The notes under the pieces: generated by a model | Database searches by the model: none | What the model was told of the DNA's origin: nothing | Seen by the model: the letters and a program-made list of their open reading frames with translations, nothing else | Position numbers and translations under genes: made by a program | In this document: piece after piece, positions 1-64,000 of the stretch | Layout of the letters: every line of letters begins with the position of its first letter | Position numbering within the stretch: position 1 is the stretch's first letter | NCBI RefSeq assembly: GCF_900115705.1 | Contig: NZ_FOXL01000002.1 | Coordinates: 496,001 to 560,000 of the forward strand | DNA: 64,000 bases | Source: Frateuria terrea | Lineage (GTDB): Bacteria > Pseudomonadota > Gammaproteobacteria > Xanthomonadales > Rhodanobacteraceae | Reading direction: 5' to 3'

Positions 1-1556
1 TGTCCGGGGTCGGTGTTGAGGCGCTTGTTCTCCTTGGCGTAGATGATGCCGTGGAGCATCAACGAGTTGAGCGGGAACAGCGGCCCCTTCTCCACGATGT
101 TGCGGTAGGTCTCGCGGTCGCGGTAGGTGATCCAGCGCTCGCGCTCGGTGCCGACGCCGGCGTGCCAGTCGTCCTCGCCGTCGCGCCAGATCGAATCGGC
201 ATAGCGCAGCCAGAACGGTGAGGCCTGGGTGCCGGTGGTGAGGTTGATGAACAGGTCCGGCTTGGCCTTGCGCAGGTCCTCGATCAGCTGGATCGCCGCG
301 TCGAAGTCGCTGGCGAAGCGGCTGCCCGGAAACACCTTGTCGGCGTTGCCGGTGCCGTCGAACTTGAACTGGTTGATGCCCTGGTGCAGCACCAGGTCCA
401 TGGTCACGTCGTGGAAGCGCTGGTAGTACTTCGGGCCGGACAGCGCCAGGCCGCCGTCGATGATCTCGTAGCCGTGCGCGCGCCCGTTCTTCACCCGCTC
501 CTCCTTGGGCGGGCCGTAGCCGCCCCAGGGCGAGAGCCACATGCCCGGCGCGGCGCCGTACTTCGCCGCCGCGTCGCGCAGCGGAAGGAAGCCGTGCGGA
601 AAGTCCTTGCTGAAGTTCCAGCTGCCGCTGCGGTCGTCCCAGCCGTCGTCGAACAGGAACGAGTCGAGCTTGACCCCGCGCTTGACGGTGAGCTCCTCGC
701 CGAAGGCGTGGATGCGGTCGAGCGCCTGCGCCTGGGTGTAGGGCGTGAAGTAGCCGATGTCGTACCAGGAGTTGTAGTGCAGGAAGGTACGGTATGGATG
801 CGCACGCTCGCGTTCGACGTAGGCAAGGAAATCGCGCCGCAGCTGGTTGCCATGGGTGGCGCCGACCACCGCCGAGTAGGTCATCGACTGCCCCTTGGGC
901 AGCGGCAGGCCGCGCTCGATCCACAGCTGCACGCGGTCGCCCCAGGCATTGCTGGACGAGAGCGGGTGCTCGAAGCCGAAGTAGTCCGGCCCGGCTACCA
1001 CCGGCGACCCAGGCACCGAGCCCGCCACCTCGACGTCGTTCGCCTTCGCCTGGAGGAGGTCGACGCGGGCGATGTCCTCGTCCTGCTTGAGCGCGGTGAT
1101 GGTGACGATTTCGCGCAGGTAGTCCGAGCCCTGCCGCTGCACCCAGCGCCAGTCGATGCGCAGGCGGCCGCCGGCGTCGACAAACGTCCCTTCCGCGGCC
1201 TTGCCGGGCAGCCGCTCCGCCGCGCGTGATGCCTTTGGATCGGCGGTGAGCGGCATCTCGCGTACCTTCGAGGACAGCTCAAGCTGGGCCGGACCGAGCT
1301 TGCTGCCGTCGCGGAAGGTGATCAGGAACGGCGCCGTGACCGCGATGTCGCGGTGGTTGATGTGATCGGTCACCTGCATCCCATCCAGGTGGCCGTCCGC
1401 CTGTTGCCACTGCACCGAGATCGCCTGGTTGCCGAACGTCGTCCGCGCATTCGCATGTGCCGGAACGGCAACGGCGACCGCGCAGGCGATCGCGCCGGCC
1501 AGCAGGCATCGCAACGGGCGATGCCCGGAGCTCGTTGGAGCAGGATGTACAGCCAT
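1..1556 (-). CDS. Secreted clan GH-D-like glycoside hydrolase (alpha-galactosidase type), 3' end outside window
   Basis: Reading leftward from an ATG at 1556, an open frame runs off the left edge, giving 518 residues without a stop. Residues 1-35 look like a signal peptide ending in VPAHA, so the enzyme is probably exported. The middle contains FLFDDGWDD, then FKFDG (Asp about 400, likely nucleophile) and RYADSIWRDGEDD (Asp about 454, possible acid/base). This pattern resembles the alpha-galactosidase/melibiase-like proteins of Xanthomonads. Removal of terminal alpha-galactose or alpha-N-acetylgalactosamine would fit the AgaS-like operon upstream, but the substrate is inferred. It follows the TonB-dependent receptor by 68 bases and is probably the last visible gene of that operon. 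Confidence 0.8.
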   Translation of the reverse strand, partial: MAVHPAPTSSGHRPLRCLLAGAIACAVAVAVPAHANARTTFGNQAISVQWQQADGHLDGMQVTDHINHRDIAVTAPFLITFRDGSKLGPAQLELSSKVREMPLTADPKASRAAERLPGKAAEGTFVDAGGRLRIDWRWVQRQGSDYLREIVTITALKQDEDIARVDLLQAKANDVEVAGSVPGSPVVAGPDYFGFEHPLSSSNAWGDRVQLWIERGLPLPKGQSMTYSAVVGATHGNQLRRDFLAYVERERAHPYRTFLHYNSWYDIGYFTPYTQAQALDRIHAFGEELTVKRGVKLDSFLFDDGWDDRSGSWNFSKDFPHGFLPLRDAAAKYGAAPGMWLSPWGGYGPPKEERVKNGRAHGYEIIDGGLALSGPKYYQRFHDVTMDLVLHQGINQFKFDGTGNADKVFPGSRFASDFDAAIQLIEDLRKAKPDLFINLTTGTQASPFWLRYADSIWRDGEDDWHAGVGTERERWITYRDRETYRNIVEKGPLFPLNSLMLHGIIYAKENKRLNTDPG

Positions 1557-1624
1557 CGATATCTCCTGTGTCGCCGCCTGCGCGGCGCGAGCCGGGCGGC
1601 GCTCGAGCGCCGCCCGGGTAGTGG

Positions 1625-4618
1625 TTACTGGAAGGTGTAGCGCACGACCAGCGAGGTCGTCCGCGGCGCCTGCCACACGCTGGCGTTGTAGCTGGGATTG
1701 GGGATCGGCTGCCCGTCGGACTGGAAGCCGCCGGTGTCGTAGCGCTGGTTGGCGTCGATCCGGCCCTCGCGGTTGGTCAGGTTCTGCACCTGCAGGTCGA
1801 GGCTCAGGAAATTGTCCTGGTTGATCTGCCAGTCGTAGCCCACGCCCACGTTCCATTGCGCGAAGAACGGCATGCGTCCGGCGCTGCCCAGTGGCGAGGG
1901 TACGTTGTCGCAGAAATGGCTGGCCGCGCCGTACTGTTCGGCCGGGTTGTTGATGTCCGGATAGGTGCCCATGCAACTCTGCGGGGTGCCGGTGGACAGG
2001 TCCAGCGTGCTGCCCACGCGCAGGCCGTTGGTGAAGTAGTACACGCCGTTGAGCTTGACACTGTGGCGCACGTCGCCGGCCAGGTTGCCGTTGCCGTGTT
2101 CCATCAGGCCGGGGAAGTCCCAGTAGATCTGTTCGGACGGGCCACCGTTGGTGCGCGTGCCGAGATTGAGCAGGCCGTCGTAGTTGCCGTACAGGTGCGC
2201 CCAGGTGTAACTCAGGTCGAGGAAGTACGGCTCCTGGTCGTTGCGCGCGTGCGAAAGCTCCACGGTCAGGTGCACGTACTTGCGGCTGGGTGGCGGACCG
2301 AACACGCTGCCCGGCAGGGTCAGCGCCTCCTCCTTGCCGTCGCCGTTGTAGTCGCGCACGAAGGTCTGCGCCACGCCCGGGTTGATCATCGGGCAGCCGC
2401 TGGAATCCTCGTATCCCGGATAGCCGTTGGCCTGCGCGTAGTCGGTGATGCCCTGGGTGTAGCAGGTGTCCTCGATGGCACGCTTGAGCGAGGAGTAGCC
2501 CACTTCCACCAGCGACGACCAGCTCTGGCCGAGGGTCTTCTGCAGGTAGACCTGGAACTCGTACTGGTAGGGCGCCTTGATGTCGGAGGTCGCCACGTTG
2601 TACGCGCTCGGTGCCTGGCCGTTGATCAGCGTTTCCTGCGGGCCGATCTGGTTCAGTCCCTGCGGTGCCTGCGTGGAAGGATCGCGGCCGGTGTAGGTGT
2701 AGTAGCGATGCCACATGGTCACCGCGCCGGCCGCACCGTTGTTGACGCTGGAGGGAATCGGGATGGTGTACTTGCCGGCGTTGGCGCCGATCTTCATGGT
2801 GCTGTCGCCGTAGACGTCCCAGGCCACGCCCAAGCGCGGCGAGAACAGCGGCAGGTGGAAGAAGTTCTGGCCGTTGACGTTCTTGTTGATGAAGGTGTCG
2901 TAGCGCGCGCCCGCATAGACCACCCAGCGATCGCTCGCCTGCCAGTAGTCCTCCAGGTAGGCGGCCTTGTTGACCGTGAAGAACGGGCCGCCGGTGCTGA
3001 CGAAATACTGGTCGACGTAGCGGCCGTCCGCCGGCGCGGTCGCGCCGTTGGGCAGGATCGTCCCCGGCTCGTCGTGGTAGGTCCAGTCGCCGCCCTCGGT
3101 GGTGGTGCTGACGTTGTTGATGTAGTGCTTGTAGTGCTCGCCGCCGACGGTGATGCGGTGGTCGCCCAGCTGCCAGGTGAAGTCGCCCTTGAAGCCGCGG
3201 CGCCAGTAGTCGAACGGGAACAGCTGCGTACTGTTGGTGGTCAGGCCGATGTTGCGCCGCACCTGGGTGACCGGATCGACCTCGCCCACGTACGGCAGGC
3301 CGCTGCCGCTGGTCGAGGTGGGCTTGAGCGAGGACTGGCTCAGGTAGCCGCCCATCAGCCGCAGGCTCATGTCCTCGTTGATCTGCCAGTGGTAGTTGCC
3401 GATCAGGAACTGGTTCTTCACCTGCTCGGAGGTCCAGCCGTAGTACGGGCCGACCGAGGACGGATCGTAGTCGCGCTCGAGCGAATACTGGTTGTTGAAG
3501 GTGTTCTTCCAGTCGCGGTAGCCGACCACGTTGAGCGACTGGTCGGCGTTGATGTTCCAGGTGAGGTTGAGCAGGCCGTTCTTGTCGCGTCGGGCTGTGC
3601 GGGTCTGCAGCGTCTGCGAGTTGCTGAGGCTGGTGTTGTCCGGTGCATTGCCGAGCATCGCGAAGAAGAACAACCGGTTCTTCACCAGCGCGCCGGACGC
3701 CCACAGGTACTGGCCAGTCACGTTGGCGCTGTGCGTGTTGGCGGAGTTGAACCGGTAGTAGTCGCCCTGCGCGGTGAGCGAGTCGCGCGCACGCGGGTTG
3801 AACCACGACGTCGCCGGCGTGAAGTACAGCGAATAGCCGGCCTTGAAGCGGTTGCTGCCTTGGCGCACGGTGGAGGCCATCAGGCCACCGGTGGTGCTGG
3901 TCCAGGTCACCCCGGCGTTGCTGCTGAGCACCTGGGTCGACTGCACCGCCTCGGCCGGCAGGTAGGTCGCGCCCAGGCCCTGGTAGTCGTAGGTGCTGTC
4001 GAACTCGTTGTAGTAGTAGCGGTTCTCCGCCGGACTGGCGCCGCCCATCTGGATCAGGTCGGTGGTCTGGTTGTCGTAGCGCACCTTGGAGCTGAGCAGC
4101 GCGATGCTCTCCGGCCCGCGCCCGGTCGGCAGCTGGTTGACCACGCTCATGTCGTAGCTGTTGGAGAACTCCGGCGTGCTGACGTCGATCGGGATGACGT
4201 CCTGCCGCAGCGCGGCGGCATCGACCTGCACGGCGCCCAGTTCGGTGGCATGCACGCCCGCCGTCGCGGCGGCCGCCGTGGTCAGCGCCGGCACGGGCGT
4301 CTGCACGTTGGCGGTCACGGTCACCGTGCGCGTGCCGATGACGCTGCCGCCCTCCTCGACCGTCACCGTGTAGCGCCCCGGATTGAGGCCGGCCAGGCTG
4401 TAGCGCCCGTCGGCGCCGGCCTGGAGCGTCTTGTGGTAGCCGGTCGCCGGGTTGGCCACGCTGATCGTGGCCGCCTTGCCGGCCGGCTCGCTGCCGTACA
4501 GGCCGCCGGTGATCGACTGGGCCAGCAGTGGGCTGCTGCCCAGTGCCGCCATCAGGCCCATCGCCAACAAATTACGCCGCACCCTGCTGCGGCGGTTCCC
4601 CACCGTTGCTCCGCTCAT
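1625..4618 (-). CDS. TonB-dependent receptor, Oar-like with N-terminal carboxypeptidase-regulatory-like domain
   Basis: The protein has 997 residues. A signal peptide (about 1-34) is followed by a carboxypeptidase-regulatory-like beta-sandwich (about 38-110, ending in the typical GLNPGRYTV), a plug region and a long beta-barrel that ends in Phe-Gln (VVRYTFQ). Such Oar-like receptors import large or complex ligands across the outer membrane in Xanthomonads. Its place between sugar kinases and a secreted glycosidase suggests that it takes up the oligosaccharide or amino sugar used by this locus. The start at 4618 has a GAGGG ribosome-binding site just upstream. The exact ligand cannot be read from the sequence. 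Confidence 0.88.
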   Translation of the reverse strand: MSGATVGNRRSRVRRNLLAMGLMAALGSSPLLAQSITGGLYGSEPAGKAATISVANPATGYHKTLQAGADGRYSLAGLNPGRYTVTVEEGGSVIGTRTVTVTANVQTPVPALTTAAAATAGVHATELGAVQVDAAALRQDVIPIDVSTPEFSNSYDMSVVNQLPTGRGPESIALLSSKVRYDNQTTDLIQMGGASPAENRYYYNEFDSTYDYQGLGATYLPAEAVQSTQVLSSNAGVTWTSTTGGLMASTVRQGSNRFKAGYSLYFTPATSWFNPRARDSLTAQGDYYRFNSANTHSANVTGQYLWASGALVKNRLFFFAMLGNAPDNTSLSNSQTLQTRTARRDKNGLLNLTWNINADQSLNVVGYRDWKNTFNNQYSLERDYDPSSVGPYYGWTSEQVKNQFLIGNYHWQINEDMSLRLMGGYLSQSSLKPTSTSGSGLPYVGEVDPVTQVRRNIGLTTNSTQLFPFDYWRRGFKGDFTWQLGDHRITVGGEHYKHYINNVSTTTEGGDWTYHDEPGTILPNGATAPADGRYVDQYFVSTGGPFFTVNKAAYLEDYWQASDRWVVYAGARYDTFINKNVNGQNFFHLPLFSPRLGVAWDVYGDSTMKIGANAGKYTIPIPSSVNNGAAGAVTMWHRYYTYTGRDPSTQAPQGLNQIGPQETLINGQAPSAYNVATSDIKAPYQYEFQVYLQKTLGQSWSSLVEVGYSSLKRAIEDTCYTQGITDYAQANGYPGYEDSSGCPMINPGVAQTFVRDYNGDGKEEALTLPGSVFGPPPSRKYVHLTVELSHARNDQEPYFLDLSYTWAHLYGNYDGLLNLGTRTNGGPSEQIYWDFPGLMEHGNGNLAGDVRHSVKLNGVYYFTNGLRVGSTLDLSTGTPQSCMGTYPDINNPAEQYGAASHFCDNVPSPLGSAGRMPFFAQWNVGVGYDWQINQDNFLSLDLQVQNLTNREGRIDANQRYDTGGFQSDGQPIPNPSYNASVWQAPRTTSLVVRYTFQ

Positions 4619-4685
4619 GTCACCCTCGCTTGTGTGTGGTGGCCGCGGCCGGCGTTCCCCCCTGGCGCGCGGGATACTGGAATGG

Positions 4686-4703
4686 CCGCGGAGCCTTCCG
4701 CGG
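4686..4703 (-). other. Intercistronic hairpin between kinase and receptor genes
   Basis: A perfect 7-base inverted repeat (CCGCGGA and TCCGCGG) with a 4-base loop sits in the 95-base gap between the kinase stop and the receptor start. There is no run of T after it, so it is not a classical terminator. It may stabilise or process the mRNA and so set different expression levels for the cytosolic enzymes and the receptor. That role is an inference. Confidence 0.4.
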
Positions 4704-4713
4704 CGTCGTGTCG

Positions 4714-5640
4714 TTAGCTGTCCATCCGCCTGACCTGCACCTGCGGTTGCAGCGCGAGTACGCGCTCTCGCCGCACGTATCCGGTTTCCTCGTCCATCGC
4801 GTTGGCGGCGCCACAGGCCACGCCCAGCCGCAGCGCCTCCGCCATCGGCTCGCCGCGCTTGAGCGCGACGGCCAGACCGGCGAGCAGGCAGTCGCCGGAG
4901 CCGACCACGTTGGCGCTGCGCTCCAGCGTCACCGAGGCATGCCACACGGAGCGGCCGTCGAAGCCAACCGCGCCTTCGGCGCCGAGTGTCACCACCGGCA
5001 GCACGATGCCCTGCGCGTGCAGCGCACGTGCCAGGGCGGCGGCGTCCTCCGGCGTGCGCACCGGCCGGCCGGCCAGCTCGGTGGCTTCGTCGCGGTTGGG
5101 CTTGAGCAGGAACGCGCCCGAACCGGCGGCGTGGCGCAACACTTCGCCGCTGGCGTCGACCAGGCAGGGCCGGCCGGCAGCCTGGCGCACCATCGACGCG
5201 TAGGCATCCGCATCGAAGCCGCGCGGCAGGCTGCCGGAGAGCACCAGCAACACGCTTTCCTCGGCGCAGTGCCACCACGCGCGCAGCAGTTCTTCGCGCT
5301 CGGCCGGCCCGAGTTCCGGGCCAGGGCCGAGGATCTCGGTGACGCGTCCGGCACGCTCGCGCACCGCGATGCAGCTGCGCATCGGCTGCTCGATCTCGAT
5401 GCCGTGGAACAGCACGCCGCGCTCGGCCATGCGCCGCGCGACGAGGTTGCGGTGCGCGGCATCGACCAGACCGACCAGCTGCACCCGCTCGCCCAGCGCG
5501 GCCACGGTCTGCGCCACGTGCAGACCCTTGCCGCCCGGATACGGCTCGGCCTGTGCCGCGCGCTGCACGGTGCCGGGCACCAGCGCGTCCACCGTGAACA
5601 GGTGGTCGATCGCGGTGTTGAAGCCGGCGACGGTGATCAT
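4714..5640 (-). CDS. PfkB-family sugar-phosphate kinase (tagatose-6-phosphate kinase/1-phosphofructokinase type)
   Basis: This 308-residue kinase starts like the LacC/FruK branch of the PfkB family (MITVAGFNTAIDHLF, then YPGGKGLHVAQ at about 38-48) and has the C-terminal anion-hole signature VVGSGDCLLAG with the catalytic Asp at about 250. This branch phosphorylates a ketose phosphate at C1, so conversion of tagatose-6-phosphate to the 1,6-bisphosphate would feed the aldolase encoded across the divergent promoter. Fructose-1-phosphate or fructose-6-phosphate remain possible substrates. Its ATG overlaps the stop of the next kinase by four bases (ATGA), which indicates translational coupling. 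Confidence 0.85.
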   Translation of the reverse strand: MITVAGFNTAIDHLFTVDALVPGTVQRAAQAEPYPGGKGLHVAQTVAALGERVQLVGLVDAAHRNLVARRMAERGVLFHGIEIEQPMRSCIAVRERAGRVTEILGPGPELGPAEREELLRAWWHCAEESVLLVLSGSLPRGFDADAYASMVRQAAGRPCLVDASGEVLRHAAGSGAFLLKPNRDEATELAGRPVRTPEDAAALARALHAQGIVLPVVTLGAEGAVGFDGRSVWHASVTLERSANVVGSGDCLLAGLAVALKRGEPMAEALRLGVACGAANAMDEETGYVRRERVLALQPQVQVRRMDS

Positions 5641-6563
5641 GGCTGGTCGGCCAGCAGGCGTTCGACATCGGCCACGCCCGCCTGCGTGGCGGTACCGCCG
5701 ATGCCGCGCGTGGACAGCGCGCCGCAGGCCGCGCCCCAGCGCAGGCAATCGCGCAGCGGCAGGCGGCGGCGCCAGGCGTAAAGGAATCCCGCGTCGAAGG
5801 AATCCCCGGCGCCGGTGCTGTCGAGCGCGCCGACGGCAAAGGCCGGCACCGCGAGCATCCGGCCGTCGTCGTCGAGCGTGATGCAGCCCTCGCCGCCGCG
5901 CTTGACGACGGTGCGCGTGCGGCCGTTGGCGAAGACCTCGAGCGCCGCTTCCGGCGAGGGCGCGCCGCTGATTGCGCAGGCCTCCAGCGCGTTCGGCAGG
6001 AACACGTCCACCAGCGGCAGCATTTCGACCAGCGTCTCGCCCCACGCCTCCTGCGGATCGAAGCCGGGGTCGAGCGAGATGCCGAGGCCCAGCGCGCGTG
6101 CACGCTCGAGCAGGCTGCGAAGGCCGGGACGCAACGCGTCCTGCAGATAATAGGAGGACACGTGCAGGTGGCCGGCACGGGCCAGCAGCGCGTCGGGGAT
6201 GTCGTCCGCACGCAGCGCCGCGATCGCGCCGGGGTAGGTGACCAGCGCGCGGTCGTGCGCGGCCGAAAGCGCCACGGTCAGGCCCGTGCGCAGGTCTGGC
6301 CGCAACTGCACGGCAGCGACGTCGATCCCGGCTTCGCGCAACGCGGCCACGCAATAGCCGCCCCAGCCGTCCTGCCCCGCGACGCCGGCGAACAGCACCG
6401 CCTCGCCCAGCCGCGCCAGGCCCATCGCGCAGATCATCGAGGAACTGCCCGGGCCCTGCTGGAAGCCTTCCGCCAGCACTTCGCGGCCGAAGGCAGGCAG
6501 CGAGCTGCAGCCGGAGAACACCAGGTCGGCGTTGATCTCGCCGGCGACCAGGACGGGTTTCAT
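5637..6563 (-). CDS. PfkB-family (ribokinase-like) sugar kinase
   Basis: This is a second 308-residue PfkB kinase, but of the ribokinase/2-keto-3-deoxygluconate kinase subtype. It opens with MKPVLVAGEINADLVF, carries a GPGSSSM substrate-binding segment near residues 38-44, and ends with DSTGAGDSFDAGF, where Asp 254 is the catalytic base. It may phosphorylate the incoming free sugar (galactosamine or N-acetylgalactosamine) before the AgaS-like step, while the other kinase makes the bisphosphate. That division of labour is inferred. Its start overlaps the agaS stop by four bases (ATGA). Confidence 0.82.
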   Translation of the reverse strand: MKPVLVAGEINADLVFSGCSSLPAFGREVLAEGFQQGPGSSSMICAMGLARLGEAVLFAGVAGQDGWGGYCVAALREAGIDVAAVQLRPDLRTGLTVALSAAHDRALVTYPGAIAALRADDIPDALLARAGHLHVSSYYLQDALRPGLRSLLERARALGLGISLDPGFDPQEAWGETLVEMLPLVDVFLPNALEACAISGAPSPEAALEVFANGRTRTVVKRGGEGCITLDDDGRMLAVPAFAVGALDSTGAGDSFDAGFLYAWRRRLPLRDCLRWGAACGALSTRGIGGTATQAGVADVERLLADQP

Positions 6564-7762
6564 CGGCCCGCTTCCGTGCCGTGGATGGCGAACGCCTCGA
6601 CCACGCGGGTGAGTACGCCCTGCGAGGGCGCATCCGGCTTCTGCTCCAGCGCCAGGCAGCGGAAGAAGGCCAGCAGCTGCCCCACCATCACGTGGACCAT
6701 CAGTTGCTGCGCCTCCTCGAGCGCGTACAGCCCGGGCAGCTCGACGCCCAGGCCGTGCACGCCGAGGACGTCGGCGGGAATCGATTCGCCCACGACAATG
6801 CGCCGTCCGCCCAGGCCCTTGCGGGTCAGCTCGCGCAGCAGGTCGTACTCGTAGCCGCGCACGCTCGGTTCGGCGGCGAGGAAGGCGACCACCAGGCTGT
6901 CCTCGTCCAGCCAGGACATCGGCCCATGGCGCAGGCCCAGGAAGGTTTCCGGCAGCGTGCGAACGGCGCCGCCGGACATCTCCAGCATCTTCAGCGCCGA
7001 TTCGCGCGCGGCGCCGGAAGCCGCGCCGCTGCCCAGGTACGCCACGCCGTCGACGGGATGCTGCGCGATGGCGGCGAGCGCATCGCCGTGGCGTTCGAGG
7101 AGCGCGCCGGCAATCGACGCCGCCGCCTCGGCCAGGCGCGGATCGGGATCGCCCGAGCCGACGTGGCGCAGGCCGCTGCCGGCCAGCAGCAGGTTGGTGA
7201 AGCTGCTGGTCATCACCAGGCTGCGATCGTTGGTGGCCTCGTCCAGCAGCAGCACGTGCATGCGCGGCTCGTCGCGATACCGCGTGGCGAGCTGGCCCTG
7301 CGCGTTGCAGGTGATGGCCAGGTGCGCGTAGCCCGGCTCGGCCGCCAGCACCTGGTCGACCACGCCGGTGCTCTCGGGACTGTCGCCCGAGCGCGCGATC
7401 GACACCAGCAAGCCGCGCCCCGGCGGCAGCACGCCGCGGCGCGAGGTCAGCAGTGTGCCCGCGGCGATCGCCAGGCACGGCACGCCGAGCGCCGCCTGCA
7501 GCACCGGCGCCAGGCACTCGCCGACGTAGAGCGAGCTGCCCGAGCCGGTGAACACGACATGCGCCGGGCGCGCGGCGAGCAGCTCGCGCAGCATCGCCGC
7601 GACCGCCTCGCCGGCCAGCCTGGCGGCGGTGCCACCCCAGCTCTGCGGTTGCTGCAGGATCTCGCGCAGCGTGTGCGCATAGCCGCGCCGGGCCTGCTCG
7701 GCATCGGTGGCGGACTTCAGTTGCGCCAGCGCAGGAGGAAGAACGGAAGGTTTGACAGGCAT
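6560..7762 (-). CDS. agaS: SIS-domain protein, AgaS-type galactosamine-6-phosphate deaminase/isomerase
   Basis: The 400-residue protein has two SIS domains: an N-terminal one with VFTGSGSSLYVGE and SIARSGDSPES, and a second with YLGSGAASGAARESALK and TFLGLRHGPMS. Length, order and these motifs match AgaS, which in Shewanella and E. coli converts galactosamine-6-phosphate to tagatose-6-phosphate plus ammonia. The related glucosamine-6-phosphate deaminases and FrlB-type deglycases are alternatives, but the ITCNAQGQL and MTSSFTNLLLAG segments favour AgaS. It is the first gene of the leftward operon and lies 64 bases from the divergent aldolase. Confidence 0.82.
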   Translation of the reverse strand: MPVKPSVLPPALAQLKSATDAEQARRGYAHTLREILQQPQSWGGTAARLAGEAVAAMLRELLAARPAHVVFTGSGSSLYVGECLAPVLQAALGVPCLAIAAGTLLTSRRGVLPPGRGLLVSIARSGDSPESTGVVDQVLAAEPGYAHLAITCNAQGQLATRYRDEPRMHVLLLDEATNDRSLVMTSSFTNLLLAGSGLRHVGSGDPDPRLAEAAASIAGALLERHGDALAAIAQHPVDGVAYLGSGAASGAARESALKMLEMSGGAVRTLPETFLGLRHGPMSWLDEDSLVVAFLAAEPSVRGYEYDLLRELTRKGLGGRRIVVGESIPADVLGVHGLGVELPGLYALEEAQQLMVHVMVGQLLAFFRCLALEQKPDAPSQGVLTRVVEAFAIHGTEAGR

Positions 7763-7773
7763 GGGCGTCTGAG

Positions 7774-7833
7774 GAAAGATGGTGGCGAACGAAAGATATC
7801 GAAACTTTCATCCAAAGGTATTCGAAATGAAAG
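7774..7833. promoter_or_regulatory. Candidate DeoR-family operator cluster between divergent operons
   Basis: The divergent intergenic region carries repeated GAAAG/CTTTC pentamers. GAAAG occurs at 7774-7778, 7791-7795 and 7829-7833, and CTTTC at 7805-7809. CTTTCAT at 7805-7811 and ATGAAAG at 7827-7833 form a perfect 7-base inverted repeat, and CGAAA recurs at 7790, 7800 and 7823. DeoR-family regulators such as AgaR bind CTTTC-type repeats, and a DeoR gene closes the rightward operon, so this is probably its operator. The last half-site overlaps the aldolase start codon. Confidence 0.55.
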
Positions 7834-8744
7834 ACAACTTGCAAGCCGATCCTGCCAGCCCCTCGATCCTGGACTCGCTGAGCCTGTCGCACGGCAAGCG
7901 CACGCGCCTGTGGCGGATGCTGTACGGCCACGGCCCGCGCAACGGCACGCTGCTGGTGCTGCCGCTGGACCAGGGCCTGGAACACGGGCCCACCGACTTC
8001 TTTCCCCACCCGCCGGCGCTCGACCCCAGCTACCAGTTCGAGCTGGCCGAGGCCGGCGGCTTTTCCGCCATCGCGCTGGGCATCGGCCTGGCCGAGAAGT
8101 ACATGGGCCGCCACGCCGGGCGCGTGCCGCTGATCCTCAAGCTCAACGGCAAGACCAACATCCCCAGCGACGCCGAGGCCACCTCGCCGCTGTTCGCCTC
8201 CGTCGAGGACGCTGTGCGGCTGGGCGCCGATGCGGTCGGTTACACGATGTACGTGGGCTCACCCCGCCAGCACGACGAAATCCGCCAGTTCGAGCAGGTG
8301 CGCCGCGACTGCGAGCGCTATGGCATGCCGCTGGTGATGTGGTCGTATCCGCGCGGCGCGGCGATCGAGGCCAAGGGCGGCAAGAACAGCCTCTACGCGC
8401 AGGACTACGCCGCGCGCGTGGCGCTGGAGCTGGGCGCCGACATCGTCAAGCTGCACGAGCCGGTCGCCGAACGCGGCAAGTCGCCGGCGCCCTACGACAC
8501 GTTGGACGAGGACGCCGCGGCACGCTCGGCCCGCGTGGTGCGCTCGGCCGGCCGCACGATGGTGTTGTTCTCCGGCGGCGAGAAGAATGACGACGACGAT
8601 GCCGTGCTGCGCAAGGTCGAGTTCTACATGCAGTCCGGCGCCAATGGCGTGATGTTCGGCCGCAACATGTGGCTGCGCCCGTTCGACCAGGCGGTGGCGC
8701 TGGTGCGGCAGGTGCATGAGATCATGCGGCGCTACCCGCGCTGA
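7827..8744 (+). CDS. Class I fructose-/tagatose-bisphosphate aldolase, DhnA/FbaB type
   Basis: The 305-residue protein belongs to the DhnA/FbaB class I aldolases. It has the PLDQGLEHGP motif near residue 46, LILKLNGKTN, and ADIVKLHEP with the likely Schiff-base lysine at about 208. It should cleave a ketose-1,6-bisphosphate to glyceraldehyde-3-phosphate and dihydroxyacetone phosphate, here probably tagatose-1,6-bisphosphate from the adjacent pathway. An upstream in-frame ATG at 7779 exists. The start at 7827 is preferred because AAAGG lies about 8 bases before it, the conserved sequence begins after it, and it leaves the operator region non-coding. Confidence 0.85.
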   Translation: MKDNLQADPASPSILDSLSLSHGKRTRLWRMLYGHGPRNGTLLVLPLDQGLEHGPTDFFPHPPALDPSYQFELAEAGGFSAIALGIGLAEKYMGRHAGRVPLILKLNGKTNIPSDAEATSPLFASVEDAVRLGADAVGYTMYVGSPRQHDEIRQFEQVRRDCERYGMPLVMWSYPRGAAIEAKGGKNSLYAQDYAARVALELGADIVKLHEPVAERGKSPAPYDTLDEDAAARSARVVRSAGRTMVLFSGGEKNDDDDAVLRKVEFYMQSGANGVMFGRNMWLRPFDQAVALVRQVHEIMRRYPR

Positions 8745-9990
8745 GCCTTCGGATGACGGACGAACGCGATCTCCCTACCCCGCCGCGCCACCGCTTCTGC
8801 GGCTGCTGTTCCGCGCCGCCCCGCGCGGCGGCGCCGGCAGGCGCGGTGGCAAGCACCTGCTCGCCACCGCGCCGGACGCGGACAAGCTCGAGCTGCCATT
8901 GGTGGACTACGCGCCGCGCAGCGTGCTGCGGGTGCCGGTCACGCGCATCGAGCGCCCGCGCTTCCCGGTGATCGACGTGCATACGCACCTGTCGTGGATG
9001 CGCGAGGTGCGCGGTGCGGTGCCGGTGGGCGAGGCGATGACGTTTTTCACCGACCCGGCCGCGCTGCTGCCGCTGATGGAGCGCAAGGGTATCCGCGCGA
9101 TGGTCAACCTGACCGGTGGCGTGGGCCTGGGACTGGAGGCAACCATCGCCCGCTTCGACCGTGTGGCGCCCGGGCGATTCCTGACCATGACCGAGCCCTC
9201 GTTCGGCCTGTTCGACCAGCCGGACTACCCGCGCCTGCAGGCCGAGGCGCTCATGCACGCGCACCGCGCCGGTGCGCGCGGACTGAAGTTGCTCAAGACG
9301 CTGGGCCTGTACCTGCGCGAGCGCATTGACGAAGGCGCCCTCGTCGGCGTGGACGATGCCCGCTTCGACCCGATGTGGGAAACCTGCGCCTCGCTCGGCC
9401 TGCCGGTGTTCATGCACACGGCCGATCCGCTGGCGTTCTTCCTGCCGACCGACCGCCACAACGAGCGCTACGAGGAACTGGCGAAACACCCGGACTGGTC
9501 GTTCTACGGCCCGGAGTTCCCCAGCCACGAACAGCTCATCGCCGCACGCGACCGCGTGATCGCGCGCCACCCGCGCGCCACCTTCGTGCTGATGCACGTG
9601 GGCAGCCAGGCCGAGGACCTCGACGCCATCGAGGCGTGCCTGAAGCGCTTCCCCAACGTGATGGTCGACATCAGCGCGCGCATCGGCGAGCTCGGCCGCC
9701 AGCCGCGCCGAAGCCGCGATTTCTTCGAGCGCTACCAGGACCGCATCCTGTTCGGCACCGACGCGGTGCCCTCCCCCTGGGGCGACGACGTGCCGCAACA
9801 GTTGCTGGGCGACGCGCTCTACGAGATCTACTACCGCTTCCTTGAAACCGAGGACGAATACTTCGACTATGCGCCGGCGGCCGTGCCGCCGCAGGGGCGT
9901 TGGTCGATCTACGGGCTCGGCCTGCCGGAAGCGATCCTGCGCAAGGTCTACCACGACAACGCCGCACGACTGCTCGGACTGGATCGATGA
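8716..9990 (+). CDS. Metal-dependent amidohydrolase (amidohydrolase_2 family), N terminus uncertain
   Basis: The TIM-barrel hydrolase part runs from about residue 58 to 424. It has all expected metal ligands: HxH in IDVHTHLS, His in VFMHTADP, His in VLMHVGSQ and Asp in LFGTDAVP. Members hydrolyse lactones, amides or decarboxylate aromatic acids, so the substrate is open. In an amino-sugar locus without a visible AgaA-type deacetylase, a deacylase or lactonase role is conceivable. The first 57 residues look unreliable: the only in-frame ATG (8716) overlaps the aldolase by 29 bases, and a better leader starts at 8753 in another frame (see findings). It overlaps the regulator gene by four bases. 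Confidence 0.8.
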   Translation: MRSCGATRAEPSDDGRTRSPYPAAPPLLRLLFRAAPRGGAGRRGGKHLLATAPDADKLELPLVDYAPRSVLRVPVTRIERPRFPVIDVHTHLSWMREVRGAVPVGEAMTFFTDPAALLPLMERKGIRAMVNLTGGVGLGLEATIARFDRVAPGRFLTMTEPSFGLFDQPDYPRLQAEALMHAHRAGARGLKLLKTLGLYLRERIDEGALVGVDDARFDPMWETCASLGLPVFMHTADPLAFFLPTDRHNERYEELAKHPDWSFYGPEFPSHEQLIAARDRVIARHPRATFVLMHVGSQAEDLDAIEACLKRFPNVMVDISARIGELGRQPRRSRDFFERYQDRILFGTDAVPSPWGDDVPQQLLGDALYEIYYRFLETEDEYFDYAPAAVPPQGRWSIYGLGLPEAILRKVYHDNAARLLGLDR

Positions 9991-10805
9991 GTGCAGGACG
10001 AAAGGGAGCCGCCCGCAAGGCCGCCGCTCCACCCAAGTTGCTGGTCGAGGAACGCCGCCGGCTGATCGTCGAGCAGGTCGAGGCCAAGGGCCGTGCCACG
10101 GTCGAGGAACTGGCCCGGCGCTTCGACATCTCGGCGGTCACCATCCGCCAGGACCTGGAGGCGCTGGCCCGCGCGGGCACCATCACGCGCTCGCACGGCG
10201 GCGCCATCCCGGCCGGCCCGGCCGCGCAGGACACACCGCTGACCATCAAGGAAACCCGCCACCACGCGCAGAAGCGGCGCATCGGCGAGGCCGCCGCGAA
10301 GCTGGTGCAGGACGGCGAGACGATCATCATCGATTCGGGCTCGACCACCGTGGAGATCGCACGGCAATTGCGGCAGCGGCGCTGGAACGCGCTCACCGTG
10401 ATCACCAACGCGCTCAACATCGCGCTGGAACTGTCGGGCATCGCCGGCGTGCGCGTGATGATGCTCGGCGGGCTGCTGCGCCAGACCTCTTACTCGCTGG
10501 CCGGCCCCGATGCCGAGCAGGCGCTGTCGCGGCTTTCGGCCGACCGGCTGTTCCTTGGCGTGGACGGGCTCGACCCGGACGTCGGCGTGACCACGCCCGA
10601 CCCGCTGGAAGCCTCGCTCAACGCGCTGATGATCCGCGTCTCGCGCCAGACCGTCGCCGTGCTCGACGCCAGCAAATTCGGCCAGCGCAGCCTGTCGGTG
10701 ATCGCGCCGCTGGACAGCCTCGATCTCATCATCAGCGATGCCAGCCTCGGCACCGATTACGTGCAGGCGCTCGAGACGCTTGGCGTGCGGTTACAGCTCG
10801 TCTGA
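9987..10805 (+). CDS. DeoR/GlpR-family transcriptional regulator
   Basis: This 272-residue regulator has an N-terminal DeoR-type winged helix-turn-helix (about 20-75, with VEELARRFDISAVTIRQDL and SHGGAIPAG) and a C-terminal DeoR sensor domain (about 90-255, with IIIDSGSTTVEIARQL, VITNALNIALEL and FLGVDGLD). Such proteins repress sugar operons and are released by a sugar phosphate, here probably an intermediate of the AgaS or aldolase steps. It is co-transcribed with the aldolase and amidohydrolase (ATGA overlap with the latter), so it probably regulates both divergent operons and itself through the repeats at 7774-7833. Confidence 0.9.
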   Translation: MSAGRKGAARKAAAPPKLLVEERRRLIVEQVEAKGRATVEELARRFDISAVTIRQDLEALARAGTITRSHGGAIPAGPAAQDTPLTIKETRHHAQKRRIGEAAAKLVQDGETIIIDSGSTTVEIARQLRQRRWNALTVITNALNIALELSGIAGVRVMMLGGLLRQTSYSLAGPDAEQALSRLSADRLFLGVDGLDPDVGVTTPDPLEASLNALMIRVSRQTVAVLDASKFGQRSLSVIAPLDSLDLIISDASLGTDYVQALETLGVRLQLV

Positions 10806-10855
10806 GCCCAACGGCTGCTGATCCATCCCTCCTGTCGCAAGGAGGTAGCCATGCA

Positions 10856-11167
10856 TCATTCGCCGCGGGGGCGGAACTTCAGTGGCATCGCCTCGCCGCT
10901 GCCCGCCTTCGCGCCAGCCGGTTTCTTCGGTCCGCAGGCGCCGCAGGTGTCGCAGCCATCGGCACAGTTTCCGCTGGCCTGCCTCGGCTGCAGCCGGCCG
11001 GCGAGTGCATGGGCAAGGCGCGAGCGGCCCGGGCGCGCCAGGCGGATGGAGGCGGCGGCGAGCCAGCGGCTGGTCAGCTGCGGCGCGAGCTTGCGCAGCA
11101 CCACGCCCACGCTGGCCAGCACGATCAGGCCGACCACCGTGTACTGGACCAGCAGGCCGGCGCTCAT
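10856..11167 (-). CDS. Small membrane protein with Cys-rich tail, downstream of feoB
   Basis: The protein has 103 residues: one transmembrane helix (about 6-24), a basic middle, and a C-terminal tail with CADGCDTCGACG, that is four Cys spaced C-x3-C-x2-C-x2-C. Its ATG overlaps the feoB stop (ATGA), so it is translated with the ferrous iron transporter. It is not FeoC by sequence. The four-Cys tail facing either side of the membrane could bind iron or an iron-sulfur cluster and act as a FeoC-like partner, but that is inference. I know of no established name for it. Confidence 0.75.
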   Translation of the reverse strand: MSAGLLVQYTVVGLIVLASVGVVLRKLAPQLTSRWLAAASIRLARPGRSRLAHALAGRLQPRQASGNCADGCDTCGACGPKKPAGAKAGSGEAMPLKFRPRGE

Positions 11168-12996
11168 GCCAGCGCGCTCGCGATCTGGTAGGTGAGGAAC
11201 GAGGCGGCGTAGGCCAGCACGAACATGTAGCTGAAGGAGATCGCGACGTTGCGCCAGGAGTCGGTCTCGCGCTTGATCACCGCAAGCGTGGACATGCACT
11301 GCGGCGCATAGGCGAACCACACCAGCAGCGACAGCGCACTGGCCAGCGGAATGTGCGAGGACAGCGCCGGGCCCAGCGCGCCCTCGCCGCCGACTGCGTA
11401 AACCGTGGCCAGCGCGGCCACCGCGGTCTCGCGCGCGGCGAAGGCGGGGATCAGCGCCAGGCTCATCTGCCAGTTGAAGCCGATCGGCTTGAACAGGTGG
11501 GCGAAGCCGTGGCCGAGATAGCCGGCGATGCTGTAGTTGATCGCCGGCCCGCTCGCGCCGGCCGGCGGCGCGGGGAAGCTGGACAGCGCCCACATCAGCA
11601 CGGTAAGCGCCAGGATCACGCCGGTCAGCCGCTTGAGGAAGATCATGCCGCGCTCGTACAGGCCGATCGCCACGTCGCGGGCCTTGGGCAGGCGGTAGGA
11701 AGGCAATTCCATCAGCAGCGCGTGCTCGCCCTGGTCGCGCCGCAGGCGCTTCATCACCCAGCCCACCAGCATGGCGCCGGCGATGCCCGCCGCGTAGAGC
11801 GCGAACAGCACCAGGCCCTGCAGGTTGAACACGCCGGCCACGCGGTGGGCCGGAATGAACGCGCCGATCAGCAGTGCATACACCGGCAGCCGCGCCGAGC
11901 AGGTCATCAGCGGCGCGACCAGGATGGTCGCCAGGCGGTCGCGCGGATCGGTGATGCTGCGCGTGCCCATGATGCCGGGAATGGCGCAGGCGAAGCTGGA
12001 CAGCAGCGGGATGAACGAGCGTCCGGTCAGCCCCACCGAGACCATCAGCCGGTCGAGCAGGAACGCCGCGCGCGGCAGGTAACCGGACTCCTCCAGCGTG
12101 AGGATGAACAGGAACAGCACCAGGATCTCGGGCAGGAAGCCGAGCACGGTACCCAGGCCACCGCACAGGCCGTCGGTGACCAGGCCCTGCAGCGGCCCCG
12201 CCGGGAGCCAGGCGGCCAGGTGCGATCCGAGCCAGCCGAAGCCGTCGCCGATGGCATCGGTCATCGGCTTGCCGATCGAGTAGACCGCCTGGAACACCAG
12301 GAACATCACCACGGCCAGGATCGCCAGGCCGAACACCGGGTGCAACGTCCAACGGTCCAGCGCGTCGTCCAGCCGGTCGGTGGCGCGCGGCATCACCACG
12401 GTCGCGGCCAGCAACGCGCGGACCTGCGCGTGCAGGTCCGCGCGGCTGGCCGGATCGTCCGGCTGCGCGGCCGCGGCCGGCGGCACGTCGCCATCCACCT
12501 GCCCGATCAGGGCCTGCGCTCCGCCGCGCCTGACAGCGATGGTTTCAACCACAGGCAGGCCCAGCCGGCGCGAGAGTTCCGGCACGTCGACGGTGATGCC
12601 ACGGCGGCGCGCGGCGTCCATCATGTTCAGCGCCAGCACCACCGGGCGACCCAGGCGCTTGACCTCGAGCACGAAGCGCAGGTGCAGACGCAGGTTGGTC
12701 GCATCGGCCACGCAGACGATCAGATCCGGCGGCGCCTCGCCGGGGTAGTTGCCCTCCAGCACGTCGCGGGTGATCCGCTCGTCCGGACTGACGGCATCGA
12801 AACTGTACGCACCCGGCAGGTCGAGGATCTGCAGCACGCGTCCGGACGGTGCGACGAAGCGGCCTTCCTTGCGCTCGATGGTCACGCCGGCATAGTTGGC
12901 GACCTTCTGCCGTCCGCCGGTGAGCAGATTGAACAGCGCGGTCTTGCCGCAGTTGGGATTGCCGACCAGGGCGATGCGCAGGCTGTCGGCGCTCAT
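11164..12996 (-). CDS. feoB: Ferrous iron transporter FeoB
   Basis: FeoB imports Fe(II) through the inner membrane. The 610-residue protein has an N-terminal G domain with G1 GNPNCGKT (12-19), the switch segment NYAGVTIERKEG, G3 DLPG and G4 NMMD, followed by a helical region and a membrane domain with two Gate-like regions (FLPEILVLFLFI, and SFACAIPGIMGTRSI with conserved Cys). It is shorter than E. coli FeoB (about 770 residues), as is common in Xanthomonads. It lies between feoA (4-base overlap) and a small Cys-tailed gene (4-base overlap), in an operon controlled by the Fur box upstream of feoA. Confidence 0.96.
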   Translation of the reverse strand: MSADSLRIALVGNPNCGKTALFNLLTGGRQKVANYAGVTIERKEGRFVAPSGRVLQILDLPGAYSFDAVSPDERITRDVLEGNYPGEAPPDLIVCVADATNLRLHLRFVLEVKRLGRPVVLALNMMDAARRRGITVDVPELSRRLGLPVVETIAVRRGGAQALIGQVDGDVPPAAAAQPDDPASRADLHAQVRALLAATVVMPRATDRLDDALDRWTLHPVFGLAILAVVMFLVFQAVYSIGKPMTDAIGDGFGWLGSHLAAWLPAGPLQGLVTDGLCGGLGTVLGFLPEILVLFLFILTLEESGYLPRAAFLLDRLMVSVGLTGRSFIPLLSSFACAIPGIMGTRSITDPRDRLATILVAPLMTCSARLPVYALLIGAFIPAHRVAGVFNLQGLVLFALYAAGIAGAMLVGWVMKRLRRDQGEHALLMELPSYRLPKARDVAIGLYERGMIFLKRLTGVILALTVLMWALSSFPAPPAGASGPAINYSIAGYLGHGFAHLFKPIGFNWQMSLALIPAFAARETAVAALATVYAVGGEGALGPALSSHIPLASALSLLVWFAYAPQCMSTLAVIKRETDSWRNVAISFSYMFVLAYAASFLTYQIASALA

Positions 12997-13235
12997 GCCG
13001 CCTCCGCCTTGAGATGGACGCGGGCCGCCTCGCCGCGCCGCAGCGCGAAGCGGGTGGAGCCGATCTGGATCAGCAGCGGATCGGCGCCCAGCGGGCCGCA
13101 GGCCACCACGCGCACCGGCTCGCCGTCGACGAAGCCCAGGTCGCGCAGGCGCTGCGCGATGGGATCGCCGGCGTGGGCGTCGTCCACGCGATCGACCACG
13201 GCGGGCGAACCTTTGGGCAAGTCGGAAAGGCGCAC
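12993..13235 (-). CDS. feoA: Ferrous iron transport protein FeoA
   Basis: FeoA is a small cytosolic SH3-like protein that supports FeoB. This one has 80 residues with the usual core (AQRLRDLGFVDGEPVRVVACGPLGADPLLIQIG and a basic end). It starts at a GTG (13235) without a clear ribosome-binding site, 14 bases after the Fur box, so the mRNA leader must be short. Its stop overlaps the feoB start by four bases. Confidence 0.92.
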   Translation of the reverse strand: MRLSDLPKGSPAVVDRVDDAHAGDPIAQRLRDLGFVDGEPVRVVACGPLGADPLLIQIGSTRFALRRGEAARVHLKAEAA

Positions 13236-13249
13236 GGGGAATACGCTGG

Positions 13250-13271
13250 AATAAGAATGGTTCGCATTATA
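13250..13271 (-). promoter_or_regulatory. Fur box overlapping the feoA promoter -10 element
   Basis: On the minus strand, 13268 to 13250 reads AATGCGAACCATTCTTATT, which agrees at 16 of 19 positions with the Fur-type palindrome AATGAGAATCATTCTCATT. A perfect TATAAT lies at 13271-13266 and overlaps it by three bases. Fe-Fur binding here would occlude RNA polymerase, so feoA-feoB should be expressed under iron limitation. A good -35 element was not seen. Confidence 0.8.
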
Positions 13272-13364
13272 GCGGCAAAGGCGGTGTTTGCACCGCGCGG
13301 ACCCGACTCCCGGACGTTCTGCCGCACCTGGCTACAATCCTGCGTTTCCGCAGGGAGCCCGCGC

Positions 13365-14150
13365 ATGTCCGCCATTCTCGTCACCGACCGCGGCGCTGTC
13401 CGCCAGATCGCGCTCAACCGCCCCGACGTGCACAACGCTTTCGACGATGCGCTCATCGCCGAGTTGACCGGCGCGCTGGTGCAAGCCGGCCGCGACGATG
13501 CCGTGCGCGCCGTGGTCCTCACCGGCGCCGGCGCCAGTTTCTCCGCCGGCGCCGACCTCCACTGGATGCGGGGCATGGCGGCGGCAAGCGAAGAGGAGAA
13601 TCGCGAGGACTCGCTGCGCCTGGCCGCCCTGGTACGCACGCTGCAGTTCTTGCCCAAGCCGACCATTGCGCGCGTCAACGGCGCAGCGTACGGCGGCGGC
13701 GTGGGCTTGGTCGCCGCCTGCGATATCGCCATCGGCGTGGAAGGCACCAAGTTCGGCCTGACCGAGGTCAAGCTCGGGCTGGTCCCGGCGGTGATCTCGC
13801 CCTACGTGGTCGCGGCAATCGGCGTGCGCCAGGCACGGCGGCTGTTCCTCACCGGCGAGGTATTCGATGCCGCCGAGGCGTGCCGCATCGGCTTGCTGCA
13901 CCGCGTGGTGCCCGCGGACGGTTTGGACGACGCGGTGGAGTTCACCCTCAGGCTGCTCGCCAAGGCCGGACCGCAGGCCCAGCGCGAAGCCAAGCAGCTG
14001 GCGCTGCGCATGGCCGGCATCGACGCGCAGGATGCCGGCCTGGCGGATGCGGAAAACGCCGGCCTGATCGCCCGGCTGCGGGTCTCGGCCGAGGGCCAGG
14101 AAGGCCTCGGCGCCTTCCTCGACAAACGCGCCCCCGCCTGGGCCCGGTAG
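13365..14150 (+). CDS. Enoyl-CoA hydratase/isomerase family protein (methylglutaconyl-CoA hydratase-like)
   Basis: This 261-residue crotonase-fold enzyme has the oxyanion-hole segment GAGASFSAGADLHWM (about 52-66) and the second motif NGAAYGGGVGLVAACDIAI (about 107-125). The LHWM segment and LTEVKLGLVPAVISPYV resemble methylglutaconyl-CoA hydratases of leucine or isoprenoid degradation (LiuC type). A general enoyl-CoA hydratase role cannot be excluded. The start at 13365 follows a CAGGGAG ribosome-binding site, and TACAAT at 13333-13338 is a possible -10. It stands alone. The functionally related HMG-CoA lyase gene is 17 kb away at 30792. Confidence 0.85.
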   Translation: MSAILVTDRGAVRQIALNRPDVHNAFDDALIAELTGALVQAGRDDAVRAVVLTGAGASFSAGADLHWMRGMAAASEEENREDSLRLAALVRTLQFLPKPTIARVNGAAYGGGVGLVAACDIAIGVEGTKFGLTEVKLGLVPAVISPYVVAAIGVRQARRLFLTGEVFDAAEACRIGLLHRVVPADGLDDAVEFTLRLLAKAGPQAQREAKQLALRMAGIDAQDAGLADAENAGLIARLRVSAEGQEGLGAFLDKRAPAWAR

Positions 14151-14161
14151 GCGCACAGGGA

Positions 14162-14210
14162 GGGCTTGAGCCCATCACCCTCCCGGGCAAACCCTGGCGG
14201 GCTGAAGCCC
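14162..14210. repeat. Intergenic palindromic repeat, copy 1 (GGGCTGAAGCCC type)
   Basis: Between the convergent hydratase and response-regulator genes lie two 12-base palindromic units, GGGCTTGAGCCC (14162-14173) and GGGCTGAAGCCC (14199-14210), separated by a CCCGGG-containing spacer. A similar arrangement recurs at 34795-34846, also directly after a gene end. This looks like a small dispersed intergenic element. Confidence 0.55.
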
Positions 14211-14236
14211 ATCCCCACGCCGACCACACCACAGGG

Positions 14237-14835
<599 letters not shown>

Positions 14836-14839
<4 letters not shown>

Positions 14840-16026
14840 GCGGCGCTGCCGGCGGCGGGCAGGTGCGCTGGCCCGGCGGCGACCGCAGGCAACGGCGCGA
14901 CGGCAGATGCGCGGGCCGGCGGCGGCACGTGGATGGAGAGCACGGTGCCGCGGCGCGGCGGTGAATCGATCGACAGCGTGCCGCCCAGCGCGCGTACGCG
15001 TTCACGCATGCCGCTCACTCCATTGCCATGCGCGGCCAGCCCGCCACGCCCGTTGTCGCCGATCTGCATGTCGATCCCTTTGCCGCCAATGGAAAGGGCC
15101 ACGCTGGCGCGGGTGGCGCGCGCGTGGCGGTGGATGTTGGTGATCGCCTCGCGCATGACCAGCGCCAGCGGTGCCTCGATGTGCTCGGGCAAGGCCATGC
15201 CTTCGGGCACCGCGCCCTCGAGCGCGACGCCGGAGGCTTCCAGCATCAGCCGAGCGGAGACCAGCTCGGCGGCCAGGTCGCTGCGGCGCATGCCGGTCAC
15301 GGCGGCGCGCACCTCGGTCAGCGCGTGGCGCGCGACGCGTTCGACTTCTTCCATTTCGCGCTGCGCACGCGCCGGCTCATCCAGCGCCAGGCGCTTGGCC
15401 AGCTCGGACTTGAGCGCCACCAGCGAAAGCGTGTGGCCGAGCAGATCGTGCAGGTCGCGGCCGATGCGCTCGCGCTCGGCGAGCGTGGCCAACCGGCGCA
15501 CCTCGCCCTGCGACAGGCGCAGCTCCGCATCGCGGCGTGCGCTGTGCATGTAGAGCACGTTGCTGAAGCCGCCGAACAGGCCGGCCAGGCCCACGCCTGC
15601 AGCGAGCGACAGCTCACCGCCGAGCAGCCAGACCTTGGCCAGGGCGAGCAGCGTGATGGCGGCTACGCCAGAGAGCCAGTGCCGCCACGAGGGCGAATAC
15701 GCCAAGAGGATTCCCGCCATCATCGGCAGGATGAAACCGGCCGTGTTGACGCACCACAACGCCGTGCCCAACACGGCGATGCCCGCGGCATGCCACTCGA
15801 GCTGCCGCAAGGGGCCGAGGTAGACGCGCGCATAGAGGTAGAGGTAGACGGGCACGGCCAGCAGGGTCGGCCCCATCCATTGCCAGTTGAAATGGCCGGT
15901 TGCCAGCGGCCCCTGGAACAGCCCCACGATCGCATAGAGCGACAGGCCGGCCTGCCAGCGCACGTACAGCGGCGAGCGCAGCTGCCCCAGCAGCGAGTCC
16001 GGGCGCGGCGTGAACCAGCGCATCAT
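14836..16026 (-). CDS. DesK-like sensor histidine kinase, second of a tandem pair
   Basis: The 396-residue kinase has about five to six hydrophobic segments in its first 160 residues, a HisKA_3 dimerisation helix with phosphoacceptor His193 in RDLHDLLGHTLSL, and a GHKL ATPase domain (REAITNIHRHA as N box, IGDNGRGG and NGVSGMRERV as G boxes). There is no sizable extracytoplasmic sensor domain, so it probably senses the membrane itself or the adjacent exporter. It is clearly paralogous to the kinase just upstream, with which it overlaps by four bases. It likely phosphorylates the response regulator encoded downstream. Confidence 0.9.
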
Positions 16027-17249
16027 CGGCGCGCTTCCACGGCCTGCGGCAGCGTGTCCAGCGTGCCGGCCGGCACGGATGCCGCTGCCGCCAGCGCTGC
16101 CGGCAGCGGCACCACCACGCGCAGGCGCGTGCCTTGTCCTCGCATGGAGTGGATCTGCAGCCGGCCGCCGAGCCCGCGCACGCGTTCACGCATGCCGCTC
16201 AGGCCGTTGCCCTCCTCCGCGATGCCGCCGCGGCCGTTGTCCGCGACTGCCAGGCACAGCCCGCCATCGACCGTTTCGAACGACACGCTGGCCTGGGTCG
16301 CCCCGGCGTGGCGCGCGATGTTGGTGGCGGCCTCGCGCAGCACCAAGGCGAGGGCGCGCTCGATCTCGACCGGCATGCAGGGCGGCTGGCCGTAGTCCAG
16401 CTGCACGGCGGAGGATTCAAGCAACAGCCTGGCCGAGGCCAGCTCGGCGGCCAGGTCGGTGGCGCGGAAGCCGGTGACCGCGCAGCGGACCTCGGCCAGT
16501 GCATGGCGGGCCACTTTTTCCGCCTCCAGTACCTCGCGGCGCGCCGCCTCGGTGTCGCGGTCGAACAGCTTGCGGGAAAGTTCCAGCTTGAGCGTGATCA
16601 ACGAGAGCGTGTGGCCGAGCAGGTCGTGCAGGTCACGGCCGATGCGCTCGCGCTCGGCAGTCGCGGCCAGCCGGCGCACTTCGTCGTGCGAGAGCTTCAG
16701 CGCGGCGTCCTTCTCGTGCCCGATGCGCTCGACGTGCGTCACCATGCCGATGATGAAGGTCATCAGCGGAAAGGCCACCAGCGCCTGCCACGCATAGCCC
16801 ACCTGCGAGGCGATCAGCAGGAACAGCGTGTTCAGCATGACCAGGCGCAGCAGGAACGGCGTGAGGCGGCGGCTGCTCAGGCTGCAGGAGACGCAGCCGT
16901 AGATGAAGTAGCTCACGCTGCCCGAATAGAACGGCACCAGCAGGATGCCGAACATCGCCAGCCCCATGCCGTAGCGCGAAGCGGTAGCACGGGACACCAG
17001 CATGGACTTGGCGAACAGCGCCACGAACACCGGATAGCTGAGCGCGGTGATCAGCGCCCAGCGCCAGGTGTATCCCCGGTCGAACAGCGGCGTGACGAAC
17101 ACCCAGGCCGACCACAGCAGGTGCACCGATTCCATCCGAGGCGACCTGCCCTGCTGGATGATCTCGTGGACGCGCGAGCCGGGCTCGGGCGTAAACCAGG
17201 CAATCAGGCGATTCATCGAGCCGGATCCATGCTGCGCAACCGCGGCCAT
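16023..17249 (-). CDS. DesK-like sensor histidine kinase, first of a tandem pair
   Basis: The protein has up to 408 residues, with an N-terminal multi-helix membrane region, HisKA_3 motif RDLHDLLGHTLSL (His208 from this start) and a full GHKL domain (REAATNIARHA, VADNGRGG, NGLSGMRERV). ATG at 17249 lies four bases after the permease stop with GAAG upstream. An in-frame ATG at 17216 (MNRLIAWFTPEPG) aligns better with the paralogue and is the main alternative. The kinase core is nearly identical in layout to the next gene, which points to a tandem duplication and either a heterodimeric sensor or two inputs to one regulator. Confidence 0.88.
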   Translation of the reverse strand: MAAVAQHGSGSMNRLIAWFTPEPGSRVHEIIQQGRSPRMESVHLLWSAWVFVTPLFDRGYTWRWALITALSYPVFVALFAKSMLVSRATASRYGMGLAMFGILLVPFYSGSVSYFIYGCVSCSLSSRRLTPFLLRLVMLNTLFLLIASQVGYAWQALVAFPLMTFIIGMVTHVERIGHEKDAALKLSHDEVRRLAATAERERIGRDLHDLLGHTLSLITLKLELSRKLFDRDTEAARREVLEAEKVARHALAEVRCAVTGFRATDLAAELASARLLLESSAVQLDYGQPPCMPVEIERALALVLREAATNIARHAGATQASVSFETVDGGLCLAVADNGRGGIAEEGNGLSGMRERVRGLGGRLQIHSMRGQGTRLRVVVPLPAALAAAASVPAGTLDTLPQAVEARR

Positions 17250-17255
17250 GCTACT

Positions 17256-18041
17256 TCAACCGAACCGGCGCAGACGTCGTGCGGCCAGCAGCAGGAAGGC
17301 GGCAGTGAAGCCCAGCAGCACCAGCACGTGCGGCAGCAGGGCATCCTGGCGCATGCCGACCGCCGCCAGCGCCAGCCGGTCCAGGTGGTAGCTCGGCCAT
17401 ACCGGGGCGATCTGCTGTAGCGCCCTGGGCAGCATCGGCAGCGGAAACCACAGGCCGGAGAGGAAGGACATCGGCAGGTAGATCAGGTTGAGCACGCCCG
17501 GCCCGCCCTGCCCCTTCACCAGCGAGCCGACGTACATGCCCAGCGCGCAGAACGGCAGCACGCCGAGCACGCCGCTGGCCAGCAGCGCGCCGGCCTGGAC
17601 AAGCGACAACGTCACGTGCGCCAGCTGCGAAAGCCCCAGCAGGAGCAGCACCACGAACGCGGCCGCGCCCATCGCCATCACCATCTTGCCGAGCAGGTAG
17701 GCGGCCGGCGGCATCGGCAGCGCACGTTTCAGAGTGAGCAGGCCGCCATCGCGCTCCATCGCCAGCGACACGCCGAAGCCGAACAGGCCCGGGCTCATCA
17801 CGCCGAAGGTGGCGTAGCTGGCCAGCAGGTAGCGCGCGGTATCGGCACCGCCCCTGGCCATCAGTACGCCGAAGACCAGGTAGAACATGCCGGGGAACAG
17901 CGTGATGGGCAACATGAAGCTGGGTGCGCGCAGGTAGCGCAGGCATTCGCTGCGCGCTTCGGCGAGATAGGCGCCAAGCACGCGGCCGGGTGGCATCGCC
18001 TCGCCATCGAGGGTCGGGTCAAGGGGAAGCAGGGTGTTCAT
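17256..18041 (-). CDS. ABC-2 type exporter permease
   Basis: The 261-residue membrane protein has about six transmembrane helices and the ABC-2 permease pattern: a cytosolic N terminus, a long first loop after LFPGMFYLVFGVLM, and the conserved YLPMSFLSGLWFPLPMLP region near the end, typical of permeases paired with DrrA-like ATPases. It should export lipids, antibiotics or other hydrophobic compounds together with the ATPase encoded one base upstream. The regulatory genes downstream in the same operon suggest that the exporter is induced by, or takes part in, sensing membrane stress. Confidence 0.9.
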   Translation of the reverse strand: MNTLLPLDPTLDGEAMPPGRVLGAYLAEARSECLRYLRAPSFMLPITLFPGMFYLVFGVLMARGGADTARYLLASYATFGVMSPGLFGFGVSLAMERDGGLLTLKRALPMPPAAYLLGKMVMAMGAAAFVVLLLLGLSQLAHVTLSLVQAGALLASGVLGVLPFCALGMYVGSLVKGQGGPGVLNLIYLPMSFLSGLWFPLPMLPRALQQIAPVWPSYHLDRLALAAVGMRQDALLPHVLVLLGFTAAFLLLAARRLRRFG

Positions 18042-18042
18042 G

Positions 18043-18969
18043 TCAGGCCGCCTCGCGCTGGTCGCTGGACGATGCTTCGGGCTCGCGGGTCAGTTCGGTC
18101 AAGGCTTCGGCGAGGCCGGCGCGCTGCACTTCCAGCTCGCGCAGCCGGGCGTCGTTCTGCAGCAGGCGCAGCACCACCACCTCGGCTTCGGCAGTGGTCA
18201 GCTGCAGGCGTCCGCTGTCGAAGCGGACCTCCGCCACCTCTGGCCATTCGGCGATGGCCTCGGGCGGCAGCGTGCTGATGCAGCGGATGCGCTTGACGCC
18301 CACGCGGGCGCGCAGCTCGTCGACCGTGCCCTCATGGATGGCGCGGCCGCGGGCCATCACGCAGACACGGTCAGCCAGCGCCTCGGCCTCTTCCAGGTAG
18401 TGCGTGGTCAGCAGCACCGAGCAGCCCTCGCCGACCAGCCGGCGGATCGCCGCCCACAGCGCCTGGCGCGCCTCGATGTCCATGCCTACGGTGGGCTCGT
18501 CCAGGAACAGCAGGCGCGGCCGGCCGCACAGCGCCAGCGCGAACTGGACGCGCCGCTGCTGGCCGCCGGAAAGCTTGCCGTACGGCCGCTCGAGAAGGTC
18601 CTCGACCGCGGCCAGCTCGGCCGTTTCCTGCAGCACCCGCGGGTTGGCGTAATAGCTGGCGGTCAGGCGCAGCAGCTCGCGCACGCGCAGGGTGGGTGGC
18701 AGCGTGGCGTTCTGCAGCATTACGCCGATCTGGCGGCGCGGCTGGATACGCTGCGGATCCTGGCCAAACAGCGTGACCTCGCCGGCGTCGGGCCGCTGCA
18801 GGCCCAACAGCAGGCCGATCGCGGAAGATTTGCCGGCCCCGTTGGGGCCCAGCAGGGCGAGCAGTTCGCCCGGATACAGCGCAAGATCCAAGCCGTCGAC
18901 AGCGGTGAGCGCGCCATAGCGCTTGAGCGCACCGCGCAGGCGGGCAACCGGGGTGTTGGGCATGTCCAT
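18043..18969 (-). CDS. ABC exporter ATP-binding protein
   Basis: This is a 308-residue nucleotide-binding subunit with Walker A GPNGAGKS (41-48), signature LSGGQQRR, Walker B LLFLDEPT and switch His in LLTTHYLEEAE. A C-terminal extension of about 80 residues is typical of CcmA/DrrA-type multidrug exporters. The start at 18969 is chosen because AAGGAGG lies four bases before it. ATGs at 18963 and 18993 are also in frame. It is the promoter-proximal gene of the operon ATPase-permease-kinase-kinase-regulator. Confidence 0.92.
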   Translation of the reverse strand: MDMPNTPVARLRGALKRYGALTAVDGLDLALYPGELLALLGPNGAGKSSAIGLLLGLQRPDAGEVTLFGQDPQRIQPRRQIGVMLQNATLPPTLRVRELLRLTASYYANPRVLQETAELAAVEDLLERPYGKLSGGQQRRVQFALALCGRPRLLFLDEPTVGMDIEARQALWAAIRRLVGEGCSVLLTTHYLEEAEALADRVCVMARGRAIHEGTVDELRARVGVKRIRCISTLPPEAIAEWPEVAEVRFDSGRLQLTTAEAEVVVLRLLQNDARLRELEVQRAGLAEALTELTREPEASSSDQREAA

Positions 18970-19235
18970 GGAGCCTCCTTGGTATGGACGCAAACGTTAG
19001 GCGCGCCAGTGTCTTGCGGACATTGGTCGGCGTCAGCCGGCGCAAGTGACAGCCGTCATGCGGGGTTACGGCGGAGCCGGGCGCACGGTATCCTTGGGGC
19101 TATCCCCGGCCTGCCATACGCGCTTTTCACGCCGCAAGGCGGGTCCGCACAACCGCATGCGCCCGACGCCGCGCATGCCCGCAATCACCGCCAGCGGCGC
19201 CACCGAGGCGCCGGCCGGCTTCGAGGAGGACTGCC

Positions 19236-20732
19236 ATGGGTGTGATCGATCAGCTGCGCGAGATGCGCGATTTCGGCGGCAAGCCGCGGACCGTTGGCCT
19301 GGACGACGCCAGCATCGAGCGCATGGCCGCCAGCCAGCCCGAATTGGTGCAGGCGGTCGACGAGGCACTGGCGCGGCACCGCGAACTGCGTGGGGAGTTC
19401 GGCGATTTCCTCAAGCTCGACGAATCCGAGCAGTTGGCCAAGGCCCAGGCCGGCTATGTCAACTTCTATCCGGACGATGCGATCAACCCGTACCTGCCTG
19501 CCGCCGCGCGCGGCCCGTGGATCGTGACTCTCAAGGGCGCGGTGCTGCACGACAACGGCGGCTACGGCATGCTCGGCTTCGGCCACAACCAGCCGGCGAT
19601 CCTGGAAGCGCTGTCCCGGCCGCAGGTGATGGCCAACGTGATGTCGCCGAGCGTCTCGCAGCTGCGCTTCACCCGCGCGATGGACCAGGAACTGGGCCGC
19701 AGCCGGGGCGCCAACCCGTACAAGCACTACCTGTGCCTGAACTCCGGCTCCGAAGCCGTGGGCCTGGCCTGCCGCATCGCCGACGTCAACGCCAAGCTGA
19801 TGACCGATGCGGGCGGCCGCTATGCCAATCGCACGATCAAGCGCCTGTCCGTGCGCGGCGCCTTCCATGGCCGCACCGACAAGCCGGCGCTGTATTCGGA
19901 TTCCTCGCGCAAGACCTACCAGCAGCACCTGGCCAGCTACCGCCACGAGGACACGCTGATCACCGTGGCGCCCTACGACGTGGCGCAGCTGGAAGCAGCC
20001 TTCGCCGACGCCGACAGGCACGGCTGGTTCATCGAGGCGATGTTCCTGGAGCCGGTGATGGGCGAAGGCGACCCGGGCCGCGCGGTGACGCCGGAGTTCT
20101 ACAAGGCCGCGCGCGAGCTGACCGAGGCGCACGGCACCCTGCTGCTGGTCGACTCGATCCAGGCCGGCCTGCGCGCGCACGGCGTGCTCTCGATCGTCGA
20201 TTATCCGGGCTTCCAGAACCTGCCGCCGCCGGACATGGAGACCTTCTCCAAGGCGCTCAACGCCGGCCAGTACCCGCTGTCGGTGCTGGCGGTCAGCGAC
20301 CGCACCGCCGGCCTGTACCGCAAGGGCATCTACGGCAACACCATGACCACCAACCCGCGCGCGCTGGACGTGGCACTGGCCACGATGGCGCTGCTCACCG
20401 ACGAGGTGCGTGCCAACATCAAGGCCCGCGGCGAGGAGTTCGTGGCCAAGCTCAACAAGCTCAAGGACGAACTGGGCGGGCTGATCACCAAGGTGCAGGG
20501 CACCGGCCTGCTGTTCTCGTGCGAGCTGGCGCCGCAGTTCAAGTGCTTTGGGCATAACTCGACCGAGGAGTACATGCGCGAGCACGGCGTCGGCGTGATC
20601 CATGGCGGCGCCAATTCGCTGCGCTTTACGCCGCACTTCAACGTGACCAGCGCCGAGGTCGACCTGGTGATCGACCACGTGCGCCAGGCGCTGCTCAAGG
20701 GCCCGCGCAAGCAGACCGCCGAGGCCGCCTGA
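19236..20732 (+). CDS. Class III PLP-dependent aminotransferase
   Basis: The 498-residue enzyme has the class III aminotransferase fold: [15 protein letters not shown] near residue 170 for phosphate binding, an active-site Asp at about 306 in [10 protein letters not shown], and the likely Schiff-base Lys at about 339 in [17 protein letters not shown]. The usual acidic residue after the Asp (DE.QTG) is Ser here. The N terminus carries about 90 extra residues before the core. The substrate is unknown; lysine, ornithine or a GABA-like amine are conceivable. A strong GGAGGA ribosome-binding site precedes the start, and a terminator follows. Confidence 0.88.
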
Positions 20733-20745
20733 GCGAGCCGAAGCG

Positions 20746-20776
20746 AAGGGCGCGCCGGCGACGGCGCGCCCTTTTT
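20746..20776 (+). terminator. Rho-independent terminator after the aminotransferase gene
   Basis: A 9-base-pair GC stem (GGGCGCGCC and GGCGCGCCC) with a 6-base loop is followed by TTTTT. It lies 14 bases after the aminotransferase stop and separates that gene from upp. Confidence 0.9.
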
Positions 20777-20821
20777 CATGCACGGCGGTCGCGAGCCGCC
20801 CATTCCCGCGCAGGCCTCTTC

Positions 20822-21460
20822 ATGCCCGTCACCGAAGTCCGCCATCCACTGATCCGCCACAAGCTCGGCCTGATGCGCCGCGCCGGGATCAGCACCAAGG
20901 AATTCCGCGAGCTCGCCTCCGAGGTCGCCGCCCTGCTCACCTACGAGGCGACCAAGGATCTGGAGACGCTGGAGGAAACCATCGACGGCTGGGCCGGCCC
21001 GGTGAAGGTCGAGCGCATCAAGGGCAAGAAGATCACCATCGTGCCGATCCTGCGTGCCGGCCTGGGCATGCTGCCAGGTGTGCTGGATCTGATCCCTTCG
21101 GCCAAGGTCAGCGTGGTCGGCGTGCAACGCGATGAAGCGACGCTCGCCCCGATGGCCTACTACGAGAAGCTCAGCGGCAGCATGCATGCCCGCACGGCGT
21201 TGATCGTCGATCCGATGCTGGCCACCGCCGGCACGCTGGTGGCCACCGTGGACATGCTCAAGGCGGCCGGCTGCCGGCGCATCAAGGGTCTGTTCCTGGT
21301 CGCGGCGCCGGAAGGCCTGAAGCGCATCGAAGCGGCGCATCCGGACGTGGAGATCTACACCGCATCGATCGACCAGCGGCTCAACGACAGGGGTTACATC
21401 CTGCCGGGCCTGGGCGACGCAGGGGACAAGATCTTCGGCACGAAGCAGCTTTCTGGCTGA
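20822..21460 (+). CDS. upp: Uracil phosphoribosyltransferase
   Basis: Upp makes UMP from uracil and PRPP in pyrimidine salvage. The 212-residue protein matches the family length and has the N-terminal [17 protein letters not shown], the ILRAGLGML segment, the PRPP-binding loop [18 protein letters not shown] (usually ATGGS; Ala replaces one Gly here) and the C-terminal uracil-binding [16 protein letters not shown]. It stands alone between a terminator upstream and a 158-base gap that holds a CTGGCC/GGCCAG hairpin near 21494-21509. Confidence 0.96.
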
Positions 21461-21618
21461 GTCCGCCTCTCTTAGGGTGGCGTCAGCGCACCACTGGCCT
21501 GCCGGCCAGGTCGCCGGGCCAAAGACACACTGGTTTTCTCTTCTTCCCGCGCTATGGCGAGCCCGCCCCTCACCCGCCCCACTCCCGGGACAAGACAGGG
21601 AGCAAGGCGTTCCGGGTG

Positions 21619-22671
<1,053 letters not shown>

Positions 22672-24057
22672 TCACTCGAACAGCTTGCCCGGATTGAGAA
22701 TGCCATGGGGATCGAACACGGTGCGCACCCCGCGCATCAACGCAATCTCCGCCGCGCTGCGCGTGCTGTCCAGGTAGGCGCGCTTGACCAGCCCGATACC
22801 ATGCTCGGCCGAAATGCTGCCGCCGTGGCGCTGCAGCGCGTCGGCGAGCAATCGCGTCACCCGCTCGCAATGGGCAAGGAATTCCGCCTGCGCCATGTCT
22901 TCCGGCGGCAGCACGTTGATGTGCAGGTTGCCGTCGCCGATGTGGCCGAACCAGACCACTTCCATCTGCGGATACGCGCGCGCCAGCAGCGCCTGCATCT
23001 CGTGCAGGAACGCCGGCATGGCACTGATGCGCAGGGCGATGTCGTTCTTGTACGGCTTGCGCGGCGCCAGGCTTTCGGTGATGCCCTCGCGCAGCCGCCA
23101 CAGCGCGGCGGCCTGTGCCTCGTTCTGCGCGATCACGCCATCGCTGATCCAGCCCTCGCGCACGCCCTCTTCGAAGGCCAGCAACGCGGCCTGCTCGTCG
23201 CGGTCCTCCAGTGCGTCGTATTCGGCCACCACGTAATAGGGTTCGCTGGCGTCAATCGCGCGCTGCGCGCCGTGAGCCAGCACGTGCTTCAGCGCCACAT
23301 CGGTGAAAAACTCGAATGCCTGCAGTTTGAGCCGCGAACGGAACAGCCCGAACACTTCCATCAGCGCATCCATGTGTGGCAGCGCCAGCAACATGGTCTG
23401 CGCCGGTGGCGACGGATCGGTGAGCTTCAGCTGTGCGCCCACCACCACGCCAAGCGTGCCCTCCGAGCCGATCATCAGCTGGCGCAGGTCGTAGCCACTG
23501 GAATTCTTGACCAGGCCGCGGTTGAGCTCCAGCAGCTCGCCGTTGCCGGCAACGACGGTAAGCCCGGCGATCCACTCGCGCGTGGTGCCGTGGCGGACCA
23601 CCCGGATGCCGCCGGCATTGGTGGCGACGTTGCCGCCGATCGTGCAGGAGCCACGCGCGCCGAAATCCACCGGATACAGCAGTCCATGCTCGCGCGCCGC
23701 CTCGTGCACGGCATGCAGGGTGATGCCAGCCTCGACCTCGAGCAGGCGGTCGGTTGCGTCGAACCCGAGCACGCGGTTCATCCGCTGCAGGCTCAGCACC
23801 AGCTCGCCGCGCGCCGCTACGGCACCGCCGGAAAGACCGGTGCGCCCGCCCGAGGGCACCAGCGCGACCTGGCGCTCATTGGCCCAGCGTACGATCGCCT
23901 GCACCTCGGCGGCATCCGACGGCAACGCCACCGCCAGCGGCGCCGGCCCCCAGCGGCGGGTCCAGTCGCGCCCATAGTGGATCAGGTCGGTCAACTCGGT
24001 GAGCAGGCGCAGGCCCGGGACGCGGGCAGTGAGGTCGGCAAGGCGGGATTCGGTCAT
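22672..24057 (-). CDS. FAD-linked D-2-hydroxyacid dehydrogenase, probably D-2-hydroxyglutarate dehydrogenase
   Basis: The 461-residue flavoprotein has a PCMH-type FAD domain (about 40-220, with VPSGGRTGLSGGAVA, GITLHAVHEAAREHGLLYP and GGNVATNAGGIRVVRHG) and an FAD-oxidase C domain (about 225-461, with the metal-binding HIGDGNLHINV and EHGIGLVKR). D-lactate dehydrogenase is the main alternative. The divergent serA gene supports D-2-hydroxyglutarate, since in Pseudomonas SerA makes this compound as a by-product and a neighbouring flavoprotein dehydrogenase oxidises it back to 2-oxoglutarate. The start at 24057 was chosen by family length. Confidence 0.85.
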   Translation of the reverse strand: MTESRLADLTARVPGLRLLTELTDLIHYGRDWTRRWGPAPLAVALPSDAAEVQAIVRWANERQVALVPSGGRTGLSGGAVAARGELVLSLQRMNRVLGFDATDRLLEVEAGITLHAVHEAAREHGLLYPVDFGARGSCTIGGNVATNAGGIRVVRHGTTREWIAGLTVVAGNGELLELNRGLVKNSSGYDLRQLMIGSEGTLGVVVGAQLKLTDPSPPAQTMLLALPHMDALMEVFGLFRSRLKLQAFEFFTDVALKHVLAHGAQRAIDASEPYYVVAEYDALEDRDEQAALLAFEEGVREGWISDGVIAQNEAQAAALWRLREGITESLAPRKPYKNDIALRISAMPAFLHEMQALLARAYPQMEVVWFGHIGDGNLHINVLPPEDMAQAEFLAHCERVTRLLADALQRHGGSISAEHGIGLVKRAYLDSTRSAAEIALMRGVRTVFDPHGILNPGKLFE

Positions 24058-24179
24058 GGCGGCTCCGGGGGATGCCTTCAGCCTGCCAGAGGGCCCACGG
24101 CATGGTCCAGTGCTGCACTGCCGCAAAGCGCCGAAAGCTCTGGCATAGTAGGTCTTCGCCCCGGCACGGACCCGCACGC

Positions 24180-25412
24180 ATGAAGACCTCCTTCCCCAAG
24201 CAGGACATCCGCGTACTCCTGCTCGAAGGCCTCAGCCGCAGCGCCGAGGAGACTTTCCGCCAGGCCGGCTACAGCCAGGTCGAGGCGCATCCGAAGGCGC
24301 TGCCGGAAGCCGAGCTCAAGGCGCGCCTGGCCGAGGCGCACATCGTGGGCATCCGCTCGCGCACCCAGCTCACGCCGGAGGTGCTCGAACATGCGCGGCG
24401 CCTGATCGCGGTCGGCTGCTTCTGCATCGGCACCAACCAGGTCGACCTGGGCGCGGCGCGCCGGCTCGGTGTGCCGGTCTTCAACGCGCCCTATTCCAAT
24501 ACCCGCAGCGTGGCCGAGCTGGTGGTCGCCGAGGCGATCATGCTGCTGCGCGGCATCCCGCAGAAGAACATGCAGTGCCACCGCGGCGGCTGGTCCAAGT
24601 CGGCGCTGGGCAGCTACGAGGCGCGCGGCAAGGTGCTGGGCATCGTCGGCTACGGCCACATCGGGACGCAGGTCGGCGTGCTGGCCGAGAGCATGGGCAT
24701 GCGCGTGATTTTCCACGACATCGAGGCCAAGCTCGCGCTCGGCAACGCGCACGCCGCCGCCAGCCTGGAGGACCTGCTGGAGAGCGCCGACGTGGTCACG
24801 CTGCACGTGCCCGACACGCCGGCCACGCGCATGATGATCGGCGCGGAACAGCTCGCCTGCATGCGGTCCGGATCGTTGCTCATCAATGCCTCGCGCGGCA
24901 GCGTAGTAGACATCGACGCGCTGGCCGCTGCGCTGTTCAAGGGCCATCTGGGCGGGGCGGCGGTGGACGTGTTCCCGGCCGAGCCCAAGGCCAACGGCGA
25001 TGCCTTCGTCTCGCCGCTGGTGGGCATGGACAACGTCATTCTCACCCCGCACATCGGAGGCAGCACGCTCGAGGCGCAGGACAACATCGGCGTGGAAGTG
25101 GCCAGCAAGCTGGTGCGCTACAGCGACAACGGCTCGACGCTCTCGGCGGTGAACTTTCCCGAGGTTTCGCTGCCGGAGCATCCACACAGCCGCCGCCTGC
25201 TGCACATCCACCGCAACGTACCCGGCACGCTCTCGCGCATCAACGAGCTGTTCTCGGCGGGCAACCTCAACATCGACGCGCAGTTCCTGCAGACCGACGC
25301 GGAGGTGGGTTATGTGGTGATCGACGTGTCGGCCGACGTGGCGCAGGCGCAAGCGCTGAAGGAGCGGATGGCAGCGATTCCGGGCACGTTGCGAGCGCGC
25401 GTACTGTATTGA
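24180..25412 (+). CDS. serA: D-3-phosphoglycerate dehydrogenase
   Basis: SerA catalyses the first step of serine synthesis. The protein has 410 residues, the E. coli SerA length. It has a substrate domain, NAD-binding Rossmann motif GIVGYGHIGTQVG, the dehydrogenase signature NASRGSVVDIDAL, the catalytic His in LTPHIGGST, and a C-terminal ACT domain (about 340-410, LLHIHRNVPGTLSRINELF) that normally binds serine for feedback inhibition. It is divergent from the flavoprotein dehydrogenase gene, with 122 bases between the starts. A terminator lies 128 bases after its stop. Confidence 0.96.
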   Translation: MKTSFPKQDIRVLLLEGLSRSAEETFRQAGYSQVEAHPKALPEAELKARLAEAHIVGIRSRTQLTPEVLEHARRLIAVGCFCIGTNQVDLGAARRLGVPVFNAPYSNTRSVAELVVAEAIMLLRGIPQKNMQCHRGGWSKSALGSYEARGKVLGIVGYGHIGTQVGVLAESMGMRVIFHDIEAKLALGNAHAAASLEDLLESADVVTLHVPDTPATRMMIGAEQLACMRSGSLLINASRGSVVDIDALAAALFKGHLGGAAVDVFPAEPKANGDAFVSPLVGMDNVILTPHIGGSTLEAQDNIGVEVASKLVRYSDNGSTLSAVNFPEVSLPEHPHSRRLLHIHRNVPGTLSRINELFSAGNLNIDAQFLQTDAEVGYVVIDVSADVAQAQALKERMAAIPGTLRARVLY

Positions 25413-25539
25413 TTGCGCGCTGCCGCGGCTGTGGCCGATCGGGGGGCCCTGCTCCGCCGGCACCCTCTCCGGCCTGTCGCCCTCTCCCTGAAGGAGGGGA
25501 TGCGGACGCGAACTAGACGCGGCGTATCGACCGCCAATG

Positions 25540-25565
25540 AAAAAGGCGCCGAGGCGCCCTTTTTC
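25540..25565. terminator. Bidirectional terminator between serA and tRNA-Pro
   Basis: GGCGCC, a 2-base loop and GGCGCC are flanked by AAAAA on the left and TTTTT on the right, so the hairpin can end serA transcription rightward and tRNA-Pro transcription leftward. Confidence 0.85.
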
Positions 25566-25576
25566 GTACTCCGAAT

Positions 25577-25653
25577 TGGTCGGGGCGGCCGGATTCGAAC
25601 CGACGACCCTCTGCCCCCCAGGCAGATGCGCTACCAGGCTGCGCTACGCCCCG
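25577..25653 (-). tRNA. tRNA-Pro, anticodon GGG
   Basis: The minus strand folds as a 77-nucleotide tRNA with encoded CCA. The acceptor arm starts CGGGGCG, the anticodon stem is TCTGC/GCAGA with loop CTGGGGG (anticodon GGG), and the T arm holds GGTTCGAATCC. It sits downstream of the merR gene, the usual place in Xanthomonads. Confidence 0.96.
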
Positions 25654-25705
25654 ATGCTTCGGCAAGACGACAAGTCTAGCAGCTGAACGGTCCCGTCCGG
25701 AAGCG

Positions 25706-26062
25706 TCAGCGACGCAGCAAGCTCAGGATTTCCTCCAGCTCCATGCGCACCTGGCGCACGATCTGGTGGGAGATGCTCGACTCCATGCGCGCCTGCGGGC
25801 CTTCCAGCCGCGCGCGGGCGCCGGTGATGGTGAAGCCCTCGTCGTACAGCAGGCCGCGAATCTGGCGGATCATCAACACGTCGTGGCGCTGGTAGTAGCG
25901 GCGGTTGCCACGGCGCTTGACCGGGTTGAGCGCGGGAAATTCCTGCTCCCAGTAGCGCAGCACGTGCGGTTTGACCCCGCACAGCTCGCTGACCTCACCG
26001 ATGGTGAAGTAGCGCTTGGCCGGGATGGCGGGCAGTTCGGTGTTATTCCCTTGGTCCAGCAT
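25706..26062 (-). CDS. MerR-family transcriptional regulator
   Basis: This 118-residue MerR-type protein has an N-terminal winged helix (about 17-85; [26 protein letters not shown]) and a short dimerisation helix, but no Cys-rich metal site or effector domain. It is the conserved short MerR found downstream of ihfA in many gammaproteobacteria, and its targets are not established. Its start lies inside the last 20 bases of ihfA, so the two are translationally coupled. Confidence 0.9.
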
Positions 26063-26342
26063 AGCTCTCGACTCGCACCTTGAGTTTCTGCCCCGGACGG
26101 AACGTCACCACGCGGCGGGCGGAAATCGGAATCTCCTCGCCCGTCTTGGGGTTGCGGCCCGGTCGCTGGTTCTTCTGACGCAGGTCGAAGTTGCCGAAAC
26201 CCGACAGCTTCACCTGCTCGCCCCTTTCCAACGCTTCGCGGACGACCTCGAAATAGGCGTCCACGAACTCCTTCGCCTCACGCTTGTTGAGGCCCACCTC
26301 GAGGAAAAGGCGCTCGGCCATCTCCGCCTTGGTCAGCGCCAT
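26043..26342 (-). CDS. ihfA: Integration host factor subunit alpha
   Basis: IHF-alpha pairs with IHF-beta to bend DNA at specific sites. The protein has 99 residues with the HU/IHF signature ([20 protein letters not shown], with the beta-arm Pro) and the IHF-alpha start [13 protein letters not shown]. It follows pheT by one base, the conserved pheST-ihfA arrangement, and overlaps the merR gene by 20 bases. Confidence 0.96.
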
Positions 26343-26343
26343 C

Positions 26344-28722
26344 TCAGCCTCGCAACTTTGCCTTGCATGTGGACTCCAACGCAGCTACCGCATCACGCAC
26401 GCAGCGGTCCGCGTCGTCGTCGGTAAGCGTGCGTGAAGCGTCCTGCAAAATCAAGCCCATAGCGAGACTCTTTCGGCCCATATCGACGCCTTTGCCACTG
26501 TAGCGATCGAACAGCCGGAGCTCTTTGAGCACGCTGCCGAGGGTGCCGCGAACGGCCTGTTCGATCTGTGACCAGCACACATCTTCGGGGAACTCGACGG
26601 CAATGTCGCGACGAACCGAGGGGTACCGCGCCACCGGTCGCGCCTTCGGCAGCCAACGGTCCAGCAGCGGCGCCAGGGCCACTTCCAGGACGTGCACGTC
26701 CGGGCCCAGGTCCAGCGCCCTGGCCAGCTGCGGGTGCAGCGCGCCAAGGTAACCCACCGTCTCGCCGTCGCGAGCGACGCGCGCACCGCGGCCCGGGTGC
26801 AGCCATGCCGGCAGGCCATCGGCATGCCACGACCAACGTCCGGGCTCGCCGCCCCATGCGAGCAGCGCGTCCAGCTCACCTTTGAGATCGAAGAAGTCGA
26901 GCGGGCGGATGGGTTCGGCCCATTGCTCGGCATGTGCACTGCCGCAGGCGGCGATGGCCAGGCTGGGGGTTTCCACCGGCGGGTCACCGGCCGCGAACAC
27001 GCGGGCCACCTCGAACAGCCGCACGCGGTCCTGCTGGCGCGCGCGGTTGTGGCGCAACGCCTCGACCAGGCCGGGCAGCAGCGAGGGGCGCATCACCGCC
27101 AGGTCTGCCGACAGTGGATTGGCCAGCGGCACCAGGTTTTGCGTGTAGCCCCAGCGCGCAAGCAACTCGGCGCTGACGAAAGACAGGTTGACCGCCTCGT
27201 AGTAGCCGCGTGCGGCGAGCTGTTCGCGCAGCGGGAGCTCGCCGATGCGCGCCTCGGGCTCGGGCGCGAGGGTGAGCGCGCCGGCGGGCGTGTGCGTCGG
27301 GATACGGTCGTAGCCGTAAACGCGCGCGACCTCCTCGATGAGGTCCTCCTCGCGCTCGATGTCGAAGCGGCTGGTCGGCGCGGTCACCTGCCAGCCGTCT
27401 GCGGTCGGGTGCACCGTCATGCCTAGCGCAGTAAAGATCCGCGTGACCTCCTCGTTCGGCACGGGAAGGCCCAGCACGCGCGCCAGGCGCGCACGACGCA
27501 GGACGACCGTGGCGGGCTGCGGCAGGTCGGCCGGGTTCTCGGCCGCCAGCACCGGACCGGCGTTGCCGCCAGCGATGGAAAGCAACAGTTCGGTCGCGCG
27601 CTCCAGCGCGCGACGCGGCAGTTCCGGGTCGACGCCGCGCTCGAAGCGGTGAGAGGCGTCGGTGTGCAGGCCGAGTTTGCGCGCGCGGCCCATGATCGCG
27701 GCCGGCGCGAAGTGCGCCGCTTCCAGGAAGATGTTGCGCGTGGCGTCGGTGACGCGCGAGTGGTGGCCGCCCATCACGCCGGCGACGGCCAGCCCCTTGC
27801 TGTCGTCGGCGATGAGCAGGAAGCCATCGTCCAGCTTCGCCTCGTTGCCGTCGAGCAGTTTCAGCGTCTCGCCGGCGCGTGCATGGCGCACGACGATGTC
27901 GCCTTCGAGCGTGTCGTTGTCGAACGCGTGCAAGGGCTGGCCCAGCTCCAGCATCACGTAGTTGGTCACGTCGACCACCGCGCTGATCGGGCGCAAGCCG
28001 GCCCGGCGCAGGCGTTCGGCCAACCACAGCGGCGAGCGCGCCGAAGCATCGATGCCTTCGATCACGCGGCCGAGGTAGCGCGGCGCATCCTTGCCGGCTT
28101 CCAGGCGGATGCCGCGGCGCGCGTCGGAGGTCACCGGTGCCGGCGCCTGCACCGGCACCAGCACGCGGCTGCCGAACAGTGCGGCCACGTCGTGCGCCAG
28201 GCCGACGAGTCCCAGGCAATCGGGACGGTTCGGGGTGAGCTTGAGTTCGATGCTGGCGTCGGGCAGGCCCAGGAGCGTCGCCAGTGGCTGGCCGACCGGC
28301 GCATCGGCCGGCAGCTCCAGCAAGCCGGAGGCGTCGGCGTCGATGCCCAGCTCCTTGGCCGAGCACAGCATGCCGGCCGATTCCACGCCGCGCAGCCTCG
28401 CGGCCTTGATCCTGATGTCGCCGGGCAGCACGGCGCCGACCATCGCCAGCGGAGCCTTCAGGCCCACGCGTGCGTTGGGCGCGCCGCAGACGATCTGCAG
28501 CGGCTCGCCCTGCCCGGTGGCGACCTTGCAGATCCTCAGTCGATCGGCTTCCGGATGCTTCTCGGCGGAGACGATCTCGCCTACCACCACACCGGCCAGG
28601 CCTTCGCCCAGCGCGGTCAGTTCTTCCACTTCCAGCCCGGCCATGGTCAGCGCATGGGCCAGTTGGGCGCGGTCGGCCTGGATCTCGACCAGCTCGCGCA
28701 GCCAGTTCTCGGAGAATTTCAT
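26344..28722 (-). CDS. pheT: Phenylalanine--tRNA ligase beta subunit
   Basis: PheT forms the alpha2-beta2 synthetase with PheS. The 792-residue length is normal. Domains in order: tRNA-binding (about 40-150, [20 protein letters not shown]), B3/B4 editing domain (about 210-370), B5 domain (about 400-470), the core catalytic-like domain, and the C-terminal ferredoxin-fold anticodon-binding domain (about 700-792, [15 protein letters not shown]). It is 21 bases from pheS and one base from ihfA, in one operon. Confidence 0.97.
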
Positions 28723-28743
28723 CGGTACGTTTTCCTTGCCGGC

Positions 28744-29900
<1,157 letters not shown>

Positions 29901-29930
29901 AGGCCAACGCGAGAAGCAACGTTATTAAAT

Positions 29931-29963
29931 AAAAACGGGGAGAAGGCGTTGGCCTTCTCCCCG
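29931..29963 (-). terminator. Rho-independent terminator downstream of rplT
   Basis: On the minus strand a 12-base stem (CGGGGAGAAGGC and GCCTTCTCCCCG) with a very small loop is followed by TTTTTATT. It lies 32 bases after the rplT stop and before pheS. It could end the rpmI-rplT transcript or act as an attenuator for pheST. No Phe-rich leader peptide was found beside it. Confidence 0.88.
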
Positions 29964-29995
29964 CTTGATTTACAGCATACCGTCGGTGACGACGA

Positions 29996-30355
29996 TCAAG
30001 CGGCCAGGCTGGCCTTCGCCTTTTCCGCGATGGCGCCAAACGCCTTGATGTCGTGCACGGCGATGTCCGCCAGCACCTTGCGGTCGATCGTGATGCCGGC
30101 CTTGGACAGGCCATTGATCAGGCGGCTGTAGGACAGGCCGAACTGACGCGCCGCGGCGTTGATGCGCACGATCCACAGCGCGCGGAACTGGCGCTTGCGC
30201 TGCTTGCGACCGATGTACGCGTACTGGCCGGCCTTGATGACGGCCTGGTTGGCAACGCGGAAGACCTTGCGACGGGCGTTGTAGTAGCCCTTCGCGCGGC
30301 CGATGATCTTCTTGTGACGACGACGGGCGGTAACGCCACGCTTTACACGAGCCAT
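29996..30355 (-). CDS. rplT: 50S ribosomal protein L20
   Basis: L20 binds 23S rRNA early in assembly. The protein has 119 residues, starts [25 protein letters not shown]-like and has a strongly basic N-terminal helix, as expected. It lies 15 bases downstream of rpmI with a GGAGAA ribosome-binding site. Confidence 0.98.
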
Positions 30356-30370
30356 GGTGTTCTCCTTCCC

Positions 30371-30568
30371 TTAGACGTACGGCAACATGCGAGCCACACC
30401 CTTGGTGTCGCACGCCTTGACGTGGTTGGTGGCGCGCAGGTTGCGCTTACGCTTGGTCGACTTCTTGGTCAGGATGTGCGACTTGAAGGCGTGACCGGCC
30501 TTGAACTTGCCCGAGGCGGTCTTGCGAAAACGCTTCGCGGCCGCCCGGTTGGTCTTGATCTTGGGCAT
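30371..30568 (-). CDS. rpmI: 50S ribosomal protein L35
   Basis: L35 is 65 residues long, starts [17 protein letters not shown] and is rich in Lys and Arg, as in other bacteria. The usual upstream neighbour infC (translation initiation factor IF3) is absent: the next gene upstream is an HMG-CoA lyase on the opposite strand. The operon therefore starts at rpmI here. Confidence 0.97.
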
Positions 30569-30689
30569 GGGAATGCTCCTGGGTGGGCTTGATTGCCCGG
30601 TTTCTGACTGATTCGGCGGTGACCCGCGAGCCACGCTTTCCGTCCTGCCGACATCGGTTCACGACCCGTCCGTGTGGGTCGAACCGGCG

Positions 30690-30718
30690 ATTATACGGAG
30701 GAGTCCGGGGCAAAGCCA
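30690..30718 (-). promoter_or_regulatory. Candidate promoter for rpmI-rplT
   Basis: A perfect TATAAT lies at 30695-30690 on the minus strand, with TGGCTT 17 bases upstream (30718-30713) as a weak -35. The resulting leader of about 115 bases contains a GACCC/GGGTC inverted repeat. It is well placed to drive rpmI after the loss of infC from its usual position. Confidence 0.55.
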
Positions 30719-30791
30719 GCCTGCGGGGTGGTCTGTCCTCGCCGGGCGGTCGACCGGCTAAAGTGGGGGCTTCCCCGCACCCGGAGCCGCC

Positions 30792-31694
30792 ATGACCGCC
30801 CCCGTCGATACCGTCCGGATCGTCGAAGTCGGCGCCCGCGACGGCTTGCAGAACGAAAAGACCCTGCTGCCGGCCGAGGTGAAGATCGCGCTGATCGACC
30901 GCCTGTCTTCCACCGGCCTTGGCACCATCGAGGCGACCAGCTTCGTCAGCCCCAGGTGGGTTCCGCAGTTGGCCGACGCGGCCGAGGTGTTCACCGGGAT
31001 CCGCAAGGTGCCCGGCGTGCGCTACCCGGTGCTGGTGCCCAACCTGCAGGGCTACGAGCGCGCACGGGCGGTCGGGGCGCAGGAGATCGCGGTGTTCACC
31101 GCGGCCAGCGAGGCGTTCAACCGCAAGAACATCAACGCTTCGATCGACGAATCGATCGAGCGTTTCATGCCGGTGCTCGAGCGTGCTCGCGCCGACGGCG
31201 TGGCAGTACGCGGCTATGTCTCCACCGTGCTTGGTTGCCCCTACCAGGGTGCGGTCCCGGTCACGGACGTGGTGCGCGTGGCCGAGCGGCTGCGCGCGCT
31301 GGGCTGCTACGAGATATCGCTGGGCGACACCATCGGCGTAGGCACGCCGGCCAAGGCGCGCGCGATGCTGCGCGCGGTCGCGCAGGCGGTGCCGATGCAT
31401 GCGCTGGCGGTGCACTTCCACGACACCTACGGCCAGGCGCTGGCGAACATCCTTGCCTGCCTGGAGGAGGGTGTGCGCGTAGTCGACAGCGCGGTCTCCG
31501 GCACGGGTGGTTGCCCTTATGCGAAGGGCGCCACCGGCAACGTGGCGACCGAGGACGTGGCCTACATGCTCGAGGGCATGGGGCTGCACACCGGCGTCGA
31601 CCTGGACCTGCTCGTCGCTACCGGCGCCTGGCTCTCGGCCCAGCTGCACAAGGAAACGGCCAGCCGCGTCACCCGTGCGCGCACGGCCGCCTGA
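30792..31694 (+). CDS. mvaB: Hydroxymethylglutaryl-CoA lyase
   Basis: The enzyme splits HMG-CoA to acetoacetate and acetyl-CoA, the last step of leucine degradation. The 300-residue TIM-barrel protein has the metal-binding VEVGARDGLQNE at the N terminus, TSFVSPRWVPQ, the HFHDTYGQALAN metal-ligand motif and the catalytic Cys in SGTGGCPYAKGATGNVATED, the HMG-CoA lyase signature. Other leucine genes are not adjacent; a possible methylglutaconyl-CoA hydratase lies at 13365. Confidence 0.95.
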   Translation: MTAPVDTVRIVEVGARDGLQNEKTLLPAEVKIALIDRLSSTGLGTIEATSFVSPRWVPQLADAAEVFTGIRKVPGVRYPVLVPNLQGYERARAVGAQEIAVFTAASEAFNRKNINASIDESIERFMPVLERARADGVAVRGYVSTVLGCPYQGAVPVTDVVRVAERLRALGCYEISLGDTIGVGTPAKARAMLRAVAQAVPMHALAVHFHDTYGQALANILACLEEGVRVVDSAVSGTGGCPYAKGATGNVATEDVAYMLEGMGLHTGVDLDLLVATGAWLSAQLHKETASRVTRARTAA

Positions 31695-31730
31695 TACCCG
31701 ACATTCCACGACAGCAAGCCCCCCCGACCA

Positions 31731-32219
31731 ATGACCGACAGCTTCCTGATCCGCCCCATCGAGCCCCGCGACGACGCAGCCGTGGCGTCGATCATCCGCA
31801 CCGTGATGCCCGAGTTCGGCGCCGACGGCCCCGGCTTCGCCATCCACGATCCGGAGGTGGGGCACATGGCCGGAGCCTACGCGCGGGCCGGCTGCGCCTA
31901 TTTCGTGGTCGAGCGCGAGGGCGTGGTCATCGGCGGCGCCGGCGTGGCTCCGCTGGAGGGCGGCGAGCCGGACGTGTGCGAGCTGCGCAAGATGTATTTC
32001 CTGCCGCAGGCGCGCGGCGTCGGCGCCGGCACGGCGATGATGCAGCGCTGCCTGGACGCGGCGCGCGCGCTGGGCTACCGCCGCTGCTACCTGGAAACCC
32101 TCACCGGCATGGACGCCGCACAGGTGCTTTACCGGCGCAGCGGATTTGCGCCGATCTGCCAGGCGATGGGCGGGACCGGCCACCACGGCTGCGACCGCTA
32201 CTACCTGCGCGAGCTCTGA
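31731..32219 (+). CDS. GNAT-family N-acetyltransferase
   Basis: This 162-residue GNAT protein has motif A as LRKMYFLPQARGVGAGTAMMQRCLDAA (about 84-110), which carries the acetyl-CoA pyrophosphate-binding loop, followed by YLETLTGMDAAQVLYRRSGF. The acceptor is unknown. It follows the HMG-CoA lyase gene by 36 bases and precedes another acetyltransferase gene by 7 bases, so the two acetyltransferases probably share a transcript. Confidence 0.88.
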   Translation: MTDSFLIRPIEPRDDAAVASIIRTVMPEFGADGPGFAIHDPEVGHMAGAYARAGCAYFVVEREGVVIGGAGVAPLEGGEPDVCELRKMYFLPQARGVGAGTAMMQRCLDAARALGYRRCYLETLTGMDAAQVLYRRSGFAPICQAMGGTGHHGCDRYYLREL

Positions 32220-32226
32220 GCGGACC

Positions 32227-32802
32227 ATGGCCATCCGCATCGCCTGTGCCGAGGACGCCGCAGCCGTCCACGCGATCTACGCGCCTTGCGTCACCCACGG
32301 CGTGGCCACGTTCGAAACATCCCCGCCGGGCGTGCCGGCGATGCGCGAAAGGATCGCCACCCGCCTGGCGCACTATCCCTGGCTGGTGTGGGAACACGCT
32401 GGCGAAGTGCTGGCCTATGCCTACGCCAGCCGGTTCCGCGAGCGCGCGGCGTACGACTGGATCGCCGAAACCTCGATCTACGTGCGCGAGGACGCCCGGC
32501 GCCACGGCATCGCCCGGCACCTGTACGGCGTCCTGCTGGAGACCATGCGGCTGCAAGGCATCAACCAGGCGGTCGGGGTGATCACCCTGCCGGGCGAAGC
32601 GAGCGTGCGGATACACGAGGCGATGGGATTCGAGTCGGCCGGCGTGTGGCGGCAGAGCGGCTACAAGCTTGGCCGCTGGTGGGATGTGGGCGTGTGGCAG
32701 AAGACCTTGCAGGCACCGGCGCAACCGCCGGCTCCGGTGACGCCGTTCGCGACGCTGCGCGATGGATCGGCAATGCGAGCGCTGTTGAGCGGCGAAACCT
32801 AG
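32227..32802 (+). CDS. GNAT-family N-acetyltransferase, phosphinothricin/methionine-sulfone acetyltransferase-like
   Basis: The 191-residue protein resembles the Pat/MnaT subfamily: an early IYAPCVTHGVATFETSPP, the middle AYASRFRERAAYDWIAETSIYV and the acetyl-CoA loop VREDARRHGIARHLYGVLL, then MGFESAGVWRQSGYKLGRWWDVG. These enzymes acetylate methionine sulfone, sulfoximine or phosphinothricin-like compounds. About 25 extra C-terminal residues are present. The start at 32227 is seven bases after the previous stop. Confidence 0.85.
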   Translation: MAIRIACAEDAAAVHAIYAPCVTHGVATFETSPPGVPAMRERIATRLAHYPWLVWEHAGEVLAYAYASRFRERAAYDWIAETSIYVREDARRHGIARHLYGVLLETMRLQGINQAVGVITLPGEASVRIHEAMGFESAGVWRQSGYKLGRWWDVGVWQKTLQAPAQPPAPVTPFATLRDGSAMRALLSGET

Positions 32803-32871
32803 GGCAGGCATCAGGCCAATAAGGTTTGCTTGGTGGGCCGGACCCACCCGACGCTCGCGCCCTGCGGCTGC

Positions 32872-33666
32872 CTACACCGCGACTGGTGCCTTGATCGCCG
32901 GATGCGGCGCATACCCCTCCAGAGCGATGTCCTCGAAGCGAAAATCCTCCAGCGTCTGCACCTGGGGATTGAGCACCACGCGCGGCAACGGACGTGGCTC
33001 GCGGCCAAGCTGCAGGCGCGCCTGTTCCAGATGGTTGCTGTACAGGTGCGCATCGCCGAGCGTGTGCACGAAGTCGCCCACGCCCAGCCCGCACACCTGC
33101 GCCACCATGTGGGTGAGCAGTGCGTAGCTGGCGATGTTGAACGGCACGCCCAGGAAGATGTCGCCCGAGCGCTGGTAGAGCTGGCAGGAGAGTTTGCCGT
33201 CGGCGACGTAGAACTGGAACAGCGTGTGGCAGGGCATCAGCGCCATCTTCGGCAGTTCGCCCACGTTCCACGCGCTGACGATCAGGCGGCGCGAATCGGG
33301 ATTGCGGCGGATCTCGTCCACCACCCAGCGGATCTGGTCGACCGCACCGCCATCGGCCGTCGGCCAGGCGCGCCACTGCTTGCCGTAGACCGGACCGAGG
33401 TTGCCCTGTGCATCGGCCCACTCGTCCCAGATGCTGACGCCGTGCTCCTTCAGATAGGCGACGTTGGTGTCGCCGCGCAGGAACCAGATCAGCTCGTGTA
33501 CCACCGATTTCCAGTGCACCTTCTTGGTGGTGACCAGCGGAAAGCCCTCGCCGAGGTCGAAGCGCATCTGCCAGCCGAACACGCTTTTCGTGCCGGTGCC
33601 GGTACGGTCGGTCTTGTCGGTGCCGTGGTGGAGGACGTGGTCGAGCAGGTCGAGGTAGGCGCGCAT
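32872..33666 (-). CDS. thyA: Thymidylate synthase
   Basis: ThyA makes dTMP from dUMP and methylenetetrahydrofolate. The protein has 264 residues, exactly the E. coli length, with [12 protein letters not shown] near the N terminus, the catalytic Cys in [32 protein letters not shown] and the C-terminal PAIKAPVAV. The start at 33666 ([12 protein letters not shown]) is chosen from the family. Upstream codons in the same frame are not conserved. Confidence 0.97.
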
Positions 33667-33769
33667 GCGGCAAGGATAGCGTGCCCAACCCATCCCCATG
33701 ACAACGGTCACTCCCCCGGCGCCCGCCCGCCGGCCTAGACTCGGGCCCTTCCACCAAGGGACGGCCAAC

Positions 33770-34777
33770 ATGACGCAGTGGTATTTCAGCTACGGCAACA
33801 ATGAACGCATCGGTCCGCTCGACGACGAGGCCGCCCGTGCCCAGGCGCGCAGCCGGCCGGACGGCTACTGCTGGAAGGAAGGCTTCGGCGAGTGGCGGCC
33901 GATCCACAGCGTGTTCCAGCCTTCCACCGCAGTGGCCGTGGCGCCGCCGCCGGTGCCGGCCGGCCGCTACGGCGCCTCGGACGAAGTCGACTACCGCATC
34001 GTCGGCAACGACATGCAGTTCGTCGAGGTCGAGCTCGACCCGGGCGAGAGCGCCATCGCCGAGGCCGGCGCGCTGATGTACAAGGAATCGGCAGTGCAGA
34101 TGGATACGGTGTTCGGCGACGGCTCCAGCGCCAGCCAGGGCGGCGGCCTGATGGGCAAGCTGATGTCCGCCGGCAGGCGCGTCATCACCGGCGAGAGTTT
34201 GTTCACCACTGTGTTCACCCACACCGGCAGCGGCAAGGCCAAGGTCGCCTTTGCCGCGCCCTACCCCGGGACCGTGATGGCAATGAAGCTGTCCGAGCAC
34301 GGCGGGCGGCTGATCTGCCAGAAGGATTCGTTCCTGGCCGGCGCGCGCGGCGTGCAGCTGGGCATCTATTTCCAGCGCAAGATCCTCACCGGCCTGTTCG
34401 GCGGCGAGGGCTTCATCATGCAGAAGCTCGAGGGCGACGGCTGGGTGTTCGTGCACGCCGGCGGCACCGTGGTCGAGCGCGACCTGAAGGCCGGCGAACG
34501 GCTGGATGTCGACACCGGCTGCGTGGTCGCCTTCCACGACACGGTGAGCATGGACGTGCACCCGGTCGGCGGCATCAAGAGCATGCTGTTCGGCGGCGAA
34601 GGCGTGTTCCTCGCCTCGCTGACCGGCCCGGGCAAGGTGTGGCTGCAGTCGCTGCCGTTCTCGCGCATGGCCGGGCGCATGCTCGCGGCAGCGCCGCAGG
34701 GCGGCGGCCAGCGCCGCGGCGAGGGCTCGATCCTCGGCGGCCTGGGTGACCTGATCGGCGGCGACAGCAACTTCTAG
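33770..34777 (+). CDS. GYF_2-AIM24 (TIGR00266-like) fusion protein
   Basis: The 335-residue protein joins two domains. Residues 1-50 ([22 protein letters not shown] through [12 protein letters not shown]) form a GYF_2-like module, which usually binds proline-rich or membrane-linked partners. A linker rich in Ala, Pro and Val leads to an AIM24/TIGR00266 beta-roll (about 75-310; [50 protein letters not shown]). The last residues are Gly-rich ([21 protein letters not shown]). The role of bacterial AIM24 proteins is not established. It is divergent from thyA with 103 bases between. Confidence 0.85.
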
Positions 34778-34794
34778 CCCAGCCATGCGGAGGC

Positions 34795-34846
34795 GGGCTT
34801 CAGGTCCTTCGTCCGCCAGCCCGGGAGCCAGGGTGGGCTGAAGCCC
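34795..34846. repeat. Intergenic palindromic repeat, copy 2 (GGGCTGAAGCCC type)
   Basis: Directly after the AIM24 gene, GGGCTTCAGGTCC (from 34795) and GGGCTGAAGCCC (34835-34846) flank a CCCGGG-containing spacer. The order and sequence match the element at 14162-14210. Both copies lie between convergent genes. Confidence 0.55.
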
Positions 34847-34861
34847 CCCTTCCGGAAGGAC

Positions 34862-35740
34862 TCAATGCGCGGCGGGCACCAGCGTCGGCGCCCGCCGCGA
34901 CAGCGCCACCAGCACCAGCCCGACCACGATCAGCGGCAACGACTGCACCTGCCCCATGGTCAGCCAGCCCCACGCCAGGTAGCCCAGTTGCGGATCGGGC
35001 ACGCGCACGAACTCCACGGCGAAGCGGAAGCAACCGTACATCAGCGCGAACAGTCCGGAGACCAGGTAGCGCGGACGCGGCTTCATCGATACCAGCCACA
35101 GCACCGCGAACATCACCACGCCCTCCAGCGCCATTTCGTACAACTGCGAGGGGTGCCGCGGCAGCCCGCCGTACTGCGCCAGCTGTTGCGCCAGCGCCGG
35201 CTGGTCACGCACCAGTTGCACGTCCTCCATGTGCGCGTTCGGGAAGATCATCGCCCACGCCACGCTGCCGGGCTTGCCCCACAGCTCGCCGTTGATGAAG
35301 TTGCCCAGCCGCCCCAGACCCAGGCCCAGCGGGACCAGCGGCGCGACGAAGTCCATGGTGTCGAAGAAATGCAGCCGGTGCCGCCGCGACCACCACCAGG
35401 CGGCCGCCAGCACGCCGATCAGGCCGCCGTGGAAGCTCATGCCGCCGTCCCACACCTTGAACAACGCCAGTGGCTCGGTCCAGATCCAGTGCAGGCCGCC
35501 GGCGTAGTAGAACAGCATGTACCAGACGCGCCCGCCGACGATGATGCCCAGCATCGCGTAGAAGGCCAGGTCGCTCAGCGCGTCGCGGCTTACCGGCAGC
35601 CTGCCCTGCTGGCGTCGCCGTTCGCCCAGCAGGCCCGCGCCCAGGAATCCCAGGAGATACATCAGGCCGTACCAGTGCACCTGCACGGGCCCGACGTGGA
35701 AGGCGACCGGATCGAACTGGACGGTGAAAGGCTGGGTCAT
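34862..35740 (-). CDS. lgt: Prolipoprotein diacylglyceryl transferase
   Basis: Lgt attaches diacylglycerol to the lipobox Cys of lipoproteins at the inner membrane. The 292-residue protein has about seven transmembrane helices, the conserved [12 protein letters not shown] with the essential His near residue 103, the Lgt signature [13 protein letters not shown], and [12 protein letters not shown]. The start at 35740 ([14 protein letters not shown]) is the conserved one. It converges with the AIM24 gene. Visible candidate substrates include LemA at 39318. Confidence 0.96.
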
Positions 35741-35918
35741 AAGCGGCAGGCTGTGGGCAAAGACCAAGTGTAGCCGGGCCCGCCCGGCCAGCGCAGACCC
35801 TTCCGGCTCGTCGTTCGCCGTCACTAGAATGCGCTGGACGCGAGCGGCGTGGGGACGCCGCCGGCCGGCGGTCGTGCTCCCGGCCGTCGTGCGTGCGAAC
35901 GAGCTTACGGGGAAAGGG

Positions 35919-37865
35919 ATGATGAACCGATTCACGCAGGCCGTGCTGTGCGCTGCCGTGCTGCTGGCGCCGGCTGCCATGGCTGCCGACCTGTTGCCCG
36001 TGGAGGACTTCGCGCGCCACCCGCCGCTGTCGATGCCGCGGCTTTCTCCGGATGGCCAGTATCTGGCCGTGCGCTGGGATGACGGCGACTCGCATGCGTT
36101 GGTGGTCTATCGCATCAGCGACATGTCCAAGCCTGCCAGCATGCTGCACCTGCCCAAATACGAGCTTCCGCTCGGCATCTATTGGGTCGCCTCCGACCGG
36201 CTGGTGGTTGAAAAGGGCAAGGAGTTCGGCTCGCTCGACCGGCCCGTCTATACCGGCGAGATCATCGCCAGCGATGTCGACGGCAAGCACCAGGACTACC
36301 TCTACGGCTACGAAGTCCGGTTCAGTTCGCGCTCCGGCACACGCGGCACCGATCGTGGCTTCGGATTCGTCGATGGCCTTCCCGACAAGGCCAACGGCCA
36401 TTTCTATATGGCCGCGACCAGTTGGAGCTCGCACGACACCAGTGCGCTGTACGACGTCGACGCCAGCGCCAACACCCGTCATCTGGTCGCCGACATCGGT
36501 ATCGGCAACATGGGCTTCCTGATCGGTGACGACGGTCGTGCGCGCTATGCCTATGGCCGCAACGACGCTTTCAACTACGTTGTCTACCACCGCGAGAACG
36601 ACCGCTGGAAGCAGCTGCCGCCCTCGCAGATCGGCGGCACTTTCTCGCCGGTCGAGGTCGCTCCGGACGAACGTCACATCTACGCCTACTACGATGCCGG
36701 GGGCGGCCCGGCCTCGCTGGTCGAACAGGATGAGTCGGGCTCGGCCCGCACGGTGCTGGCCTCCGCCGGCTTCGGCAACGTGGGCGACATCGAATGGACT
36801 GCCCTGCCCCGCCAACCGTTCGCCACGACCCACCAGACCGGCGTGCCACAGGCCAGCTACATCGACCCCAACCTGCCCGCGGCCAAGTTGCATCGCGCAC
36901 TCAGCCTGAAGTTCCCGGGCCAGTACGTGCACTTCGTCGACTACAGCGAGGATGGCGGGCAACTGCTGTTCAGTGTGACCAGCGACCGCAACCCCGGCTC
37001 GTACTTCCTCATCGACACGCACACCTACAAGGTGCGCAAGCTGTTCGACCGGGCGCCGTGGATCGATCCGGCGAAGATGGCCGAGCGCCGGCCGCTGCAT
37101 TTCAAGGCCAGCGACGGCAGGGAACTGGAGGCCATCCTCACCCTGCCGCCCGGCCGCACCGAGACCAACCTGCCGATGGTGCTGCTGCCCCACGGCGGTC
37201 CCATCGGCATCAGCGGCGACTGGTTCTATGACGACGATGCACAATTCCTTGCCAACCGCGGCTACCTGGTGCTGCAGGTCAACTACCGCGGCTCCGGTGG
37301 CCGCGGCGAGGATTTCCAGGAGGCCGGCTACCTCAAGTGGGGCACCGGCATCCAGCAGGACCTGATCGACGGCGTCAGGTGGGCGATCGCGCAGCACTAC
37401 GCGGACCGGTCCCGCATCTGCGCCTACGGCGGCAGCTTCGGCGGTTATTCGGCCATGATGACGGTGATCCGCGCACCGGGCATGTTCAAGTGTGCGATCG
37501 GCTACGCCGGCGTGTACGACCTGAAGATGATGTACAAGAAGGGCGACGTGCGCGAAAGCAGGTCCGGGCGCAGCTACCTGACCACCGTGATCGGCCGCGA
37601 CGACGCCGACCTGGACGCCAATTCGCCTGACAAGCTGGCCGATCGGATCGACGTGCCAGTGCTGCTGGTCCACGGCGAAGACGACCAACGCGCTCCCTTC
37701 GCCCAGGCCAAGGCCATGCGCGCCGCGCTCGACGCCGCGCACAAGCCCTACGAATGGATGAGCAGGCCGGGCGAGGGCCATGGCTTCTACAACGAGAAGA
37801 ACCGTGTGGACTTCTACAATGCGCTACAGGCGTTCCTGGAGAAGCACATCGGCAAGGGCGCCTGA
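35919..37865 (+). CDS. Prolyl oligopeptidase-family (S9) serine peptidase, exported
   Basis: The 648-residue protein begins with a signal peptide (about 1-23, ending MAA), followed by a beta-propeller-like region (about 25-370) and an S9 alpha/beta-hydrolase domain (about 385-648). The catalytic triad is visible: Ser about 506 in GGSFGGYS, Asp in [13 protein letters not shown] and His in [11 protein letters not shown]. It probably degrades peptides in the periplasm. Such dipeptidyl/acylaminoacyl peptidases are numerous in Xanthomonads. The start uses the first of two ATGs after GGAAAGGG. A terminator follows 18 bases after the stop. Confidence 0.92.
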
Positions 37866-37882
37866 CAGGCGGCGTCGGCACG

Positions 37883-37912
37883 AAGCGGCCGCCGATCGCG
37901 GCCGCTTTCTTC
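37883..37912 (+). terminator. Rho-independent terminator after the S9 peptidase gene
   Basis: A perfect 10-base stem (AAGCGGCCGC and GCGGCCGCTT) with a 5-base loop is followed by TTCTTC. It lies between the convergent peptidase and TPM-domain genes and touches the stop of the latter. Confidence 0.85.
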
Positions 37913-38414
37913 AAAGCAGTACCGGCCGGTCCGGCAACTCGTCGTGCTTGTCGCGGCCGTCCATCGGAAAATGCTCGCGCAGCAGGGCGTGGATCGCAGC
38001 CAATCCGGCCAGGCTGCCGTCGCGCCAGCGGGCGGCGGCGAAGTGCTCGCGCATGAGCGCGCAGACCGCATCCCATTGCGGCTGGGCCACGCGGCGCGCG
38101 ATGCCGCGGTCGGCGACGATCTCGATGCGCTGTTCGGACAGCAGCAGGTAGATCAGTACACCGCTGTTGTCCTCGGTGTCCCACACGCGCAGCTGGGCGA
38201 ACACCTCCTGCGCACGGATCCGCGCATCCACGCCGGACAGGACGGCGCGCACGGTGAGGCGCGACTCGACCGCGAAGCGAACTTCGCCCATGTGGTCGCG
38301 TTCGCCTACGGCGACGGCATCAGCCAGCTCGTCCAGCAGCATCGCCGGGAACCGCTGGCGCAGCTGGAACCAGCCGCCGAAAAGGTTGGCCATCAAGCGC
38401 TGCGTGCGCGTCAT
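37911..38414 (-). CDS. TPM-domain protein, cytosolic form
   Basis: The 167-residue protein lacks a signal peptide and has a TPM-like fold (AVAVGERDHMGEVRFAVESRLTV, then RAQEVFAQLRVWDTEDNSGVLIYLLLSEQRIEIVADRGIARRV). It is the usual second TPM gene in lemA-TPM-TPM clusters. Its ATG overlaps the last base of the upstream TPM stop (TGATG). The function is unknown; TPM domains occur in phosphatases and membrane-quality-control proteins. Confidence 0.88.
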   Translation of the reverse strand: MTRTQRLMANLFGGWFQLRQRFPAMLLDELADAVAVGERDHMGEVRFAVESRLTVRAVLSGVDARIRAQEVFAQLRVWDTEDNSGVLIYLLLSEQRIEIVADRGIARRVAQPQWDAVCALMREHFAAARWRDGSLAGLAAIHALLREHFPMDGRDKHDELPDRPVLL

Positions 38415-39316
38415 CACCAGCTCCCCGAGGAACCGCCGCCGCCGAAGCTGCCGCCGCCTCCGCTGAAACCGCCGCCGCCGCCGCCGAAGCCGCTCCCGCC
38501 GCCCAATCCGCCGCCCCCGAAACCGCCTCCGCCGAAGCCTCCCCAACCGCCCCAGCCACCGCGCCCGATCGAGCGCCCGCCGCCGCCCGGCAGCAACATC
38601 AGCACGCCGCCGATCACCGCGCCCAGCGCCGCCATGCCGAGGCTGGCGGCGATCAGCCACAGCACGCCACCGGTGATCCCCGCGCCCAATGGCGTGCGCA
38701 CGAACAGGTTGGCGCGGCCGAACAGGTTGCGCAGGAAAAAGGCGATGAACACGCCGATCAGCAACGCCTGCTGGAAGTCGATGCCGCGGTGTTCGCGCGG
38801 CGCACCCTGCACCGGCGGCGGCAGCGGTTCGCCGTCGATCAACTGGGTCAGCGCACCGACCGCATCGGCGATGCCGCCGTAGTAGTCGCCTACCCGGAAC
38901 TTCGGCGCGATGTACTCGCGGATGATCCGTGCCGTAGCGGCGTCGGGAATCGCGCCCTCCAGGCCATAGCCGACTTCGATGCGCACGCGCCGGTCATCCT
39001 TGGCGACCAGCAGCAGCACGCCGTCGTCGGTGCCCTTGCGGCCGACCTTGTTCCGTTCGGCCACGGCCAACGAGAAGCTTTCGATGTCCTGCTTACCGAT
39101 GCTGCCGATCATCAGCACGACCAGCTGCGCACCCTTGCGTTTCTCCAGGTCGACCAGCTTCGCATCGAGCTGGTCCACCTGCTGCGCACTGAGCGTGCCG
39201 GTCAGGTCGGTGACGTGGCGCTTGAGCGCAGGCACCTCGGCCGCCTGCGCGCCGCAGCCTGCCGCAAGCAGCAGAGCGAACAGCAGCCATGCCAGCCGCG
39301 GCGCGCGAGGGACCAT
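38414..39316 (-). CDS. TPM-domain protein with Gly-rich tail, membrane-anchored
   Basis: The 300-residue protein has a signal peptide or lipoprotein-like N terminus (LLFALLLAAGCGAQA), a periplasmic TPM domain (about 32-160; VTDLTGTLSAQQVDQLDAKL, DDGVLLLVAKDDRRVRIEVGYGLEGAIPD), two transmembrane segments (about 185-240) and a C-terminal tail of about 60 residues made mostly of Gly, Phe, Ser and Trp. The Gly-rich tail is typical of YgcG-type TPM proteins. It lies one base after lemA. Confidence 0.9.
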   Translation of the reverse strand: MVPRAPRLAWLLFALLLAAGCGAQAAEVPALKRHVTDLTGTLSAQQVDQLDAKLVDLEKRKGAQLVVLMIGSIGKQDIESFSLAVAERNKVGRKGTDDGVLLLVAKDDRRVRIEVGYGLEGAIPDAATARIIREYIAPKFRVGDYYGGIADAVGALTQLIDGEPLPPPVQGAPREHRGIDFQQALLIGVFIAFFLRNLFGRANLFVRTPLGAGITGGVLWLIAASLGMAALGAVIGGVLMLLPGGGGRSIGRGGWGGWGGFGGGGFGGGGLGGGSGFGGGGGGFSGGGGSFGGGGSSGSW

Positions 39317-39317
39317 G

Positions 39318-39941
39318 TCAGTGCCCGGCCGAGGTGGCCGGCGCCGGCGAGGACGTGCCGAAATCCACCTTCGGTGCGGTGGAGATGGCCTTCTCGTTCT
39401 CCACGGTGAAGTTCGGCTTCACGCTGTAGCCGAACATCTTGGCGGTGAGGTTGTTGGGGAAGGTGCGGATCATCGAGTTGTATTGCTGCACCGCCTGCAC
39501 GTAGCGGTTGCGCGCCACGGTGATGCGGTTCTCGGTGCCCTCCAGCTGCGCCTGCAGGTTCTGGAACAGGCCGTCCGCCTTCAGGTTCGGATAGTTCTCG
39601 CTGACCACCATCAGCCGCGACAGCGCGCTGGACAGCTCCCCCTGCGCCTGCTGGAACTGCTTGAGCTTCTGCGCGTCGTTGACCATGTCCGGGGTGACCT
39701 GCACGCTGCCGACGCGCGCGCGCGCATTGGTGACCTCGGTGAGCACACGCTCCTCATGCTGCGCGTAGCCCTTGACCGTGTTGACCAGGTTCGGTACCAG
39801 GTCGGCGCGCCGCTGGTACTGGTTGAGCACCTCGGACCAGGACGCCTTGACCGCCTCGTCCTGGCGCTGGATGGCGTTGTAGCCGCAGCCCGACAGGCCG
39901 ATGGCGAGCAGCAGCAGGAACAGCGAGCGCAAGTGCTTCAT
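39318..39941 (-). CDS. lemA: LemA-family lipoprotein
   Basis: The 207-residue protein has a lipobox (LLLLAIGLSGCG; Cys19) and the alpha-helical LemA fold (AVKASWSEVLNQYQRRADLVPNLVNTVKGYAQHEERVL, then NYPNLKADGLFQNLQAQLEGTENRI-like segments in order). LemA proteins form a coiled bundle at the cell envelope and have no settled function. It leads a three-gene operon with two TPM proteins, a widely conserved group. Confidence 0.93.
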   Translation of the reverse strand: MKHLRSLFLLLLAIGLSGCGYNAIQRQDEAVKASWSEVLNQYQRRADLVPNLVNTVKGYAQHEERVLTEVTNARARVGSVQVTPDMVNDAQKLKQFQQAQGELSSALSRLMVVSENYPNLKADGLFQNLQAQLEGTENRITVARNRYVQAVQQYNSMIRTFPNNLTAKMFGYSVKPNFTVENEKAISTAPKVDFGTSSPAPATSAGH

Positions 39942-40115
39942 GGGTGACTCCGCTACGTGGACAGCGCCCATTGCATCATCCGGCGCACGCAGGCGCAACG
40001 CATGACGCGCACGTCCTCCAGGCGCAGGTTGCCCCCGCGCAGGTATACCATCGGCCCTGTTCACCGGCGGGCATAGCGGTACGCCTTTCACCTGGATGTG
40101 CATCGGAGAACCCTC

Positions 40116-40934
40116 ATGCATCGGGCTCATCGCCTGTCCCTCTTGCTGGCCACGCTGGCCGCTCTCGCCTGCACCGCTGCGGCTTCGGACGATCCTCCCG
40201 GCAAGAGCGCCGACGAAGTACTGGCCGCCATGGATCGCACTTCGACCTATGGCCATCCGGACGAGTTCCACGAATTTGCCGGAATGCACTGCTACATGGC
40301 AGGCAACTACCCGTGCGCAATGGCCCATTTCCTGCAGGCTGCGCGCTATGCCGACAAGCTGTCGCAACTGGGCATCGGCCTGATGTACCTCAACGGCGAG
40401 GGCGCCTCGCGCGATCCGGTCGCCGCCTTTGCATGGGTGGCTATCGCGGCCGAGCGCAAGTATCCGCAGTTTGTCGCCACGCGCGACCGCATCTGGGCGG
40501 GCCTCGACGCCACCCAGCGGGCCGCGGCAGCGGCCATGGTTGACCAGCTCTATCCAGAGTACGGCGATGCCTCGGCCAAGCCGAGGATGGCCAAGGTACT
40601 GCGGCGCGTCGCTTCCGGTATGACCGGCTCGCTCCTGGGCTTTGGGGCAAGCTCGATCGAAACGATGACGCCTGCCCAGTACCTGGGCCTGGCGACCATG
40701 CCGGGGCTGGCGAGCGGCTCTGGAGGGGCCATGCCGCCCTGCGGCGCGTCATCCATCGACGGCGCGCCGATTACCGGGTGCGGCAACGTGTATGCGCAGT
40801 GGCGTTGGGACCCGAAGCAGTATTTCGAGTCACGCGATGCCGCACGGACCGGAGTGGTCACGGTTGGGCCGCTTGAACAGGTGCGCCGCGATGCCACATC
40901 CAACCATCCCGCAAGCGATGGCAACCAGAGATAG
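40116..40934 (+). CDS. Exported Sel1-repeat-like protein
   Basis: The 272-residue protein has a signal peptide (about 1-24, cut near AAASDD) and a helical region of the Sel1/TPR type (about 52-105; HCYMAGNYPCAMAHFLQAARYADKLSQLGIGLMYLNG). The second half (about 150-272) is without recognisable domain and has four Cys. A GGAGAA ribosome-binding site precedes ATG 40116. A GTG at 40098 is a longer alternative. I do not recognise a specific function. Sel1 proteins usually mediate protein contacts. Confidence 0.78.
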   Translation: MHRAHRLSLLLATLAALACTAAASDDPPGKSADEVLAAMDRTSTYGHPDEFHEFAGMHCYMAGNYPCAMAHFLQAARYADKLSQLGIGLMYLNGEGASRDPVAAFAWVAIAAERKYPQFVATRDRIWAGLDATQRAAAAAMVDQLYPEYGDASAKPRMAKVLRRVASGMTGSLLGFGASSIETMTPAQYLGLATMPGLASGSGGAMPPCGASSIDGAPITGCGNVYAQWRWDPKQYFESRDAARTGVVTVGPLEQVRRDATSNHPASDGNQR

Positions 40935-41011
40935 GGCCGCGTGAAGCGATCGGCACGCCTGGCCGCAGAGGCCGCTACCCGCTTACCCCCAGGGGTACCA
41001 AGCTCTCCAAC

Positions 41012-41392
41012 CTAGAACGCAGCTGGCAACCGGGGGCCCACGATGAGCACCCAGCTCAGCCCCATCAGCACCAGCAAGACGAACACCGCCGCCGAGCCCA
41101 TGTCCTTGGCGCGTCCGGCGAGTTCGTGGAACTCGGGGCTGACCTTGTCCACCACCGCCTCGATCGCCGAGTTGAGCAACTCGGCAGAAAGCACCAGGAA
41201 CATCGGCAGCACCAGCGCCAGCTTCTCCAGCGCACCCTGGCCGAGGTAGAGGCCCAGCGGGATCACCAGGACGCCCAGGCAGACCTCGAAGCGGAACGAT
41301 GCCTCGTGACGCCAGCCGGCGCGCAGGCCTTTCATGGACCAACGGAACGCATTCCAGAGCTGGCGCGGTCCGCGGAAACCTTCGGCAGCCAT
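41012..41392 (-). CDS. dgkA: Diacylglycerol kinase (DgkA type)
   Basis: DgkA phosphorylates diacylglycerol in the inner membrane to recycle it to phosphatidic acid. The 126-residue protein has an amphipathic start, three transmembrane helices and the family signature ELLNSAIEAVVDKVSPEFHELAGRAKD, which supplies the catalytic Glu and Asp residues. The start at 41392 (MAAEGFRGPRQLWNAF) is chosen by family length (E. coli 122 residues). Confidence 0.95.
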   Translation of the reverse strand: MAAEGFRGPRQLWNAFRWSMKGLRAGWRHEASFRFEVCLGVLVIPLGLYLGQGALEKLALVLPMFLVLSAELLNSAIEAVVDKVSPEFHELAGRAKDMGSAAVFVLLVLMGLSWVLIVGPRLPAAF

Positions 41393-41646
41393 GCCGTCAG
41401 CCCGCCGCGGGCAGGAAACCGGCGCAGTACGAATGCGGCGGAAGCTGGATGGTGGGCATGGCGGCGGCTCTCGCTTTTCCTCGGCGGCAAGCGCGCGATG
41501 ATGCCATAGCGTACGCAGCGGCACGGATGTCGCAGTGCAGCGTCATCTCCGCGTCGGATGGGTTACCCTCGAGCGATTGCACCCCGGTCCAGGGTTGCAG
41601 AGCAGGCCGCGCCGCGGCAGTCAGTATTCGTCCGCTCGGAAATTCC

Positions 41647-43203
41647 ATGGCAATCCAGAATCCTCCCGTGTCGCAGACACGATCCTTCAGCACCGTTTTC
41701 CTGATCGAAATGTGGGAGCGCTTCGGCTTCTACGGCATGCAGGTGCTGATGGTCACCTACATGATGAAGAAGCTCGGCTTCGTCGACACCCACGCCAACC
41801 TGGTGTGGGGCGCGGCCGCCGCGCTGATCTATGCGACGCCCGCCATCGGCGGCTGGGTCGGCGATAAGCTGATCGGCACGCGGCGCACGATGCTCACCGG
41901 TGCGGTAGTGCTGGGCCTCGGCTACGCGATGCTGTGGATTCCCACCGACAATCCATACCTGCTGTATTGCGCGCTGGGCGTGATCATCGTCGGCAACGGC
42001 TTCTTCAAGCCCAACGCCGGCAACCTCGTGCGCAAGATCTACGAGGGCGACGACACCAGGATCGACAGCGCGTTCACGATCTACTACATGGCGGTCAACG
42101 TCGGCTCGATGATTTCGATGACCCTGACGCCGTGGGTGCGCGACTACGTGGGCGAGCGCTACGGCGACGCCTGGGGCTGGCACACCGCCTTCGGCATCTG
42201 CGCCATCGGCCTGCTGCTCGGCCTGGTCAACTACACGCTGATGAGCCGCACGCTGCGCCACATCGGCTCGGCGCCGGACCGCAAACCATTCGACCTCACC
42301 CGTTTCGGGCTCGTGATGCTGGCGGCGGTCGGCATGGTGTTCGTCTCGGCCTTCATCCTGCAAAGCCAGACGGTGGCGCGCATCTGCGTGTATGCCGCCG
42401 GCGTGGTGATCCTGGGCATCTTCATCCACCTGATCCGCTCCAGCGAGCGCAGCGAGCGCGCCGGCCTGGTCGCCGCACTGGTGCTGACGGTCCAGACGAT
42501 CTTCTTCTTCATCTTCTACCAGCAGATGTCCACCTCGCTGAACCTGTTCGCGCAGAAGAACGTAAACCTCGACTTCAGCGTGTTCGGCATGCACCTGTTC
42601 ACCTGGATCCCGGAGCAGTACCAGAACTTGAACGCGATCTGGATCGTGCTGTTGAGCCCCGTGCTGGTGTTCCTCTACAACTCGCTCGGCCGTATCGGCA
42701 AGGATCCTTCGGTCGCCGCCAAGTTCGCCTGGGGTTTCGCCGCCGTGGCCGCCGGCTTCTTCATGTATGGCGTCGGCGCGCATTGGGCCGTCGCCGGCCA
42801 GGTGTCCTCCTGGACCATGGTCTGGGGCTACGGCTTCTATTCGCTCGGCGAGTTGCTGGTCTCGGGTCTCGGCCTGGCGATGATCGCCCGGTACGTCCCG
42901 GCGCGCATGGGCGGCTTCATGATGGGCGCCTACTACGTCGCCTCCGGCATCTCGCAGTACCTGGGCAGCGTCGTGGCCAACTTCGCGCACATTCCCGAAG
43001 GCCTCAGCGACCCGGTGCAGTCGCTGCAGATCTACACCAGCCTGTTCACCAAGCTCGGCTGGGTGGGCGTGGGCTGCACGGCCATCGCCGTGGCAGTGCT
43101 GCCGCTGATGAAGAAGCTCTCCAACAGCCACGCCGAGCACGCCGCTGCGGCCGACCCGCTGCCGCCGGTGCGCAGCGAGGAAGGCTGGGAACTGCCGGGT
43201 TGA
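41647..43203 (+). CDS. Proton-coupled oligopeptide transporter (POT/PTR2 family)
   Basis: The 518-residue major facilitator protein has about 14 transmembrane helices. It carries the POT proton-coupling motif ExxER (IEMWERFGFYGM, about 17-28), the PTR2 signature FFKPNAGNLVRKIY and the FYQQMSTSLNLFA segment on the helix that lines the peptide site. It imports di- and tripeptides with protons. It is followed after 45 bases by the RegB-like kinase gene, which may share its transcript. Confidence 0.94.
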   Translation: MAIQNPPVSQTRSFSTVFLIEMWERFGFYGMQVLMVTYMMKKLGFVDTHANLVWGAAAALIYATPAIGGWVGDKLIGTRRTMLTGAVVLGLGYAMLWIPTDNPYLLYCALGVIIVGNGFFKPNAGNLVRKIYEGDDTRIDSAFTIYYMAVNVGSMISMTLTPWVRDYVGERYGDAWGWHTAFGICAIGLLLGLVNYTLMSRTLRHIGSAPDRKPFDLTRFGLVMLAAVGMVFVSAFILQSQTVARICVYAAGVVILGIFIHLIRSSERSERAGLVAALVLTVQTIFFFIFYQQMSTSLNLFAQKNVNLDFSVFGMHLFTWIPEQYQNLNAIWIVLLSPVLVFLYNSLGRIGKDPSVAAKFAWGFAAVAAGFFMYGVGAHWAVAGQVSSWTMVWGYGFYSLGELLVSGLGLAMIARYVPARMGGFMMGAYYVASGISQYLGSVVANFAHIPEGLSDPVQSLQIYTSLFTKLGWVGVGCTAIAVAVLPLMKKLSNSHAEHAAAADPLPPVRSEEGWELPG

Positions 43204-43248
43204 TCCTGGAGGCGCCGCGGGCAGCCGCGGCACCCAGCGTTTAGCGCC

Positions 43249-44517
43249 ATGCCACACCGGCACGCCAGCCGCCGCATCGGCCCCTTCGCGCTCACACGCA
43301 CGCTGGCCTGGCTGCGTCTGTGCGCGATCGCCGGGCAGAGCGTCGCCGTGCTGGTCTGCGCGCTGTGGATGCACTTGGCCATCCCGCTGCTGCCACTGCT
43401 GACAGGCGTGGGCGCGCTGGCGGTGTTCGCGGTTTTCGCCGCCTGGCGGCTCGGCCAGCCATGGCCGGTGCGCGAATGGGAAACCATCGGGCACGTCGCC
43501 GTCGACACGCTGGTGCTGGGCTACCTGCTGTATTTCACCGGCGGTGCCAGCAATCCCTTCGTCACCTTGCTGCTGGTGCCGATCGCACTCTCCGCGGCGG
43601 CGCTCTCCGTGCCGGCGGTACTCGCCGTCGCCGCGTTGGCCGGCATCGCCTACCTGCTGCTGCTCTACCGCTACGTGCCGCTGCCGCTGCCCATGCATGG
43701 CGGTGGCTTTCCGCTGCACGTCCTGGGCATGGGGGTGAACTTCGTGATCACCGCGCTGCTGATGGCCTTCTTCATCAACCGGCTGGCGCGCGCGTTGCGC
43801 ATGCAGCAGCTGGAAGTGCAGCGGGTACGCGAGCGAGCGCTGCGCGACGAGGGCATCCTCGCCATCGCCACCCAGGCCGCCGGTGCCGCACACGAGCTCA
43901 ACACACCGTTGGCCACCATGCGTACGCTGCTGCCGGAATTGCGCCGCGAGCACGCGCAGGATGCCGTACTGGAGGAAGACCTCGCGCTGCTGCAGGAACA
44001 GGTCGACCGCTGCCGCACCATCCTGCGCGAGATGGTTGCCTTCGGTCAGGCACAGCTCTCGCAGGAGGCCGAGCGAATGCCGCTGCAGGCATTCGTGCAT
44101 GGCTGCCTGGAACGCTTCCAGCTGTTGCGCCCGGAGGCCGAACTGGCGCTGGACCTGCCCGAATCCGCCGCGCGCCTTGAACTGCGCGTGCCGCCCGGGT
44201 TGCGCCACGCATTGATCAACCTGCTCAACAACGCCGCCGATGCCTCCGCGTCGTGCGATTCCAACGCGGTCGAACTGCAGATTCACTGTGGCCAAGGCTG
44301 GCTGGAGCTGACCGTGCGCGACCACGGTCCGGGCTTCGCCTCCGCGGACGAACCGGGCAGGCTCGGTCGCAGCGGCAAGCAGGGCGGCCTGGGGCTGGGC
44401 CTGGCGTTGGCCGAAGCCACTGCCGAGCGCCTCGACGGCGAGCTGACCGCCGGCAACACCGGGCACGGCGCGCAGGTGCGCCTGCGCCTGCCGCTGGCGG
44501 TGATCGGCGCCGGCTGA
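43249..44517 (+). CDS. regB: Redox-sensing histidine kinase, RegB/PrrB type
   Basis: The 422-residue kinase has six transmembrane helices (about 20-180) with the quinone-binding heptad TGGASNPF (97-104), an H box with His215 in AAHELNTPLATM, a conserved Cys255 in DRCRTILREM matching the redox-active Cys of RegB, and a GHKL ATPase domain. RegB senses the quinone pool and the cytosolic redox state and controls energy metabolism through RegA. The motifs and the adjacent RegA gene make this assignment firm. The regulon here is unknown. Confidence 0.92.
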   Translation: MPHRHASRRIGPFALTRTLAWLRLCAIAGQSVAVLVCALWMHLAIPLLPLLTGVGALAVFAVFAAWRLGQPWPVREWETIGHVAVDTLVLGYLLYFTGGASNPFVTLLLVPIALSAAALSVPAVLAVAALAGIAYLLLLYRYVPLPLPMHGGGFPLHVLGMGVNFVITALLMAFFINRLARALRMQQLEVQRVRERALRDEGILAIATQAAGAAHELNTPLATMRTLLPELRREHAQDAVLEEDLALLQEQVDRCRTILREMVAFGQAQLSQEAERMPLQAFVHGCLERFQLLRPEAELALDLPESAARLELRVPPGLRHALINLLNNAADASASCDSNAVELQIHCGQGWLELTVRDHGPGFASADEPGRLGRSGKQGGLGLGLALAEATAERLDGELTAGNTGHGAQVRLRLPLAVIGAG

Positions 44518-44603
44518 TCGGGACCGACGGAAGCAGACGTCACGTGCAACCGCCGCGCGCTCGGGCAAGAATGTCCGTTCCATCCCCTGCCCCTTCCACC
44601 CAC

Positions 44604-45182
44604 ATGACCGACGCCAATGCCTCCCGCCCGCTGCTGATCGTCGACGACGACGCTACCTTCGTCCGCGTGCTTTCCCGGGCGCTGGGCTCGCGTGGCTTCG
44701 AGGCGATCGGCGCCACCCGCGCCGACGAGGCGCGCGTGCTGGCCCGTCGCCACCAGCCGCGTTATTGCGTGCTCGACCTCAAGCTCGGCGAGGAGAACGG
44801 CCTGAAGCTGATCTCCGAGCTGCACGCGCTGGTGCCGGAGATGCGCATCCTGCTACTGACCGGCTATGCCTCGATCGCCACCGCCGTCGAGGCGATCAAA
44901 CGCGGCGCGCACGACTACCTGGCCAAACCGGTCGACGCCGATGCAGTGGTGCGCGCGCTGCTCGAGGGCGAGGGCCCCGCGTCGATCGACGACGAGCCGC
45001 CGGAGGCGCCCGAAGCACCGCTCGCGCTGCGCCGGCTGGAGTGGGAACACATCCAGCGCGTGCTGACCGAGTGCGACGGCAACATTTCCGAGACCGCGCG
45101 GCGGCTGGGCATGCATCGCCGCACGCTTCAGCGCAAGCTGGGCAAGCATCCGGTCCGCGAGCGGCCCGACACCGAAGGCTGA
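44604..45182 (+). CDS. regA: Redox response regulator, RegA/PrrA/ActR type
   Basis: The 192-residue regulator has a receiver domain (about 9-120; acidic DDD at about 14-16, phosphoacceptor Asp58 in CVLDLKLG, TGYASIATAVEAIKRGAHDYLAKP) and a Fis-type helix-turn-helix (about 140-180; ISETARRLGMHRRTLQRKLGK), the strongly conserved RegA DNA-binding end. It lies 86 bases after regB. It is directly upstream of the TonB-receptor/propeller/thioredoxin cassette, which may be among its targets. Confidence 0.93.
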   Translation: MTDANASRPLLIVDDDATFVRVLSRALGSRGFEAIGATRADEARVLARRHQPRYCVLDLKLGEENGLKLISELHALVPEMRILLLTGYASIATAVEAIKRGAHDYLAKPVDADAVVRALLEGEGPASIDDEPPEAPEAPLALRRLEWEHIQRVLTECDGNISETARRLGMHRRTLQRKLGKHPVRERPDTEG

Positions 45183-45295
45183 CGGACGCAAGGGCCGCCA
45201 GGCCGAAGCCGGCCTCTGGTGCAAACCGCACAGCGGCGGGCTTGATACACCACTCTGCGACAACGCGTCATCTGACCGTGCACATTGGCGCCGCT

Positions 45296-47575
45296 ATGCT
45301 GCGAAGCCTTGACCAACGTCCAGAGTTGACCGTGAAGCCCCGATCACCTGGCATCTGCGCACTCGTCCTGTTGGCCGCACCCGGCCTGCTGCATGCCGTC
45401 GACGCATCGCCGCAGACGACGACGCTTGCCCCGGTGATGGTCCATGCCAGCGACACCCACGTGACCGAGACGCCGGCCGTCAGCGTTCGCATCGACCGCG
45501 TGCAGCTGGACCGGCAGAACATCACCACCAGCGCCGACGCGCTGCGCTTCGCTCCCAACCTGCAGGTGCGCGAGCGCTACATCGGCGACCCCAACGCGAT
45601 CATCAGCGGGCGCAATGCCGGCACGTTGCAGAGTGCGCGCAGCCTGGTCTATGCCGATGGCCTGCTGCTTTCCAACCTGATGACCAACGGCTGGGATGGC
45701 GCCCCGCGCTGGGGCATGGTCGCGCCCGGCGAGATCGGCGCGGTGGACGTGCTGTACGGCCCCTACTCCGCGCTCTATCCGGGCAACTCGATCGGCACCA
45801 CGGTGCTGATCCACACGCGCCTGCCACGGCAGCTCACCGCCAGCGCGAGCGTCCAGTTCATGAGCCAGGATTTCCGCGATGCCTACGGTGCCAGCGGTCA
45901 CTACGACGGTCGGCACGCTGCCGCCTCGCTCGGCAACAGGCAGGGGCGCTGGAGCTGGCTGCTCAGCCTGGACCGGCTGGACAACCATGGGCAGCCAATG
46001 CAGTACGCCACGGCCAAGCCCGGTGGCGACCCGGCGGCCGCGGTCGCCGTCGGTGGCGCCACGCTAGACCGCAATCCCAACGGCAGTCCCCGCCTGGTCT
46101 ATGGGGCGAACAGCATCGAGCACACCGTACAGAGCCAGGCCAAGCTCAAGCTGGGGGTCGAGCTGACCGATCGCGTGGCTGCGCTGTTTACGCTGGGCTG
46201 GTGGCACAACCACGCCGAGGACCGCACGCGCACCTTCCTTCGTGACGCCGATGGACAGGCGGTCACCGCCGCCACGATCAGCGCCTATGGCGGCACCTGG
46301 ACGTTGCCGCCCAGCGGCCTGGCGCCCACCGCCAACGAAGACACCCACCTGCTCTACGGCGCCGAGTTCAATGGCCACTGGTCCAACGACTGGCGCTGGA
46401 CCGCCGTGGCCAGCCATTACGATTTCGCCCGCGCGCTCGCGCACAGCGCCGCGCTGCCGCAGCAGACCGGCCCCGGCACGGTAGCCGACAACGCCGGTTC
46501 GGGCTGGGACACGTTGGACCTGCGCAGCTCCGGCCCACTCGGCGACACGCACATGCTCTACGCCGGCCTGCACGGCGACCGCTACGTGCTCGACTCACGC
46601 GTGCATGCTGCCGACAACTGGCGCGGCACCGCGGACGGCCCGCTGACGGGCGCCTTCGCCGGCCGCACGCAGACCCGCGCCGCCTACCTGCAGGATGTGT
46701 GGAGCTTCGCGCCGGCGTGGGCGCTGACGCTGGGCAGCCGCTGGGAACAGTGGCGCGCCTACGGCGGCCGCCGTAGCGATGCCGCCGGCAACGTGCGCTA
46801 CGCCGACCGCCGGCGCAGCGATCTTTCGCCGAAGGCTGCGCTCGAATGGGACTTCGCCCCGGCCTGGCAACTGCGGCTGGCCTGGGGCAAGGCGGTACGC
46901 TACCCGACCGTCGCCGAACTGTTCCAGGGCGCGATCTCCGCCAACGCCATCGTCGGCAACGATCCCAACCTCAAGCCCGAGCGCGACAACTCGGTCGACC
47001 TCACGCTCAAGCAGCTGCTCGCCCGGGGGCACTGGCGCGTATCGTTGTTCCAGGACCGCATCGCCGACGCGCTCTATACGCAGACCGACATCACCGTCAT
47101 CCCTATCGTCACCAACGTGCAGAACATCGACCTCACCCGTATTCGCGGCATCGAGGGCGAGCTGGCACTGACGGACGTCTGGACGTCCGGGCTCGATCTC
47201 ACGGCGAGCCTTGCCATCAACGACGCAAAGACCCTGCGTGACCGCCGCTACCCGCTGGCCGAAGGCAAGTGGTTCCCCCGCATCCCGCGGCTGCGCGCCA
47301 GCCTGTTCGCCGACTACCGTTTCGCGGACGGCTGGGACGCCTCGCTCGGCGTCCGCCGCTCTGGCCGCCAGTACGGTTCGCTGGACAACAGCGACTTCGT
47401 CGACACCTACGGCGCCGTCAGCGCCTTCACGGTCGCTGATGCCAAACTGCGCTGGCAGTTCGCCCCGCGCTGGACCGCTTCGCTGGGCGTGGACAACCTC
47501 ACCAACGCGCGCTACTGGGTCTACCACCCGTATGCCGGCCGCACCTGGGTCGGCAGCGTGCGCTGGGATCTGTAG
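45296..47575 (+). CDS. TonB-dependent receptor of the propeller/thioredoxin cassette
   Basis: The protein has 759 residues from ATG 45296. A GTG at 45332 (then KPRSPGICALVLLAAPGLLHA) gives a cleaner signal peptide and is a real alternative. After the signal come a TonB box-like TTLAPVMVHAS, a plug domain (about 60-180; ADALRFAPNLQVRERYIGDPN, DVLYGPYSALYPGNSIG) and a barrel ending in GSVRWDL. The C-terminal residue is Leu rather than Phe. No Fur box was seen upstream, and the gene is followed by a possible metal-binding propeller gene, so copper or another non-iron metal is a candidate ligand. That is inference. Confidence 0.88.
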   Translation: MLRSLDQRPELTVKPRSPGICALVLLAAPGLLHAVDASPQTTTLAPVMVHASDTHVTETPAVSVRIDRVQLDRQNITTSADALRFAPNLQVRERYIGDPNAIISGRNAGTLQSARSLVYADGLLLSNLMTNGWDGAPRWGMVAPGEIGAVDVLYGPYSALYPGNSIGTTVLIHTRLPRQLTASASVQFMSQDFRDAYGASGHYDGRHAAASLGNRQGRWSWLLSLDRLDNHGQPMQYATAKPGGDPAAAVAVGGATLDRNPNGSPRLVYGANSIEHTVQSQAKLKLGVELTDRVAALFTLGWWHNHAEDRTRTFLRDADGQAVTAATISAYGGTWTLPPSGLAPTANEDTHLLYGAEFNGHWSNDWRWTAVASHYDFARALAHSAALPQQTGPGTVADNAGSGWDTLDLRSSGPLGDTHMLYAGLHGDRYVLDSRVHAADNWRGTADGPLTGAFAGRTQTRAAYLQDVWSFAPAWALTLGSRWEQWRAYGGRRSDAAGNVRYADRRRSDLSPKAALEWDFAPAWQLRLAWGKAVRYPTVAELFQGAISANAIVGNDPNLKPERDNSVDLTLKQLLARGHWRVSLFQDRIADALYTQTDITVIPIVTNVQNIDLTRIRGIEGELALTDVWTSGLDLTASLAINDAKTLRDRRYPLAEGKWFPRIPRLRASLFADYRFADGWDASLGVRRSGRQYGSLDNSDFVDTYGAVSAFTVADAKLRWQFAPRWTASLGVDNLTNARYWVYHPYAGRTWVGSVRWDL

Positions 47576-47590
47576 ACGGAAGAAGCGACC

Positions 47591-48757
47591 ATGCGCCGAA
47601 CATTGCTCCTGTGGCTGTGCCTGACCGTTGCGCCGGTGCTGGCACACGAGCACATGACGATGGCGCAGGAGCCACCGCTCGGCGCCACCGCGGCGTTCGA
47701 CGCGCACGGCCGCCTGTGGCTGGTCGATGCCGGCGACGGCCACGTGCGCCTGCGGCACTCGGACGACCTGGGCAAGACCTTCAGCGCGCCCGTGCCGGTC
47801 AACGCCGCGCCCGAGCCGATCTATGCCGAAGGCGAGAACCGACCCAAGCTCGCCTTCGGCCCGCAAGGCGAGATCTACGTGAGCTGGTCGCAGCCGCGCG
47901 CCAGGCCGTGGACCGGTTTCGTGCGTTTCGCCCGTTCGCTCGACGGCGGCGCGCATTTCACCGCGCCGGTCACCGTGCACCACGACCGCGCCGAGATCAC
48001 CCACCGCTTCGACGCGCTGGCCGTGGACAGCAGCGGGCGCGTCGTGCTGGCCTGGGTCGACAAGCGCGACCAGGTCGCCGCCGAGGCGGCGGGCAAGCCC
48101 TATCTCGGTGCGGCGGTCTACTACACCTGGTCGAGCGATCGCGGCGCGCACTTCGAACCGGAACGCGCGCTCGCCCAGCACAGCTGCGAATGCTGCCGCA
48201 TTGCGCTCGCACGCACGCCGCAGGGAGGTGTCGCCGCGTTCTTCCGCGCAGTCTACGGCGACAACATCCGCGACCACGCCTATGCGGTGCTGCGCACCGA
48301 CGGGGGCACCAGCCATGCCGAACGCGCCACCTACAGCGGCTGGCACATCGCCGGTTGCCCGCACCACGGTCCGGGCCTCGCGATCGGCAACGACGGCACC
48401 CGCCACGCGGTCTGGTACGAGGCCAGCGGCAAGCCGACGATCTGGTACGGCCAACTGCAGCCGGGCCAGCGTGCCGCGCACGCACAGGCGATCGCCAGTG
48501 CAGGCGCCAGCCACGCGGACATCGCCGTACACGGCACTACGGTCTGGATCGCGTGGAACCAGGTCGATGCGCAGGGGGATGCACTGATGCTGCGCCACTC
48601 GGACGACGGCGGCCTGCACTTCGGCCCGCCTCGGGCGTTGGCGAACAGCACCGCGGCGGTCGGCTCGCCGCAGTTGCTGCTGCACGACGGCCACGCCTAT
48701 GCCGCCTGGAATACCGCGTCCGGCTTCCGCCTGCTGCCTGTGGGGGACGCGCCGTGA
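47591..48757 (+). CDS. Exported sialidase-fold beta-propeller protein with CxCC and CPHH motifs
   Basis: The 388-residue protein has a signal peptide (about 1-18, VAPVLA) after which the mature chain would start His-Glu-His-Met-Thr-Met. The body contains repeated BNR/Asp-box-like units (HSDDLGKTF, SLDGGAHF, SSDRGAHF, HSDDGGLHF), so it folds as a sialidase-like propeller. It lacks an obvious sialidase active site but has HSCECCR (His197, Cys199, Cys201, Cys202) and WHIAGCPHHGP (His252, Cys256, His258, His259). These look like metal or heme ligands. It follows the receptor by 15 bases with a GGAAGAAG ribosome-binding site and overlaps the thioredoxin gene by four bases. Confidence 0.85.
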   Translation: MRRTLLLWLCLTVAPVLAHEHMTMAQEPPLGATAAFDAHGRLWLVDAGDGHVRLRHSDDLGKTFSAPVPVNAAPEPIYAEGENRPKLAFGPQGEIYVSWSQPRARPWTGFVRFARSLDGGAHFTAPVTVHHDRAEITHRFDALAVDSSGRVVLAWVDKRDQVAAEAAGKPYLGAAVYYTWSSDRGAHFEPERALAQHSCECCRIALARTPQGGVAAFFRAVYGDNIRDHAYAVLRTDGGTSHAERATYSGWHIAGCPHHGPGLAIGNDGTRHAVWYEASGKPTIWYGQLQPGQRAAHAQAIASAGASHADIAVHGTTVWIAWNQVDAQGDALMLRHSDDGGLHFGPPRALANSTAAVGSPQLLLHDGHAYAAWNTASGFRLLPVGDAP

Positions 48758-49218
48758 AGCGCTGGCTCGCCCTCCTGCTGCTGATGCCGGCCATCGCGGC
48801 CGCCGGCTCGCTGAAGCCGCTAGCGGCGGCCGATGTCTCCGCCCTGCTCGCACCCCCCGCGCACGGCGAACGCCTGATCGCACTGTGGGCGCTGGACTGC
48901 GCCTATTGCGAACCCAACCTGCAGGCTCTCGCGCAGCTGCAGCAGGCGCATCCGGCGGCGATCGAATTGGTCACCGTCGCCACCGACGACATCGCCAATC
49001 TCGATGCCATCGAAAAGCGCCTGCAAGCCGCCGGCATGGCCGCCTTTCCCGCGCGCGCCTATGCCGATGCGACACCGGAGCGGCTCAACTACCTGATCGA
49101 TCCCGACTGGGGCGGGGAAACGCCGCGCGTGCTGGTCATCCGCAGCGACGGTTCACGCGACGGCTTCAGCGGCGAGCTGACGGCGAAGCAACTGCAAACC
49201 CTCGGACCGAAACCGTAG
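48754..49218 (+). CDS. Exported thioredoxin-like protein (TlpA-type)
   Basis: The 154-residue protein starts at GTG 48754, which overlaps the propeller gene stop (GTGA). It has a signal peptide (about 1-17, AIAAAG), a thioredoxin-like core with redox pair Cys49-x-x-Cys52 in WALDCAYCEPN, and a cis-Pro candidate in ETPRVLVI. It probably reduces disulfides or delivers electrons or metal in the periplasm. Its likely client is the Cys-rich propeller protein, since the propeller's CxCC motif must be kept reduced to bind metal. A terminator follows 67 bases after the stop. Confidence 0.85.
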   Translation: MKRWLALLLLMPAIAAAGSLKPLAAADVSALLAPPAHGERLIALWALDCAYCEPNLQALAQLQQAHPAAIELVTVATDDIANLDAIEKRLQAAGMAAFPARAYADATPERLNYLIDPDWGGETPRVLVIRSDGSRDGFSGELTAKQLQTLGPKP

Positions 49219-49285
49219 GGTGCCTCCGTCACGGTGACGCGGGGATTCAAACCCACGCCATGAAGAGGGTCGCTCCAGAAACGCG

Positions 49286-49307
49286 AAACGCCCCAGTCGG
49301 GGCGTTT
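49286..49307. terminator. Terminator between the cassette and tRNA-Ser
   Basis: AAACGCCCC and GGGGCGTTT form a perfect 9-base stem with a 4-base loop. The flanking A and T runs let it work rightward for the cassette and leftward for tRNA-Ser. Confidence 0.8.
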
Positions 49308-49314
49308 GCAAATC

Positions 49315-49407
49315 TGGCGGAGAGAGAGGGATTCGAACCCTCGATAAGGCTTTTGACCCTATACTCCCTTAGCAGGGGAGCCCCTTCGGCCTCTCGGGCA
49401 TCTCTCC
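49315..49407 (-). tRNA. tRNA-Ser, anticodon GCT
   Basis: The minus strand gives a 93-nucleotide class II tRNA with encoded CCA. The acceptor arm starts GGAGAGA, the anticodon stem is CTCCC/GGGAG with loop CTGCTAA (anticodon GCT), a long variable arm follows, and the T arm holds GGTTCGAATCC. It lies just downstream of csrA, as in many gammaproteobacteria. Confidence 0.96.
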
Positions 49408-49477
49408 GGGTATGTTCCGCGCTCTCGCGGAGCCGGCAAGGATACTGACCGGCGCCGCCGAGGTAAAGCGTTCGTGA

Positions 49478-49684
49478 TCAGTGCTCGCCGGTTTCGCCAG
49501 ACGAGGCGCCGCCGGACTCGTGCTCGCCCTTGATCCGCTGGTAGATCTCTTCGCGATGCACCGCCACGTTCTTGGGCGCATTGATGCCGATACGCACCTG
49601 GTTGCCCTTCACGCCGAGAACGGTAACGGTCACCTCATCACCGATCATCAGGGTTTCACCGACCCTGCGGGTCAGAATCAACAT
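49478..49684 (-). CDS. csrA: Carbon storage regulator CsrA
   Basis: CsrA is a small RNA-binding protein that controls translation and mRNA stability. The 68-residue protein starts [18 protein letters not shown] and has the RNA-binding [11 protein letters not shown] near residue 42-52. The tail after residue 58 ([12 protein letters not shown]) is species-specific. It follows alaS and precedes tRNA-Ser, the conserved order. Confidence 0.97.
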
Positions 49685-49880
49685 GTTGTATTACTCCATA
49701 AATGCTGTTGGTCTCAGGCCTGCCGCACGATGGAGCCTCACCCCTGAGCCCATCGCCAGTCAGTTCGACGAAAGTCCGTCGAAGGCCCTACCGCCTTCCC
49801 CGGCTCACAGCCAAGGCACTCACCATGAATGCCCTTGCCTTGCGGCGACACCATGGGGTAATGCCGCCTGCAGTCAACGG

Positions 49881-49910
49881 ATACTAGCCGAGCGCAAGCG
49901 CCGTGCGCAA
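49881..49910 (-). promoter_or_regulatory. Candidate csrA promoter
   Basis: On the minus strand TTGCGC (49910-49905) and TAGTAT (49886-49881) are spaced by 18 bases, in the 273-base gap between alaS and csrA. The transcript would have a leader of about 190 bases. No other feature was seen in this gap. Confidence 0.5.
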
Positions 49911-49957
49911 CGCATTTCGCGGGCGATAAATCCCCGATTCACAAAGGTCTGCAAGGC

Positions 49958-52585
<2,628 letters not shown>

Positions 52586-52641
52586 GGGCTAGGCGCGGCG
52601 AAAGGCAAAAAAGGCACGCCGGCGGCCACCGCCGCTTGAAA

Positions 52642-53136
52642 TCACTCGATTTCGTCGGCAGCGTCGTCCACTTCGGCGTGGGTAGCACGTCGTACTGTGG
52701 CGGTGGCAAAGCCGCGACGCAAGAGGAACTGCGCGCGGCGGGCACGTTCCGCGTGGTCGGCCGCGCCCTTGCCGGCGTAGCGGCGGCGCAGTTGTTCGAG
52801 CGCCGAAGCTTCCCAGTCGACCTCCGCCTCGTCCAGCAACTGCCGGATGCGCTCATCGGGGACGGCATGGGTTTTCAGTTCGGCGCGGATGCGCTGGGGA
52901 CCGTATCCCTGCGAGGCACGGCTGCGCACGAGGATCTCGGCGAAGCGATCGTCGTCCTGGTAGTGCTGTTTGCCCAGGCGATCGATGGCAGCCGTCGCCT
53001 CCTCGCCCTCGTAGCCGCCCTGGCGCAATTTGGTCCTGAGCTCGCGGCGCGAGTGCTCGCGGCGGGCGAGCAGGCCCAGCGCCTTGTCATAAGCGCTGCG
53101 CCTGGGCTTGTCGGAGTTGGTCGGGCGGCGCGTCAT
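52642..53136 (-). CDS. recX: Regulatory protein RecX
   Basis: RecX inhibits RecA filament growth. The 164-residue protein is made of three tandem three-helix repeats (AYDKALGLLARREHSRRELRTKL, DRFAEILVRSRASQGYGPQRIRAEL, then the C-terminal FLLRRGF) that wrap RecA filaments. It lies 134 bases downstream of recA on the same strand. Confidence 0.95.
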   Translation of the reverse strand: MTRRPTNSDKPRRSAYDKALGLLARREHSRRELRTKLRQGGYEGEEATAAIDRLGKQHYQDDDRFAEILVRSRASQGYGPQRIRAELKTHAVPDERIRQLLDEAEVDWEASALEQLRRRYAGKGAADHAERARRAQFLLRRGFATATVRRATHAEVDDAADEIE

Positions 53137-53270
53137 GCGCTGCGGGCAGGCGCCGCAGGGATGAAAGGCGGCCTGTTCGTGCTCTTCCCGCTGGACAGGC
53201 TTACCGCAGCACCGTTCGCCGACCGAAGGTCGGGGAACGGCGCACTGGCGGGTTCAGGCCATGGCACGGC

Positions 53271-54302
<1,032 letters not shown>

Positions 54303-54432
54303 CGTGGGAATCCCGGGTGTGTGGCGAGGAATGGAGCGCAGCATGCCCGGTCGAAATCTCACGGGCTGCGATAGTCTGCGAAGGGCTCGATTATCCCACA
54401 CCCGTCAAGCCCTGCCGCCGGCGCAAGGCGCG

Positions 54433-54939
54433 TCACGGCGTCAGCGCTTTCCGCACGCCGTTGAGCGCGGCGGCCACGCTCTGGCGGCGGATCGCCTCGC
54501 GGTCGCCAGCGAACTGGAACAGCCGTGCATGGGCGTAGCCGCCGCGGCGTTTCCAGCCGATCCATACGGTGCCGACCGGTTTGTCCGGCGTACCGCCGCT
54601 GGGTCCGGCGATGCCAGTGACCGCCACGGCAACACCCGCGCCATAGCGTGCCATCGCTCCGGAGACCATCTCCAGCACGGTCTCCTCGCTCACCGCGCCA
54701 GCGTGCTCGAGCGTGCGCGGGTTCACGCCCAGCAAGGCCTCCTTGGCCTCGTAGCTGTAGACCACGACGCCAGCATCGAACCATGCCGAACTGCCGGGCT
54801 GGTCGGTGAGCGTCTTGGCGATCCAGCCGCCAGTGCACGATTCGGCGGTGACCAGCATGAGCTTTTGCTGCAGCAGGTCGCGTGCGACCTCGGCAGCCAG
54901 CGCGGACAGCTCGGCATCGGTTGGAGGGGAATGGGGCAC
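54433..54939 (-). CDS. pncC: CinA-family nicotinamide-nucleotide amidohydrolase
   Basis: The 168-residue protein is the stand-alone C-terminal CinA domain (PncC), which deamidates nicotinamide mononucleotide in NAD recycling. Landmarks are [17 protein letters not shown] (catalytic Ser near residue 33), [19 protein letters not shown], and [23 protein letters not shown]. It starts at GTG 54939 and lies 130 bases upstream of recA, the common cinA-recA order. The old link to competence comes from this neighbourhood. Confidence 0.92.
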
Positions 54940-55189
54940 GAGGGGATCCGGTTTGCAAAGGCTCGTTCTAACCGCTGGGGCATGTGCGCGGCAAGAAGCC
55001 TTTCGGACACCGGGCGCTGCCGCAGGGGTAGAACAGCAGCCGCCAGGTTGCGCGCCAGGTCCGCGCCGGCAAGATGCCTCGCCCCACGCCCCTTTCCCGG
55101 GGCATGGAGCACCGGCTCACGCCATGTACACTCCGAGCCCTCCCGGCGCGATCGCAGCCGCCGGCGACCGCCTGAACCTTCCTCGCCGC

Positions 55190-57805
<2,616 letters not shown>

Positions 57806-57812
57806 GAGGCTC

Positions 57813-58223
57813 TCACTCCTGTGACTGTTCGTCCTTGAACTTCATGATCTGCCGGCGCGCCTGCTTGTCCGGCCGGGTCGGCGGACGCAACAGGCCGGCG
57901 GCACCCAGCCTGCGCTGAGCCCGCGCCGCCTCGCGGGCGGCAAGGCTCTCCTCGGTCTCCCGATAGAGCGCCTGCGCCACCGGTGCCGGCCCGCGCTGCC
58001 CGGACAACGCCGCCACCACTACCTCGATGCGTTCCTCGCCGCGGCCGATCTGCAGCCGGTCGCCGACATGCACGGCCTTGGAGGGCTTGCAGCCGGCACC
58101 GTTGAGATCCACCTTGCCACCGTCGATCGCCTGCTTGGCCAGGCTGCGCGTCTTGAAGAAGCGCGCCGCCCATAGCCAGACATCGGCACGCACCGCCTGC
58201 GGATGGTCCTGCACTTCGCTCAT
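57813..58223 (-). CDS. hslR: S4-domain RNA-binding protein, Hsp15 (HslR) type
   Basis: The 136-residue protein has an N-terminal S4 domain (about 12-75; RADVWLWAARFFKTRSLAKQAIDGGKVDLNG) and a basic C-terminal helix (RPDKQARRQIMKFK). Hsp15 binds free 50S subunits that carry a nascent chain after translation failure, and helps recycle them. The length and motifs fit well. It converges with mutS, with only seven bases between the stops. Confidence 0.92.
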   Translation of the reverse strand: MSEVQDHPQAVRADVWLWAARFFKTRSLAKQAIDGGKVDLNGAGCKPSKAVHVGDRLQIGRGEERIEVVVAALSGQRGPAPVAQALYRETEESLAAREAARAQRRLGAAGLLRPPTRPDKQARRQIMKFKDEQSQE

Positions 58224-58247
58224 CGGCCGCTCGTCTCCGTTCGGGCG

Positions 58248-59147
58248 CTAGCCAAGCAGTGCACTGCCCAGCGGGATGGTCAGCAAGGACAGGACGATAC
58301 CCGCTCCAAGAATGGTATTGGCCAAGGGCGGGTCCAGCCCGTATTCATCGGCCAGGATCGTGGCCGAGACCATGGGCGCCATCGCCGCCTGGAGCACGCC
58401 GACCGAGAGCACCAGACCGCCGACACCGGCGACCGCGCCCAGCAGCCAGCATGCCAGCGGCGCCAGCACCAGCTTCCAGCCGAGCCCCAGCGTGGCGGCG
58501 GCAGCCTGGCGCTCGCCCGGATGGAAGCGGAACTGAAGTCCGACCGAGAACAGCGCAAGCGGCGTCAGCGTCGCGCCCAAGGGGGCGAATACCGCGTCCA
58601 GCGCACGGGGCCACCCACCGAACAGGCCGGCGCCGATACCGGCCACCAGCGCCAGGAAGGCCGGGAAGGTGGCAATGCGCCGCACGATCGTCGCCGGCTC
58701 GGGCGTCCGTCCGGCATACAGGCTGGCGACCACGATGCCGGCCGAGGCGAGCACCGGGAAACAGCCCAACTGGTCGGCCACCACCGCCAGCGAAAGCCCC
58801 GCCTGGCCATACAGCGCCTGCATCAGCGGGTAGCCCATGAACGAGGTATTGCCCAGCCCGCAGACCAGGACCAGCGCGCCAGTGCGTCCACGTGACCAAC
58901 CCAGCCGCGACCCGATCAACCCGAACAGCAGCCACGCACCGCCGAAGGTGATCCACATGGCCACGATCGGGAACCACAGCTGCCGGTCGAAATGCAGCTT
59001 CGGAATCAGCTCCAGCACGAGTGCCGGCAGCGCTACGTTGATCACCCACCAGTTGAGGCCGGCCGCCAACCCGGCCGGCGGCCGCGCCAGGCGCGCCACC
59101 AGTGCGCCCAGCACCAGGCAGGTGAACAGCAGCAACAGGGCGCCCAT
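58248..59147 (-). CDS. AEC-family (auxin efflux carrier-like) permease
   Basis: The 299-residue membrane protein has about ten transmembrane helices in two inverted five-helix halves, typical of AEC transporters (PALVLELIPKLHF, GLGNTSFMGYPLMQALYG, and the second-half APMVSATILADEYGLDP). Bacterial members move malate, malonate and other carboxylates. The substrate is unknown here. The start at 59147 (MGALLLLFTCLVLG) puts the first helix at the N terminus. It lies 24 bases upstream of hslR. Confidence 0.88.
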   Translation of the reverse strand: MGALLLLFTCLVLGALVARLARPPAGLAAGLNWWVINVALPALVLELIPKLHFDRQLWFPIVAMWITFGGAWLLFGLIGSRLGWSRGRTGALVLVCGLGNTSFMGYPLMQALYGQAGLSLAVVADQLGCFPVLASAGIVVASLYAGRTPEPATIVRRIATFPAFLALVAGIGAGLFGGWPRALDAVFAPLGATLTPLALFSVGLQFRFHPGERQAAAATLGLGWKLVLAPLACWLLGAVAGVGGLVLSVGVLQAAMAPMVSATILADEYGLDPPLANTILGAGIVLSLLTIPLGSALLG

Positions 59148-59417
59148 GCACGAACCTTTCGCGAAAAGGCGGCAGTCTAGCGGCCGGCGTGTGTGGCCAA
59201 CCAAAGGAATGGGGGCACGGATCGCTCCGGGGTCCTGTTCTTGCGGTGCCTCGAGCAACCCCGGGAAGCCGCTACGCGCCGCGCGAGCCCACCGGGGCCG
59301 CCTACGACGAAGCCACGGTCACCACTCGCCCATCTCACGGACCAACGGACCGCAGAAAGCCGGACCGAAGCGGCGGCCCGGCATAATGGGCACCTTTGCT
59401 GATCTCTCCGGACGACC

Positions 59418-60545
59418 ATGACCAGCCACAGGGTCCACGGCCTGGCCGCCGACGACGTGCCACCCGACTGGCCGCCGCTGGCCAGGGCCGACGTCGATAG
59501 CCTGCTCGCCGGTTTTCCGGCGCTGGGGCGGATCGGCACCATCCGCTGGCACAGCCCGCGGCCGCTGTCGGCCGCCGGACTGGTCCAGACCCGACGTGGG
59601 ACGGTGTTCGTCAAACGCCATCACCGCAGCGTGCGCAGCGTCGCGACGCTGACAGAGGAGCATGCATTCGCCGGAAGGTTGCGCGAGGCCGGCGTGCCCG
59701 TTCCCCGGGTGCTCGCCGATACCGCCGGGCGCACCGCGATCAGCCACGGCGAATGGGTCTACGAAGTGCACACACCGGCGGCGGGGTCTGACCTGTATCG
59801 AGACACTGCCTCGTGGACGCCGCTGCACGACCTGGCCCATGCGCGCACTGCCGGCGCGATGCTGGCCCGGCTGCACGAGGCTGCGGACGGCTACGCCGCC
59901 GGGCAACGCCAGACCCACCTGCTGGTCGCCCGCAGCGAGCTGATCGAGGCGGTCGACCCGCTGGCGGCGATCGCGGCGCAACTGCCGCAACGGCCGGGCC
60001 TGGCGCGTTACCTGGAACGACGCGACTGGCACGGCGAAATTGGCGAAACGCTGGCCCCCTTCCACTCTCACTTGCCGTCGCGGCTTGCGGCGCAGCCGCG
60101 GCTGTGGACGCACGGCGACTGGCACGTTTCCAACCTGTGCTGGAGCGATAGCGGCCCGCAGGCGGCCATCACGGACGTGCTCGATTTCGGCCTGTCGTCG
60201 CGCACGTTCGCACTGTTCGACCTGGCCACCGCGATCGAGCGCAACGCCGTCGCCTGGCTCGCGCTCGACCGGGGCAATGCGGCCCACCCGGATACCGCCC
60301 GGGCCCTGGTTGCCGGCTACCGCGAGCGGCGCCCGCTGACCGCCGCGGACGTTCATCTGCTGGCCGACCTGCTGCCGCTGGTGCACCTGGACTTCGCGCT
60401 GTCGGAAGTGGAGTACTTCACCGCTGTCACGCACTCGCCGGCCAATGCGGATGTGGCGTACCACACGTTCCTGCGCGGCCATGCGGCATGGTTCGGCTCG
60501 GCGGCCGGACGGGCGCTGCTGGAGGCAATCCACGCGCTCGCGTGA
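59418..60545 (+). CDS. Aminoglycoside-phosphotransferase-fold kinase
   Basis: The 375-residue protein has the kinase-like APH fold: ATP-binding Lys in GTVFVKRHH (about 61-69), a Glu in the EEHAFAGRLREAGVPVPRVL helix, the catalytic loop THGDWHVSNL (about 231-240) and metal-binding DVLDFG. The substrate is unknown. Family members phosphorylate aminoglycosides, choline, homoserine or thiamine. The thiamine riboswitch operon that follows on the same strand makes a thiamine-kinase-like role worth testing, but it has its own promoter (CATAAT at 59382-59387) and lies before the riboswitch. Confidence 0.82.
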   Translation: MTSHRVHGLAADDVPPDWPPLARADVDSLLAGFPALGRIGTIRWHSPRPLSAAGLVQTRRGTVFVKRHHRSVRSVATLTEEHAFAGRLREAGVPVPRVLADTAGRTAISHGEWVYEVHTPAAGSDLYRDTASWTPLHDLAHARTAGAMLARLHEAADGYAAGQRQTHLLVARSELIEAVDPLAAIAAQLPQRPGLARYLERRDWHGEIGETLAPFHSHLPSRLAAQPRLWTHGDWHVSNLCWSDSGPQAAITDVLDFGLSSRTFALFDLATAIERNAVAWLALDRGNAAHPDTARALVAGYRERRPLTAADVHLLADLLPLVHLDFALSEVEYFTAVTHSPANADVAYHTFLRGHAAWFGSAAGRALLEAIHALA

Positions 60546-60687
60546 CAGGCGGATCGCGCCTGGCGCAATGCGCGACGGCCTGTGCAGCCGAGCGCGCGCG
60601 AGCACGCGCGCAGCGACCCCGCCTCCGCCGGCGGAGTGCCGGCCGGTTTGGATCGGACGTCCATTCCGTGCTTCAATACCGTTCTTG

Positions 60688-60767
60688 AAGCGGGGGTGCC
60701 CGGCACAACGGCCGGGCTGAGAGAGTCCCTTGGAACCTGATCCGGTTTGTACCGGCGTAGGGAGCTT
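60688..60767 (+). ncRNA. TPP (THI-box) riboswitch
   Basis: The segment has the conserved TPP aptamer pieces in order: an AAGC/GCTT closing stem (60688-60691 with 60764-60767), GGGGGTGCC, the CTGAGA pyrimidine-binding loop (60717-60722), CCCTTGGAACCTGATCCGG and CCGGCGTAGGGAGC. It lies 74 bases upstream of the TonB-dependent receptor start, so thiamine pyrophosphate should repress the receptor and the PnuT-like gene. No terminator hairpin was obvious after it, so translational control is likely. Confidence 0.95.
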
Positions 60768-60840
60768 GATAAGCAGTCGCGCGTCCATCCGGGCGTGTGC
60801 CTGGCCGTCGCTTCGTTCCGCCCCTGCCGACGAGCCGACG

Positions 60841-63003
60841 ATGACCACTCCCCGCACGCCCCTGCTGCTTGCCCTTCTCGCCGCGCTGGCTCCGGCCACG
60901 CACGCTGCCGCCCTGCCGGACACCACCCAGGCCAAGGAACTCGCGCCAGTGCACGTGGAGGGCCGGACGCACGACGACCGCCACGGCACTGCCATCGATG
61001 CCTACGGCAATGCCTCGCTGCACGACACTCCCGCGTCCGTCACGGTGGTCGCGCGCCAGCAGATCGACGACCGCCAGATCCGCAGCCTGAGCGAGCTGGC
61101 ACGCGAGGACGCTTCGCTGGGCGACAACTACGCCCCGGTCGGCTACTACCAGGACATCGCGATCCGCGGCTATCCGCTCGACCTCGCCACCGGTCTTCGC
61201 TTCAACAACCTCACCCTCGCCGGCGAGCAGCGCATCGCGCTGGAAGACAAGCAGCAGGTGGAAATTCTCAAGGGCCTGGCCGGTCTGCAGACGGGCGTGA
61301 TGGAGCCCGGTGGCGTGGTGAACTTCGTCAGCAAGCGCCCCGCCGACGTGCGCGAGGTGACCCTCGGTACCGACTCGCACGGCTCGCGCTACGCCGCGCT
61401 GGACGTCGGCGGCTGGCTCACGCCCGATTTCGGCGTGCGCGCCAACCTGGCCTGGGAAGATACCCACGCCTACGTCCAGCACGCCGATGGTCGACGCAAC
61501 TTCTACGCGCTGGCGGCCGGCTGGCACATCACGCCCAACGCCACGCTGGAGCTGGACAGCGACTACCAGGCCAGCGCGCAGCGTTCGGTCTCCGGCTACC
61601 AGCTGCTCGGCGGCGATACGCTCCCGGAACACGCCGATCCGGCACGCATGCTCGGCTTCGAGCCGTGGCAGCAACCGGTCTCGATCCATTCGGCCAACAC
61701 CAGTGCGCGCCTCAGCTACGCCCTCAGCGACGACTGGCGCCTGCGCCTCGCCGCCGGCCACAGCCGCAGCGTGATCGACGACAACGTGGCTTTCGCCTAC
61801 GGCTGCTTTTACTCGCCCGCCTGCGCCAGCGGCGAGCCGGGCAACTATTTCGCACCCAATGGCGACTACGACGTCTACGACTACCGCAGCCCGGACGACA
61901 CGCGCATCGACGACGAAGCCCGCGCCACGCTGGAAGGCCGTTTCGATACCGGCGCGGTGAGCCAGCAACTCACCCTGGGCGCGAGCGCCTTCCGCCGCCT
62001 CAACGACCAGCACGCGGACGTCTACGACTACGTCGGCACCGCCAATATCGCCGAGCGTGACCCGCCGTATTTCGCGCCTTCGCCGAACCAGCCCGGTCCC
62101 GCGGTGCGCCGCCTCACCAGCTGGCAGCGCTCGTTGTTCGCGCTGGATCGCCTGCATCTGGGCGAGCAGTGGCAACTGGTCGGCGGCGGCCGCTTCGTGC
62201 GCCTGCACGAACGTGCGTACGACGACGCTGGCACGCCGGAACGCGACACCCGCCTGAGCAAGGCGCTGCCGCAGGCTGCCGTGCTGTGGCAGCCGAACGA
62301 AGCGCTCACCGCCTACCTCAGCTACAGCGAAGGCCTTTCGCTCGGCATGGAAGCGCCGTACTGGACCAGCAACGACGGCCAGATGCTGGCACCGCGCCTG
62401 TCGCGCCAGCTCGAAGCGGGGACGAAGTACGCCGCGGGCGACGCGCTCGAACTTTCCGCAGCGTTGTTCCGCATTCGCCAGCCCTACCAGTTCGCGCAGC
62501 CGGACGACTCCGCTGCCGGCTTCACCTTCGTGCAGCACGGCGAGGAAGTGCACACCGGGCTGGAGCTGGATGCCCACGGCCGCCTCGCCGACAACCTCGC
62601 GCTCACCGCCAGCGCCAGCTTCCTGCGTGCCCGCGCGCGCGACACCGGCACCGCAGCCTACGAAGGCCACCAGGTCGTCAACGTGCCGCGCGTGCGCGCC
62701 GCGCTCCATGCCGACTATCGGCTGCCGTTCGCGCCTCGGCTGAGTCTGCTCGCCGGCTGGCGCTACGCCTCGCCCAACGTCGCCACGCCCGACGGCCGCG
62801 TACGCGTGCCCGCCTACAGCGTGTTCGATGCCGGCCTGCGCTACAAAGCCGAAATCCGCGGCCACGCGTTCACCGCGCGCCTGTCGGTCGACAACCTGTT
62901 CAACCACTTCTACTGGCGCGACACCGGCAGTTCGCTCGGCGACAGCTACCTGTTCCCCGGCGCACCTCGGCTGGCCCGGCTGTCCGTGAGCTACGCGTTC
63001 TGA
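60841..63003 (+). CDS. TonB-dependent receptor for thiamine (TPP-riboswitch controlled)
   Basis: The 720-residue receptor has a signal peptide (about 1-23, ATHAAA), a plug domain (about 40-170; DTPASVTVVARQQIDDRQI, QDIAIRGYPLD, LKGLAGLQTGVMEPGGVVNFVSKRP) of the siderophore-receptor type, and a beta-barrel ending in Phe (LSVSYAF). Sequence alone would suggest a siderophore. The riboswitch upstream and the PnuT-type transporter gene downstream (overlap of one base, TGATG) instead point to thiamine or a thiamine precursor. It is an outer membrane protein. Confidence 0.9.
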   Translation: MTTPRTPLLLALLAALAPATHAAALPDTTQAKELAPVHVEGRTHDDRHGTAIDAYGNASLHDTPASVTVVARQQIDDRQIRSLSELAREDASLGDNYAPVGYYQDIAIRGYPLDLATGLRFNNLTLAGEQRIALEDKQQVEILKGLAGLQTGVMEPGGVVNFVSKRPADVREVTLGTDSHGSRYAALDVGGWLTPDFGVRANLAWEDTHAYVQHADGRRNFYALAAGWHITPNATLELDSDYQASAQRSVSGYQLLGGDTLPEHADPARMLGFEPWQQPVSIHSANTSARLSYALSDDWRLRLAAGHSRSVIDDNVAFAYGCFYSPACASGEPGNYFAPNGDYDVYDYRSPDDTRIDDEARATLEGRFDTGAVSQQLTLGASAFRRLNDQHADVYDYVGTANIAERDPPYFAPSPNQPGPAVRRLTSWQRSLFALDRLHLGEQWQLVGGGRFVRLHERAYDDAGTPERDTRLSKALPQAAVLWQPNEALTAYLSYSEGLSLGMEAPYWTSNDGQMLAPRLSRQLEAGTKYAAGDALELSAALFRIRQPYQFAQPDDSAAGFTFVQHGEEVHTGLELDAHGRLADNLALTASASFLRARARDTGTAAYEGHQVVNVPRVRAALHADYRLPFAPRLSLLAGWRYASPNVATPDGRVRVPAYSVFDAGLRYKAEIRGHAFTARLSVDNLFNHFYWRDTGSSLGDSYLFPGAPRLARLSVSYAF

Positions 63004-63584
63004 TGGATGCGATCGAACTCGTCGGAGCGGCGCTGAGCGCGTGGGCCGTGTGGCTCACCGCGCGGCGGCGCCCGTGGTGCTGGCCGGTGGGCTTCGCCTC
63101 GGTGCTGGTGTACGGCTGGATCTTCATCCACGCCCGGTTGTATTCCGACGCGCTGCTGCAGGCGGCCTTCGCCGGGTTGATCGTGTACGGGTGGCTGCGC
63201 TGGATCAGGCACCTGGACAGCGATGGCCGCGTGCAGGTCGCAACGCTCCCGGTGCGCCGGCTCGCCATCCAGCTGATGATCGGCGTAGTCGGCGCACTCG
63301 CGCTCGGCTACGCCATGCACCGTTGGACCAACGCCGCCCTGCCCTGGCTCGATGCGGCGCTCACTGCCTTCAGCCTGGTCGCCCAATGGTGGCAGGGGCG
63401 CCGCCACATCGCTGCATGGTGGCTGTGGATCGTGGTCGACGTGATCTACGTGGGCGAGTACGTGTACAAGGACCTGTTGATCACGGCCGTGCTCTATGCC
63501 GGGTTCGTGGCGCTGGCCGCCATGGGACTGCGACAGTGGCGGCGCGCGGAGCATCCGCTGGAAGCACCTGCCGCCGCGGGTTGA
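63003..63584 (+). CDS. pnuT: PnuT-type thiamine transporter (PnuC family)
   Basis: The 193-residue membrane protein has about seven transmembrane helices rich in Trp, with RRRPWCWPVGFASVLVYGWIF at the start and WWLWIVVDVIYVGEYVYKDL near residue 140-160, which carry the WxxW-type and N/D-rich substrate motifs of the Pnu family. It should take up thiamine through the inner membrane by facilitated diffusion, trapped by later phosphorylation. Nicotinamide riboside (PnuC) is excluded mainly by the TPP riboswitch context. Confidence 0.88.
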   Translation: MDAIELVGAALSAWAVWLTARRRPWCWPVGFASVLVYGWIFIHARLYSDALLQAAFAGLIVYGWLRWIRHLDSDGRVQVATLPVRRLAIQLMIGVVGALALGYAMHRWTNAALPWLDAALTAFSLVAQWWQGRRHIAAWWLWIVVDVIYVGEYVYKDLLITAVLYAGFVALAAMGLRQWRRAEHPLEAPAAAG

Positions 63585-63946
63585 TGCGGACGCGGGCGCC
63601 GCCCTTTCATGCCTGGGAATCGCCGCGTGCCGAGTTTGCCGCCTGTTACGCGAACGATGCCCGCCCGGTCGGGCTCTCGGGCAAGCGTCCACCGATCGAG
63701 GGCAGGGCGGCGATCAGGCGCGCTTACGCGTCGCTGGCCGCCAAGGAGCCCAGGGCGTTCGGCGTCGAAATCCTCAGGCGCACCGTCAGCGGCCCGATCG
63801 TGGTCGACCTGGAGCGCACGCTCGTGACGTGCGGCGTCGCCCCGGGTCGCCTGCGCCGCGCAAGTCGCCACGCACCCAGAAACCCTGCTGGGGGAGCTAT
63901 CCGTCCAGCTCGACCACGCGCGGCATCACCTCGCGCCCGTCGATGA
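63584..63946 (+). pseudogene. Degenerate NTF2/SnoaL-like gene
   Basis: From ATG 63584 (overlapping the pnuT stop) the first about 80 residues resemble an NTF2-like small protein (AWESPRAEFAACYANDARPVGL, IEGRAAIRRAYASLAAKEP, VSGPIVVDLERTL). After that the frame turns into Arg/Pro/Ala-rich sequence without the final beta strands, and it runs into the opposite-strand gene at the right edge. It looks truncated or frameshifted. A real short protein cannot be ruled out. Confidence 0.4.
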
Positions 63947-64000
63947 GCAGCTCGCCCACGCAGATCGGCAACTTGAAGCGCCGCCGGCCGGCGCTGCCGG
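63898..64000 (-). CDS. C-terminal end of an unidentified gene (start beyond right edge)
   Basis: On the minus strand an open frame enters from the right edge and ends at TAG 63898-63900. The visible residues include RRRFKLPICVGELLIDG and then REVMPRVVELDG. This is too short to assign a family. The coding look comes from the low-complexity-free composition and the GC-rich third positions. Confidence 0.35.

Follow-up and report, generated by a model that had tools for sequence, protein, structure and literature searches.

A conserved receptor, propeller and thioredoxin-like gene cassette in Frateuria terrea: a probable TonB-dependent copper-acquisition operon

The window, the whole 64,000-nt stretch of Frateuria terrea DNA analysed here, carries three genes on its forward strand which encode a TonB-dependent receptor (TBDR; 45332..47575), an exported seven-bladed propeller of a CxCC/CP family (47591..48757) and an exported TlpA/ResA-like thioredoxin (48754..49218). 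The TAG stop codon of the receptor gene (47573-47575) is followed, after 15 bases, by the ATG of the propeller gene at 47591; the TGA stop codon of the latter (48755-48757) overlaps the GTG of the thioredoxin-like gene at 48754. These coordinates bear out the tight linkage, with a 15-base gap and a GTGA overlap, described in a previous sequence-only reading of this DNA, and the motifs HSCECCR, WHIAGCPHHGP and CAYC are all present as it claimed. Upstream on the same strand lie genes for a RegB/PrrB/ActS-like redox sensor kinase (43249..44517; assigned by NCBIfam and adjacency, and outside the core cassette) and a RegA/PrrA/ActR-like response regulator (44604..45182; assigned by NCBIfam, with Response_reg and HTH_8 domains), as well as a conserved intergenic element, TGCGACAACGCGTCATC (45256..45272), found by comparison of upstream regions.

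The identity of the first gene product as a TBDR is secure, with both the plug (PF07715, E 4e-11) and the barrel (PF00593, E 1e-52) over the Pfam cut-off. The gene more likely starts at GTG 45332 than at the alternative ATG 45296, because a normal, clean signal peptide results; the N-terminal residues gained from the ATG are unaligned in the homologous locus L003. Two histidines, H426 and H744 (counted from the ATG), are invariant in the receptor's family, in which no conserved Cys or Met was found, as in CrtA. The solved structure closest to the receptor in sequence is that of the haem receptor PhuR, and the CrtA entries 9RVQ and 9RVX were not among the matches of a search at 1e-8 against a copy of the PDB that may lack both. 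Membership of the OprC/NosA copper receptors (TIGR01778) was rejected, the receptor scoring 34.7 bits against a cut-off of 472; these copper TBDTs, for which we know of no propeller-thioredoxin partner, show a distant similarity to its barrel (E 2e-11).

The confident AlphaFold model of the second gene product (pLDDT 87.7, pTM 0.89) is a propeller, and its best PDB matches in Foldseek are PLL-type lectins and sialidases (probability 1.00, identity only 8-16%), in agreement with the sialidase-fold propeller proposed beforehand. The DSSP string and the sequence repeats give seven inner strands, each with a conserved loop before it, and therefore seven blades. The signal peptide, read from the sequence, is predicted to leave a histidine at the mature N-terminus (cleavage between A and HEHMTM). 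The sequence contains Asp boxes, and Pfam returns only a sub-threshold match to BNR_2 (28.5 bits against a cut-off of 31.4, E 1e-6). The FRIP motif is absent from the sequence, and no profile match to solved PDB sialidases is better than E 0.004; on these grounds a sialidase/GH33 or BNR lectin identity was rejected. The C-terminal domain of a paralogue at L018 appeared CusF-like by eye, and was set aside when Pfam gave nothing.

Four cysteines of the propeller, C199, C201, C202 and C256 (CxCC...CP), occur in all intact homologues that the HMM aligns at these positions, distant ones of ~25-30% identity included. The first three form the CECC motif (48185..48196) in the loop ahead of the inner strand of blade 4; C256 lies in the CPHHG motif (48356..48370), in the loop ahead of the inner strand of blade 5. 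L141 is the single cassette member without the Cys motif. Its TBDR is in four pieces and its propeller reads through a frameshift; the loss of the motif coincides with a dead gene in a decaying cassette, and there is therefore no intact exception. The expected conservation of Cys and His residues thus extends to the four cysteines in all intact relatives, but the two histidines of CPHHG are only mostly H, E or Q. An intact cassette homologue lacking the Cys motif, which the sequence-only reading had named as evidence against its proposal, did not appear, nor did any of the other contrary results that it had listed. In the propeller's own subfamily, the residues next to C256 are restricted to H, E, Q and D, and R227-D228 is invariant, which suggests a site. 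More invariant residues than expected fall within the seven positions that lead into the inner strands (18 observed, 8 expected, p 2e-4); taken with propeller topology, this enrichment places R84, H138-R139, CECCR and CPHH around one end of the channel. The invariant residues, cysteines included, are thus predicted to lie at the mouth of the propeller's central channel.

The third gene product is an exported protein with a CxxC motif (CAYC, 48898-48909), a conserved Pro loop and a thioredoxin fold, the features by which TlpA/ResA-like proteins are recognized; DPxWxGExPR is also conserved in it. This protein alone gave no Pfam match over cut-off. Its model matches ResA, CcmG and TlpA, including TlpA in its complexes with ScoI and CoxB.

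A scan of the genome collection returned 20 loci. Matches were present in 16 genomes of a 299-genome sample of the phylum (~11 of them strong), in 78/196 genomes of the organism's own family (Rhodanobacteraceae), in 73/250 genomes of the family to which another gammaproteobacterial (probably beta-type) match belongs, and in 6/248 genomes of one alphaproteobacterial order. Of 91 distinct strong propellers with DNA available, and with neighbours placed by domain coordinates, all 91 have the thioredoxin-like gene behind them and 84 a TBDR directly in front; the gene order is therefore not due to chance, and the anticipated co-occurrence of the three genes is confirmed. TonB/ExbB genes lie between receptor and propeller in two further loci, and in L048 DUF2946 and ExbB stand ahead of the propeller. 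The propellers of L092, L095 and L097 are 54-67% identical to that of L002, while their receptors have no or marginal similarity to the L002 receptor; in L136 the propeller is nearer to that of L052 and the receptor nearer to that of L002. The propeller and thioredoxin are thus a constant core and the receptor is swapped, and we infer from this that the propeller handles a common cargo rather than a particular carrier.

Outside the Rhodanobacteraceae, DUF2946/CruR, PCuAC, YcnI, CopC or CopD were found beside the cassette in 16 of 25 wide loci (14 by a local scan, with L140, carrying DUF2946, and L142, carrying CopC on the opposite strand, added by inspection and Pfam). The domains that Pfam identifies in the operons of relatives are DUF2946 (PF11162), PCuAC, DUF1775/YcnI, CopC, CopD, ExbB and TonB. 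DUF2946 is encoded at the head of the operon in 12 loci, and the gene order in L052 is TBDR, propeller, thioredoxin, PCuAC, YcnI and CopC-CopD. By a crude chance model, copper genes in 14 of 25 loci have a probability of 4e-24, an optimistic estimate to be read as a rough guide only, since the loci are partly related, several coming from one genus each, and are not independent. Distant CxCC propellers of a subfamily B (CPVNG), annotated as 'sialidase family protein', occur in copper-resistance islands on Roseobacteraceae plasmids alongside genes for copper oxidase, azurin and P-type ATPases. A distant propeller also lies beside CopC and near amoCAB in Methylomagnum (CxCC), and another, in Spirosoma (CECC...CP), has a DUF326 protein as its neighbour. 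In the window the cassette has no DUF2946 as first gene, and no copper gene adjoins it there or in any Rhodanobacteraceae locus scanned; the window's own link to copper consequently rests on homology. The genome encodes PCuAC and Sco ~80 kb from the cassette on the window's contig (C8:623 kb) and DUF2946 at C11:177434, both unlinked to it. Copper, the first guess of the sequence-only reading, is therefore well supported by the genomic context of relatives, from DUF2946/CruR, PCuAC, YcnI and CopC-CopD to the copper-resistance islands, but not by an adjoining gene in the window's family.

We consider it likely that the three genes constitute a TonB-dependent copper-acquisition operon, in which the propeller captures copper on thiols that a TlpA-like partner re-reduces. 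The receptor, judging from its fold and from characterized copper TBDTs, would import a copper chelate into the periplasm. The propeller would take the copper at its channel mouth, where C199/C201/C202 of one blade and C256 of the adjacent one may form a site together with conserved Arg and His residues, and its thiolates may hold the metal or reduce it to Cu(I); copper could then pass to chaperones of the periplasm that serve haem-copper oxidases, PCuAC/Sco among them, and the TlpA-like protein would re-reduce the propeller cysteines. Given that many relatives lie in copper operons, this is probably an undescribed route of bacterial copper uptake and handling.

In the copper propellers of nitrous oxide reductase and galactose oxidase the metal lies near the propeller axis; these proteins differ from the one described here in having other ligands and no CxCC, and no sequence relation to them was seen. 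PcuE, encoded in the operon pcuABCDE of Bradyrhizobium japonicum, is CopCD-like. This copper-starvation operon includes a TBDR, PCuAC and YcnI (Serventi 2012, as cited in PMC8424229 and PMC12617631); L052 and L055 share the arrangement TBDR-PCuAC-YcnI-CopCD, and differ in having propeller and thioredoxin genes between TBDR and PCuAC, neither of which is listed for pcuABCDE in the citing papers. In Bordetella pertussis, DUF2946 is CruR, encoded by a leader gene that responds to copper; its CXXC is the copper sensor and governs the TBDT that lies downstream (PMC9426467). Chelated Cu(II) is taken in by CrtA (PMC12914433), and CrpH is a PepSY_TM protein and proposed copper reductase (PMC13038864); a PepSY_TM gene that comes next in >75% of loci serves as a mark of CrtA-type receptors. 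Operons of both kinds have relatives with DUF2946/CruR in first position and, in some cases, PCuAC, and both have a TBDT followed by a copper-handling protein (a role proposed here for the propeller). The second gene product in B. pertussis is a membrane, haem-dependent PepSY_TM protein, whereas the cassette encodes a soluble Cys propeller in that position, accompanied by a thioredoxin; the gene directly after the receptor is the propeller, not a CrtA-type PepSY_TM gene, in 84/91 relatives, and no CruR adjoins the cassette in the window. The propeller-thioredoxin pair occupies the position of the proposed copper reductase CrpH. TccA of Caulobacter vibrioides, a TonB receptor that supplies copper to the aa3 oxidase (PMC12617631), is described without a propeller partner. 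In the TlpA-ScoI-CoxB system (PDB 4txo, 4txv) a thioredoxin-like protein of the same fold as ours reduces copper-site cysteines in the periplasm (PMC7558416); TlpA is membrane-anchored and acts on Sco/CoxB, while the partner here would be the propeller.

The acquisition of copper for oxidases in Gram-negative bacteria, and its release from the carrier in the periplasm, are open questions (PMC12914433, PMC13038864). We found no description of the propeller-thioredoxin pair, or of a sialidase or propeller with copper uptake, in the open-licence literature. The contention that no such system had been described holds for this pair within that literature, but TonB-dependent copper operons are known (CrtA-CrpH, TccA, PcuABCDE). 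More speculatively, CxCC/CP propellers may be a new and widespread class of copper protein in Pseudomonadota, Verrucomicrobiota and Bacteroidota which, with a dedicated TlpA-like reductant, reductively strip copper off imported chelates, and so do with thiols, in soluble form, what the PepSY_TM reductases do with haem; we hold this as a tentative proposal. If true, the family that now carries the label 'sialidase' or 'exo-alpha-sialidase' would be recognized as a copper-handling module with a name of its own, many annotations would be corrected, and the copper reduction step would become testable with two soluble proteins.

An alternative that we judge unlikely, yet worth real weight, is that the operon acts on copper but the four cysteines are structural disulfides, the propeller binds an organic chelator or docks proteins, and the thioredoxin-like protein is a folding isomerase only. 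Thiol proteins assist exported Cys proteins, the cysteines of exported proteins often pair and four could form two disulfides, and the propeller shares its fold with lectins that bind sugars and with sialidases. Against this, the restriction of the C256 flanks to H, E, Q and D and the invariance of R227-D228 in the subfamily suggest a site, the vicinal C201-C202 pair is unusual for plain structural disulfides, and exchange of the receptor while the propeller stays the same speaks against a chelator-specific binder. The location of the distant subfamily B in resistance islands would suit a role in defence rather than uptake, with the propeller sequestering or detoxifying periplasmic copper; this is quite improbable, as the genes that accompany the cassette's own subfamily (TBDRs, TonB/ExbB, CruR and PCuAC) serve acquisition or the assembly of oxidases. 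Import of another metal or metallophore (iron, zinc or nickel), with the neighbouring copper genes present by chance or co-selection, is more doubtful still: TBDRs mostly serve iron complexes and the receptor's nearest solved structure is PhuR, but genes specific to copper turn up repeatedly, in several families from two classes. There is no match to a Fur box within 3 mismatches anywhere in the window, so that the earlier observation of its absence stands, although it counts as weak evidence against iron. Carbohydrate scavenging, in which a sugar receptor would supply a propeller acting as lectin or sialidase and to which the Asp-box repeats, the BNR_2 similarity and the Foldseek matches might point, is very hard to reconcile with the missing FRIP motif, the low identity to such structures, the poor sialidase profile scores and invariant cysteines for which sialidases have no role.

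The upstream genes may bear on the regulation of the cassette. The best NCBIfam match of the sensor kinase, which has the quinone motif GGASNPF, is ActS_PrrB_HisK (E 4e-65, below the equivalog cut-off), and that of the response regulator is ActR_PrrA_rreg (E 3e-58, below cut-off). RegB/RegA-like genes stand ahead of the cassette in most Rhodanobacteraceae loci, and the RegB-like kinase is a possible regulator of the cassette. The 17-bp intergenic element comprises two GCGNC units 8 bp apart and is the only exact copy in the genome; TGCGACA within it is identical in 15/15 of the upstream regions aligned, those without an adjoining regBA included, and the element is probably an operator. Degenerate GCG repeats are a proposed binding target of RegA/PrrA (PMC4263372), which, together with the GCGNC units, makes RegA control of the cassette a lead rather than a result; if true, such control would tie copper uptake to respiration.

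The cassette is immediately preceded in the window by genes for a RegB/RegA-like redox two-component pair (43249-45182), and a pair of this kind lies next to the cassette at most cassette loci of the window's family. Between this pair and the receptor gene lies a conserved element, TGCGACAWCGYGYCATC (45256-45272), which has no second exact copy in a genome-wide exact-match search; alignment of the upstream regions of relatives reveals that the element is retained even at loci where regBA is not adjacent. A tRNA-Ser(GCT) gene (49315-49407, minus strand) lies immediately 3' of the cassette in convergent orientation.

The predicted mature propeller of the window begins with histidine (HEHMTM, 47645-47665). 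A His/Met-rich start recurs among relatives and might constitute an additional copper site.

Propellers with the CxCC motif also occur in plasmid copper islands of Roseobacteraceae (loci L022, L145, L146, L147 and L149); L,D-transpeptidase and DsbA genes are recurrent in part of these islands. An Opitutae MAG (L018) encodes a second CxCC propeller, of the CPVNG type (168-2465, minus strand), with an extra C-terminal domain that gave no match in a Pfam search, alongside a cassette-type propeller and thioredoxin. A third subtype combines CACC or CDCC with CPHIG or CPHVG (L049, 2454-6218; L091, 6317-9802); at both loci a TonB-dependent receptor gene immediately precedes the propeller gene, as in the cassette, and there is no thioredoxin gene. 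In a small genome of 1.7 Mb (L141) the cassette is in decay, with four receptor fragments and a frameshift in the propeller, and matches to the thioredoxin and to the periplasmic copper chaperone PCuAC are still present.
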